Part shown: positions 1 to 36,902 of the stretch, in pieces
How positions within the stretch are numbered: the first letter of the stretch is position 1
How the letters are laid out: each line of letters begins with the position of its first letter
Assembly (NCBI GenBank): GCA_016219225.1
Contig: JACRBX010000217.1
Coordinates: 1 to 36,902 of the forward strand
Direction: 5' to 3'
Length of the DNA stretch: 36,902 bases
Origin: Deltaproteobacteria bacterium
Lineage (GTDB): Bacteria > Desulfobacterota > RBG-13-43-22
Program-made: the position numbers and the translations under genes
Notes under the pieces: model-generated
What the model saw: only the letters and a program-made list of their open reading frames with translations
Databases searched by the model: none
What the model was told of the DNA's origin: nothing

Positions 1-92
1 TAAAAAACATAATGGGTTTCAATGCCCGGCTGAACGATTAAATCAATTTCGATATCATGATAACTGGTTGCAAAATCTTTTGATTTCAGCAT
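1..92 (-). CDS. Possible 5' end of an unidentified gene leaving the window
   Basis: On the minus strand an open frame runs from an ATG at 92 off the left edge, with no stop in about 30 codons. The peptide begins MLKSKDFATSYHDIEI and has protein-like composition. The open frame extends upstream of the ATG to a stop at 146-144. No Shine-Dalgarno sequence precedes the ATG, and the upstream part overlaps the DUF4160 remnant on the other strand. I do not recognise a family. It could equally be a chance open frame. Confidence 0.2.
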   Translation of the reverse strand, partial: MLKSKDFATSYHDIEIDLIVQPGIETHYVF

Positions 93-126
93 CTTTAGGA
101 GGGTATAGAACCCCTCCCCAAATTCC

Positions 127-391
127 GATATAATCAGTATATTTTATGGAATCATTATCCGTCTGTATCTCCTCGATAACCGGCAACATCAACTGCCGCA
201 CATTCCTGCTAAATATGGTGAATTTGAAGCTATCTATCGATATAGGAGACGGAGAGATACTCTCGGGCGAGTTGCCGCGCAAGCAATTGCGCTTGGTACA
301 AGCGTGGATTGAGCTTCACCGGGATGAGTTGATGGCAGATTGGGAGTTGGCCGTTAGCGGGGAGCCCCCCTACAAAATTGCTCCACTATGA
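127..391 (+). pseudogene. DUF4160 protein, frameshifted and lacking a start
   Basis: DUF4160 proteins are small (about 80-90 residues) and are commonly encoded next to DUF2442 in toxin-antitoxin-like pairs of unproven function. Two reading frames must be joined to recover the family. Frame 1 from about 127 reads ISIFYGIIIRLYLLDNRQ and then LPHIPAKYGEFEA, matching the family's N-terminal half. From about 233 the homology continues in frame 2 as SIDIGDGEILSGELPRK up to the stop at 389-391. One extra base near 230-235 explains the break. Frame 1 also has a TAG at 106-108 and no ATG, GTG or TTG before the homology begins, so the start looks lost too. An internal ATG (146 or 215) could still produce a C-terminal fragment in frame 2. 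A sequencing or assembly error could account for the frameshift but less easily for the missing start. Confidence 0.7.
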
Positions 392-398
392 GGTGTCT

Positions 399-647
399 AT
401 GTATTGGGATGTCACAACAATCAAGCCGTTATCAGATTACCGGATTTATGTTGAGACCGAGGATGGACGGAAGGGCATTTTTGATCTGAAGCCCTATCTT
501 GACCATGGAGTTTTTCGTGAGCTCCGGAACATCAATTACTTTAATCAGGTCGGTATATTATTCGGCGCTGTCACATGGCCGCATGACCAAGACCTTGCCC
601 CTGAAACTCTGCTTGCCGAAATGATCCCGGTTGAGTCAACGCCTTAG
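399..647 (+). CDS. DUF2442 domain protein, partner of DUF4160
   Basis: The 82-residue product matches DUF2442 (PF10387): an N-terminal strand around YWDVTTIKPLSDYRIYV, a central FDLKPYLDHGVFRELRN segment, and the conserved FGAVTWPHDQDLAPETL near the end. I chose the ATG at 399, preceded by GAGGTG, over an in-frame TTG/ATG-like position at 378 that would overlap the DUF4160 remnant. DUF2442 and DUF4160 genes are regularly adjacent and the pair is often treated as a putative type II toxin-antitoxin module, with DUF2442 as the presumed DNA-binding or neutralising partner. That role is not established. Here it remains intact while its partner is broken. Confidence 0.85.
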   Translation: MYWDVTTIKPLSDYRIYVETEDGRKGIFDLKPYLDHGVFRELRNINYFNQVGILFGAVTWPHDQDLAPETLLAEMIPVESTP

Positions 648-652
648 AAGCC

Positions 653-730
653 GCTTGAGAGGAATGCCCCGCGCACTTTAGCCGGAGGCTGAACTGGTTT
701 TGGCTGCCCTTCCTCTCAAGGACAGCCAAA
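653..730. repeat. Nested inverted repeats downstream of DUF2442
   Basis: CTTGAGAGGAA at 653-663 is the exact reverse complement of TTCCTCTCAAG at 710-720. A second, tighter stem uses TTTGGCTG at 699-706 and CAGCCAAA at 723-730. The two pairings exclude each other because 710-720 lies in the loop of the second hairpin. No T-run follows, so it is not a clear intrinsic terminator. The rest of 648-885 shows no convincing gene. Confidence 0.5.
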
Positions 731-885
731 GGAAATATCTTCTTTGCTTGCCCCGTTAAATGCTTTTTTCCGTTTAACTGGGGAGCACTCTGAGAGCTCG
801 AACGACCGAAGGAAGTGGGCGAGAGACGCCTTGGCCTTTCCTTTTTGCTTGAGCCTTTTCCTCCCGCCTCGCGCCTCATCCCTCA

Positions 886-910
886 CCCTTTGAGCTTTCA
901 GCTTTGAGCT
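886..910. repeat. AGCTTTCAGCTTTGAGC-type intergenic word repeat, copy 1
   Basis: The stretch reads CCCTTTGAGCTTTCAGCTTT and continues GAGCT. A nearly identical stretch occurs at 9647-9670, and reverse-complement versions built of AAAGCTGAAAGCTC words lie at 13826-13864 and 18039-18072. The tract just upstream (867-885) consists of GCCTC-like words resembling those at 13899-13925. It ends just before a TTGACA hexamer. Confidence 0.6.
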
Positions 911-927
911 ATTTATTCTTTTTCTCC

Positions 928-957
928 TTGACAAATTAGCTGGTTATTCAATACAGT
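928..957 (+). promoter_or_regulatory. Possible sigma70-type promoter before the leader ORF and STAND gene
   Basis: TTGACA at 928-933 is followed after 18 bases by TACAGT at 952-957, four of six matches to the -10 consensus. It lies 53 bases upstream of the small ORF at 1011 and is the only good candidate upstream of the large defence-like gene. Confidence 0.35.
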
Positions 958-1010
958 CTTTTAAAGCTCCAATCTTATAAACTCCCTTCTTTAAGGTCTT
1001 GAGGAGATTT

Positions 1011-1109
1011 ATGGCCCGGATTCGTATCTCAACAGATCCATCCAATCACCTAAACCTTAATTTGGTTTCGGGAGAGCCCATTGAAATAAAAACTTTCAGG
1101 GGAGACTAG
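1011..1109 (+). CDS. Small leader ORF (32 residues), unknown
   Basis: An ATG at 1011 is preceded by GAGGAG at 1001-1006 with good spacing, and a 32-codon frame ends at TAG 1107-1109, 21 bases before the start of the large STAND gene. The peptide starts MARIRISTDPSNHLNL and ends GEPIEIKTFRGD. I do not recognise it. It may be a translated leader peptide coupled to the large gene, a tiny partner protein, or a remnant of a longer gene truncated when the large gene arrived. The strong ribosome binding site is the main support. Confidence 0.4.
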   Translation: MARIRISTDPSNHLNLNLVSGEPIEIKTFRGD

Positions 1110-1130
1110 TGTTCACGGAGGTGAAAACCG

Positions 1131-4100
1131 GTGACGGCTAAAGCAACAAGTCCAGCGTCGAGTGGACCGGCCGGTAGCCACTTCGAGGGGCAGGTGGGTG
1201 CTTACTACCTGCTCTCCATGTTGGCGGGCTCGGATCCACGTGGCCTGCCCGGCACGGCGATAGATCGCATTGAGTTCCAACGGGCGGCCGAAGACCGGCC
1301 GCTGGACGATGTCATCGTACATGCCCACGATACACGCGGAAATCCCGCCGTTCTTGAGATCCAGGTAAAGAGAAGCATCACTTTTTCACCCGGCGATTCG
1401 GTTTTCCGTTCAGTCGTGGGCCAGATTGTCAAGACCTCGCACAGGCGGGACTTCTGGACCATCCGCTATGAACTTGCGATCGCGATCGCTCGAACGTCTC
1501 GCAAGATCGAGGGCGCCTATCAGGACGTTCTGACCTGGGCACGACAGTTAAGTGACGCAACGAATTTCATGGCCCGGATTGATCGGCCGGGCTCCGCCAA
1601 CGCGGACATGCGCAACTTCGTGTGCACCTTCAAATCAAATCTGCACGACATCGGTTCGCCTGACGATATCGAGACAGTCTGGCGGTTACTGCGTAAGCTT
1701 CAGATCCTCGTCTTCGACTTCACCACCCAAGGCTCAGCGTCCGAGGAACTCGCGAAAGAACGAGCCGTCCACGCCCTTCACCCGAACGATACGTTGCGGG
1801 CTGGAAACCTATGGACGGCGCTGGTCGAGCTCGCGCTGCAGATCGCGGTGAGCGGCGGTGACCGCAATCGCGATGGACTGATCGAGGACCTTAGGCGTCA
1901 GTCGTTTCGCCTTGCAGGAGACCGGCGCTATACATCCGCACGTGCGATTCTCGAAGAGGCTTCCCGCAACGCGCTTGCCGACATCGGCAATCGGGTCGGC
2001 GACGTGATGTTGACTCGGCACGAGCGTATCACCGCCGTTCGCGCTGCCCTTGACAATGGCCGTTACGTCGAGATACGCGGCGACGCGGGCGTTGGCAAGT
2101 CGGGGGTGTTAAAGCATTTCGCCGTGCAGGGCGCTATAGAGGCGCGCGTTGTCGTGCTCAGCCCTGGCCGAACGACACCAAAGGGGTGGATTGCAATGCG
2201 GGCGGTCCTCGGGTTCGATGGCACAGCTCGCGATCTACTGACTGATCTCGCGGGCGACGGTGGAGCAGTTCTCTTTGTCGACAATCTAGACTTTTTCGAC
2301 GACCAAGAGCGTAGAACCGTTGTTGACCTTGTCCGCGAAGCTGCGAGCGTCCCGGGTTTCTTCGTGATCGCTACGGCAAGGAGCAACTTCGGAGTAGAGG
2401 AGCCGGATTGGTTACCGCCCGACGCACTCAACCGTTTGGGCCGCGCTGAACCTATCGTGATTGGCGAACTGAACGAAACCGAAGTTGACGAGATGCGGCA
2501 CGCCGCTCCAAGGCTCGCACCGCTGCTGGCCGATACTCACCCGGCACGGGACGTCACCCGAAACCTCTTCCGCCTCTCCCGCCTTGCAAGTCGGCCAGGG
2601 GATGAACCTATCCCGCGCACCGAAGTCGACATGGCCGAGCAGTGGTGGCAGACAGCCGATGGCAGGCGCGATAGCGACCACCGGGATCGTGCCAGGCTGC
2701 TTAAGACTTTGGCGGAACAGACGCTCTCGTCGGCTGAACCACTGGACATAGCTGATCGCCCGGCGAGGGTGGTCGATGCTCTAATCGCCAGCGACACGTT
2801 GCGCGACCTGGGGAACGATTGCGTCGCGTTCCGCCATGATGTCCTTCGCGAATGGGCGATTGCCAACCTTCTTCATTCCGAGCCGACGACCATCGAGCGC
2901 TTGCCGCTCGCGCGCCCTGCCTCAGCGTCTTTGGCGAGGGGTGTGGAACTCGCCGCGCGTATGGGCCTCGAACGTGCTGTCGATAGCACGCCTTGGTGGT
3001 TGTTCTTGGTTCGTCTAAGCCGCGAGGGTACACATGGTTCATGGCGCCGGGCGGTGTTGCTGGCTCTCGTTCGCTCCGAGATCGGCCCCGAACTGTTGAC
3101 ACGGACGTCTGGCCTTCTGCTCGCCAACCGCGCAAGCATGCTCCGAGAGCTCATCCGAATCGTGAGGGCAGTCGACGTAGAGCCAGCCTCAAAGTTGTTC
3201 GTTGGCATCGGGGCTGACCCGGCGATGATCCCGGCGAGTCTCAATGTTCCGAGCGGACCGTCATGGTCCCGGCTGATCAGCTGGCTGCTCAGCCTCGGGC
3301 GGACCTTGCCGGTCGCGGCAATTCCTGACGTGGTCAACCTTTACACCGCGTGGTCTATCGGAATGCTCGGTCACGATCCTCTGACTCCATTGCTGATCCA
3401 GTGGCTATATAGCTGGTTGACTGAGATTGAGACGGCCCGAGAAGCGGAAACCTTCCCTGTTCGACATGAGCCGTTTGGTGGCGAACTTGAATACGACCAA
3501 ATCGGATCACTGGAGTCCGACCTCCGCACCGGCTTTCTCTTATTTTGTAATCGGAGGCCCGCGCTCGCTGTTGAGTACTTGCGATCGTTGGGTCAGCGCC
3601 GGCGTAGTAAAAATGCCATACGTAGTATCCTGGAGTTTCGCGGGTCGATCGCCCAGGCTGCCCCCGCAGAGCTTGCGGAGCTAACCGCGACGGCTTTGAT
3701 TCCGAATCGTCGGCTTGACGAGCGGCACCACCGCCTCGAGTTCGGGGAGCCGTTCGATTTTCTCGACCACCAGTTTTACCCGGCGTCCCCGGCGCAAGGA
3801 CCGTTTTTTGAACTCCTTAGCCATGCCCCACAACACGGTTTATCGCTGATCCATCGGCTCGTCGACCACGCGATTTCATCCTACAACCGTGGCCGGGAAT
3901 ACGGCGGCGATGCGATCACGATCTCGTTTTCTAGTGGCGGTCGGGTTTTTCCGTGGATAAGATCATATGCATGGTCACGGGATGGCGCAGGGGGCCCCTT
4001 CTGTGTAACATCTGCCCTCATGGCTCTTGAGGCCTGGGCTCACCACCGGATTGAGTCAGGAGAGGTCTTCGTCAAGGTGCTCGCCGACGTGCTCGGCCCG

Positions 4101-6311
4101 CCCGGCTCTCCAGCGGCTTACCTTTTGGTTGCAGTCGATCTCCTGCTTTCCCATTGGCCGAAATCACGTGAGGCGGTGATTCCTTTTCTGGCTTGCCCAG
4201 AGCTCCTTTGTATAGACCGTGAGCGATATGTGCACGACAACTTCGAGTACCCGGATATCTTCGGCCTCAAAGCTCTCGAGAAGGAGCCAGTCGGCGCAGT
4301 TAGCCTCGAAAGCCTGAAGATGCGCGCTTCTCGACGGTTCATGCTCGATCAGCTTCTCGGTAAATACGCAGTATTCGGGCCTGTCGAACTGCGGGATACG
4401 CTGACTGCACTATTGAGCGGCGCAGCCGCAAGCCTCGGACCGCCCGACGAGCAATCGGACTTGAGGGATCCCGCCTTCATAGCTATTCACGCACTCAACC
4501 TTGTCGATCCTAATAATTGGATTGAGGTGTCTATCGCGCAGACTGATGGTACACAGGAAACGGCCTACCAGTACGTCCCGCCCGAGATCGAAAATCAATA
4601 CTTCGCATCTCTGCAAGAAGCCTCGCGGGACAAATTCACGGACAGTAACATGCAGGTCGCCCTCAGCTTGGCACTGGAAGACCCGTCCCGCTCGTCACCC
4701 GAATTTGTTGCGGCGGCGGTTGAATGGACGAAAAGCGCGGCGGCCACGCGGAAGAATGAAAACCACGACGAGGACCGGATGCGGGAACAGGCTGTCATCA
4801 CTGCGGCGATGATTACAATGCGCGATGGCGAAACCGAGCGACGCGCCAAGCATGCTGAGTGGGCGCGCAGCATCTTCGCCCAAGCTCTCCTGACTGGAAA
4901 AGACTCAGTCCACCGATTTCGATCCGGACTCCGTTACAATCCCATCGCGATTGCCTTCGTTGGAATGATCTACTTACTAAAGGATCGTGCCACTCCTGGC
5001 GACATACGCGCCCTCCTCGAAGTAGCTGCCCGTGACGACCCTGCCGCAGCTCATGGATTTGGCGTGGCATCCACCACGCTATCCTCCATTGACGAACGCT
5101 TGACTCTGGCGGTGCTGCGTTGCGCCTTTGCGGCCTGTATCAGAGGGAAGCGCGAGTGGGATCTCCCTGAAGAAGAGATTGCTGCGAATACAGAGCGCCA
5201 CAGGGTATGGATCCAATCGACCGTCAATGCTGAACTGACATGGCTTGCTGATGAAGGTCCTGAACCCGATTGGCCGAGCTTCCCGTCGGAAACGGTCCGA
5301 CCGCGAAGGGGTATTCGTCTACCGAGTAAACGAGAGCAGCAGAATACGTCCGCACCTCAGCACTCTCGACCAGACAAATATGTAGACCACCAAGCCGCAG
5401 CACTCTGGCTTAGAAACTTTATGGGGCTCGTCGATGTAGGCCAGAGGCCTTGGGTAAGAGAAATCGTTCGGAGCTATTCCCCTTGGACTTATGCGGCGAA
5501 CGGCGTTGGGCTGAACTCGTACGAGCAAGTCGACCATTCGCCGAGAGAATGGAACGATGCCTACTTCGACTTACTGGCCCACTGCCTACCCGGACTTGAG
5601 TTGCCGGAGATTGAGCAACTCGCATTGGCGCCGATCGGTTCGCTACCCGACGAGCCCTTCTTCGACGTAGTAACGCCATTCCTAAAGAGCGTTGATGTCG
5701 TCTATTTCAATGACTTTGACCTACAGGAGTCAATCGCGATTAGCATTCGGTCCACGATCGCCAACCGGTTGATGGCAAGCAACGGCTGGCGGAGGTTAGG
5801 GGGCAACCGATCCGGATCTATCGAGATGCATATCGGACCAGCGATCGCCGTTCTCTTTTTCAACGATTACAGCTTTGTCCAGCCTGCCAAATGTTACTTG
5901 CTGCCAAAGGGCATTGATCGGCTCCACTCCTTCTTGCCCGTGCTGGAAAGACTGGTCGACAGCTGTCCTTCGCTTTTTGTCGCAATCGTGACACTCAATC
6001 TATTAGAAGTGTCTCCAAGGTCGGTGCATCTGCCATTTATCGTACTATCGGCTAAGACTTGGATAGAAAGCTTCCCCGATGATAGCGACTTCTGGGTGGA
6101 TCACAATATCGGGCGCCGTGTGTGCGTGTTAATCGAAGAAATTCGGCGTCAGCAGCCGGCTCTGCTTAATCCAGGCAATCCTGTACGTTTCGATGTGGAT
6201 CGATTGCTCGCGGCGCTAGTTAGCTTAGGAGTTGCGGATGCCAGGCGACTGGAAGAAACGCTCGACGGACGATCGGGAAGCGAGGCGGGAGGTACCTCGA
6301 CTTTGTCTTGA
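1131..6311 (+). CDS. Very large STAND-type NTPase with N-terminal PD-(D/E)XK-like nuclease, putative antiviral (Avs-like) protein
   Basis: This is a 1726-residue protein starting at GTG 1131, six bases after GGAGGTGA. Residues about 15-110 resemble Mrr/Cap4-type (DUF4297-like) nuclease domains: an opening helix with Glu20 (HFEGQVGAYYLL), Asp59-Asp60 in LDDVIV, and Glu76-Gln78-Lys80 in LEIQVK, fitting a D...(E/Q)xK site. A P-loop NTPase follows, with Walker A GDAGVGKS at 317-324, Walker B VLFVDNLD at 380-387 and a sensor-like ATARSNF at 414-420. The remaining 1200 or so residues show no motif I recognise and are probably helical sensor repeats. In known Avs and related STAND defence proteins, a C-terminal sensor binds a phage protein, the NTPase oligomerises and the nuclease cuts DNA. 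That role here is inference from architecture. Codons are richer in CpG (CGC, GCG, TCG) than in neighbouring genes, which suggests horizontal acquisition. No signal peptide or membrane segment is evident. Confidence 0.8.
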   Translation: MTAKATSPASSGPAGSHFEGQVGAYYLLSMLAGSDPRGLPGTAIDRIEFQRAAEDRPLDDVIVHAHDTRGNPAVLEIQVKRSITFSPGDSVFRSVVGQIVKTSHRRDFWTIRYELAIAIARTSRKIEGAYQDVLTWARQLSDATNFMARIDRPGSANADMRNFVCTFKSNLHDIGSPDDIETVWRLLRKLQILVFDFTTQGSASEELAKERAVHALHPNDTLRAGNLWTALVELALQIAVSGGDRNRDGLIEDLRRQSFRLAGDRRYTSARAILEEASRNALADIGNRVGDVMLTRHERITAVRAALDNGRYVEIRGDAGVGKSGVLKHFAVQGAIEARVVVLSPGRTTPKGWIAMRAVLGFDGTARDLLTDLAGDGGAVLFVDNLDFFDDQERRTVVDLVREAASVPGFFVIATARSNFGVEEPDWLPPDALNRLGRAEPIVIGELNETEVDEMRHAAPRLAPLLADTHPARDVTRNLFRLSRLASRPGDEPIPRTEVDMAEQWWQTADGRRDSDHRDRARLLKTLAEQTLSSAEPLDIADRPARVVDALIASDTLRDLGNDCVAFRHDVLREWAIANLLHSEPTTIERLPLARPASASLARGVELAARMGLERAVDSTPWWLFLVRLSREGTHGSWRRAVLLALVRSEIGPELLTRTSGLLLANRASMLRELIRIVRAVDVEPASKLFVGIGADPAMIPASLNVPSGPSWSRLISWLLSLGRTLPVAAIPDVVNLYTAWSIGMLGHDPLTPLLIQWLYSWLTEIETAREAETFPVRHEPFGGELEYDQIGSLESDLRTGFLLFCNRRPALAVEYLRSLGQRRRSKNAIRSILEFRGSIAQAAPAELAELTATALIPNRRLDERHHRLEFGEPFDFLDHQFYPASPAQGPFFELLSHAPQHGLSLIHRLVDHAISSYNRGREYGGDAITISFSSGGRVFPWIRSYAWSRDGAGGPFCVTSALMALEAWAHHRIESGEVFVKVLADVLGPPGSPAAYLLVAVDLLLSHWPKSREAVIPFLACPELLCIDRERYVHDNFEYPDIFGLKALEKEPVGAVSLESLKMRASRRFMLDQLLGKYAVFGPVELRDTLTALLSGAAASLGPPDEQSDLRDPAFIAIHALNLVDPNNWIEVSIAQTDGTQETAYQYVPPEIENQYFASLQEASRDKFTDSNMQVALSLALEDPSRSSPEFVAAAVEWTKSAAATRKNENHDEDRMREQAVITAAMITMRDGETERRAKHAEWARSIFAQALLTGKDSVHRFRSGLRYNPIAIAFVGMIYLLKDRATPGDIRALLEVAARDDPAAAHGFGVASTTLSSIDERLTLAVLRCAFAACIRGKREWDLPEEEIAANTERHRVWIQSTVNAELTWLADEGPEPDWPSFPSETVRPRRGIRLPSKREQQNTSAPQHSRPDKYVDHQAAALWLRNFMGLVDVGQRPWVREIVRSYSPWTYAANGVGLNSYEQVDHSPREWNDAYFDLLAHCLPGLELPEIEQLALAPIGSLPDEPFFDVVTPFLKSVDVVYFNDFDLQESIAISIRSTIANRLMASNGWRRLGGNRSGSIEMHIGPAIAVLFFNDYSFVQPAKCYLLPKGIDRLHSFLPVLERLVDSCPSLFVAIVTLNLLEVSPRSVHLPFIVLSAKTWIESFPDDSDFWVDHNIGRRVCVLIEEIRRQQPALLNPGNPVRFDVDRLLAALVSLGVADARRLEETLDGRSGSEAGGTSTLS

Positions 6312-6364
6312 ACCTGGTAAAAGGAACATCATAGATACTTAGTCCAAGAGAGAAAGATATAACC

Positions 6365-7714
6365 ATGAAAAAAGTAAAAGTTGAGGAGGCCGTGAATTCG
6401 AAAAACATTCGGCCGGGGGATCGTATCTATTGCTCTGGAAACGCCGCTACACCCCAGGTTTTACTTAAACAACTGTGGGAGGATACCGGCATCAGGGATG
6501 TGGAAATGTTGAGTGTCCTGCTGCTCGGCGATATCGGACCCTTGTTCGAAGAAGAGGCCTGTGAGCGGATTACGCATCGGATTATTTTTAACGGGGACCA
6601 TTCTCGAAAAGCGGTCAACGAAGGCAAGGCCCGTTACCAGATCCTTCATCTCTCGGATATCCCCAGACAATTAAAAAAACACCTGAAACCGGACGTGGTT
6701 CTCCTGACGGTCGCCGGCCCTGACAACGGAGGGAACTACAGCCTGGGCACGACCGTGGAAGCCGTTCTGGCCGCGGTTTATACGGCCAAAGAAAATAACG
6801 GGATCGTCATTGCCGAAAGAAACCATCGGATGCCCTTCGTGCTGGGCACAACGATTCATGAAACCGATATCGATTTTATTGTCGACAGCGACTATGATCT
6901 GCCGCTCAGCCCGGTTAAGGAACCGGACGAACGGGCCAGAAAAATTGCCGACATCATCTCGGCGCTTTTTATCACCGATGGTTGTACCTTGCAGTATGGA
7001 ATCGGAGAAGTACCGGAAGCGGTTACCGAAGCGATCATCCGAAAAGGGACCAAAGATCTCGGCATACGAACCGAGCTATTCTCCGACGCCATGCGAAAGC
7101 TGGTGGAAAACGACCTGGTGACTAACCGTTATCTGACCAACCGTTTTTCGATAGCCACCATTTTTCTTTCCGGCAGCCGGGAAGGGTACCATTGGTACGA
7201 CAACAACAGTTCCCTGCAAAGCAGGCCTGCGGACCGGACCAACGGCATTCTTCATATTGCCTCGGAACATAAGATGGTAGCCATCAACAGCGCCATAGGG
7301 GTCGATCTTCACGGCAATATCTGGGCCGACTCTTTGCAAGCCCGAAACATTTACAGCGGTGTCGGAGGCCAGGCCGATTTTCTAAGGGGCGCCTATCTGT
7401 CCGAAGGAGGCGTTCCCATCATCGCCATGAAATCCACCACCCATGGTCTTTCAAAAATAGTCGACAAATCTCCCGAAGGAATCACAACCACGGCCATTCC
7501 GGCTGATCCGGTGGTCATCGTTACCGAATACGGCGCCTTTGATCCGAGAGGGCTCAGCATCACCGAACACGCCGTCGGAATAGCCTACCTGGCCGCTCCG
7601 GAGCATAGAGAAAAACTGCTCAGACATATTTTTGAGAGCAATGTTTTCAACAAGCCTGCCAGCGTCTTGCGAGGGGGAAGGCCTAAAGGATTTATCCCTT
7701 ATGAAGCTATTTGA
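6365..7714 (+). CDS. Acetyl-CoA hydrolase/transferase family protein (4-hydroxybutyrate/butyrate-type CoA-transferase)
   Basis: The 449-residue product belongs to the cytoplasmic acetyl-CoA hydrolase/transferase family, which moves CoA between acyl-CoAs and free acids such as acetate, butyrate or 4-hydroxybutyrate. Visible landmarks are TVAGPDNGGNYSLGTT in the N-terminal half, the YGIGEVPEAV segment, and RTELFSD carrying Glu237. By position this matches the catalytic Glu238 of 4-hydroxybutyrate CoA-transferase. The C-terminal VTEYGAFDPRGLS block is also typical. Length is normal for the family. It is the first gene of an overlapping set with the HTH gene and the alpha/beta hydrolase. The start is an ATG 53 bases after the defence gene, with a purine-rich GAGAGAAAG upstream. 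The exact substrate cannot be told from sequence. Confidence 0.9.
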   Translation: MKKVKVEEAVNSKNIRPGDRIYCSGNAATPQVLLKQLWEDTGIRDVEMLSVLLLGDIGPLFEEEACERITHRIIFNGDHSRKAVNEGKARYQILHLSDIPRQLKKHLKPDVVLLTVAGPDNGGNYSLGTTVEAVLAAVYTAKENNGIVIAERNHRMPFVLGTTIHETDIDFIVDSDYDLPLSPVKEPDERARKIADIISALFITDGCTLQYGIGEVPEAVTEAIIRKGTKDLGIRTELFSDAMRKLVENDLVTNRYLTNRFSIATIFLSGSREGYHWYDNNSSLQSRPADRTNGILHIASEHKMVAINSAIGVDLHGNIWADSLQARNIYSGVGGQADFLRGAYLSEGGVPIIAMKSTTHGLSKIVDKSPEGITTTAIPADPVVIVTEYGAFDPRGLSITEHAVGIAYLAAPEHREKLLRHIFESNVFNKPASVLRGGRPKGFIPYEAI

Positions 7715-8024
7715 GTATTGGAAAGACAGGAAATGGCCTGAAATTCTAAACCTCCAATTGTGGCAAGAAGAACTTTCCAGAAAGCCATTCAATCTTAAAC
7801 AAGCGGCTGAGTATCTGGGAATTTCTACGGTAACCATCAGACGTTGGGTAAAATCGGGGCGTTTATCCGCCTGTAAGGCAGGCTGGGCCTATATTTTTGA
7901 GGTTAAAGAACTGAAGGCTTTAAAAAAGCCCATCTCACCGCATCCCATCCTGGACCACTGGCCAGGGCTAAACCTTAACGGGGAAGAGAGGAGGCATTAT
8001 GAAATTGGAAATTATTTCCCATGA
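7701..8024 (+). CDS. Small helix-turn-helix (MerR/excisionase-type) protein
   Basis: The 107-residue protein carries a helix-turn-helix of the MerR/excisionase type at about residues 30-70: FNLKQAAEYLGIS, then TVTIRRWVKSGRLSACKAG, then a wing-like YIFEVKELKAL. I chose the ATG at 7701 because it gives a 14-base overlap with the end of the CoA-transferase, which is typical of translational coupling. Its 3' end overlaps the next gene by 26 bases. An HTH protein embedded this way probably regulates its own operon, but no target site was identified. No effector domain is present. The short C-terminal tail (PHPILDHWPG) has no known function. Confidence 0.75.
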   Translation: MKLFEYWKDRKWPEILNLQLWQEELSRKPFNLKQAAEYLGISTVTIRRWVKSGRLSACKAGWAYIFEVKELKALKKPISPHPILDHWPGLNLNGEERRHYEIGNYFP

Positions 8025-8787
8025 ACCGAAAGAAGTTTCTCGACCAACACCGATTCTTTTTGTCCACGGGGCCTGGCACGGGGCCTGGTGCTGGAAGGAA
8101 AACTTTTTGTCTTATTTCGCCGAGAAGGGATATAGCGCTCACGCCTTGAGTCTACGGGGGCATGGGAAGAGTGAGGGACCGGCCCATTACAGTCTGATGC
8201 GCATCGCGGATTATGTGGCGGACGTGGCCCAGGTGGTGGGCCAATTACTGGAAAAGCCGGTCCTGATCGGACATTCCATGGGCGGTCTGGTGGTCCAGAA
8301 ATATTTGGAGGAGCAAACCGTTCCGGCGGCGGTGCTGCTGGCTTCGGTCCCGGTCAAAGGGGTGCTCCAAACGACCCTGCGGATCGCCCGTCGCCACCCG
8401 TTGGCTTTTTTAAAAGCCAATCTGTTCTGGAGCCTTTATCCGATTGTCGGCACGGCCGAACTCGCGCGGGAAGCCTTCTTCTCTGCGGACATCCCTCCTG
8501 ATAGGCTCAATAAATATTTCAATCTTCTGCAGGATGAGTCTTATCTGGCCTTCCTGGACATGATGCTTTTCAACCTGCCCAATCCTGAAAAAGTCTCAAC
8601 GGATTTGCTGATACTCGGGGCGGAGGACGACAGCATATTTCTCCCTGATGAAATTGAAGCTACGGCCAAGGCCTATAAGAAAAGGCCTGAAATCTTCAAA
8701 GGAATGGCCCATGATATGATGTTGGAAAATAAATGGCCGGCCGTAGCCGATCGAATAATCGAATGGCTTGGGGAAAAAGGAATATAG
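7999..8787 (+). CDS. Alpha/beta hydrolase
   Basis: This is a 262-residue cytoplasmic alpha/beta-hydrolase fold protein. The oxyanion-hole motif is FVHGAWHGAW near residue 21, the nucleophile is Ser93 in LIGHSMGG, the acid is probably Asp210 in GAEDD, and the histidine is His238 in GMAHDMM. These are spaced as in esterases, lipases and CoA-thioester or C-C bond hydrolases. The start at 7999 is supported by GAGGAGG eight bases upstream and lies inside the end of the HTH gene, making a three-gene overlapping operon with the CoA-transferase. A role in hydrolysing an ester or thioester tied to the CoA-transferase substrate is inference. The substrate is unknown. Confidence 0.88.
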   Translation: MKLEIISHEPKEVSRPTPILFVHGAWHGAWCWKENFLSYFAEKGYSAHALSLRGHGKSEGPAHYSLMRIADYVADVAQVVGQLLEKPVLIGHSMGGLVVQKYLEEQTVPAAVLLASVPVKGVLQTTLRIARRHPLAFLKANLFWSLYPIVGTAELAREAFFSADIPPDRLNKYFNLLQDESYLAFLDMMLFNLPNPEKVSTDLLILGAEDDSIFLPDEIEATAKAYKKRPEIFKGMAHDMMLENKWPAVADRIIEWLGEKGI

Positions 8788-8807
8788 GGGAAAGGACCGT
8801 GCCCCTA
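8785..8807. terminator. Possible hairpin at a convergent gene junction
   Basis: TAGGGG at 8785-8790 pairs with CCCCTA at 8802-8807 around an 11-base loop, exactly between the converging hydrolase and crotonase genes. There is no T-run on either side, so termination is uncertain. Confidence 0.25.
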
Positions 8808-8810
8808 AAG

Positions 8811-9554
8811 CTACCCCTTCTTCCCGAAGGAAAGGATTCGTTCCACCACGTCCGGGCCAACCCCTTCGTTGAGGTCGAATTCATGGCGCAGTCCGTCATG
8901 CAGGGACATTCCATCGGTAAATTCAAGCAGCCTTTTGTTAGCTCGGTTGCTGAACCAGGAGGTGGCCAGGATTGATCTGGCCAAAGACCCGATCTCGGCA
9001 TCGAAATTTTCATCCGGTACGCATAGGTTGGCCAGACCCATGGCGACGGCCTCTTCTCCCGTAACTGTTTTAGTCGTAAACATCATCTCTTTGGCCTTGG
9101 CTATTCCCACCCGGCGCGGCAGTCGTTGACTCATCCCCCAAATCGGCGTCAAGGCCCACTTGCCATGGGTATCAGCGAACCGGGCCGATTGGGCGGCAAG
9201 GATGATATCGCCGGCCAGGGCCAGTTCCAGGGCGCCGGTATAGCAATGGCCGTGAACGGCGGCGATGACCGGCTGAGGAAGATTGGCCAGAAGGGTGACT
9301 GTTTCCGGTTGAAACCGCCGGCTTTCCGATTCCTCGCCGGCGCCGATGGCCGCCAGGTCATGACCGGCGGAAAAGCAACGCCCGTTGCCTCTCAGGACGA
9401 CACAACCAATGGTGTCGAACTGTTTGGCCAGATCATCTACATGGGACCGAAGGTCCTTGAAAACTTCCAGATTCAAGGCGTTGAGCTTCTCCGGCCGGTT
9501 GAGCCTCAAGGTACAAAGCCCATTATCGTCATTGCGCAAAACCAATTCTCCCAT
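8811..9554 (-). CDS. Enoyl-CoA hydratase/isomerase (crotonase) family protein with a substituted catalytic residue
   Basis: This 247-residue crotonase-fold protein has the N-terminal LNRPEKLNALN motif, the oxyanion-hole segment CFSAGHDLAAI, and HGHCYTGALELALAGD. Glu110 in GALELAL corresponds to Glu144 of rat enoyl-CoA hydratase. The second catalytic glutamate (Glu164 in rat, in a QPE context) aligns with His130 in RFADTHGKW, so classical hydratase chemistry is doubtful. The protein could be an isomerase, decarboxylase, hydrolase or another crotonase activity on an acyl-CoA. It is transcribed against its neighbours and stands alone. The ATG at 9554 has only a weak purine-rich AAAGGGAT upstream. 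Confidence 0.88.
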   Translation of the reverse strand: MGELVLRNDDNGLCTLRLNRPEKLNALNLEVFKDLRSHVDDLAKQFDTIGCVVLRGNGRCFSAGHDLAAIGAGEESESRRFQPETVTLLANLPQPVIAAVHGHCYTGALELALAGDIILAAQSARFADTHGKWALTPIWGMSQRLPRRVGIAKAKEMMFTTKTVTGEEAVAMGLANLCVPDENFDAEIGSLARSILATSWFSNRANKRLLEFTDGMSLHDGLRHEFDLNEGVGPDVVERILSFGKKG

Positions 9555-9646
9555 AAAGGATCCCTTTCTTTATTTGCGATGGCAATCTTTAAAAAAATGT
9601 TGGGTAGGCGTTTTGCCGTATAGTCGATGATAGAGAACTTGGCCTT

Positions 9647-9670
9647 CCCTTTGAACTTTCAGCTTTGAGC
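9647..9670. repeat. AGCTTTCAGCTTTGAGC-type intergenic word repeat, copy 2
   Basis: CCCTTTGAACTTTCAGCTTT followed by GAGC matches the tract at 886-910 with one substitution over 24 bases. In both copies it is followed within about 20 bases by TTTCTCCTTGAC, whose end is a -35-like hexamer. The rest of 9555-9736 holds only this tract and the promoter. Confidence 0.6.
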
Positions 9671-9685
9671 CCCCTATCTTTCTCC

Positions 9686-9714
9686 TTGACCACATCTTCT
9701 TATCATTTTATAGT
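9686..9714 (+). promoter_or_regulatory. Sigma70-type promoter for cysC
   Basis: TTGACC at 9686-9691, a 17-base spacer and TATAGT at 9709-9714 form a near-consensus promoter directed toward the APS kinase gene. The predicted transcript would begin near 9721, about 85 bases before the chosen cysC start. Confidence 0.6.
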
Positions 9715-9805
9715 TTTTTATTCAAAAATAAAATAAATGGGGAAAACCATGGTCCCCCATCTCGATGCTGAGCGGATAAGCCAACTCTTTGGAAGGAGAA
9801 TGATT

Positions 9806-10411
9806 GTGACTGAGCAAAAGGCAACCAACGTTATCTGGCATGAACATCTGGTCAAGAGGGAAGATCGCGAAACCCTTCTCGGGCAGCAAGGTGTACTACT
9901 ATGGTTCACCGGTCTGTCCGCCAGTGGAAAGTCGACGATAGCCAATGAGGTTGCTTTTCAACTTCATCGAAGAGGAAAATTGACTTACTTATTGGACGGT
10001 GATAACGTGCGACACGGTCTGAACAAAAATCTCGGGTTTTCACCGGCGGATCGTGAAGAGAACATCCGCCGGGTTTCCGAAGTAGGAAAACTCTTTGTCG
10101 ATGCGGGTATAATCACTTTTACCGCGTTTATATCTCCTTATCGGAAAGATAGGGATGACGCGAGAGCCCTTTTCAGAGAAAACCGATTCGTAGAAGTTTA
10201 CATGAAGGCTTCGGTTGAGACCTGCGAAGGCAGAGACCCCAAGGGCTTTTACAAAAAAGCCAAGGCCGGGGAGATTAAGGATTTTACCGGGGTGTCTGCC
10301 CCCTACGAAGAGCCTCTCCAGCCTGAAATCATTCTTGAATCGGATAGAATGACGATTGACGAAGAGGTCGCCGAAATCATGGGTTATCTGTTGGCAAGGC
10401 GCATCATCTAA
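9806..10411 (+). CDS. cysC: Adenylyl-sulfate (APS) kinase
   Basis: The enzyme phosphorylates adenosine 5'-phosphosulfate to PAPS, using ATP, in the cytoplasm. Walker A GLSASGKST lies at residues 36-44, followed by DGDNVRHGLNKNLGFSPADR, a substrate-binding signature of the family, and by FISPYRKDRDDAR, whose serine is the phosphorylation site in characterised enzymes. The C-terminal DPKGFYKKAKAGEIKDFTG is also diagnostic. The GTG at 9806 gives 201 residues, the usual CysC length, begins at the conserved TEQKATNVIWHEH, and follows GGAAGGAG by eight to nine bases. In-frame ATGs at 9800 and 9737 would lengthen it. No cysD, cysN or PAPS reductase gene is next to it. Confidence 0.95.
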   Translation: MTEQKATNVIWHEHLVKREDRETLLGQQGVLLWFTGLSASGKSTIANEVAFQLHRRGKLTYLLDGDNVRHGLNKNLGFSPADREENIRRVSEVGKLFVDAGIITFTAFISPYRKDRDDARALFRENRFVEVYMKASVETCEGRDPKGFYKKAKAGEIKDFTGVSAPYEEPLQPEIILESDRMTIDEEVAEIMGYLLARRII

Positions 10412-10443
10412 AAAAAACCAGGCCAGACGCCCGGAGGGGAACA

Positions 10444-10965
10444 ATGATCGAAATATTACGGACCAGACGGAGTATCAGGAAATACGAGAAGAGACCAATC
10501 GACGAAAAGTCTTTGAAGACGTTAAAAGAAGCCCTGCTGCGCTGTCCTTCTTCACGGGGGATCAACCCCTGGACATTCCTGTTAGTCGATGAGGCCGACC
10601 TGCTCGCAGGGCTTTCCAAGGCCAAAGAGCACGGTTCGGGTTTTCTTGAAAATGCCGCCCTGGCCATTGTGGTCTGCGGTGACGAGTCCGATTCCGATGT
10701 CTGGGTGGAAGATTGCTCCATCGCCGCCATCGTGGCCCATCTTACGGCCCACTCCCTGGGGCTCGGAAGCTGCTGGATCCAGATCAGGAACAGGGCACAT
10801 ACCGCGGGGAAGACCGCCGAGAATTATGTCCGGGAACTTCTCGGCATCCCTGCGAACCTGAGGGTGGAGTCGATCATCAGTGTCGGCTTCCCCGGCGAGA
10901 CCAGGACGCCGGTTCCGGCGGAAAAACTCCAGTATGAAAAGATAAAGCACAACCGTTACGCATAA
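10444..10965 (+). CDS. Nitroreductase family protein
   Basis: This is a 173-residue FMN-dependent nitroreductase-fold protein. The N-terminal MIEILRTRRSIRKYEKRPI carries the arginine cluster that binds the FMN phosphate. PSSRGINPWTFLLVD and the later LGLGSCWIQIRNR complete the fold. The product is short, as in the ferredoxin-linked or BluB-like small branch found in anaerobes. It starts at ATG 10444 after GGAGGGGA, 32 bases after cysC, and is probably cotranscribed with it. Reduced substrates are unknown. Flavin oxidoreduction of quinones, nitro compounds or enoyl groups are options. Confidence 0.87.
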   Translation: MIEILRTRRSIRKYEKRPIDEKSLKTLKEALLRCPSSRGINPWTFLLVDEADLLAGLSKAKEHGSGFLENAALAIVVCGDESDSDVWVEDCSIAAIVAHLTAHSLGLGSCWIQIRNRAHTAGKTAENYVRELLGIPANLRVESIISVGFPGETRTPVPAEKLQYEKIKHNRYA

Positions 10966-11124
10966 ACCGAATCCGTATCAATTCAGCTTTATTTAAAAAC
11001 TTTTGGCACGGATTTCACAGATAAAACGGATATTTTGTTTTTCCCCCGGCTGAAGGAACCCAGGGCGAAAAAACTCCTGCCCACCCGATTAGTAAGGGCA
11101 CTGAATTAAAAGGAGGCATCAACC

Positions 11125-11937
11125 ATGAAGATCGTACGATTTCTATATAACGGACAAACCCAATACGGGATAATAGAAGGAGAGCGTGTCCATCCCTGCG
11201 TGGGAGATCCCTTTGTCGGGCTCTCCCGAGGGACGAAAACCCTCGACCTGGGGTCCATAAAGTTACTGGCCCCCGTCTGTCCTCCCAATATCATTTGTCT
11301 GGGCCTTAATTACCGGAAACATGCCGACGAAACCGGCATGTCTTATCCTGCCGCACCCCTGGTGTTCTTAAAGGCGAATACGGCCCTCTGCGGACCGGGA
11401 GATCCGATCATTCTTCCTGAAGGTTACCAGGAAAGCATCGATTATGAAGTGGAGATGGTGGTCGTCATAGGGAAGAAGGCCAAGAACCTGACGGAAGAGG
11501 AAGCTCTCCAGGCCGTCATGGGTTATACCATTGGAAACGATGTCTCCAACCGGACGGCCCAGTTCAATGACGGTCAATGGGCCCGGGGCAAGAGCCATGA
11601 CACCTTCTGTCCCATCGGCCCGGCCATTGAGACGGACCTGGACGGCGACAACCTGGATCTCTCCTTACGTCTTGACGGAAAGATCATGCAGGACTCCAAT
11701 ACATCGGATATGATTTTCCCTTGCCGCCGGATTATCTCCTATCTGTCGCGGTCTATGACCCTGCTCCCCGGTACGATCATCATGACCGGCACACCCTCGG
11801 GTGTCGGCTATACCCGAAAGCCTCCGGTATTCCTCAAGGCCGGGCAGACCGTGGAATGCCGCATCGAAGGCATCGGTCTGTTGGCCAACCCGGTTGTTGG
11901 CCCCACCCCCGGTTCAATAGGCCAAAAGGAGAAATGA
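11125..11937 (+). CDS. Fumarylacetoacetate hydrolase (FAH) family protein
   Basis: The 270-residue FAH-fold protein contains the metal-binding residues Glu108 and Glu110 (DYEVEMVVVIG) and Asp139 (GNDVSNR), along with the conserved ICLGLNYRKHADE, ARGKSHDTFCPIGP and MTGTPSGVG segments. Family members are Mg-dependent 2-keto acid hydrolases, decarboxylases or isomerases in aromatic and sugar-acid breakdown. The product is usually a 2-hydroxyhepta-2,4-diene-1,7-dioate isomerase-like or acylpyruvase-like enzyme, and the sequence does not decide which. AAAGGAGG precedes the ATG. The stop overlaps the start of the next gene by four bases (ATGA), so the two are translationally coupled. Confidence 0.9.
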   Translation: MKIVRFLYNGQTQYGIIEGERVHPCVGDPFVGLSRGTKTLDLGSIKLLAPVCPPNIICLGLNYRKHADETGMSYPAAPLVFLKANTALCGPGDPIILPEGYQESIDYEVEMVVVIGKKAKNLTEEEALQAVMGYTIGNDVSNRTAQFNDGQWARGKSHDTFCPIGPAIETDLDGDNLDLSLRLDGKIMQDSNTSDMIFPCRRIISYLSRSMTLLPGTIIMTGTPSGVGYTRKPPVFLKAGQTVECRIEGIGLLANPVVGPTPGSIGQKEK

Positions 11938-12965
11938 TGCATTCAAAACCAATGCCTTATGATATCGAAGCCGGGCAGAGTTATGTCTTTGACCTTTTCC
12001 GTCCCGAAGACGCCGAGGGAGTAGTCCGTCTTTTCAAGACGGTCTATGGAGAGGGGTACCCCATAAAAACGTTTATCGATCCGAAGATTTTGATCGAAGA
12101 GAATGGGGCCGGCCGGACCATTTCCAGCGTGGCCCGCACGCCCAAGGGGGATATTGTCGGCCATAATGCCATCTTTTGCTCGGCCCCTTATAAAAAGGTC
12201 TATGAATCCGGGGCCGGTCTGGTGCATCCCAACTATCGCGGTGGGGCGGGCATCTTTAGCGGATTAGGGGTCCATGGAGAAAAAATCGGGGCATCGCAAT
12301 TCGGGGTGGAAGCCATCTTTGGAGAACCGGTCTGCAATCATGTCTTTGCCCAAAGGGCGACCGCTAGTGTCGGTTATGTTACTCAATCCGTGGAAGTAGA
12401 TCTCATGCCGGCCTCGGCCTATGATACAGAAAAAAGTGCCTTTGGGCGGGTCTCCACTTTGTTGGATTTTAAGACTCTGCGACCCAAGCCGCATGAGGTA
12501 TATCTACCCAGGGTTTACGAAGAATCGTTTCATTACCTTTACGGCGGTTTGGATGATAAACGGCAGATCCAGGTATCGGCTGCCGAAAAGCCTCCGGAGA
12601 TTCCTACCGAACTGAATGTAGAAGTCTTCGACTTTGCCCAGGTAGCCCGCATAGCGGTAAACCAGGCCGGCAGGGATTTTTACCAGGTCTTGGGAGAGGA
12701 AGAAAAAAGGCTTTTAGCCCGTAATGTGACGGTCATTCAGGTTTGGTTGAACCTTTCCTGGCCCTGGATCAATACCATCGTCCTGGATCTTCAAACCAGG
12801 GGCTATTTTTTAGGGGGTCTTCTCCCCCGGTGGTTTGATACTGACGGGATGTTGATGCAAAAAATCGTTGGCCGGCCCAACTGGGAGGGGATCCAGATCT
12901 ATTTCGACCGGGCCAAAAGATTATTGGAATGGGTAAGGACTGATTGGGAACGGACGTTAAAGTGA
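11934..12965 (+). CDS. GNAT-like N-acetyltransferase domain protein
   Basis: This 343-residue protein starts at ATG 11934 (a second ATG follows immediately) after AAAAGGAGA and overlaps the FAH gene stop. The first 170 residues resemble a GNAT acyltransferase fold: FDLFRPEDAEGVVRLFKTVY at the start, GDIVGHNAIFCSAPY in the central sheet, and an AGLVHPNYRGGAGIFSGLG acyl-CoA-binding loop. The C-terminal half (about 200-343) resembles no domain I know. Coupling to the FAH gene suggests a role in the same acid or acyl-CoA metabolism, possibly acyl transfer from CoA, but the substrate is unknown. An in-frame upstream extension inside the FAH gene is rejected. Confidence 0.75.
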   Translation: MMHSKPMPYDIEAGQSYVFDLFRPEDAEGVVRLFKTVYGEGYPIKTFIDPKILIEENGAGRTISSVARTPKGDIVGHNAIFCSAPYKKVYESGAGLVHPNYRGGAGIFSGLGVHGEKIGASQFGVEAIFGEPVCNHVFAQRATASVGYVTQSVEVDLMPASAYDTEKSAFGRVSTLLDFKTLRPKPHEVYLPRVYEESFHYLYGGLDDKRQIQVSAAEKPPEIPTELNVEVFDFAQVARIAVNQAGRDFYQVLGEEEKRLLARNVTVIQVWLNLSWPWINTIVLDLQTRGYFLGGLLPRWFDTDGMLMQKIVGRPNWEGIQIYFDRAKRLLEWVRTDWERTLK

Positions 12966-13005
12966 CGCGTGACGAGTGACGGAATAGAAATATTAAAAAA
13001 AGTCC

Positions 13006-13779
13006 TTACAGCATCATCCGTTTAAAGGCCCTTTGGGTATTATTTAAGATGGCCTGGCTCAACGCATCCAAAGAAATGCCTCGAAGCCGGGCGACGTGTT
13101 CAGCCGTATGGATCAGATAGCCCGGCTCGTTTCGTTTTCCCCGAAAGGGGTGGGGGGCCAGGTAAGGGGCATCGGTTTCCAGCAGCAGAGATTCAATGGG
13201 GGCTTGGCGGACGACTTCTTCCAATACCGAGCCCTTCTTATAGGTAATGGCTCCGGTTACGGACAGAAAAAAGTTCAGGTCCAAACATTCCCGGGCCATC
13301 TCCCAATCCCCGGAAAAGCAGTGAAAAATTCCCCCTATTTCCCAGGCCTTTTCTTCTCTTAATAAGGTCAGCACTTCCTGGTGGGCATCGCGATCATGAA
13401 TAATTATGGGCAGGGAGACCGCCCGGGCCAAATGGATCAGGTGCCGGAAAGTTTCTTTTTGGGCTTCTTTCGGTGAAAGGTTGCGATAAAAGTCCAGCCC
13501 GATTTCCCCTATGGCAATCACCTTGGGATTTTCAGCTAATTGGGCTAATTGGGGAAGGATCTTGAGGTGAAAGGCGGCGGCCTCATGGGGATGAACACCA
13601 ACCGTAGCCCAAATATGGGGATAGTCATTGGCCAAGGCCAGGGCCTGGCGGCTGCTGTCCAAATCGGTTCCAATGGTGATGATCCTTTTAATCCCCTGAT
13701 CGAAGGCCCGTTTAATCACTTGAGGGCGATCCGGGTCAAAGGCTTCCATTTCCAGATGAGCGTGAGAATCAATCCACAT
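13006..13779 (-). CDS. tatD: TatD family metal-dependent hydrolase
   Basis: The 257-residue TIM-barrel metallohydrolase starts at ATG 13779 with MWIDSHAHLEM, where the HxH metal site is at residues 6 and 8. Other ligands are the glutamate in AIGEIGLDFYR, His in IIIHDRDAH, His in FHCFSGDWE and the aspartate in LLLETDAPYLAP. TatD proteins act as 3'-5' DNA exonucleases or as D-aminoacyl-tRNA deacylase-like enzymes in the cytoplasm. Length is normal. An in-frame extension upstream to 14052 would run through a repeat tract and into the next gene, so it was discarded. It lies 142 bases downstream of the diguanylate cyclase gene on the same strand. Confidence 0.93.
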   Translation of the reverse strand: MWIDSHAHLEMEAFDPDRPQVIKRAFDQGIKRIITIGTDLDSSRQALALANDYPHIWATVGVHPHEAAAFHLKILPQLAQLAENPKVIAIGEIGLDFYRNLSPKEAQKETFRHLIHLARAVSLPIIIHDRDAHQEVLTLLREEKAWEIGGIFHCFSGDWEMARECLDLNFFLSVTGAITYKKGSVLEEVVRQAPIESLLLETDAPYLAPHPFRGKRNEPGYLIHTAEHVARLRGISLDALSQAILNNTQRAFKRMML

Positions 13780-13796
13780 GGGTATTAAAAAAACGT

Positions 13797-13925
13797 TCGG
13801 CGTTAAGCGTTCGGCGTTCGGCGGAAGAACTGAAAGCTTAAAGCTCAAAGCGGAAAGCTCAAAGTAAAACCAAAAATTCTTCCCTCTTAAACCTTGGGCC
13901 TTATGCCTTGCGCCCTGTGCCTTAT
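13797..13925. repeat. Word-repeat tract between the diguanylate cyclase and tatD genes
   Basis: Three blocks of tandem, slightly varied words fill this gap. GTTCGGC and GCGTTCGGC words occupy 13795-13823, AAAGCTNAAAGC words occupy 13826-13864, and GCCTT or GCCCT words occupy 13890-13925, the last overlapping the end of the cyclase gene. The middle block is the reverse complement type of the tracts at 886 and 9647. Confidence 0.65.
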
Positions 13926-16027
13926 CCTTCGTGTTTGTTTTTGTACATATTTTGGTCGGCCTGGCGTAAAATCTGGTCGTAGTCCTTGTTATTGGAATAG
14001 GCTCCATAGGACACAGTAAACTGAATGGTCCCTTTTTCCTGATCCTGGACACTTAAATTTTGTAAAGCCGGATCTAATCGTTCCACGAACTGAGACAATT
14101 GGTCCGGATCAGTCCTGGGAAGGAGGACCACAAATTCATCCCCACCGTAACGGGCGACTATATCCGTCATGCGCATGCAATGATTGATGGTTTCGGCCGT
14201 CTTTTTTAAAACCTGGTCCCCGACCAGATGTCCAAATTGGTCATTGATTTCCTTAAATCGGTCAATATCCAAAAGGATCAGGGCCAGATGATCATGGTAT
14301 CGTTTAGCCTTGGCCGTTTCTTCCCCTAGTCTTTTTTCCAGAAACCGCCGGTTATAAACCCCGGTGAGTCCATCGATCGTGGCCAGTTCCGATAATTTAG
14401 CCTCTAAGGCCTTACGCTCGGTCAGGTCCTGGATGGATTCGATGGCCCCCCAAAGTTCGCCGGTAGTATCGTAGATGGGAGCGGCTAAAAAATAAAGGTA
14501 CCTGGGTTTTCCTCCCAGGTTTTCATGAAAACTTTCGGCTTCAAAGGCCCCCTTCATCATGGGAGAGGGCCTGAGGTTTTTCCCACCGTAATAACGGCTC
14601 AACTGGGTCAGGTCGCCGTTGATGATCAAGTCGGCCAGGATGGGTTGTGACGTCGCATAAAAGGGTTTCCAGGCATCTTGGCTGCCTATCATACTTTCCC
14701 GGCGGTAACCGGTCAGTTCCACACAGGCCCGGTTCCAAAAAACGATACGATGTTCCCGATCCAGAACAAGCGTAGGAATAGGATTGGCCTCGACGATCTC
14801 TTCTTTAACGATCGTTTCCCGTTTTAAGGCATCCTCAATTTTTTTTCTGGGGGTCAAATCATGGAAAAACCCGACGCTGCCGATTTCCATGTCTCCGTCA
14901 AATAGAATGCTCCCGGAAAGACGCATGGGGACCTTTCCCCCGCTCCTATTGATCAGCGTCGTTTCATACCCGATAAGCTTTCCTTTCCCACCGAACAGAG
15001 GGCTCCACAAGTCTTTCTTGACCTGACGGGCGATTTCTTCCGGATAGAGCCGGGTGGCATTCAGCTTGTTGACGACCTCTTCCCTGGAATAACCGGTTAT
15101 CAGGGCCGCCCCTTGATTAAAGAGTACGATCCGGCCCTGGCGGTCAACGGCAATAATGCCGTCCATAGTGCTGTCGATAAGGTTTTCTTCAAAGGACAAT
15201 CGGCGTTTAATCTCTCGTTCCAGGGACCTTCGTTCGGTCACGTCCTGAAGCATTACCACGATGCCGGCCGGTTTTCCCTCCTCATCGTTATAGCGGAAGG
15301 CAGCCTGATTGATGTCCAAAAAATCACCGGTCTTGGTTAACCGCCTGGTCTCAAGGTTGGGCAGGACTTTTCCATTCAAGAGTTCTTGAATATTTTCTAT
15401 CGTGGGTTGAACTTCTTCTGGCGGAATAAAGGGAATTTTTTGCCCGATCAATTCATTCCGGAACCAGCCGAAGGTTTTTTCAAAGGCCGGGTTGAGATAA
15501 CGGACCACCCCCTGGGGGTCATAGATAACCAAAGGGATGGGATTGGCTTCTAAAAAGGAACGAAAATCTTCAACGAATTTTAGAAGTTTTTTACGTTCGG
15601 AGATGTCCCGGGCAATCCCGATCATACCGGATACTTGCCCCTTTCGGAGGAAAGGGGTCTCATTGATTTCCAAAAGGATCGGATGCCCGGACTTGTGATA
15701 TATTTCAATGGGATAGGCGGGAAGTTTCTGGCCGGGCGGAAGGGTGCTCTCACCATAATTCGGAATCATTTTATTGATGGGGTGGTCGGTGATCATGGAT
15801 TTATGGACGGTTTTCCATTCCTCCGGGGTATAGCCGGTTACTTTTTGGATCCCAGGCGACAGATATAAGAAATTACCTTCCCGATCCCGGATGAAGATTA
15901 TGTCGTTGGATTCTTCTGTAAGAAACCGGATACCTTCAAGAAAGGGAGATTCCAGGTCGGAGAGAGCATCCAGGATATTTGAATAATCAGTTGTGGGGTT
16001 TAGGGGCATTTTCCCTTTATTTTCCAT
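13922..16027 (-). CDS. Diguanylate cyclase with four PAS domains
   Basis: The 701-residue cytoplasmic protein makes c-di-GMP from GTP. Four PAS domains run at about residues 30-145 (NDIIFIRDREGNFLYLSPG), 155-270 (NPIPLVIYDPQGVVRYLNP), 285-395 (DGIIAVDRQGRIVLFNQG) and 405-530 (NPIPTLVLDREHRIVFWNR), with PAC-type ends such as GIARDISERK, VMLQDVTERR and GAIESIQDLTER. The C-terminal GGDEF domain (about 540-701) has an intact RYGGDEF active site at 628. An RxxD inhibitory site (RMTD, 619-622) lies five residues before it, so product feedback is likely. No membrane segment is seen, so PAS domains probably sense an internal cue such as redox state or a small ligand. It is the likely synthetic counterpart of the HD-GYP protein at 33163. 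Confidence 0.95.
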   Translation of the reverse strand: MENKGKMPLNPTTDYSNILDALSDLESPFLEGIRFLTEESNDIIFIRDREGNFLYLSPGIQKVTGYTPEEWKTVHKSMITDHPINKMIPNYGESTLPPGQKLPAYPIEIYHKSGHPILLEINETPFLRKGQVSGMIGIARDISERKKLLKFVEDFRSFLEANPIPLVIYDPQGVVRYLNPAFEKTFGWFRNELIGQKIPFIPPEEVQPTIENIQELLNGKVLPNLETRRLTKTGDFLDINQAAFRYNDEEGKPAGIVVMLQDVTERRSLEREIKRRLSFEENLIDSTMDGIIAVDRQGRIVLFNQGAALITGYSREEVVNKLNATRLYPEEIARQVKKDLWSPLFGGKGKLIGYETTLINRSGGKVPMRLSGSILFDGDMEIGSVGFFHDLTPRKKIEDALKRETIVKEEIVEANPIPTLVLDREHRIVFWNRACVELTGYRRESMIGSQDAWKPFYATSQPILADLIINGDLTQLSRYYGGKNLRPSPMMKGAFEAESFHENLGGKPRYLYFLAAPIYDTTGELWGAIESIQDLTERKALEAKLSELATIDGLTGVYNRRFLEKRLGEETAKAKRYHDHLALILLDIDRFKEINDQFGHLVGDQVLKKTAETINHCMRMTDIVARYGGDEFVVLLPRTDPDQLSQFVERLDPALQNLSVQDQEKGTIQFTVSYGAYSNNKDYDQILRQADQNMYKNKHEG

Positions 16028-16110
16028 AAGTTTTATCGATGGGAAGGAATTAAAAACCCTTTTCAGCTTCTACTACCATATTTTTCTTTTTAATCCAATT
16101 GAAATTTTGT

Positions 16111-16139
16111 TTGCAGTATGATATCTAAGGCTATAAATT
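16111..16139 (+). promoter_or_regulatory. Possible sigma70-type promoter for the zinc-ribbon gene
   Basis: TTGCAG at 16111-16116, 17 bases, then TAAATT at 16134-16139 (an overlapping TATAAA at 16132 is also possible). It points toward the zinc-ribbon gene at 16175. Confidence 0.4.
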
Positions 16140-16174
16140 TTTTAAAAAATACCAAGATGTTTTGGGGTAGCAAG

Positions 16175-16417
16175 ATGCCTATTTACGAATTCTGCTGTGA
16201 TCATTGCCATAAAACTTTCGAACTGCTGGCCGTTCAGAATGATGACCTCATAGCCCCGGTTTGTCCTTCCTGCCAGTCACCGGAAATCAGCCGGGTCCTT
16301 TCAAGAATTAATGTTGGGAGTTCTTCCAGGGATGGGCAATCATTTCCACAGGTCAGTGAGCGCAGTTGTGCTTCAGGAAGTTGTACCACCATAGATATCC
16401 CAGGCCCCAGCAAGTAG
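16175..16417 (+). CDS. FmdB/CxxC-type zinc ribbon protein
   Basis: The 80-residue protein opens with MPIYEFCCDHCHKTFEL and has a second cysteine pair in VCPSCQSPEISRVLSR. These four cysteines form the zinc ribbon of the FmdB family (regulatory protein FmdB-like, TIGR02605). The C-terminal tail is low-complexity with SERSCASGSC. The ATG at 16175 begins at the family's canonical MPxYE. An in-frame ATG at 16118 would lie inside the promoter region. Family members are probably nucleic-acid or metal-binding regulators, but their roles are poorly known. Confidence 0.88.
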   Translation: MPIYEFCCDHCHKTFELLAVQNDDLIAPVCPSCQSPEISRVLSRINVGSSSRDGQSFPQVSERSCASGSCTTIDIPGPSK

Positions 16418-16454
16418 CCCAACCCCTGACCTCCTCCACCCGGATGCAGCGTTT

Positions 16455-16530
16455 AGCGGTCAGCGATCAGCCAACTAGCTTTTTTGCAAGGATTTTGATG
16501 AAAGGTTAAAGCTGATGGCTGATTGCTCCA
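16455..16530. repeat. GGTCAGC/AAAGCTGA word-repeat tract, copy 1
   Basis: AGCGGTCAGCGATCAGCCAA at 16455-16474 and ATGAAAGGTTAAAGCTGATG further on resemble, in the same order, the tract at 17998-18074. The two copies flank the DUF2065 and queA genes. The remaining gap to 16658 holds a weak TTGACA at 16623 with no good -10 partner. Confidence 0.6.
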
Positions 16531-16658
16531 TCAGGAAAATTACAGTTTCCGGATAGACTCTAATTAACTTAAAAACGTAAAAGGACTCCGAGGGGTTAAC
16601 TGGTCATGGTCAAATGCTTGGCTTGACAAGAAGCCAGAAGTGTATTAAAGGCTAACCC

Positions 16659-16862
16659 ATGGAAGATTTTATAACCGTACTGGGACTGATTCTGGTTTTG
16701 GAAGGGTTGCCCTATTTTGCTTTCCCGGTGACCTTTAAAACCTGGATTGCGCACATGCTGGAATTACCGGAATCCCGATTGCGGGTATACGGATTGATTT
16801 CCATGGTGATCGGCCTTTTTTTAATCTATCTGGCCCGCCGATCCGGATGGCTGACAGGCTGA
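16659..16862 (+). CDS. DUF2065 family small membrane protein
   Basis: The 67-residue inner-membrane protein has two hydrophobic segments, about residues 5-24 (FITVLGLILVLEGLPYFAF) and 44-60 (YGLISMVIGLFLIYLAR), joined by a loop with the family's conserved PESRLRVYG. This matches DUF2065 (YjeT-like), whose function is unknown. In many bacteria the gene sits near tRNA modification or purine genes; here it directly precedes queA. The ATG at 16659 has no strong Shine-Dalgarno sequence. Confidence 0.87.
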   Translation: MEDFITVLGLILVLEGLPYFAFPVTFKTWIAHMLELPESRLRVYGLISMVIGLFLIYLARRSGWLTG

Positions 16863-16931
16863 TCAATCCGGGAACCGCCCGAAGGGTGGGGGATGAAACG
16901 TGCATCTTGAAACTTGAAACTGTATTTTTAT

Positions 16932-17993
16932 ATGGAATTGACCTTATCACAATTTGATTTTTCTTTGCCCGCAACATTAATTGCCCAGAACCCCTGTGCA
17001 CAGAGGGACCATTCGCGGCTTTTGGTTTTGGATCGGAAGACGGACAATCGGGAACACCATATTTTTAATCAAATCATTGATTATTTGAATCCCGGTGATG
17101 TGCTGGTGATCAATAATACCCGGGTGATCCCGGCACGGTTGGAGGGAAAAAAGAAGAGCGGAGGCCGGGTGGAATGCCTGATCCTGAATTACCCGGCCGG
17201 TGCGGTCTTCGATTCCTATACGACCTCCTGTCTCATTAAGGCCAGGAGAAAAATTCGTCCCGGCGAACGGCTGGATTTCGGTCCCGGCCTGGAAGGGGAA
17301 ATACTGCCTCCTGCGCCCAATGGAACGGCTTTGATCCGTTTTATTTTTAAAGGGCCCTTTGATGGGATATTGAAGAAATTCGGCTCGGTGCCCCTTCCTC
17401 CCTATATAAAAAGAGATGGCCGGGAGACCGGTCTTCCGGAACGGGATCTGGAACGCTATCAGACCGTTTATGCCCATCACCCCGGTGCGATAGCCGCACC
17501 GACCGCCGGGCTTCATTTTTCTCCGGAGTTTATGGGGGCCCTTCAGGAAAAAGGGGTTTTTTTTGCCCCTATTACCCTGCATGTCGGCTATGGAACCTTC
17601 GCTCCCATAATAACGGAAAGGATTGCCGAGCATAAGATCCACTCCGAGACCTTTCAGGTTACGGCCCAGGCGGCTGAAAGGATTCAGGAACAAAAAAACC
17701 GCGGGAAGCGGATTATAGCCGTGGGAACCACCTGTGTCCGGGTTTTGGAATACCAGGCCATGAAATATGGGACAATAAAACCCGGCGAAGGAGAATGCGA
17801 TCTTTTTATTACCCCGGGCTTTGACTTTCAAGTGATAGATGGATTGATCACCAACTTCCATTTACCAAGGACCACGTTGCTTTTACTCGTTTCCGCCTTT
17901 GCCGGCCGGGAAAAGATTCTCCGGGCCTATCAAGAGGCCATCGAGCAGGGATACCGGTTTTACAGCTATGGCGATGCCATGCTGATTATCTAA
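16932..17993 (+). CDS. queA: S-adenosylmethionine:tRNA ribosyltransferase-isomerase
   Basis: QueA transfers and rearranges the ribosyl group of SAM onto 7-aminomethyl-7-deazaguanine in tRNA, giving epoxyqueuosine. The 353-residue product begins MELTLSQFDFSLPATLIAQ and carries the family blocks DVLVINNTRVIPARLEG, FGSVPLPPYIKR, IAAPTAGLHFSPE, ITLHVGYGTFAPI, HKIHSETFQV and FHLPRTTLLLLVSAFAGRE. The ATG at 16932 is chosen over an in-frame TTG at 16914, since it matches the normal N-terminus. Tgt follows after a repeat tract, the usual queuosine order. Length is normal. Confidence 0.97.
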   Translation: MELTLSQFDFSLPATLIAQNPCAQRDHSRLLVLDRKTDNREHHIFNQIIDYLNPGDVLVINNTRVIPARLEGKKKSGGRVECLILNYPAGAVFDSYTTSCLIKARRKIRPGERLDFGPGLEGEILPPAPNGTALIRFIFKGPFDGILKKFGSVPLPPYIKRDGRETGLPERDLERYQTVYAHHPGAIAAPTAGLHFSPEFMGALQEKGVFFAPITLHVGYGTFAPIITERIAEHKIHSETFQVTAQAAERIQEQKNRGKRIIAVGTTCVRVLEYQAMKYGTIKPGEGECDLFITPGFDFQVIDGLITNFHLPRTTLLLLVSAFAGREKILRAYQEAIEQGYRFYSYGDAMLII

Positions 17994-17997
17994 GCGA

Positions 17998-19183
<1,186 letters not shown>

Positions 19184-19188
19184 TATTG

Positions 19189-19554
19189 ATGAATCTGTTT
19201 ACAGGTGTTGCCGAAGCCATGGGGCTTCCGGGGACGGGGGGATCCGGTGGTTCAGGAGCAGGGGGATTTGCCGGGATGATCCCTCTGGTGTTGATGTTTG
19301 TGATTTTTTATTTCTTGCTGATCCGACCTCAGCAGAAAAAGGCCAAACAACATAAAGCCTTGTTGTCCAATCTGAAACGAGGGGATTCGGTGATCACCAG
19401 CGGGGGAATCTACGGCCGTATCGCCGAGATCAACGATAACGTTATTGTTCTGGAGGTGGCGGATAAGGTGCGCATCAAAGTGGCCAGAAGTTTTGTGTCG
19501 GGCCTGGCCGGGACCGCTCAGGAAGCCCCTCCCCAGCCACCGAAACCGGCGTAA
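19189..19554 (+). CDS. yajC: Preprotein translocase subunit YajC
   Basis: YajC is an accessory inner-membrane subunit of the SecDF-YajC complex. The 121-residue protein has a short glycine-rich N-terminus, one membrane segment (IPLVLMFVIFYFLLI, about residues 30-45), then the signature RPQQKKAKQHKALLSNLKRGD and a small beta domain with VITSGGIYGRI. It ends in a proline-rich tail. ATG 19189 follows AAGGAG by eight bases and is preferred over TTG 19186. The secD and secF genes that normally follow are absent; a repeat tract and dprA come next. Confidence 0.95.
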   Translation: MNLFTGVAEAMGLPGTGGSGGSGAGGFAGMIPLVLMFVIFYFLLIRPQQKKAKQHKALLSNLKRGDSVITSGGIYGRIAEINDNVIVLEVADKVRIKVARSFVSGLAGTAQEAPPQPPKPA

Positions 19555-19555
19555 T

Positions 19556-19662
19556 CTGGTCTATTTGGTCATTTGGTCTCTCTGGTCTTTTTGGTCATTT
19601 AGTTATTTTGTTTTATTAGACTAAATAGACGAAACAGACCAGACAAACTAGACAGACGAGAA
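19556..19662. repeat. Long imperfect inverted repeat of TGGTC/GACCA words between yajC and dprA
   Basis: The left arm (about 19556-19605) is made of TTTGGTC and TCTGGTCT words. The right arm (about 19618-19660) is made of AGACNAAACAGACCAGACAA-like words. The junction ACTAAAT near 19620 mirrors ATTTAGT near 19600. Together they could form a hairpin of about 100 nucleotides filling the intergenic gap. No gene is present. Confidence 0.7.
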
Positions 19663-19663
19663 A

Positions 19664-20773
19664 ATGGATCGCAGCTCTCTCTATTACTGGCTGGCCTTAA
19701 ACCGGATCAGCGGGGTAGGACAGGTCAGCTTCGCCCGTCTTCTGGAAAGATATGGTTCTCCGGAAAAGGTTTTTCAGGCCGAGATGGAGGATTTAGAATC
19801 CGTCGAAGGGATGAGGAAGAATACCGCCCTGGCCATCGTTAAATTTAAAAGGGCGGAAAAGATCGACCGGGAGCTGGATGAACTGGAAAAACAAAGAGTG
19901 GGGGTGCTGACCATCCATGATCCCTTGTATCCCTTTCTATTAGCCAAGATCCATGATCCTCCCCCTTTTTTATATTATAAAGGCACCCCTTCCCTTCAGG
20001 ATGGCCGCTCTCTGGGTGTGGTGGGTTCCCGGCATGGGTCTGATTATGGGGTCAGAATGACCGAAAGGCTGGCCTGGAGTCTGGCTAAAAATGGATTGAC
20101 TATTGTCAGCGGTATGGCTCGAGGGATCGATACTGCGGCCCATCACGGGACTTTGATGGCCGGAGGCCGGACCGTGGCTATACTCGGTTCCGGACTGGAT
20201 GTCATTTATCCACCGGAAAATGAAAAAATATATCACCAAATTACTGAGCAGGGTCTGGTTTGCTCCGAATATCCCCTGGGGACACTTCCGGAGCGTCAAA
20301 ATTTTCCGGTTCGCAACCGGATTATCAGTGGTATGGCCCTGGGAGTGGTGATCGTCGAGGCCACCCAGCGGAGTGGTTCCCTGATTACGGCCCGGCTATC
20401 CCTGGACCAGGGCCGGGAGGTCTTTGCCGTTCCCGGAAGCATTGAATCTTTTAAAAGTTCCGGGACCCATCGGTTGATCAAACAAGGGGCCAAGCTGGTA
20501 GAAAATGCCCAGGATATATTAGAAGAACTGCGTTTGGAGGACCGGTCTGAACCGGTCGGGGAGGAATTGAGGGCCGTCGGGCCGGCTGTTGCACCCTCCC
20601 TTTCTCCGGAGGAAAAAACGATCTGGGATATCCTTTCCGGCGAAGCCCTTCACGTGGATCAGATAACCCGGCAGTCTGGGATAGGGATATCACGGACCTT
20701 ATCATTATTGCTGGGGATGGAACTGAAGGGACTGATCAGGCAATTACCAGGGAAATATTTTGTGCGGCGGTGA
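19664..20773 (+). CDS. dprA: DNA-processing protein DprA/Smf
   Basis: DprA binds incoming single-stranded DNA and loads RecA in transformation and recombination. The 369-residue protein has an N-terminal SAM/HhH-like region (LNRISGVGQVSFARLLERYG), the Rossmann-fold core from about residue 100 with GVVGSRHGSDYG, IVSGMARGIDTAAHHG, VAILGSGLDVIYPPEN, and FPVRNRIISGMALGVVIVEA. A C-terminal winged helix (about 305-369, VDQITRQSGIGISRTLSLL) completes it. It starts at ATG 19664, directly after the inverted repeat, without an obvious Shine-Dalgarno sequence. dprA-topA order is widely conserved. Confidence 0.96.
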   Translation: MDRSSLYYWLALNRISGVGQVSFARLLERYGSPEKVFQAEMEDLESVEGMRKNTALAIVKFKRAEKIDRELDELEKQRVGVLTIHDPLYPFLLAKIHDPPPFLYYKGTPSLQDGRSLGVVGSRHGSDYGVRMTERLAWSLAKNGLTIVSGMARGIDTAAHHGTLMAGGRTVAILGSGLDVIYPPENEKIYHQITEQGLVCSEYPLGTLPERQNFPVRNRIISGMALGVVIVEATQRSGSLITARLSLDQGREVFAVPGSIESFKSSGTHRLIKQGAKLVENAQDILEELRLEDRSEPVGEELRAVGPAVAPSLSPEEKTIWDILSGEALHVDQITRQSGIGISRTLSLLLGMELKGLIRQLPGKYFVRR

Positions 20774-20782
20774 ATTGGTTTT

Positions 20783-20911
20783 GGACGCAGATGAACTCGG
20801 ATCGGCAGAGGGCCGATCGTGCAGATTACCGAGATTCTAAATATAAAGGACTAACTGAAAAGAAAATTTTTAAAAATTGTTATCTGCGCGTATCGGCGAA
20901 AATCTGCGTCC
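20783..20911. repeat. Inverted repeat GGACGCAGAT...ATCTGCGTCC between dprA and topA
   Basis: GGACGCAGAT at 20783-20792 is the exact complement of ATCTGCGTCC at 20902-20911. Inside, GGATCGGCAGAGGGCCGATC near 20800-20820 forms its own GATCGGC/GCCGATC stem, and ATCTGCGCGTATCGGCGAAA repeats the same words. Related wording (GGCACGGATTTCACAGAT) occurs at 11006-11023. Confidence 0.65.
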
Positions 20912-20944
20912 GAATTAAAATCTAAGGAAGATGGAATAAGCATT

Positions 20945-23377
20945 ATGGAAAAAGCGTTGCTGATTGTGGAGTCTCCTACCAAGGTTCGAACCATCAAAAA
21001 ATATCTTGGCCCAGGATTTGAGGTCAAGGCGTCTCTCGGCCACATCAAAGATCTGCCGCAGAATAATCTTGGGGTGGATATCGAAAATAAGTTCAAACCG
21101 GAGTTTCAGGTTATTTCCGGAAAAAGCAAGATCCTGAAAGAATTAAAACAGGCGGCTCAAAAGATACGCCATATCTACCTGGCCCCGGACCCCGACCGGG
21201 AAGGAGAGGCCATAGCCTGGCATCTAGCCGAAGAATTAGCCGGTAAGGACAAGGAGTTCCACCGGGTTTTGTTCCATGAATTGTCTCCCAGGGCGATTCA
21301 GGAAGCCTTAAGCCACCCGGAGCATTTGAACGAACAGCGATTCCAATCTCAATTAGCCCGGAGGATTTTGGATCGTCTGGTGGGCTACCAGATTTCCCCT
21401 CTCCTCTGGGACAAAGTCAAGAGGGGTTTAAGCGCCGGACGGGTCCAGTCTGTGGCCGTGCGGGTCATCTGTGACCGGGAACGGGAAATTCAGGCCTTTG
21501 TTTCCAAAGAATACTGGTCGATCACCGCCGCACTCCGGGCCGACCTCCCTCCGGATTTTGAAGCCCGGCTGATCAAAGGGCAAGGGAAGGTCATCAAGAT
21601 CATCCATGAAGAACAGGCCCGGACGATCGTTGATCGCCTGTCCCAAGAGCAGTTTCAGGTGGTTAAGATCGACAAGAAGGAGCGTAAACGCAATCCCCTG
21701 CCGCCTTTTACCACCAGCCAGATGCAGCAGGAGGCCTTTAGAAAATTACGCTTTCCGGCCAAAAAGACCATGTTTCTGGCCCAGAAACTCTATGAAGGGG
21801 TCGAGGTCGGTGACGAAGGACTGGTTGGTTTGATAACCTATATGCGTACCGACTCCACCCGGGTTTCTCAGGAAGCCTTAACGGCTGTCCGGAATTTTAT
21901 TCAGGGCCAATACGGTCCGGAGTTCGTACCCGGTAAGCCCCATTTCTATACCAATAAAAAGTCGGCCCAGGATGCTCATGAAGCCATTCGTCCCACTTCT
22001 ATGAATTTATCGCCGGACACCCTGGCCCCTCATCTGGAAAAGGACTTGTTGGGCCTTTATCGCCTGATCTGGAATAGATTCGTGGCCAGCCAGATGAAGG
22101 CCGCCATTTTCGATCAAACCTCGGTGGATATTCAGGCCGATGAATATTTGCTGCGGGCCACAGGTTCGATCCTGCGGTTCCCCGGTTTTACCACGGTTTA
22201 TGAGGTAAGCAAAGATGTTGAAGCTACCGAGGACGAAGAAGAGAAAAAAGGCCAACTGCCGGATCTTAAACTGGAACAGATTCTGACCTTGCTTCAGCTT
22301 ACCCCCAAGCAGCATTTTACCCAACCGCCCCCCCGTTACACGGAAGCCACTCTGGTCAAAGAATTGGAGGAAAAAGGGATTGGTCGCCCCAGCACCTACG
22401 CCGCTATCATTTCCACCATCCAGGACAAGGAATATGTCAGGAAGGAAAAATATTTTTTCCATCCCACGGAACTGGGTTTTTTGGTCAACGATCTCCTGGT
22501 AAAAAATTTCCCCGAAATCCTCGATGTCCAGTTTACGGCCCTGATGGAAAATAACCTGGATCAGATCGAAGAAGGGAAGATGGAATGGACTAAGGTCCTC
22601 CAGGATTTTTATCAGCCCTTTGCCCAGACCCTGGCCCGGGCCCGTACGGAAATGAAACAGGTGCGGGGAAAGGGAGTGAAGACCGATATCGCCTGCCCGA
22701 GCTGCGGCAAACCCATGACTATCCGAATCGGGAAAAACGGGCCTTTTCTGGCCTGTTCCGGATATCCGGAGTGTAAACAAACCCAGAATTTTATCCGGGA
22801 TGAGAAAGGAACTATTCAGCCTGTTGCGGCCGAAGCCCCTCAAGTTTCGGATTCGGAAAAACAATGTCCCCAATGTGGAAAGCCCATGATCGTCCGTCAG
22901 GGACGGTTTGGGACCTTTTGGGCCTGTTCCGGATATCCGGAGTGTAAACAAACCCAACCCTTTTCATCCGCAGGAAAGGCCCCTGATTCCTCTCCAAAGG
23001 TTACCAGCGACCAGACCTGTCCCAAGTGCGGGGGTCCCATGGTGGTGAAAAATAACCGCTTCGGAGGGACCTTTCTGGCCTGTGAAAAATATCCGAAATG
23101 TAAAGGGGCCTTGCCGGTGACTACCGAGTTCCCCTGTTCTAATCCGGGTTGTACCGGCATGCTGGTTTCCCGGGTGGCCCGGAAAAAGGGACTCAAATTT
23201 TTTGGCTGCAGCCGCTTTCCGGAATGTAAATTCATGATCTGGGGAAAACCGGTCAAAGAAGCCTGCCCGAAGTGCGGGGCCCCCTTTTTAGTGGAAAAAA
23301 CCACCAAAAAAGAAGGAACGGTCTGGGCTTGTGCCAAAAAAGAATGCGGGTATCAGCAGAAAAAGGGAGATGAATAA
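20945..23377 (+). CDS. topA: DNA topoisomerase I (type IA) with five C-terminal zinc ribbons
   Basis: TopA relaxes negative supercoils. The 810-residue protein has an N-terminal TOPRIM domain (ALLIVESPTKVRTIKKYLG, APDPDREGEAIAWHLAEEL), the central type IA core with SAGRVQSVAVRVICDRERE, and catalytic Tyr299 in GLITYMRTDSTRVS. It continues with EATLVKELEEKGIGRPSTYA. From about residue 580 come five cysteine ribbons beginning CPSCGKPM, CPQCGKPM, CPKCGGPM, CSNPGCTGM and CPKCGAPF. Ribbons one and two share a 36-base identical DNA stretch, indicating recent duplication or conversion. It follows dprA, as in many bacteria. The U-rich sequence after the stop (near 23391) is not preceded by a clear stem. 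Confidence 0.98.
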   Translation: MEKALLIVESPTKVRTIKKYLGPGFEVKASLGHIKDLPQNNLGVDIENKFKPEFQVISGKSKILKELKQAAQKIRHIYLAPDPDREGEAIAWHLAEELAGKDKEFHRVLFHELSPRAIQEALSHPEHLNEQRFQSQLARRILDRLVGYQISPLLWDKVKRGLSAGRVQSVAVRVICDREREIQAFVSKEYWSITAALRADLPPDFEARLIKGQGKVIKIIHEEQARTIVDRLSQEQFQVVKIDKKERKRNPLPPFTTSQMQQEAFRKLRFPAKKTMFLAQKLYEGVEVGDEGLVGLITYMRTDSTRVSQEALTAVRNFIQGQYGPEFVPGKPHFYTNKKSAQDAHEAIRPTSMNLSPDTLAPHLEKDLLGLYRLIWNRFVASQMKAAIFDQTSVDIQADEYLLRATGSILRFPGFTTVYEVSKDVEATEDEEEKKGQLPDLKLEQILTLLQLTPKQHFTQPPPRYTEATLVKELEEKGIGRPSTYAAIISTIQDKEYVRKEKYFFHPTELGFLVNDLLVKNFPEILDVQFTALMENNLDQIEEGKMEWTKVLQDFYQPFAQTLARARTEMKQVRGKGVKTDIACPSCGKPMTIRIGKNGPFLACSGYPECKQTQNFIRDEKGTIQPVAAEAPQVSDSEKQCPQCGKPMIVRQGRFGTFWACSGYPECKQTQPFSSAGKAPDSSPKVTSDQTCPKCGGPMVVKNNRFGGTFLACEKYPKCKGALPVTTEFPCSNPGCTGMLVSRVARKKGLKFFGCSRFPECKFMIWGKPVKEACPKCGAPFLVEKTTKKEGTVWACAKKECGYQQKKGDE
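22750..22956 (+). repeat. 36-base direct repeat within topA zinc ribbons
   Basis: The sequence starting GGCCTGTTCCGGATATCCGG is identical at 22750-22785 and 22921-22956. It encodes ACSGYPECKQTQ in the first two zinc ribbons. Confidence 0.85.
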
Positions 23378-23396
23378 AGGGGGAAAGAAGTTTTTT

Positions 23397-24746
23397 TTAG
23401 ATTCGCCAGGGCAAAAAGGCCTTCATGGTCCGGCCGATCTGCTGCAGCCAGGTTTGGGAGTAAATATAATTGACCATGAGACCGCAGGATTCAGTCAGTC
23501 CCCGGGGAAAACGATTGGCGGCGAAGTTTACATTTTTTAAGCTAATCGTAGCCCCATTTCCCAAATGGAAATTGGCTACCGGATTAAGGGGCTTTCCGCG
23601 CCGGTCTTTTTCCTGGGACAGATAAAAATAGGCTGTCTCCGTCAAGGGTTTTCTTAGGTTTTGAAGGTAATCCGGATCATCAATCCACCCGACATCAGAA
23701 AGGATTTCCAAAAGGGCAGGGCATAGATCGGCCTTTTTGCCTGATTTTGCCTGATGGCTTTCCAGGAGGGTTTGCCGGATTTTTTCCGGAAAAAATTCCG
23801 CTAAACGATCCTGGTTCATCTGGAAGGAAACTTTTTCCCCCTTAAGAATCGGTTTTAAATACCTTTCCCAGAATCCGGGGATAGGGCTCAGAGTGGAAAA
23901 GGTTTTTATACCGGGATGGCTTTTCTCCAGGGTTTCCACAACCTGGAAAATCAGGACTTTTCCCAAACCTAAGCCGGCCAGGCCGTTTTGGGTATTGTTG
24001 ATGGAATAGAATATGGCCGTATCCGGGGTCTTTTTGCGCATTCCGGGGGCTTCCTGCTTTTCGATGATCTCATGGATGGAGGTGGCTATGCCCCGGGTCA
24101 GGGCCACCTCGATGAAGGTAATGGGTTCGTCGGGCATCAGGCGATGGTAGAGTCCGAAGCAGCGTCGGTCTCTACCAAGACGACTGCCCATTTCCTCCAG
24201 ACTGGCCATGGGATGGACCAGGTCATGCTCTTTCAGATAACGGATTTGGCGATAGGGGGAATCCAGGATGATTTCATTTAAGAACAGGAAGCCGCCCTGA
24301 AACCAGAGATTGAACAATTGAGCAATATCCTGATCCAGGGGCTCCAGATTGAAAGAGTTTTGACGCTGGGCGGAAAGGACATCGGCCCGCAGATCCAGGA
24401 GAAAATTCAATCCTCCGGAAATGTTCAGGAAGTTTCTGAAGATCTGGATTCTGGGAGAACCGATTTTCCGGCGCAGGGTGCTCAGGCTCTGGCCCCACAG
24501 AACCGGATCTTTCCCTTCATCGGCTAAAAGAAGGCGCAACTCCCTTTCAATATCTTTCTTGCCGACTTCAAATTGGCGGATGACTGCCTCAAAAAACCAA
24601 GGCCGCTCTTCGGGGAGGATTTCCTGATATCGATCCCGGAATTTTATCAAAAGATCGGTTACAATTTCTTTTTGGCCTTGGATGTCTTTTAGTAAATCAA
24701 GAAGCTCATCTATTTTTTTTGCGGAGGCTTTACTTATTTCCATCAT
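23397..24746 (-). CDS. Malonyl-CoA decarboxylase family protein
   Basis: The 449-residue product matches malonyl-CoA decarboxylase (MlyCD type), which converts malonyl-CoA to acetyl-CoA and CO2. An N-terminal helical domain (about 1-170) is followed by a GNAT-like catalytic domain. Motifs are HPMASLEEMGSRLGRDRRCF, LMPDEPITFIEVALTRGIA, FYSINNTQNGLAGLGLGK, TFSTLSPIPGF with the catalytic serine, and NPVANFHLGNGA with the catalytic histidine. Two ATGs (24746 and 24743) are equivalent starts. It lies against the direction of topA and trmFO, next to a toxin-antitoxin-like pair. In anaerobes it could serve dicarboxylate or odd-chain acid breakdown; that is inference. Confidence 0.93.
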   Translation of the reverse strand: MMEISKASAKKIDELLDLLKDIQGQKEIVTDLLIKFRDRYQEILPEERPWFFEAVIRQFEVGKKDIERELRLLLADEGKDPVLWGQSLSTLRRKIGSPRIQIFRNFLNISGGLNFLLDLRADVLSAQRQNSFNLEPLDQDIAQLFNLWFQGGFLFLNEIILDSPYRQIRYLKEHDLVHPMASLEEMGSRLGRDRRCFGLYHRLMPDEPITFIEVALTRGIATSIHEIIEKQEAPGMRKKTPDTAIFYSINNTQNGLAGLGLGKVLIFQVVETLEKSHPGIKTFSTLSPIPGFWERYLKPILKGEKVSFQMNQDRLAEFFPEKIRQTLLESHQAKSGKKADLCPALLEILSDVGWIDDPDYLQNLRKPLTETAYFYLSQEKDRRGKPLNPVANFHLGNGATISLKNVNFAANRFPRGLTESCGLMVNYIYSQTWLQQIGRTMKAFLPWRI

Positions 24747-24766
24747 AAAATCCCGTTCTGTCTTGA

Positions 24767-25027
24767 CTAAACCGCCTGACTAAGTTCAGGACTCAAGGTG
24801 GTTACTTCCACTAAATGATGTTTTTGACGCGCTTCATTAACAATAGTTTCCAATTGCTCTGCCACCTTGTCTTCGATCCAATCCGCTCCACATTGGGAAC
24901 ACACTTCAGCCGGGACATCCCTTACCACAACAACTCCAAACCCCAATTCCACGGAAAAAATAGTCCTTCCTTTTTTCCTGGTTCCCCCGCACAAGGGACA
25001 TTGAAAAGGTTCTTTATTGATTACCAC
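24767..25027 (-). CDS. YgiT-type zinc finger protein, putative antitoxin
   Basis: The 86-residue product has CPLCGG near residue 10 and CSQCGADW near residue 45, the paired CxxC zinc site of YgiT/MqsA-type antitoxins, with the typical VPAEVCSQCGADWIED segment. The C-terminal DNA-binding HTH of full-length MqsA is missing; the tail ends at about residue 86. The GTG at 25027 directly follows AAGGAGG with suitable spacing and overlaps the upstream DUF4258 gene by 14 bases. Longer in-frame starts would run far into that gene. Zinc fingers of this short form are often encoded with DUF4258 toxins. Confidence 0.83.
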   Translation of the reverse strand: MVINKEPFQCPLCGGTRKKGRTIFSVELGFGVVVVRDVPAEVCSQCGADWIEDKVAEQLETIVNEARQKHHLVEVTTLSPELSQAV

Positions 25028-25337
25028 GATTCCTCCTTGTTTTAAAATTGGTCTCGAAATGTTCCAGATCAGGCGTATAGGCAGTAATGATGAAGCAAAT
25101 GTTATTGTATTCATCAAGGGCAATAACGACGTGCAAGGGCTTCTCATTAACCCAACCTAAAAATAGAGCACCCGGGTAAGGCTTTTGTTCTGAATAGTCT
25201 TCAATAATCTCTCCCGAGAGCAACACCCGTTTGACCATGTCTCTGGAAATCTCTCGTTCTAACATTCTCTCAAGGGCATGTTTCTGCCACTCGATTGATC
25301 CATTCTGAATGGCCCTTGCCACCTCATCTTTTATCAT
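25014..25337 (-). CDS. DUF4258 protein, putative toxin
   Basis: The 107-residue protein fits DUF4258, related in context to MqsR/RelE-like RNase toxins. An early EWQKHALERMLEREISRDMV helix is followed by ILSGEIIEDYSE-like and LHVVIALDEYNNICFIITAY segments that are typical of the family. The ATG at 25337 follows AAGGAAAA. Its 3' end overlaps the zinc-finger gene, so the pair is cotranscribed, with the toxin gene first as in mqsRA. Activity as a toxin is inference. Confidence 0.83.
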   Translation of the reverse strand: MIKDEVARAIQNGSIEWQKHALERMLEREISRDMVKRVLLSGEIIEDYSEQKPYPGALFLGWVNEKPLHVVIALDEYNNICFIITAYTPDLEHFETNFKTRRNRGNQ

Positions 25338-25370
25338 AAATTTTCCTTAACAATCGGAACCAAAACACCG

Positions 25371-25412
25371 TATATAGTAATCATATATTAGGCTTAGAGG
25401 AAGAAAAGTCAA
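25371..25412 (-). promoter_or_regulatory. Possible promoter and operator of the toxin-antitoxin-like pair
   Basis: On the minus strand TTGACT (25412-25407) precedes an AT-rich -10 region (TATATG at 25387-25382) with a long spacer of 19. Around it TATAT at 25371-25375 and ATATA at 25383-25387 form a short inverted repeat that could be an autoregulatory operator. Confidence 0.3.
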
Positions 25413-25440
25413 GTAGATTCATTTAATTGTCTGTTGGTGA

Positions 25441-25469
25441 TTGCTTGTTTTTTTAATGAGGTATATTAT
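25441..25469 (+). promoter_or_regulatory. Sigma70-type promoter for trmFO
   Basis: TTGCTT at 25441-25446, a 17-base spacer and TATTAT at 25464-25469 lie 33 bases before the trmFO start codon. Confidence 0.5.
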
Positions 25470-25502
25470 TCAATCATTGAACTTTCAGAGGATCACAGGT
25501 AA

Positions 25503-26831
25503 ATGCCCGATAACAACTCTAAAAAAATAATCGTCATCGGCGGGGGACTGGCCGGATGCGAGGCCGCCTGGCAGGCCTTGAGACAGGGGGTTCCGATCCG
25601 GCTCCTGGAGATGAAGCCCTTGCGGTTTTCTCCGGCTCATGGCTCTCCTTTATTGGCCGAGTTGGTCTGCAGCAACTCCTTCCGCTCCCAGGACCTGGAT
25701 AGTGCGGTAGGGCTGCTCAAGGAAGAAATGCATCGATTGGGCTCCATCGTTATGGAGGCGGCCCGGATACATCAGGTCCCGGCCGGAAAGGCCCTGGCCG
25801 TGGACCGGGAGGGGTTCGCCAGAGAGATTACCTCAAGAATTGCCGCCCATCCCTTGATAGAGGTTATCCACCAGGACGTTTTCACCCTTCCTGAAAAAAG
25901 TCCGCTGATCCTGGCGACCGGGCCTTTAACTACGGACGAATTGGCCCGGGACCTCGGACGGTTGGTCGGTTCAAATCATCTGCACTTCTACGATGCCATT
26001 GCCCCTATTATCCATCTGGATTCCATTGATTTCAACAAGGCTTACCTCGGTTCGCGGTACGGCCATGGGGGAGCGGATTACATCAATTGCCCTATGGATG
26101 AAGGGGAATACACGGTTTTTCTGGAACAAATGCTTCAGGCGGAACAAGTGCCTCTTCATTCTTTCGAAGAAGTGCGTTATTTTGAAGGCTGTCTTCCTGT
26201 TGAAATAATGGCCCAGAGAGGCAGAGACACCTTACGGTTCGGCCCCATGAAACCGGTGGGATTGCCTGATCCAAAGACCGGAGAGATCCCTTTTGCCGTG
26301 GTTCAGCTTCGTCAGGATAACCAGGAAGGGACTTTATATAACATGGTCGGATTCCAGACCAAGCTTAAATGGCCGGAACAGGAGCGCGTCTTTCGTCTGA
26401 TCCCCGGACTGGAAAAGGCGGAATTCGCCCGTTTGGGCAGTATCCATCGCAATACCTTTGTTAATGGACCGGAAGTTTTGTTACCAACCCTGCAACTTAA
26501 AAAGGCCCCTCATATTATATTAGCCGGTCAGATCACCGGGGTGGAAGGCTATGTGGAATCGGCGGCCATGGGTATCCTGGCCGGGATCAATGCCTGCCGG
26601 TTTCTTCAGGATAAACCGTTGGTGATCCCGCCACCGACCACAGCCATAGGTGCACTGGTAGCCCACATCAGCCAAAAACCCAAAAAAGATTTTCAGCCCA
26701 TGAATGTCAATTTCGGACTCTTTCCTCCCCTGGAAGGAAAGATCCCCCGTCGCCTTCGGGGAAAGACCTATTCCGAAAGGGCCTTGGCCGATCTAAAGGC
26801 CTGGATGGCTGAGTGGGAATTGGGTAAATAG
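25503..26831 (+). CDS. trmFO: Folate-dependent tRNA (uracil-5-)-methyltransferase TrmFO
   Basis: TrmFO is an FAD enzyme that makes 5-methyluridine 54 in tRNA using methylenetetrahydrofolate. The 442-residue protein has the FAD Rossmann motif VIGGGLAGCEAAW near residue 11, the LVCSNSFRSQDLDSAVGLLK block, HFYDAIAPIIHLDSID, and YFEGCLPVEIMAQRG with a conserved catalytic cysteine. It ends with GVEGYVESAAMGILAGINA and MNVNFGLFPP. The ATG at 25503 follows a weak AGAGGATCACAGG. The dprA-topA-trmFO neighbourhood is conserved in many bacteria, but here two minus-strand genes plus a malonyl-CoA decarboxylase intervene. Confidence 0.97.
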   Translation: MPDNNSKKIIVIGGGLAGCEAAWQALRQGVPIRLLEMKPLRFSPAHGSPLLAELVCSNSFRSQDLDSAVGLLKEEMHRLGSIVMEAARIHQVPAGKALAVDREGFAREITSRIAAHPLIEVIHQDVFTLPEKSPLILATGPLTTDELARDLGRLVGSNHLHFYDAIAPIIHLDSIDFNKAYLGSRYGHGGADYINCPMDEGEYTVFLEQMLQAEQVPLHSFEEVRYFEGCLPVEIMAQRGRDTLRFGPMKPVGLPDPKTGEIPFAVVQLRQDNQEGTLYNMVGFQTKLKWPEQERVFRLIPGLEKAEFARLGSIHRNTFVNGPEVLLPTLQLKKAPHIILAGQITGVEGYVESAAMGILAGINACRFLQDKPLVIPPPTTAIGALVAHISQKPKKDFQPMNVNFGLFPPLEGKIPRRLRGKTYSERALADLKAWMAEWELGK

Positions 26832-26832
26832 G

Positions 26833-26914
26833 GTTCGGAGTTTAGAGTTCGGAGTTCGGAGCAAACCATTTTCATGCTTCGTGGCGCCAAGCCCTAATGG
26901 TGGCATGAAGGTTT
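26833..26914. repeat. TTCGGAG word repeat and hairpin at a convergent junction
   Basis: TTCGGAG occurs at 26834, 26848 and 26855 with a variant TTTAGAG between. Beyond it AAACC-TTCATGC (26863-26877, with a bulge) can pair with GCATGAA-GGTTT (26903-26914). A role in termination between trmFO and the converging ligase gene is possible but there is no clean T-run. Confidence 0.4.
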
Positions 26915-26928
26915 AATAGGGAATGGGG

Positions 26929-28473
26929 TTATTTTTTTTCCACCTCCTCCTTTAAGGCAAATTTTTTCACTTTGCCCGAGGCCGTCCTGGGGAGTGGTTC
27001 ACAGCGGATAATGTAATCCTTGGGCACTTTGTAGGCCGCCAGTTCTGCAGTGCACAAGGACTTGACATCGCCCGTATCCACGAACTGCCCCTCCTTGCAG
27101 ACAATGACCGCCCAACCGACTTCTCCCCAGCGCTGGTCCGAGACCCCGATGACGGCCACCTCGGCCACAGACGGATCTTTCAGGATGATGTTTTCGATTT
27201 CGGCCGGATAGACGTTCAGACCGCCGCTGATGAACATGTCCTTTTTGCGGCCCCGGATATAGATATAGCCCTCCTCATCATATTCGGCCAGATCCCCGGT
27301 GTGCATCCAGCCTCCGGCAAAGACCTCGCAGGTGGCTTCAGGCTTGTTCCAATAGCCTTTCATGGTGGCCGGGCTCCGGATGACGATCTCTCCCTTCTCG
27401 CCCGGGGGAAGGCGGTTCATAGCTTCATCAACGATCAGCACTTCGCAATTGGTCACCGGCTTTCCGGCTGAGCCGATCTTTCGGACGGCATCCTCCTTTT
27501 TCATGTAGGTGGCGATAGAAGGGCCTTCGGACAGGCCGTAACCCTGGAGCAGGGCGGTTTGGGGAATCAACCGGTGAAAGGCCTCGATCACCGTCACCGG
27601 GACCGGTTCGGCCCCGGTCAGGACGCTCTCCAGACTTTTCAGACCATATTTTGACAGTCCGGGGTAATCGATCAATTGCTTGACGATGGTGGGGACGAGA
27701 AGCACCCGGGTGACCCTCTCCCGTTCGATCAGGTCCAACAGACTGCCGATCTCCAGCCCGCCGCTGGGCATGACGATCACCGTACCGCCCATCCAAAGGG
27801 TGGCCAGAGTGAAATCATGGAACCCGGCGACCCAGCACAGTCCGGGCACACAGAGATAATTTTCCCGGGGCGTGACCTCAAAATCGCCCACCTGGTGGAA
27901 GGAGTTCCAGGCCACCGTCCCCTGGGTGTGCATGGCCCCCTTGGGAAAACCGGTGGTGCCGGAAGTGTATTGCAACAGGAAGAGGTCTTCCGAAAGAACC
28001 TCTTCGAAAACCGGAGAGGCCTTAGCCTGATTAACCAGGACCGAATAGGAAAGGATAGAAGGGGAGGGTGCCGGCCCGCCGATGCAGATGATATCCCTGA
28101 GTCCGGGGGTGCCGCCTTTGCCAGTATCCACCAGGTTCAATAGATCTTCTCCCACCAGGAGCACGGAAGCCCCGGAATCGTTGAGGATGAACTCCACTTC
28201 TTTGGACTTGAGCAAAAAATTCACCGGTACCAGGACCGCCCCCAGGCCGGCCAGGGCGAAAAATATGTCGAACCACTCGGTGCAGTTCCGGAGGAGTACG
28301 GCCACCCGGTTGCCTTTACGGACCCCCAGGGACCGCAATCCATTGGCCAATTGATAAGCCCGGTCTCTCAATTGTCCATAGGTGACCCTCTCGTCTTTGA
28401 ATATGACGGCTTCCTTGTTCGGGGTGATATGACAGCCTTGATCCAGCCTTCTCAAAAAGTATCCGAAGTCCAT
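26929..28473 (-). CDS. AMP-dependent acyl-CoA synthetase/ligase
   Basis: The 514-residue class I adenylate-forming enzyme activates a carboxylic acid with ATP and CoA through an acyl-AMP. The P-loop LLQYTSGTTGFPKG lies at about 166-179, followed by the YGLSEGP motif, GWMHTGDLAEYDEEGYIYI, then RGRKKDMFISGGLNVYPAEIE at the hinge. The C-terminal catalytic lysine is in ASGKVKKFAL. I chose the ATG at 28473 (MDFGYFLRRLDQ) because AGGAAGGAAA lies just upstream; an extension to 28503 is possible. Best resemblance is to medium- or long-chain and aryl acid ligases. The real acid is unknown. It is divergent from the molybdopterin gene. Confidence 0.93.
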   Translation of the reverse strand: MDFGYFLRRLDQGCHITPNKEAVIFKDERVTYGQLRDRAYQLANGLRSLGVRKGNRVAVLLRNCTEWFDIFFALAGLGAVLVPVNFLLKSKEVEFILNDSGASVLLVGEDLLNLVDTGKGGTPGLRDIICIGGPAPSPSILSYSVLVNQAKASPVFEEVLSEDLFLLQYTSGTTGFPKGAMHTQGTVAWNSFHQVGDFEVTPRENYLCVPGLCWVAGFHDFTLATLWMGGTVIVMPSGGLEIGSLLDLIERERVTRVLLVPTIVKQLIDYPGLSKYGLKSLESVLTGAEPVPVTVIEAFHRLIPQTALLQGYGLSEGPSIATYMKKEDAVRKIGSAGKPVTNCEVLIVDEAMNRLPPGEKGEIVIRSPATMKGYWNKPEATCEVFAGGWMHTGDLAEYDEEGYIYIRGRKKDMFISGGLNVYPAEIENIILKDPSVAEVAVIGVSDQRWGEVGWAVIVCKEGQFVDTGDVKSLCTAELAAYKVPKDYIIRCEPLPRTASGKVKKFALKEEVEKK

Positions 28474-28542
28474 TTTTGGTTTCCTTCCTGGTCTTTGCAG
28501 CAACTTTTACACCGGTTGAGATTATCTGCCTGAGTATGGGGT

Positions 28543-28572
28543 AGTGTAGAATGTTCAAAAGAACAGAGTCAA
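28543..28572 (-). promoter_or_regulatory. Promoter with embedded palindrome for the acyl-CoA ligase gene
   Basis: On the minus strand TTGACT (28572-28567), an 18-base spacer and TACACT (28548-28543) resemble a sigma70 promoter. The spacer contains TGTTC-AAAA-GAACA (28552-28565), a perfect 5+5 palindrome suited to a repressor operator. Confidence 0.45.
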
Positions 28573-28606
28573 GTAAAAAAGGAGGTAAGATGTCGCATTC
28601 AGGGCC

Positions 28607-28635
28607 TTGCAAATAAATAAACAACTCTGTATTAT
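28607..28635 (+). promoter_or_regulatory. Sigma70-type promoter for the molybdopterin oxidoreductase gene
   Basis: TTGCAA at 28607-28612, a 17-base spacer and TATTAT at 28630-28635 precede AAGGAGG at 28650-28656 and the ATG at 28663. Confidence 0.55.
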
Positions 28636-28662
28636 CAGCCCATACGAATCAAGGAGGTTTGC

Positions 28663-30807
28663 ATGATGGAAAAACAGCCTGATCAGTGCCGGGAAATGGG
28701 TGTCCGGGAAAAAATGCCGGAAGCGGAAACCGGTCTTGAAATTAAAAAGTCCATTTGTGCTGTTTGTTTCGCCCACTGTGGGGTCAATGCCTATGTTCGG
28801 GACGGCCGTCTTATCAAGATCGAAGGCACCAAGGAATATCCGACGAACGCCGGAAAGTTATGCGGCAAGGGGATGTCCAACCTGCAATATGTCTATCATC
28901 CCGAACGGATTCAAACCCCACTGGTTCGAAAAGGGCCGAAAGGTTCCGGGGAATACGTGTCGGTCTCCTGGGATGAAGCCTTGGACCGGATTGTCTCGGG
29001 CCTTACCCGGATAAAGGAAGAAACGGGGCCGGAATCGGTGGTCTTTTTTTCCGGCTATCCCAAATGGCTGCGGCCGTTCCTTAAGAGAATGGCCCATTCT
29101 TTCGGGTCTCCCAACTATTGTACCGAATCCAGCACCTGTTTCCTGGCCACAACTGTGGCTAATCAGTTGAATTACGGATATGGCGGTGCCGGTTTCGATT
29201 TCAAAGGGGCAAAATGCGTTCTGAACTGGAGCATGAATCCGTTTAACTCGGCAACCCACCTGGTGCCTCGTTTTCTCAAGGCCCTGGAAAACGGTGTCAA
29301 GCTTATTGATGTAGGGCCTCTGGATACTCCTCTGAGCAGGAAGGCGGACATCCATCTCAGGCTCCGCCCCGGTACGTCGGGAGCCTTGGCCCTGGGAATG
29401 GCCAACGTCATGATAGAAGAGGGACTCTTTGACCGGGAATTCGTGGAAAACTGGACCCTGGGGTTTGAAGCCTACCGGGCTTACGTGGAGGGTTTTTCCC
29501 CTGAAGTCACCGAAGGCATCACAGGAGTACCGGCCGATAAGATTATTGCCGCTGCGAGGCTCTATGCTACGTCAAAACCGGCAGCCATGGTCAATAGTGC
29601 CAGCACCACGGTCCATCATACCAATGGGGTGCAAAATCATCGGGCCATAACTGCCCTGATCGGCCTGACCGGAAACTTCGATCGAAGAGGCGGAAACCAT
29701 GTCGTTCCCGCATCCTATTATCATACGCCCACGGGACTGACCACCCGGGAAAGAGAATTTGAGCAATCCCGTCTATGGGAAGATATGGCCCCCCGTATCG
29801 GACAGGACCGCCATCCCCTATGGTGTAAGCTGACCACCGAAGCGCAGTCCACGGTCCTGCCCTTTCAAATCCAAAGCGGAAAACCCTATCCCATCAAGGC
29901 CGTACTGGGATTTGGTTTGAATTATCGTATGTGGCCGGGGTCTGATTTCATTAAAGAAAGCCTCGAAAAACTGGACTTTTTTGTGGACGTCGACCTCTTC
30001 ATGACGGACAGCGCGAAACTGGCCGATGTGGTTCTTCCGGCCTGCAGTTCTTTTGAGCGCAATCAACTGGTCATTACCCCGGCCAGATACGCCCTATGGA
30101 ACCAGCCGGTTATCCCGCCTGTGGGGGAATCCCGATCCGATGCAGAGATTATCCTGGCCTTGTCGCAAAGACTCAACCCTCAGGATACCTTGATGTCTCA
30201 AGGATACGAGGCCTGTCTGGACTGGATATTCGAACCGTCCCATATTAAAATGGCCGATATCAAACAACATCCCGGTGGATTCTTCCTGCCGGACCGCACC
30301 GAGACGCCCTATGAAAAATACAGGGTGGCCGGGTTCCCTACGCCTTCCGGAAAGATGGAATTCACATCCACCCTGTTGAAAGAGGCGGGGATGGATCCCC
30401 TGCCGGTTTATAAAGAACCGGAACAAAGCCCGGTTTCCGATCCGGAAATGGCCAAAGAATACCCTCTTATTCTCACCACCGGTTCCCGCCTGCCTATGCT
30501 GATGCACTCCAGAATGTACCGGATCCCTTCAACCCGGAAACTGCATCCCCATCCCACCGTCGACATCAACCCTCAGGATGCGCGGGTTCGTGGCATTTTA
30601 CCCGATGAATGGGTCACACTGGTTACCCCGAGGGCCTCCCTCCGCGTCAAGGCCAATATAACCGAAGTGGTACCGCCCGGTGTCACTGGTATGTATCATG
30701 GCTGTCCTTCGGCGGATGTCAACCGGCTCATTGATCCGGCTTACCGTGACCCCATCTCCGGATTTCCGGGATACAAGTCTCTTCTTTGCGAGGTAAAAAA
30801 AGTTTAA
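28663..30807 (+). CDS. Cytoplasmic molybdopterin-dependent oxidoreductase (DMSO reductase superfamily)
   Basis: The 714-residue protein binds one [4Fe-4S] cluster through Cys32, Cys35, Cys39 and Cys67 (CAVCFAHC, then KLCGKG) and a bis-molybdopterin Mo or W. Cys159 in TESSTCFLATT is the likely metal ligand by alignment with the family. Molybdopterin-binding segments include LTGNFDRRGGNHVVP and ADVVLPACSSFERN, and the C-terminal domain begins near YPLILTTGSR. No twin-arginine signal is present, so it is cytoplasmic. Overall layout and length resemble acetylene hydratase and related non-redox enzymes, but the residue after the second cluster cysteine is Phe rather than acetylene hydratase's Asp13. 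AAGGAGG precedes the ATG. Its substrate is unknown; it may act with the divergent acyl-CoA ligase. No partner Fe-S or membrane subunits are adjacent. Confidence 0.92.
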   Translation: MMEKQPDQCREMGVREKMPEAETGLEIKKSICAVCFAHCGVNAYVRDGRLIKIEGTKEYPTNAGKLCGKGMSNLQYVYHPERIQTPLVRKGPKGSGEYVSVSWDEALDRIVSGLTRIKEETGPESVVFFSGYPKWLRPFLKRMAHSFGSPNYCTESSTCFLATTVANQLNYGYGGAGFDFKGAKCVLNWSMNPFNSATHLVPRFLKALENGVKLIDVGPLDTPLSRKADIHLRLRPGTSGALALGMANVMIEEGLFDREFVENWTLGFEAYRAYVEGFSPEVTEGITGVPADKIIAAARLYATSKPAAMVNSASTTVHHTNGVQNHRAITALIGLTGNFDRRGGNHVVPASYYHTPTGLTTREREFEQSRLWEDMAPRIGQDRHPLWCKLTTEAQSTVLPFQIQSGKPYPIKAVLGFGLNYRMWPGSDFIKESLEKLDFFVDVDLFMTDSAKLADVVLPACSSFERNQLVITPARYALWNQPVIPPVGESRSDAEIILALSQRLNPQDTLMSQGYEACLDWIFEPSHIKMADIKQHPGGFFLPDRTETPYEKYRVAGFPTPSGKMEFTSTLLKEAGMDPLPVYKEPEQSPVSDPEMAKEYPLILTTGSRLPMLMHSRMYRIPSTRKLHPHPTVDINPQDARVRGILPDEWVTLVTPRASLRVKANITEVVPPGVTGMYHGCPSADVNRLIDPAYRDPISGFPGYKSLLCEVKKV

Positions 30808-30850
30808 GTTCAGGGGGGCTGATGCGTTCGACGGGTTGTTTATTCGTGGA

Positions 30851-31651
30851 TCAGGGATTAACGGCCTCGACCTCTAATCGAACCATTTTTATGTGAAATA
30901 AACCGTCAGCACCCATTGGAAATCGTTCATTGTAGGCATTTATTAAATCATCGATAAAAATATTTCGCTGGTTTTCCGGAATTCTTTCCGTATAAGGCAG
31001 CCAGGTCGTTCTAATCCAACCGGCTAAGCCATCCCTCCCTTTGTGAGTCATATCTTTGGGAATCAGCTCTAACCGTTTTGGGCTCAGCCCCACGGTTTTC
31101 AGCCACTGTTTATATTCATCGGGGGAACAAAAAGTGTAAGGAAATGAAAAACCATCAAAATAGGGCTGCCATTTTCCGTTTTGTATGAGTGTTTCAATTG
31201 AGGCAATAATATCCCGGGCATTTCCTTGGCCGCCCATCTGGAATACTATTCTGCCGGATTTTTTTAAACCTTCTTTGACTCCTTTTAATACCGCCATTTG
31301 GTCTTTTACCCAATGGAGAGCGGCATTGGAGAAGGTAATATCGAATTGCTTGCTAAAATTGAGTTTGGTCGCCTCCAAAAGGACAAATGACAGATTGGGA
31401 TATTTTGATGGAGGATAATTTTTCCGGGCAAGGGTTATCATATCCGGAGAGCTGTCTATGCCGGTGACCTTTCCATTTCTCAACCGGGAACTTAACAGGG
31501 CAGAAACTTTCCCATCCCCGCATCCGATATCGATAACCGATTCTTCTCCGGTAAGGCCAAGCTTTTTAATCAATTCTTGTGCCCATTCATATTGAACGGA
31601 GGAATGTTTACGGTAATCGTCGGAATTCCACGAATAGGTTTTTGGATTCAT
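30851..31651 (-). CDS. Class I SAM-dependent methyltransferase
   Basis: The 266-residue Rossmann-fold methyltransferase carries motif I VIDIGCGDGKVSALL, motif II GIDSSPDM, and the later FDITFSNAALHWVKDQ and KSGRIVFQMGG. The layout is closest to the trans-aconitate 2-methyltransferase (Tam)/UbiE-like group, because of the ALHWV motif. I chose the ATG at 31651 because GGAGAAAG lies just upstream; a TTG at 31663 would overlap that site. It stands alone, convergent to the molybdopterin gene. Substrate cannot be told. Confidence 0.88.
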   Translation of the reverse strand: MNPKTYSWNSDDYRKHSSVQYEWAQELIKKLGLTGEESVIDIGCGDGKVSALLSSRLRNGKVTGIDSSPDMITLARKNYPPSKYPNLSFVLLEATKLNFSKQFDITFSNAALHWVKDQMAVLKGVKEGLKKSGRIVFQMGGQGNARDIIASIETLIQNGKWQPYFDGFSFPYTFCSPDEYKQWLKTVGLSPKRLELIPKDMTHKGRDGLAGWIRTTWLPYTERIPENQRNIFIDDLINAYNERFPMGADGLFHIKMVRLEVEAVNP

Positions 31652-31865
31652 ATCTTTCTCCAAGTTTTCTGAGGCATGAGCGGGGGGCTACAACCTGAGT
31701 GCTCTGTTTACAAAGTCTATTAACGGTACACTACTTGCAATGATTTTTGTGATGGTGCGTCACCAGAATATCGAGAACTTTAACATTATAGGACCATAAA
31801 ATTTAATTGCAAAATATTTATAAACATATGGAAACCAGCAGGAATTCCCGGTCCTATTTTTCTTC

Positions 31866-31894
31866 TTGACCCGTCCTTTTTTTTATCTTAGAGT
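31866..31894 (+). promoter_or_regulatory. Possible promoter for the MetE/UroD-like gene
   Basis: TTGACC at 31866-31871, 17 bases and TAGAGT at 31889-31894. It lies 65 bases before the chosen start and argues against an in-frame TTG start at 31866. The gap 31652-31865 shows no gene. Confidence 0.45.
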
Positions 31895-31958
31895 CATTCC
31901 CGTAGAGCTTTTTCCCATCATCAAAAAAAATCTGCACCGGTCGACCAGGGTAGATCCT

Positions 31959-33005
31959 ATGAAAAGAACGTTTGAAAAGCCGGAATTTACGGCCACGGCC
32001 ATGTCCTTCGTTCCCTACCGGGAGACGCAAAGGGGCGTGGAGGCTATTCTCAAAAACTTCCCGGAGGCCCCCTGTCTTCCGGTCATGACCCGGAGTATTC
32101 GGTGGATGCTTGAAGGAATGCCTTGTCTGGTTTTCGATCGTGAAAAAAGGCGGATCCTGCTCGATCTCTCACCCTCCAGGGAAGGAGAACTCCTCGAATT
32201 CTACAACCGCTATGAAGCCAACGACCTGGATTATTTCGCTATCCAACCGGAGACGGCCCCCTTCCTCTATGCCATGATAAATGCCCTGAGCCGGGAAAGA
32301 CCCCAGGGGCTTAAATGGGTCGTCTTTCACACGGCCGGGCCGCTGATCCTGGGGGATACTATTAAAATGGTCGATGGGACCCCCGCCATCCATAACGAGA
32401 CCCTGCGGGATATGCTGATAAAGGCCAGCAATATCAAGGCCCGGTGGCTGGAAAGAAAGATCAGGGATGAAGTGCCCGGTGTCGAGATCGTCGCCGATCT
32501 TCCAGAAACGACATTGGTGAACTTTACTTCCGCGGGGGGGACCGGAACCCGGGACGAGATCATAGCTGCCATCAATGGAAGTTTTGAAGCCCTAGACTGC
32601 CTGACCTGGATCCACTGTTGCGCCAATGTGGATTGGTCTCTGCTCACCCAAACGACGACCGATGTCATTAATTTCGATGCCTATCAGCACGCGGATAAAG
32701 CAGCCCTCTATGCCGGAGACTTTAAGCGCTTTTTAGAGCGCGGCGGTATGATCGGCTGGGGGATCATCCCTGTTTCCGGGGAGGTGCTGGAAAAGGAAAC
32801 CCTGGAAAGCCTGTTGGACCGGCTTCAAAAGGGAATGGACCTCTTTGTCAAGGCCGGCATTAACGAGGCCTTACTGGCCGCTTCTTCCTGGATAATCCCC
32901 TCCTGCGAGACCGTTCTATTAACTCCCGACCAATCGGACCGGGCCTTCGAACTGACCCGGGAGATCTCCCGGGTCATGAGGGTCAGATACGGATTCGAGG
33001 ACTGA
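31959..33005 (+). CDS. MetE/uroporphyrinogen decarboxylase-superfamily protein, probable zinc-dependent methyltransferase
   Basis: The 348-residue TIM-barrel protein resembles the C-terminal catalytic half of cobalamin-independent methionine synthase and corrinoid-protein methyltransferases of the UROD superfamily. A zinc site is suggested by His219-Cys220 (and Cys221) in WIHCCANVDW and Cys316 in IIPSCETVLLTP, matching the H-x-C and distal Cys pattern of MetE. VVFHTAGPLILGD and NFDAYQHADK are further landmarks. No N-terminal MetE domain is present. The ATG at 31959 follows AGGG; upstream in-frame codons overlap the promoter. Methyl donor and acceptor are unknown. No corrinoid protein is adjacent. 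Confidence 0.72.
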   Translation: MKRTFEKPEFTATAMSFVPYRETQRGVEAILKNFPEAPCLPVMTRSIRWMLEGMPCLVFDREKRRILLDLSPSREGELLEFYNRYEANDLDYFAIQPETAPFLYAMINALSRERPQGLKWVVFHTAGPLILGDTIKMVDGTPAIHNETLRDMLIKASNIKARWLERKIRDEVPGVEIVADLPETTLVNFTSAGGTGTRDEIIAAINGSFEALDCLTWIHCCANVDWSLLTQTTTDVINFDAYQHADKAALYAGDFKRFLERGGMIGWGIIPVSGEVLEKETLESLLDRLQKGMDLFVKAGINEALLAASSWIIPSCETVLLTPDQSDRAFELTREISRVMRVRYGFED

Positions 33006-33089
33006 GGAAGGTCCTGGCTGTTTTTTCAGGGGTGAGGTTTCCTTATTTCCGGCCCTTCTTCTGGCGCACAGGCAACTCTTTTTCGCTTT

Positions 33090-33125
33090 AAAAAAGGAGA
33101 CCCCGATACTATAAAAATATGGGGT
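33090..33125 (-). terminator. Probable intrinsic terminator of the FecR-OmpA-HD-GYP operon
   Basis: Reading on the minus strand, ACCCCATA (33125-33118) pairs with TATCGGGGT (33108-33100, one bulged base) and is followed by CTCCTTTTTT (to 33090). It lies 38 bases beyond the HD-GYP stop codon. Confidence 0.45.
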
Positions 33126-33162
33126 TAAAAATAACGACTCTCAGGGGGCATTTAAAAGAAAA

Positions 33163-35193
33163 TCAAGATCCCTCTTCATGGTCGGCAAAGGTTTGGGCAA
33201 TTTTTTTGAATTCTTCGTGGACCGCTAAAAAGGCCTCAACCACTCCCGGATCAAAAAAAATTCTTTTTTGTTCGACAATAAAGGTGACGGCTTCTTCATG
33301 TGAGAAGGCCGGCTTGTAAATCCGTTTGCAGATCAAGGCATCGTAAACATCGACCAGGGCCATGATCCGGCCGAACAAAGGGATTTCCTCTCCCTGAAGA
33401 CCTTCCGGGTATCCGCTGCCGTCCCATCGCTCGTGATGGGTATAGGCCATCTCTTTTCCATATTGGAGAAAGGTACTGTTAACGCCCTGTCCGAATTTAT
33501 CTTCGGCCAGTTGGATGGCCTGACGTCCGTAAAGGGTATGTCGTTTCATCTCCTTGAATTCTTCTTCGGTTAACCGGCCGGGCTTCAGGAGAATGTTATC
33601 CCGTACCCCCACTTTTCCGATATCATGCAGGGGGGACGACTTGTATAAAATATCGATAGAATCCGGTTGCAAAATCCCGCTATAGACCGGGTTTCTGGCT
33701 AATTGCCGGGCCAGGATTTTGATATATTGCTGGCAACGTAAAATGTGCCCCCCGGTTTCGCTGTCCCGGGTTTCCGTCAAGGAAGCAAGACAGAGGATGG
33801 TAAAATCCTGAGTCAGGAGCAATTCCCTGGTTCGGTCCCGCACCTTTTGCTCTTCCCTCCGATATTTGAGCAAGGTCAAAAAAGAAAAGTTGCCGCCCAA
33901 TACCATTAACGGAAAAAGACAGGAGAAAAACAGTCCCTTGCTGTGCAGTAGCCATAAGGAGGTCTGCCACAGGCCCAGGGCCAGGAGGCCCAGTGGCAAT
34001 AAACTCCAGGCCGCTCCGGTCCAGGTTAAGAGCAGGGTGGTGGAAAGTCCAGCCACCAGAATCAGGACCAGCTCTACTCCGCTGATCCAATAGGGCCTGG
34101 AAAAAAAATCCTTCCTGATGAGGTTGTCTACAATGGTAGCATGAACCTCCGGACCGGGAAAGACCGGGTCCAGTGGTGCGGGTCGAAGTTCTCCCAACCC
34201 GGCTGCCGATGTTCCCAGTAATACGATCTTCCCCTGAAGGCGTTCCCGTGAAACGGCACCCGTAAGGATATCCCCGGCCGGGATATAAGGGAAGGTTTTC
34301 CCTTTCCCCCGATAACGGATCAACAGATTTCCCCGGCCATCAACCGGAATGGTCGTATCTCCCAGGCGGATAGACTCCAGGCCGTCAGGACCGGTTTTAA
34401 GGACAATTTGTTTCAGACCAAAGGCCTGCCCCAGTGTGGCCAGGGCCAGACAGGGGTAGAATTTCTGTTGATATTCTATTAAAAGAGGGACCCGACGGAT
34501 AACCCCGTCAGGATCGGGGCTGACATTAAAAAAACCAGATAAAGGGGCTGCCTTTGCCAGCACCTCCAGGTTGCCAATGGCTCCGGTTGCCTGGAAGAGA
34601 AATGATTTGTCCACGGTTCCTCCCTTTTCCGTCATGATAACAGCCGACCAGGGATGAAGCAGGGTTTCCTTATGGAACGATTTTTCAGGGGGGAAAAGGA
34701 ACTTGAACCCTAAAACAAAAGGTCCCCGGGAGAGCGTTTCGGCCATAAATCGGTCATTATCCGGCAGCCGTTTAGAGATGCGGCCCAGGTCCACCTGGAT
34801 TTTTAAATCCCGGATTAAGTCCTTCTGCAATGCGTCCAGGGAGGTCCGATCCGGCTCCGGGAACATCATATCAAGCCCGATACTTAAGGCCCCCGAGGCC
34901 TTGATCTTTTCCAACAGCAGGGCTATGCGATACCTGGGCCAGGGCCATTGCCCGAATCGGCTCAGGCTTTTTTCATCCAGATCAACAATTACCGGAAGGT
35001 TGGATGGGGTGCCCCGGGGAGAGGAATTGAGCAGGGTGTCATATAATTTAGAATCGAGAAAGCGAAAAAATAAGGGTTGATAAACATAGACCAGCGAAAA
35101 AACCAAAGTGAAAATGCATCCGGAAAGGAGAATCCAGCGATTTTTATTTTCCGGTTTGGCTAATAAAGTTTTCTGGACGGCCTCTCGACTCAA
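33163..35193 (-). CDS. CHASE2-domain HD-GYP c-di-GMP phosphodiesterase
   Basis: The 676-residue membrane protein has an N-terminal membrane helix (about 20-42), a periplasmic CHASE2 sensor (about 45-355, with VIVDLDEKSLSRFGQWPWPR and GLDMMFPEPD), three further membrane segments (about 370-445), then an HD-GYP domain to the end. HD-GYP motifs include SPLHDIGKVGVRDNILLKPG, HHERWDGSGYPEGL and IMALVDVYDAL, all intact. HD-GYP enzymes break down c-di-GMP to GMP or pGpG. It begins with a TTG at 35193, 14 bases after the OmpA-like gene, preceded by AAGAGG. CHASE2 genes are often linked to FecR-type genes, as here. The signal sensed is unknown. Confidence 0.93.
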   Translation of the reverse strand: MSREAVQKTLLAKPENKNRWILLSGCIFTLVFSLVYVYQPLFFRFLDSKLYDTLLNSSPRGTPSNLPVIVDLDEKSLSRFGQWPWPRYRIALLLEKIKASGALSIGLDMMFPEPDRTSLDALQKDLIRDLKIQVDLGRISKRLPDNDRFMAETLSRGPFVLGFKFLFPPEKSFHKETLLHPWSAVIMTEKGGTVDKSFLFQATGAIGNLEVLAKAAPLSGFFNVSPDPDGVIRRVPLLIEYQQKFYPCLALATLGQAFGLKQIVLKTGPDGLESIRLGDTTIPVDGRGNLLIRYRGKGKTFPYIPAGDILTGAVSRERLQGKIVLLGTSAAGLGELRPAPLDPVFPGPEVHATIVDNLIRKDFFSRPYWISGVELVLILVAGLSTTLLLTWTGAAWSLLPLGLLALGLWQTSLWLLHSKGLFFSCLFPLMVLGGNFSFLTLLKYRREEQKVRDRTRELLLTQDFTILCLASLTETRDSETGGHILRCQQYIKILARQLARNPVYSGILQPDSIDILYKSSPLHDIGKVGVRDNILLKPGRLTEEEFKEMKRHTLYGRQAIQLAEDKFGQGVNSTFLQYGKEMAYTHHERWDGSGYPEGLQGEEIPLFGRIMALVDVYDALICKRIYKPAFSHEEAVTFIVEQKRIFFDPGVVEAFLAVHEEFKKIAQTFADHEEGS

Positions 35194-35207
35194 ATCCGGG
35201 GAGCCTC

Positions 35208-35813
35208 TTAACGGACCGTGACTTCGACCCGCCTGTTTCGGGGTTCGGAAACTTCTTTGTCTGTTTTAATTAAGGGGTTATCCTCCCCATGAGAGGCTAT
35301 TTCAATAATCTCCGGCCGGGCACCCCTGTAAATCAGAAGACGCTTGATGAACTTGGCCCGATCAAAGGCAATCTCGAAGTTTAATTCCCGTAACCCGACG
35401 CGGTCGGTGTGGCCGGTAATGGTGATGTCCGTTGAATGACGAGCCGTGATGGCTTCGAGAATTCCCGGAATTTCTTTTTCCGACTCTTCCGTTAAATCGG
35501 ATGTCCCCGTTTTGAAATATAATAAGAATTTCAGGGGCGGGTCCGGTAGGGCGGAAAGGGCTTCCCCGAATAAGGCTTTCAGTTGTCTTTCATCCATAAG
35601 AAATGGCGGCTCTGGAGGATCATCCATCGATCGCACTCTAACGGCCTGTCGAGCTTCTGTTAAAATCTGGGTTCCTCCTTTGTTGGAGACGGCGATTTGG
35701 CCCACCTGGCCATCGGGATCGGGCAAAAGGACGAAGAAGTTCTGGTAACAGGTACAGGAGACCGAAGAAAACAGCCAAAACAGGATTAAAGTCTTTGGAA
35801 TAAAGCGATTCAT
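35208..35813 (-). CDS. OmpA-like peptidoglycan-binding lipoprotein
   Basis: The 201-residue product starts with a lipoprotein signal peptide, positive MNRFIPK, a hydrophobic stretch and the lipobox-like FSSVSC near residue 20. The C-terminal OmpA-like domain (about 95-201) shows LLYFKTGTSDLTEESEKEI, ITITGHTDRVGLRELNFEIA and the peptidoglycan-contact region EPRNRRVEVTV. It should sit in the outer membrane facing the periplasm and bind the cell wall. It lies between fecR-like and CHASE2 genes with gaps of 5 and 14 bases, so the three are probably one operon. Confidence 0.9.
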   Translation of the reverse strand: MNRFIPKTLILFWLFSSVSCTCYQNFFVLLPDPDGQVGQIAVSNKGGTQILTEARQAVRVRSMDDPPEPPFLMDERQLKALFGEALSALPDPPLKFLLYFKTGTSDLTEESEKEIPGILEAITARHSTDITITGHTDRVGLRELNFEIAFDRAKFIKRLLIYRGARPEIIEIASHGEDNPLIKTDKEVSEPRNRRVEVTVR

Positions 35814-35818
35814 AAATT

Positions 35819-36277
35819 TTAAGAGCTGGGGCCCTCTCCCTCAATCTTTATGGCAAATTTGGTCCCTCGAATCCCCACATTGCCCACCGGGGTTTCAAGA
35901 CGAACCGAATCGGGAGATAACCTGGCGATAATTCCGGAAAGATAGGCCACCGTCCCCTTGATTATCCGGGCAACCATAGACAGTTTTCCTTCGGCGGGAG
36001 AAAAGAGAAATTCACTTATGGTGACTTCCGTATTCGGTCCAAGGGATAAGAGGCTGTCGTCTTTAAATATTATCCCTAAGGTCCCACCCGGTCCTGTCCT
36101 AAGGCCGTCATTTTTAAATATTTTTTCACCAATTGCGGCCGGGAGGATTTGATTCTGGCGAATGATGACAACGTTTCCCTTTACCGTTTTGATGCTCCCT
36201 GCCGGCAGGTCAGCGGCCCGGGAAAAAGAAGAGAAAAAAAACAAAGAAATAATCAGGAATAAAATCGTTTTAATCAT
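35819..36277 (-). CDS. FecR-domain periplasmic protein
   Basis: The roughly 152-residue protein has a signal peptide (MIKTILFLIISLFFFSSFSRA) followed by a FecR domain: IKTVKGNVVIIR, GEKIFKNDGLRTGPGGTLGI, FKDDSLLSLGPNTEVTISEF, and VRLETPVGNVGIRGTKFAI. FecR domains usually transmit periplasmic signals or bind cell-envelope partners. The ATG at 36277 follows GTAGGG and begins the signal peptide; a start at 36292 would add five residues. It is first in the operon with the OmpA-like and CHASE2-HD-GYP genes. Confidence 0.87.
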   Translation of the reverse strand: MIKTILFLIISLFFFSSFSRAADLPAGSIKTVKGNVVIIRQNQILPAAIGEKIFKNDGLRTGPGGTLGIIFKDDSLLSLGPNTEVTISEFLFSPAEGKLSMVARIIKGTVAYLSGIIARLSPDSVRLETPVGNVGIRGTKFAIKIEGEGPSS

Positions 36278-36742
36278 TAACCCTACAGCCATGTTCTGAT
36301 TAAGGTAAAATCTCTCTATCCTATTGGTTGGTTATAATCCTGGAGGCAATCTCATCGGGTTTATCCCTGTTTCGGTTTTATAATAACGCCTTCCGGGTGG
36401 TTCGTCAAAAAGAAAATCAAGATGGCTGCTTTCTTTGTGTAATAAACTCAGAGAAGCAGGCACCATCCGGGAGTCAGTGTTTCCGGATTGACACTAATGA
36501 AGGCTCGGCTTCCGATAGGAGTTTCGCTGAGACTAAAATAAAACCGATCAAATTGTTGACGGTGGGTTTTGGTCGATGATTCAGGTGATGTTCTTTTTGT
36601 TACGCTGATAGGACGGGTCAAAGGTTAGGGCCTCGCTATCCGGCGGGTTTTCCTTCTACTTTTTGCTGAAAAGTTATTAAAAATCAATAAAATGGATTAA
36701 TTTTGGCATGAATTTTGTAGGCATGTAAATATCATTTTTTTC
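36278..36742. other. Intergenic region between the FecR operon and the transposase gene
   Basis: About 465 bases without a convincing gene. An 83-codon open frame on the plus strand lacks family resemblance and a Shine-Dalgarno sequence. The promoter of the FecR operon should lie near 36300-36360 but no good match was found. The right end probably contains one terminus of the insertion sequence, whose inverted repeat I cannot define without the other end. Confidence 0.4.
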
Positions 36743-36770
36743 TTGACATATATTATTTTATTATTATTAT
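36743..36770 (+). promoter_or_regulatory. Strong promoter of the transposase gene
   Basis: TTGACA at 36743-36748, a 16-base spacer and TATTAT at 36765-36770, just before the ATG at 36777. The very short leader suggests nearly leaderless expression. Confidence 0.55.
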
Positions 36771-36776
36771 GTAGCC

Positions 36777-36902
36777 ATGTTCGTTGCAACCGTCCCTAAC
36801 CGCACCTCTCCTCCTACTATCCTTATCCGGGAATCCTTCCGGGAAAAGGGTAAAGTTAAAACACACACCATAGCCAATATCACCCATTGGGACCCGGCGC
36901 GA
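36777..36902 (+). CDS. Transposase N-terminus, IS1634-like, cut by the window edge
   Basis: The first 42 codons start MFVATVPNRTSPPTILIRES and continue FREKGKVKTHTIANITHW, a typical N-terminus of IS1634 (IS4-related) DDE transposases, which usually start MFVRxVPNRNSPPAVLLRES and run about 550-600 residues. Only this end is in the window. Completeness, catalytic residues and the inverted repeats cannot be judged. Confidence 0.75.
   Translation, partial: MFVATVPNRTSPPTILIRESFREKGKVKTHTIANITHWDPAR

Follow-up and report, generated by a model that had tools for sequence, protein, structure and literature searches.

We analysed a window of 36,902 nucleotides, by which we mean the whole stretch of deltaproteobacterial DNA under study, with attention to one large gene on its forward strand. 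An earlier note had read this gene as a PD-(D/E)XK nuclease, a STAND NTPase and a long C-terminal sensor in a single protein, and this architecture is borne out by model topology, invariant residues and homology to Avs4. The features of the locus, with their evidence, are as follows.

215–391, + strand: partial DUF4160 gene, the first part of the domain being absent from this frame
399–647, + strand: intact DUF2442 gene
1114–1126 (position approximate), + strand: Shine-Dalgarno sequence ACGGAGGTGAAAA 5’ of the GTG start (read from the sequence)
1131–6311, + strand: whole gene of the Avs4-related STAND receptor, 1726 amino acids, GTG start (ORF, homologues, alignment, dN/dS)
1131–1940, + strand: predicted nuclease module, residues 1–270, with D59, D60, Q78 and K80 (structure model, 21-member alignment, PADLOC)
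1968–2390, + strand: STAND NTPase, residues 280–420, with Walker A at 317–324, Walker B at 380–387 and a sensor-like TAR at 415–417 (Pfam, alignment, profile)
2622–2885, + strand: helical and winged-helix part of the STAND module, residues ~498–585, with HD569–570 and W575 (alignment, profile)
2886–4910, + strand: Avs4-homologous part of the alpha-solenoid sensor, residues ~586–1260, strongest at 840–1090 (profile, PADLOC, model)
4911–6308, + strand: C-terminal third of the solenoid, residues ~1261–1726, colinear with Avs4 in the full comparison (profile-profile)

The gene has a good Shine-Dalgarno sequence, GGAGGTG, just 5’ of its GTG start and is single-copy in the host genome. Close full-length homologues of the protein (69–72% identity) are found on contigs labelled Syntrophobacteraceae, Proteobacteria and Nitrospirota, and dN/dS against three close homologues is 0.10–0.25 in all segments, the supposedly motif-less C-terminus included. 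From these differently labelled full-length homologues and this constraint it follows that this is a real and intact gene, kept by purifying selection and spread horizontally, at full length, across several phyla. It is richer in GC than its neighbours, with 58–62% in the first half and about 52% at the 3’ end, most of the following genes having 50–54%.

Nearly all database records of homologues are annotated "hypothetical protein". The nuclease module is present in 7 of 395 genomes of the host phylum, and one clear Avs4, split over contigs, was found among 297 genomes of that phylum. No homologue of the STAND protein was found in phage records or in a first scan of viral contigs; an alignment-based scan of viral contigs found two, of which one has a P4-type integrase nearby. 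A single-contig genome (G160) carries a 5.97-kb block containing little but the STAND gene twice, at distant sites (L073 and L074) and 99.98% identical, a pattern suggesting that the gene was recently transposed or duplicated as a unit.

Genomic setting of the gene and its homologues

The DUF4160/DUF2442 pair upstream of the STAND gene also adjoins the Polaromonas homologue (L018, 6691–7538). On the 3’ side the window contains a CoA-transferase gene and other metabolic genes and no defence island, and synteny with relatives of the same family ends just short of this CoA-transferase gene. Comparison of the junction with these relatives showed no empty site, and no direct or inverted repeats flanking the STAND gene as an insertion unit were found.

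The defence context that the earlier note had proposed to look for exists, as a mobile or defence setting, for several homologues but not in the window, whose following genes are ordinary metabolism. The Sinorhizobium homologue lies near caspase, pYEATS, Type I R-M and abortive-infection genes, and the Polymorphobacter homologue near the PADLOC candidates PDC-S39, M65A/B, M28B and M06B. Other homologues have TIR-type and AbiEii genes (L006) or MNT/HEPN genes (L009) nearby, while further neighbours include ImmA/IrrE genes, integrases, IS elements and transposases; some loci are in metabolic settings. Many homologues are carried on large plasmids beside transposases, integrases and toxin-antitoxin genes, as would be expected if the protein served conflict between plasmids or integrative elements rather than phage defence. 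We consider this unlikely, since the nearest characterised relative is an anti-phage receptor, the order of nuclease, STAND module and solenoid speaks against it, and anti-phage genes adjoin several of the loci; anti-phage defence is the reading we prefer.

No conserved partner gene stands directly beside the homologues, their shared neighbours being transposases, integrases, toxin-antitoxin and R-M genes, and the STAND protein therefore probably acts alone. A scan of four downstream neighbours found no PDC-M54 partner.

Several adjoining genes were recorded in passing. A gene at L006 13160–14494 shares 4 bases with the end of a close homologue; its match to CAP12/Pycsar TIR is weak, falling slightly below the Pfam cut-off, and it is possibly a second effector. 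A gene of 1554 amino acids without a PADLOC match (L017, 15290–19954) lies directly 3’ of the Azospirillum homologue, between IS66 copies. A homologue on Cupriavidus necator pHG1 is broken, with only its C-terminal part left (L019, 7809–9128); it directly follows an IS66 transposon in a defence region, some 8 kb away from a gene annotated as Avs1c. Related HTH antitoxin-like ORFs stand beside three members carrying the nuclease module (L006 7190–7573, L071 6268–6618 and L069 8766–9065).

The N-terminal nuclease module

An AlphaFold2 model of residues 1–600 has the PD-(D/E)XK topology that had been predicted for the region of residues 1–120, with the core elements H18–32, E42–49, E60–67, E72–79, H90–103 and E112–120 and pLDDT mostly 80–93 across residues 20–240. 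In the model D59 and D60 are found where the second strand begins, Q78 and K80 where the third ends, the positions expected for PD-(D/E)XK nucleases. An alignment of 21 nuclease modules shows no variation at Q50, D59, D60, K80 and D196, and Q78 is kept in at least 90%. Model and alignment together give the alpha-beta-beta-beta-alpha-beta core with an acidic residue and (E/Q)xK, which places the module in the PD-(D/E)XK superfamily as a predicted nuclease. The motif first proposed was D59-D60 followed by E76-x-Q78-x-K80; its other four residues are invariant among 14 full-length members, but position 76 varies (E/Q/R/S/A), so that the third motif is (Q)xK and not ExQxK.

The module matches no Pfam family, PF14130 (Cap4) and PF04471 (Mrr) included, and current annotation consequently misses the nuclease. 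A search of the PDB with the nuclease profile alone found no solved relative. With the N-terminal model, Foldseek returned Avs4 first (2.3e-8), Cap4 chains at about 2e-5 and many AAA+ ATPases, the latter through the NTPase part. The module thus resembles the CBASS effector Cap4 in its predicted fold but has no sequence match to the Cap4 family. Profile-profile comparison gave probabilities of 0.4% with the Avs4 nuclease, 0.2% with Cap4 and 0.1% with Mrr, in a test with small comparison sets that is itself insensitive, as Cap4 against Mrr was also negative.

Two PADLOC profiles do recognize the module. PDC-M54A, a profile without a curated cut-off, matches residues 11–387 (E=5.8e-16), that is, the nuclease and the start of the NTPase, but covers only the first quarter of the protein and is itself a putative candidate. 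DUF626_VIII, whose name hints at a retron component, matches 8 of the 21 module members (best 1.2e-21). The system had been called a candidate undescribed one, which is only in part correct: PADLOC already lists the N-terminal half as the putative candidate PDC-M54A. We found no paper on PDC-M54. The PDCs are candidates from guilt-by-embedding and are mostly untested (PMC12988326).

Relationship to Avs4

The Walker A and Walker B motifs are in place as first read, with G317, G320, G322, K323, D384 and D387 invariant in the 14-member full-length alignment; Walker A from G317 to S324, the end of Walker B and the winged-helix residues HD569–570 and W575 are all invariant or nearly so. The protein falls short of the Pfam gathering scores of STAND, NACHT and AAA models, the best being AAA_16 (18.9 of 32.6 bits), with nSTAND_NTPase5 at 15.2 of 34, while some homologues match NACHT (best 8e-7). 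Walker A, Walker B, a winged helix and the order effector, NTPase, sensor are all present, as in a STAND receptor. The roughly 1200 residues that followed the Walker motifs had been read as free of recognisable motifs and as a possible new phage sensor. They contain the winged-helix signature and a long segment homologous to the Avs4 sensor.

In sequence searches of the PDB this homology was found by family profile only, the single sequence giving nothing useful. The profile matches EcAvs4 (8dgf) with E=2e-23 over residues 277–766 and 864–1090, Avs2 being second at 0.001. Against three Avs4 or Avs4-like sequences, profile-profile comparison gave 99.9%, aligning columns 279–1715 with 169–1572, and 11 of the 14 full-length members match the PADLOC Avs4 profile (best 1.4e-23). 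A model of the sensor, residues 540–1726 (1187 residues), is almost wholly helical with beta hairpins at about 928–941 and 1130–1148. Its top two Foldseek matches are Avs4 chains bound to the portal of phage PhiV-1 (1.5e-16 and 5.5e-16, TM about 0.48/0.40), followed by a match at 1e-6, importin-type solenoids being ten orders behind. Both structure models were built on shallow alignments with mean pLDDT of 66–68; that of the C-terminal model, 66, is moderate, and fine detail is therefore not readable from it.

The window protein is thus an Avs4-related STAND receptor whose NTPase, winged helix and sensor core are homologous to those of Avs4 (AVAST type 4; NF041815, PDLC02169). Both are encoded by a single large gene with an N-terminal nuclease effector, and STAND NTPase, winged helix and long alpha-solenoid are homologous over residues ~279–1260 and colinear to the end. 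They differ in that the nucleases show no detectable sequence relation, Avs4 homology beginning only at residue ~270, in the core just about 16% of residues are identical to those of EcAvs4, and the C-terminal third has diverged. The earlier note could not place the protein in Avs1–5; it is related to Avs4 after all, but is not an Avs4 by the curated cut-off.

We consider it very improbable that we have here a full Avs4 which the profiles score poorly. The homologous NTPase and sensor would fit, but the protein reaches only 32.8 of the 1500 bits required by NCBIfam, between its nuclease and that of Avs4 no relation was detectable, and in a tree of the core the proteins of Avs4 proper stand in a 100/100 clade of their own. 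Because it fails both the curated cut-off and comparison of the effector, the protein is not to be filed as Avs4, yet its mode of action is very probably that of Avs4.

Phage portal protein is our leading guess for the trigger, at just short of an even chance, since Avs4 has been solved bound to portal and its sensor is both homologous to that of the window protein and similar to it in structure. Avs triggers do vary, Avs5 sensing JADA and Avs1–4 terminase, portal or Ksap1 (PMC12931631). As the last third of the protein, compared alone, is not significantly similar to Avs4 (0.6% profile-profile probability), the trigger may differ, and it is quite possible, if somewhat below an even bet, that a receptor of the same class reads a non-portal signal, be it a different phage protein or some change in the host. 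Such a reading overlaps with our best explanation, differing in the trigger alone; colinearity of the whole solenoid with Avs4, by far the best structural match, argues against it.

A nuclease module shared by different receptors

Modular N-termini have been described in general for the Avs class. A 1065 amino acid protein from a genome of the same genus (G047; L069, 5364–8561) combines the nuclease module (281 bits) with an Avs2-like STAND body (Avs2 profiles, 8.5e-26), whereas the body of the window protein is Avs4-like. A Hymenobacter protein carries the window-type nuclease on an Avs4 body (382 bits with PADLOC Avs4). The module also heads a 560 amino acid protein in Agrobacterium and a 1180 amino acid protein (G271; L070, 8266–11808) encoded within a Type I R-M operon, where its gene has hsdS and hsdR as immediate neighbours on either side; as a whole this 1180 amino acid protein matches no Pfam or PADLOC family. 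Avs4-like bodies with other N-termini occur in Haliscomenobacter and Calothrix. The nuclease module is thus a portable effector common to several different receptors. No name was found in the literature for the pairing of window-type nuclease and Avs4-like body.

In the core tree, Avs4 proper groups with Hymenobacter and Haliscomenobacter, and carriers of the window-type nuclease stand on both sides of its clade; the Hymenobacter branch is long and its exact place consequently unsure. A more far-reaching reading, which we hold to be doubtful, is that of a separate Avs lineage, sister to Avs4, in which a new nuclease family would move as a cassette among Avs2-like, Avs4-like, R-M-embedded and DUF626_VIII proteins and the diverged arm would sense a phage protein new as an Avs trigger.

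We think it probable that this one gene constitutes an anti-phage system: a STAND receptor of the Avs4 lineage with a distinct, Pfam-orphan PD-(D/E)XK effector. Direct support comes from the integrity of the gene, its domain order, the conserved catalytic and Walker residues, the homology of NTPase and sensor core and the shared nuclease module. During infection the C-terminal alpha-solenoid would bind a conserved phage protein, releasing the ATP-bound NTPase to oligomerise and so bringing the N-terminal nuclease domains together. The assembled nucleases would then cut DNA and stop the infection, probably through cell death or arrest (abortive infection). Oligomerisation, nuclease activity and an abortive outcome are likely from what is known of Avs biology.

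An uncharacterised defence candidate is now tied to the Avs4 receptor lineage, and a single nuclease module is borne by different STAND bodies, so that killing domains are swapped between receptors. This raises the questions of whether an Avs4-like arm still reads portal at about 16% identity, and whether Avs effectors and sensors are freely exchangeable.

Follow-up and report, generated by a model that had tools for sequence, protein, structure and literature searches.

The molybdenum/tungsten (Mo/W) enzyme encoded at positions 28663-30807 of the 36,902-nucleotide stretch of Deltaproteobacteria DNA analyzed here (the window) belongs to a coherent clade of the DMSO-reductase superfamily, most members of which are encoded directly upstream of a ferredoxin. 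We consider it probable, judging from sequence, that the window enzyme is the catalytic subunit of a redox enzyme whose partner is either unlinked or lost. The original prediction, which had likened the protein to acetylene hydratase (AH) and related non-redox enzymes that lack a partner subunit, was sound as an observation, but its AH-like label was an over-reading: the enzyme is a new member of a known superfamily and, within it, of an apparently undescribed clade.

The gene is an unbroken frame with an ATG start. Its features and its immediate neighbors are as follows.

28663-30807, + strand: Mo/W-bis-MGD catalytic subunit, 714 amino acids, 79.5 kDa (Pfam domains, PDB matches, trees, mass)
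28652-28657, + strand: AGGAGG ribosome-binding site of the Mo gene (read in the sequence)
28756-28863, + strand: codons of the [4Fe-4S] cysteines C32, C35, C39, and C67 (alignment to AH C9, C12, C16, and C46)
28768-28770, + strand: codon of Phe36, which takes the position of AH Asp13 (alignments)
29137-29139, + strand: codon of Cys159, the presumed metal ligand (aligns with AH C141)
26929-28503, - strand: AMP-dependent acyl-CoA ligase, divergent neighbor (AMP-binding and AMP-binding_C)
30851-31663, - strand: SAM-dependent methyltransferase, convergent neighbor that shares no operon with the Mo gene (Methyltransf_11/25/31)

Three Pfam domains score above their cut-offs in the window enzyme (Molybdop_Fe4S4, 8e-16; Molybdopterin, 5.5e-45; Molydop_binding, 6.3e-19), and together with the cysteine ligand they make it a member of the DMSO-reductase (MopB) superfamily, in agreement with the bis-MGD enzyme that had been predicted. 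The ligand column (C159) holds cysteine in 79 of 85 aligned rows, and the cluster motif reads CAVCFAHC...C67, i.e., C32-X2-C35-X3-C39...C67. Inspection by eye revealed no twin-arginine motif at the N terminus, and the protein is apparently cytoplasmic; with no linked iron-sulfur gene apparent either, the earlier description of a cytoplasmic subunit standing alone in its locus holds. The host genome, a 5.93-Mb assembly of 353 contigs that is 98.9% complete and 4.8% contaminated, contains 25 PF00384 matches, so that the window enzyme belongs to a set of roughly two dozen. Among PDB entries, AH ranks first (2e7z; 2.7e-69, about 29% identity in the alignment), followed by the polysulfide/thiosulfate reductase of Thermus (2vpw; 5.3e-65), and an AlphaFold2 model built from five sequences (pLDDT of 48.7) was too poor for structural conclusions. 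Two further reading frames were observed in the vicinity: an eight-codon ORF (MSHSGPCK, 28590-28616) with a strong AGGAGG of its own in the gap 5' of the Mo gene, possibly a leader peptide or a remnant, and a 379-amino-acid protein (31866-33005, + strand) with no match in NCBIfam and none better than E = 0.04 in Pfam or the PDB.

Phylogenetic placement was assessed with an 85-row FastTree, a 58-row quick tree (L083 left out), and a careful 46-row tree with UFBoot/SH-aLRT support (L080 and L083 left out). The window enzyme falls into a fully supported clade (SH-aLRT of 100 in the 58-row tree, 100/100 in the 46-row tree) with L076 (66% identity), L077 (62%), L078 (58%), L026 from Geobacter argillaceus (54%), L079 to L085, L086, and L087, with L080 and L083 placed inside it by the 85-row FastTree. 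AH belongs to another fully supported clade, which also holds rows from Eggerthellales and others from genomes sampled around G. argillaceus. Phylogeny in the superfamily had been suggested as a check of the original prediction, and it spoke against it: the window enzyme lies outside the AH clade, and AU tests, run as two-tree comparisons on the 58-row quick tree, rejected joining AH to the whole window clade (p = 3.3e-5) as well as to the window protein alone (p = 6.1e-8). As an aside, an AH relative is present three times in one genome (G561:C1; L116 plus two other places), every copy matching AH at 85% identity across the query, with about 20 kb between two of the copies. Our literature survey, mostly at record level, recognized no description of the window clade, which is apparently a separate, coherent, and unnamed branch of the superfamily. 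Its distribution is patchy, with matches at E <= 1e-145 in 11 of 395 phylum-sample genomes (the host included) and in neither of two same-genus genomes; the best relative in the same-genus genome G002 is 38% identical and lies on a different contig from the G002 ligase relative discussed below. Horizontal transfer is likely.

Asp13 is the catalytic aspartate of AH (PMC6308299), and our alignments to AH bear out the earlier reading that Phe36 takes its place. In the 85-row alignment, which comprises 82 homologue rows and three references after prior removal of near-duplicate loci, this column holds H (37 rows), N (7), Y (7), P (6), D (5), T (4), G (4), S (3), F, E, I, and A (2 each), and V, Q, L, and R (1 each). 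The five Asp rows are AH itself and four members of the window clade (L026, L079, L080, and L081), three of which feature a ferredoxin gene immediately downstream, L080 being the exception; the residues of the 14 clade members at this position are F, N, N, N, D, D, D, D, N, N, E, T, T, N. Because four of the five Asp rows thus sit in the window clade, three of them beside a gene for an iron-sulfur subunit, Asp does not diagnose hydratases, and its absence from the window enzyme is ordinary rather than notable. In most clade members the loop is longer (CX2CX5C), so their Asp corresponds to AH Asp13 by alignment column, and a structural equivalence would be tentative. The CX2CX3C spacing that had been offered as a further likeness to AH is indeed present but not distinctive, being common to 58 of the 85 aligned homologues. 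K69 and R609 (AH K48 and R606), the metal ligand, and the four cluster cysteines are kept in the window enzyme. At the positions of what we take to be the hydrophobic cage of AH (I14, I113, I142, W179, W293, and W472), the alignment places A, P, F, T, N, and P, none of the six being identical. The authentic AH gene was among the loci recovered (L115, 100% identical over 289 query residues). In sequence terms AH remains the nearest PDB entry, but kinship with it, or with non-redox enzymes of its kind, is not supported, given the separate clade, the AU rejection, and the absent pocket.

The gene neighborhoods of the relatives point in a different direction. A same-strand ferredoxin gene lies directly downstream in 10 of the 13 homologues (39 to 66% identity), as a frame of 155 to 203 amino acids with at least two four-Cys motifs, and the ferredoxins of the clade are of the four-cluster type. 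No linked ferredoxin gene was found at L078, L080, or L086. Around the window Mo gene, no ORF with at least two four-Cys ferredoxin motifs occurs within 1.5 kb on either side, and a tblastn scan of the 36.9-kb window for traces of the relatives' ferredoxin came up empty (best E = 4.7); because the Mo gene lies inside the contig, this absence is not a contig-edge effect. In a 36-row ferredoxin tree, into which identical frames were entered once and which did not include the L083 ferredoxin, those of L076, L077, L079, L026, L081, L082, L084, and L085 group together (94/85), and that of L087 falls elsewhere. L084 and L085 are paired both in this tree and in the enzyme tree, and the ferredoxins of L076 and L077 are sisters, their enzymes grouping in one clade of four rows that also holds the window and L078; such agreement would be expected if the subunits were inherited together. 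The L076 ferredoxin is DmsB-like (TIGR02951, 3e-49, below the cut-off). At L076 and L077 the ferredoxin gene is followed by one for a pyridine-nucleotide FAD oxidoreductase, and a 29% relative of the L076 FAD protein adjoins the Mo gene at L085. This L076 protein, encoded by the third gene of its locus, comes closest in NCBIfam to PadH (8e-61; 206 bits versus a cut-off of 475), which is the NADH-linked epsilon subunit of phenylglyoxylate dehydrogenase. From these linked genes we conclude that a Mo subunit plus a ferredoxin was probably the ancestral layout and that the window copy is derived. The original prediction had named placement in a well-characterized clade with a known electron-transfer partner as evidence that would count against it; such a partner is encoded within the clade (10 of 13), but the clade itself is uncharacterized.

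Among the 12 host-genome ferredoxin-like matches placed in the tree (13 were found, and one on contig C95 was left out), none belongs to the clade's ferredoxin group, and a dedicated ferredoxin partner seems to be absent from the 98.9%-complete assembly. The best host-genome match of the L076 FAD protein is 31% identical. Two host ferredoxin subunits on separate contigs (L006 on C72 and L134 on C137 of assembly G000) are nearly identical to each other, perhaps reflecting duplicated or contaminating assembly sequence.

On the reading that we favor, the window protein would be a cytoplasmic oxidoreductase with a cysteine-ligated Mo or W. Electrons would move between the substrate and the metal, then via the subunit's own [4Fe-4S] cluster (C32, C35, C39, and C67), reaching a distinct protein, a four-cluster ferredoxin, and from there, in some relatives, a protein of the NAD(P)H/FAD type. 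For the window enzyme, this role may be filled in trans by the ferredoxin subunit that belongs to a different molybdoenzyme of the host, unless the partner has been lost; both the redox function of the window copy and a partner acting in trans are inferred. This reading is supported by the full support of the clade, the downstream ferredoxin at 10 of 13 loci, the eight-ferredoxin clade with its matching pairs, the DmsB-like and PadH-like partners at L076, and the retention of K69, R609, and the cluster cysteines. It is weakened by the lack of a linked partner at the window, L078, L080, and L086, by the 0 of 12 host ferredoxins in the clade's ferredoxin group, and by a moderately supported sister group (88/84) that is ergothioneine-synthase-like.

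We regard it as unlikely that the enzyme is instead a non-redox, AH-like hydratase, dehydratase, or isomerase that acts alone, with another residue replacing Asp13. AH is the best PDB match, the window enzyme is lone and apparently cytoplasmic as AH is, and the partner gene is missing at 4 of 14 loci, on separate tree branches; moreover, the AH clade includes rows with a linked ferredoxin (L119 and L125) as well as AH itself, which has none nearby, indicating that such a change can happen. However, the AU tests reject kinship with AH, Asp13 and all six cage residues differ, and the closest relative retains its ferredoxin and FAD genes. The name "acetylene hydratase" should not be assigned from the best PDB match, nor from the residue that follows the second cysteine of the cluster, because Asp occurs there in relatives beside a ferredoxin gene.

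Genomic context offered no firm guide to the substrate. The divergent ligase had been taken as a hint at a substrate that is, or becomes, a carboxylic acid, and we dropped this link: the host genome holds 85 AMP-binding matches (83 above the Pfam cut-off), a 71% relative of the ligase in G002 lies in a 17-kb stretch with no such Mo gene among the called genes, and ligase genes occur in the fetched regions of 1 of 13 homologue loci versus 4 of 20 control Mo loci, the region lengths of which differ. A TRAP-transporter association was likewise rejected, since permease genes (DctM match) at 5 of 13 homologue loci, in regions that are often shorter, are not beyond the control count (4 of 20); the TRAP labels (DctP and DctM) of the query genes themselves come from sequence reading rather than a family search. 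With neither association going beyond the control count, no substrate is drawn from context, and an imported organic acid, hinted at by the TRAP genes near five relatives, would be a speculative candidate. An indolepyruvate oxidoreductase and a ligase are encoded near L078; these neighbors, along with the PadH-like protein near L076, led us to consider that the enzyme might be a phenylacetyl-CoA:acceptor oxidoreductase (PadB). A rich catabolic neighborhood does surround L082 (3330-12096) and the corresponding part of L083: a same-strand cluster encodes the Mo enzyme and its ferredoxin together with transporter-like proteins, an amidohydrolase-2 protein, a reductive-dehalogenase (RDH)-family protein (TIGR02486; in L082, 193.5 versus a cut-off of 160.35), and an MtaA/CmuA-like methyltransferase (in L082, 185.5 versus 244 for the best model).

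The amidohydrolase-2 and methyltransferase neighbors at L082/L083 are compatible with aromatic-acid breakdown, and a reductive dehydroxylase acting on a catechol or hydroxylated aromatic acid, like those of gut Actinobacteria, would share the superfamily, the cysteine ligand, and the linked 4Fe-4S partner of the relatives. We nevertheless deem this assignment quite improbable, as the Eggerthellales relatives, the rows that stand for this family in the trees, group with AH and away from the window clade and the TRAP and ligase neighbors are not beyond the controls. It is tempting to speculate that the partner dropped out of the locus repeatedly (in the window, L078, L080, and L086), leaving the window lineage self-sufficient and exporting no electrons; metallopterin chemistry without a partner would then have arisen independently of AH, possibly near the sulfur transfer of the metallopterin-dependent ergothioneine synthases (MES), but we give such a scenario little credence.

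The link to MES comes from the trees, in which the window clade pairs as a sister with the L052/L053/L054/L061 group, which includes cysteine-desulfurase fusions, with moderate support (88/84 in the 46-row tree; SH-aLRT of 90 in the 58-row tree, without L053). MES may thus be the nearest characterized relatives of the window enzyme. Ergothioneine-synthase-like enzymes are not known to use an electron-transfer subunit. In PMC9516567, MES are described as fused to a cysteine desulfurase and co-encoded with a histidine methyltransferase, and in the proposed cycle a persulfide, rather than an electron-transfer subunit, reoxidizes the metal. The host genome appears to encode a MES away from the window: L061 (G000:C39, about 3744-7145, + strand) is a Mo enzyme of 1,134 amino acids that carries a fused cysteine desulfurase (Aminotran_5), with SGSAC kept and a C terminus of SCR, and right behind it lies a histidine-methyltransferase-family gene (L173, G000:C39:7275-8171; PF10017, 4.7e-104), a layout matching that of MES (PMC9516567). 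Pairs of the L061/L173 type are also present in G055 and G080. The window enzyme, with only the three Mo domains in its 714 amino acids, has no cysteine desulfurase domain, and no PF10017 gene lies near it, the sole host-genome match being the one on C39 beside L061. Given this lack and the moderate sister support, and with a ferredoxin subunit in most clade members, it is very unlikely that the window enzyme transfers sulfur or another heteroatom by chemistry related to MES, despite the sister relationship and the reoxidation by a persulfide proposed for the MES cycle (PMC9516567). A decaying or nonfunctional orphan subunit left after partner loss, with which the lack of a linked partner and of matches at this similarity level in two same-genus genomes would agree, is hardly credible for an unbroken 714-residue frame with all cluster and ligand residues kept, a good ribosome-binding site, and an end branch (0.27) close to its sister's (0.22; 46-row tree).

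A coherent clade of Mo/W enzymes is thereby marked out, with a dedicated ferredoxin and sometimes NADH-type partners. Compared with known systems (further background is given in PMC6013536, PMC13101534, PMC13416013, and PMC10100899), the window enzyme shares with AH of Syntrophotalea (Pelobacter) acetylenica (2e7z) the bis-MGD fold, the CX2CX3C...C cluster, the cysteine ligand, and a similar length. Neither has a linked ferredoxin gene, yet 10 of 13 homologues of the window enzyme do, and the latter differs by its separate clade (AU rejection), about 29% identity, and the lack of Asp13 and of all six cage residues. With MES it has in common the cysteine ligand, the four cluster cysteines, and possibly a sister-group relationship, whereas the fused desulfurase and co-encoded histidine methyltransferase (PMC9516567) have no counterpart at the window gene. 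The catechol dehydroxylases of Eggerthella and Gordonibacter are likewise bis-MGD enzymes with a predicted 4Fe-4S partner (PMC7028382); the Eggerthellales relatives, through which the comparison was made, differ in falling into the AH clade and in having His at the Asp13 place in the inspected rows. Finally, PsrA/PhsA (2vpw) occupies a separate tree branch, and the window enzyme scores 279.7 on the PhsA model NF012032 against a cut-off of 694, but the two share the cysteine ligand and Phe at the place of Asp13 (CEGCFWRC in 2vpw).
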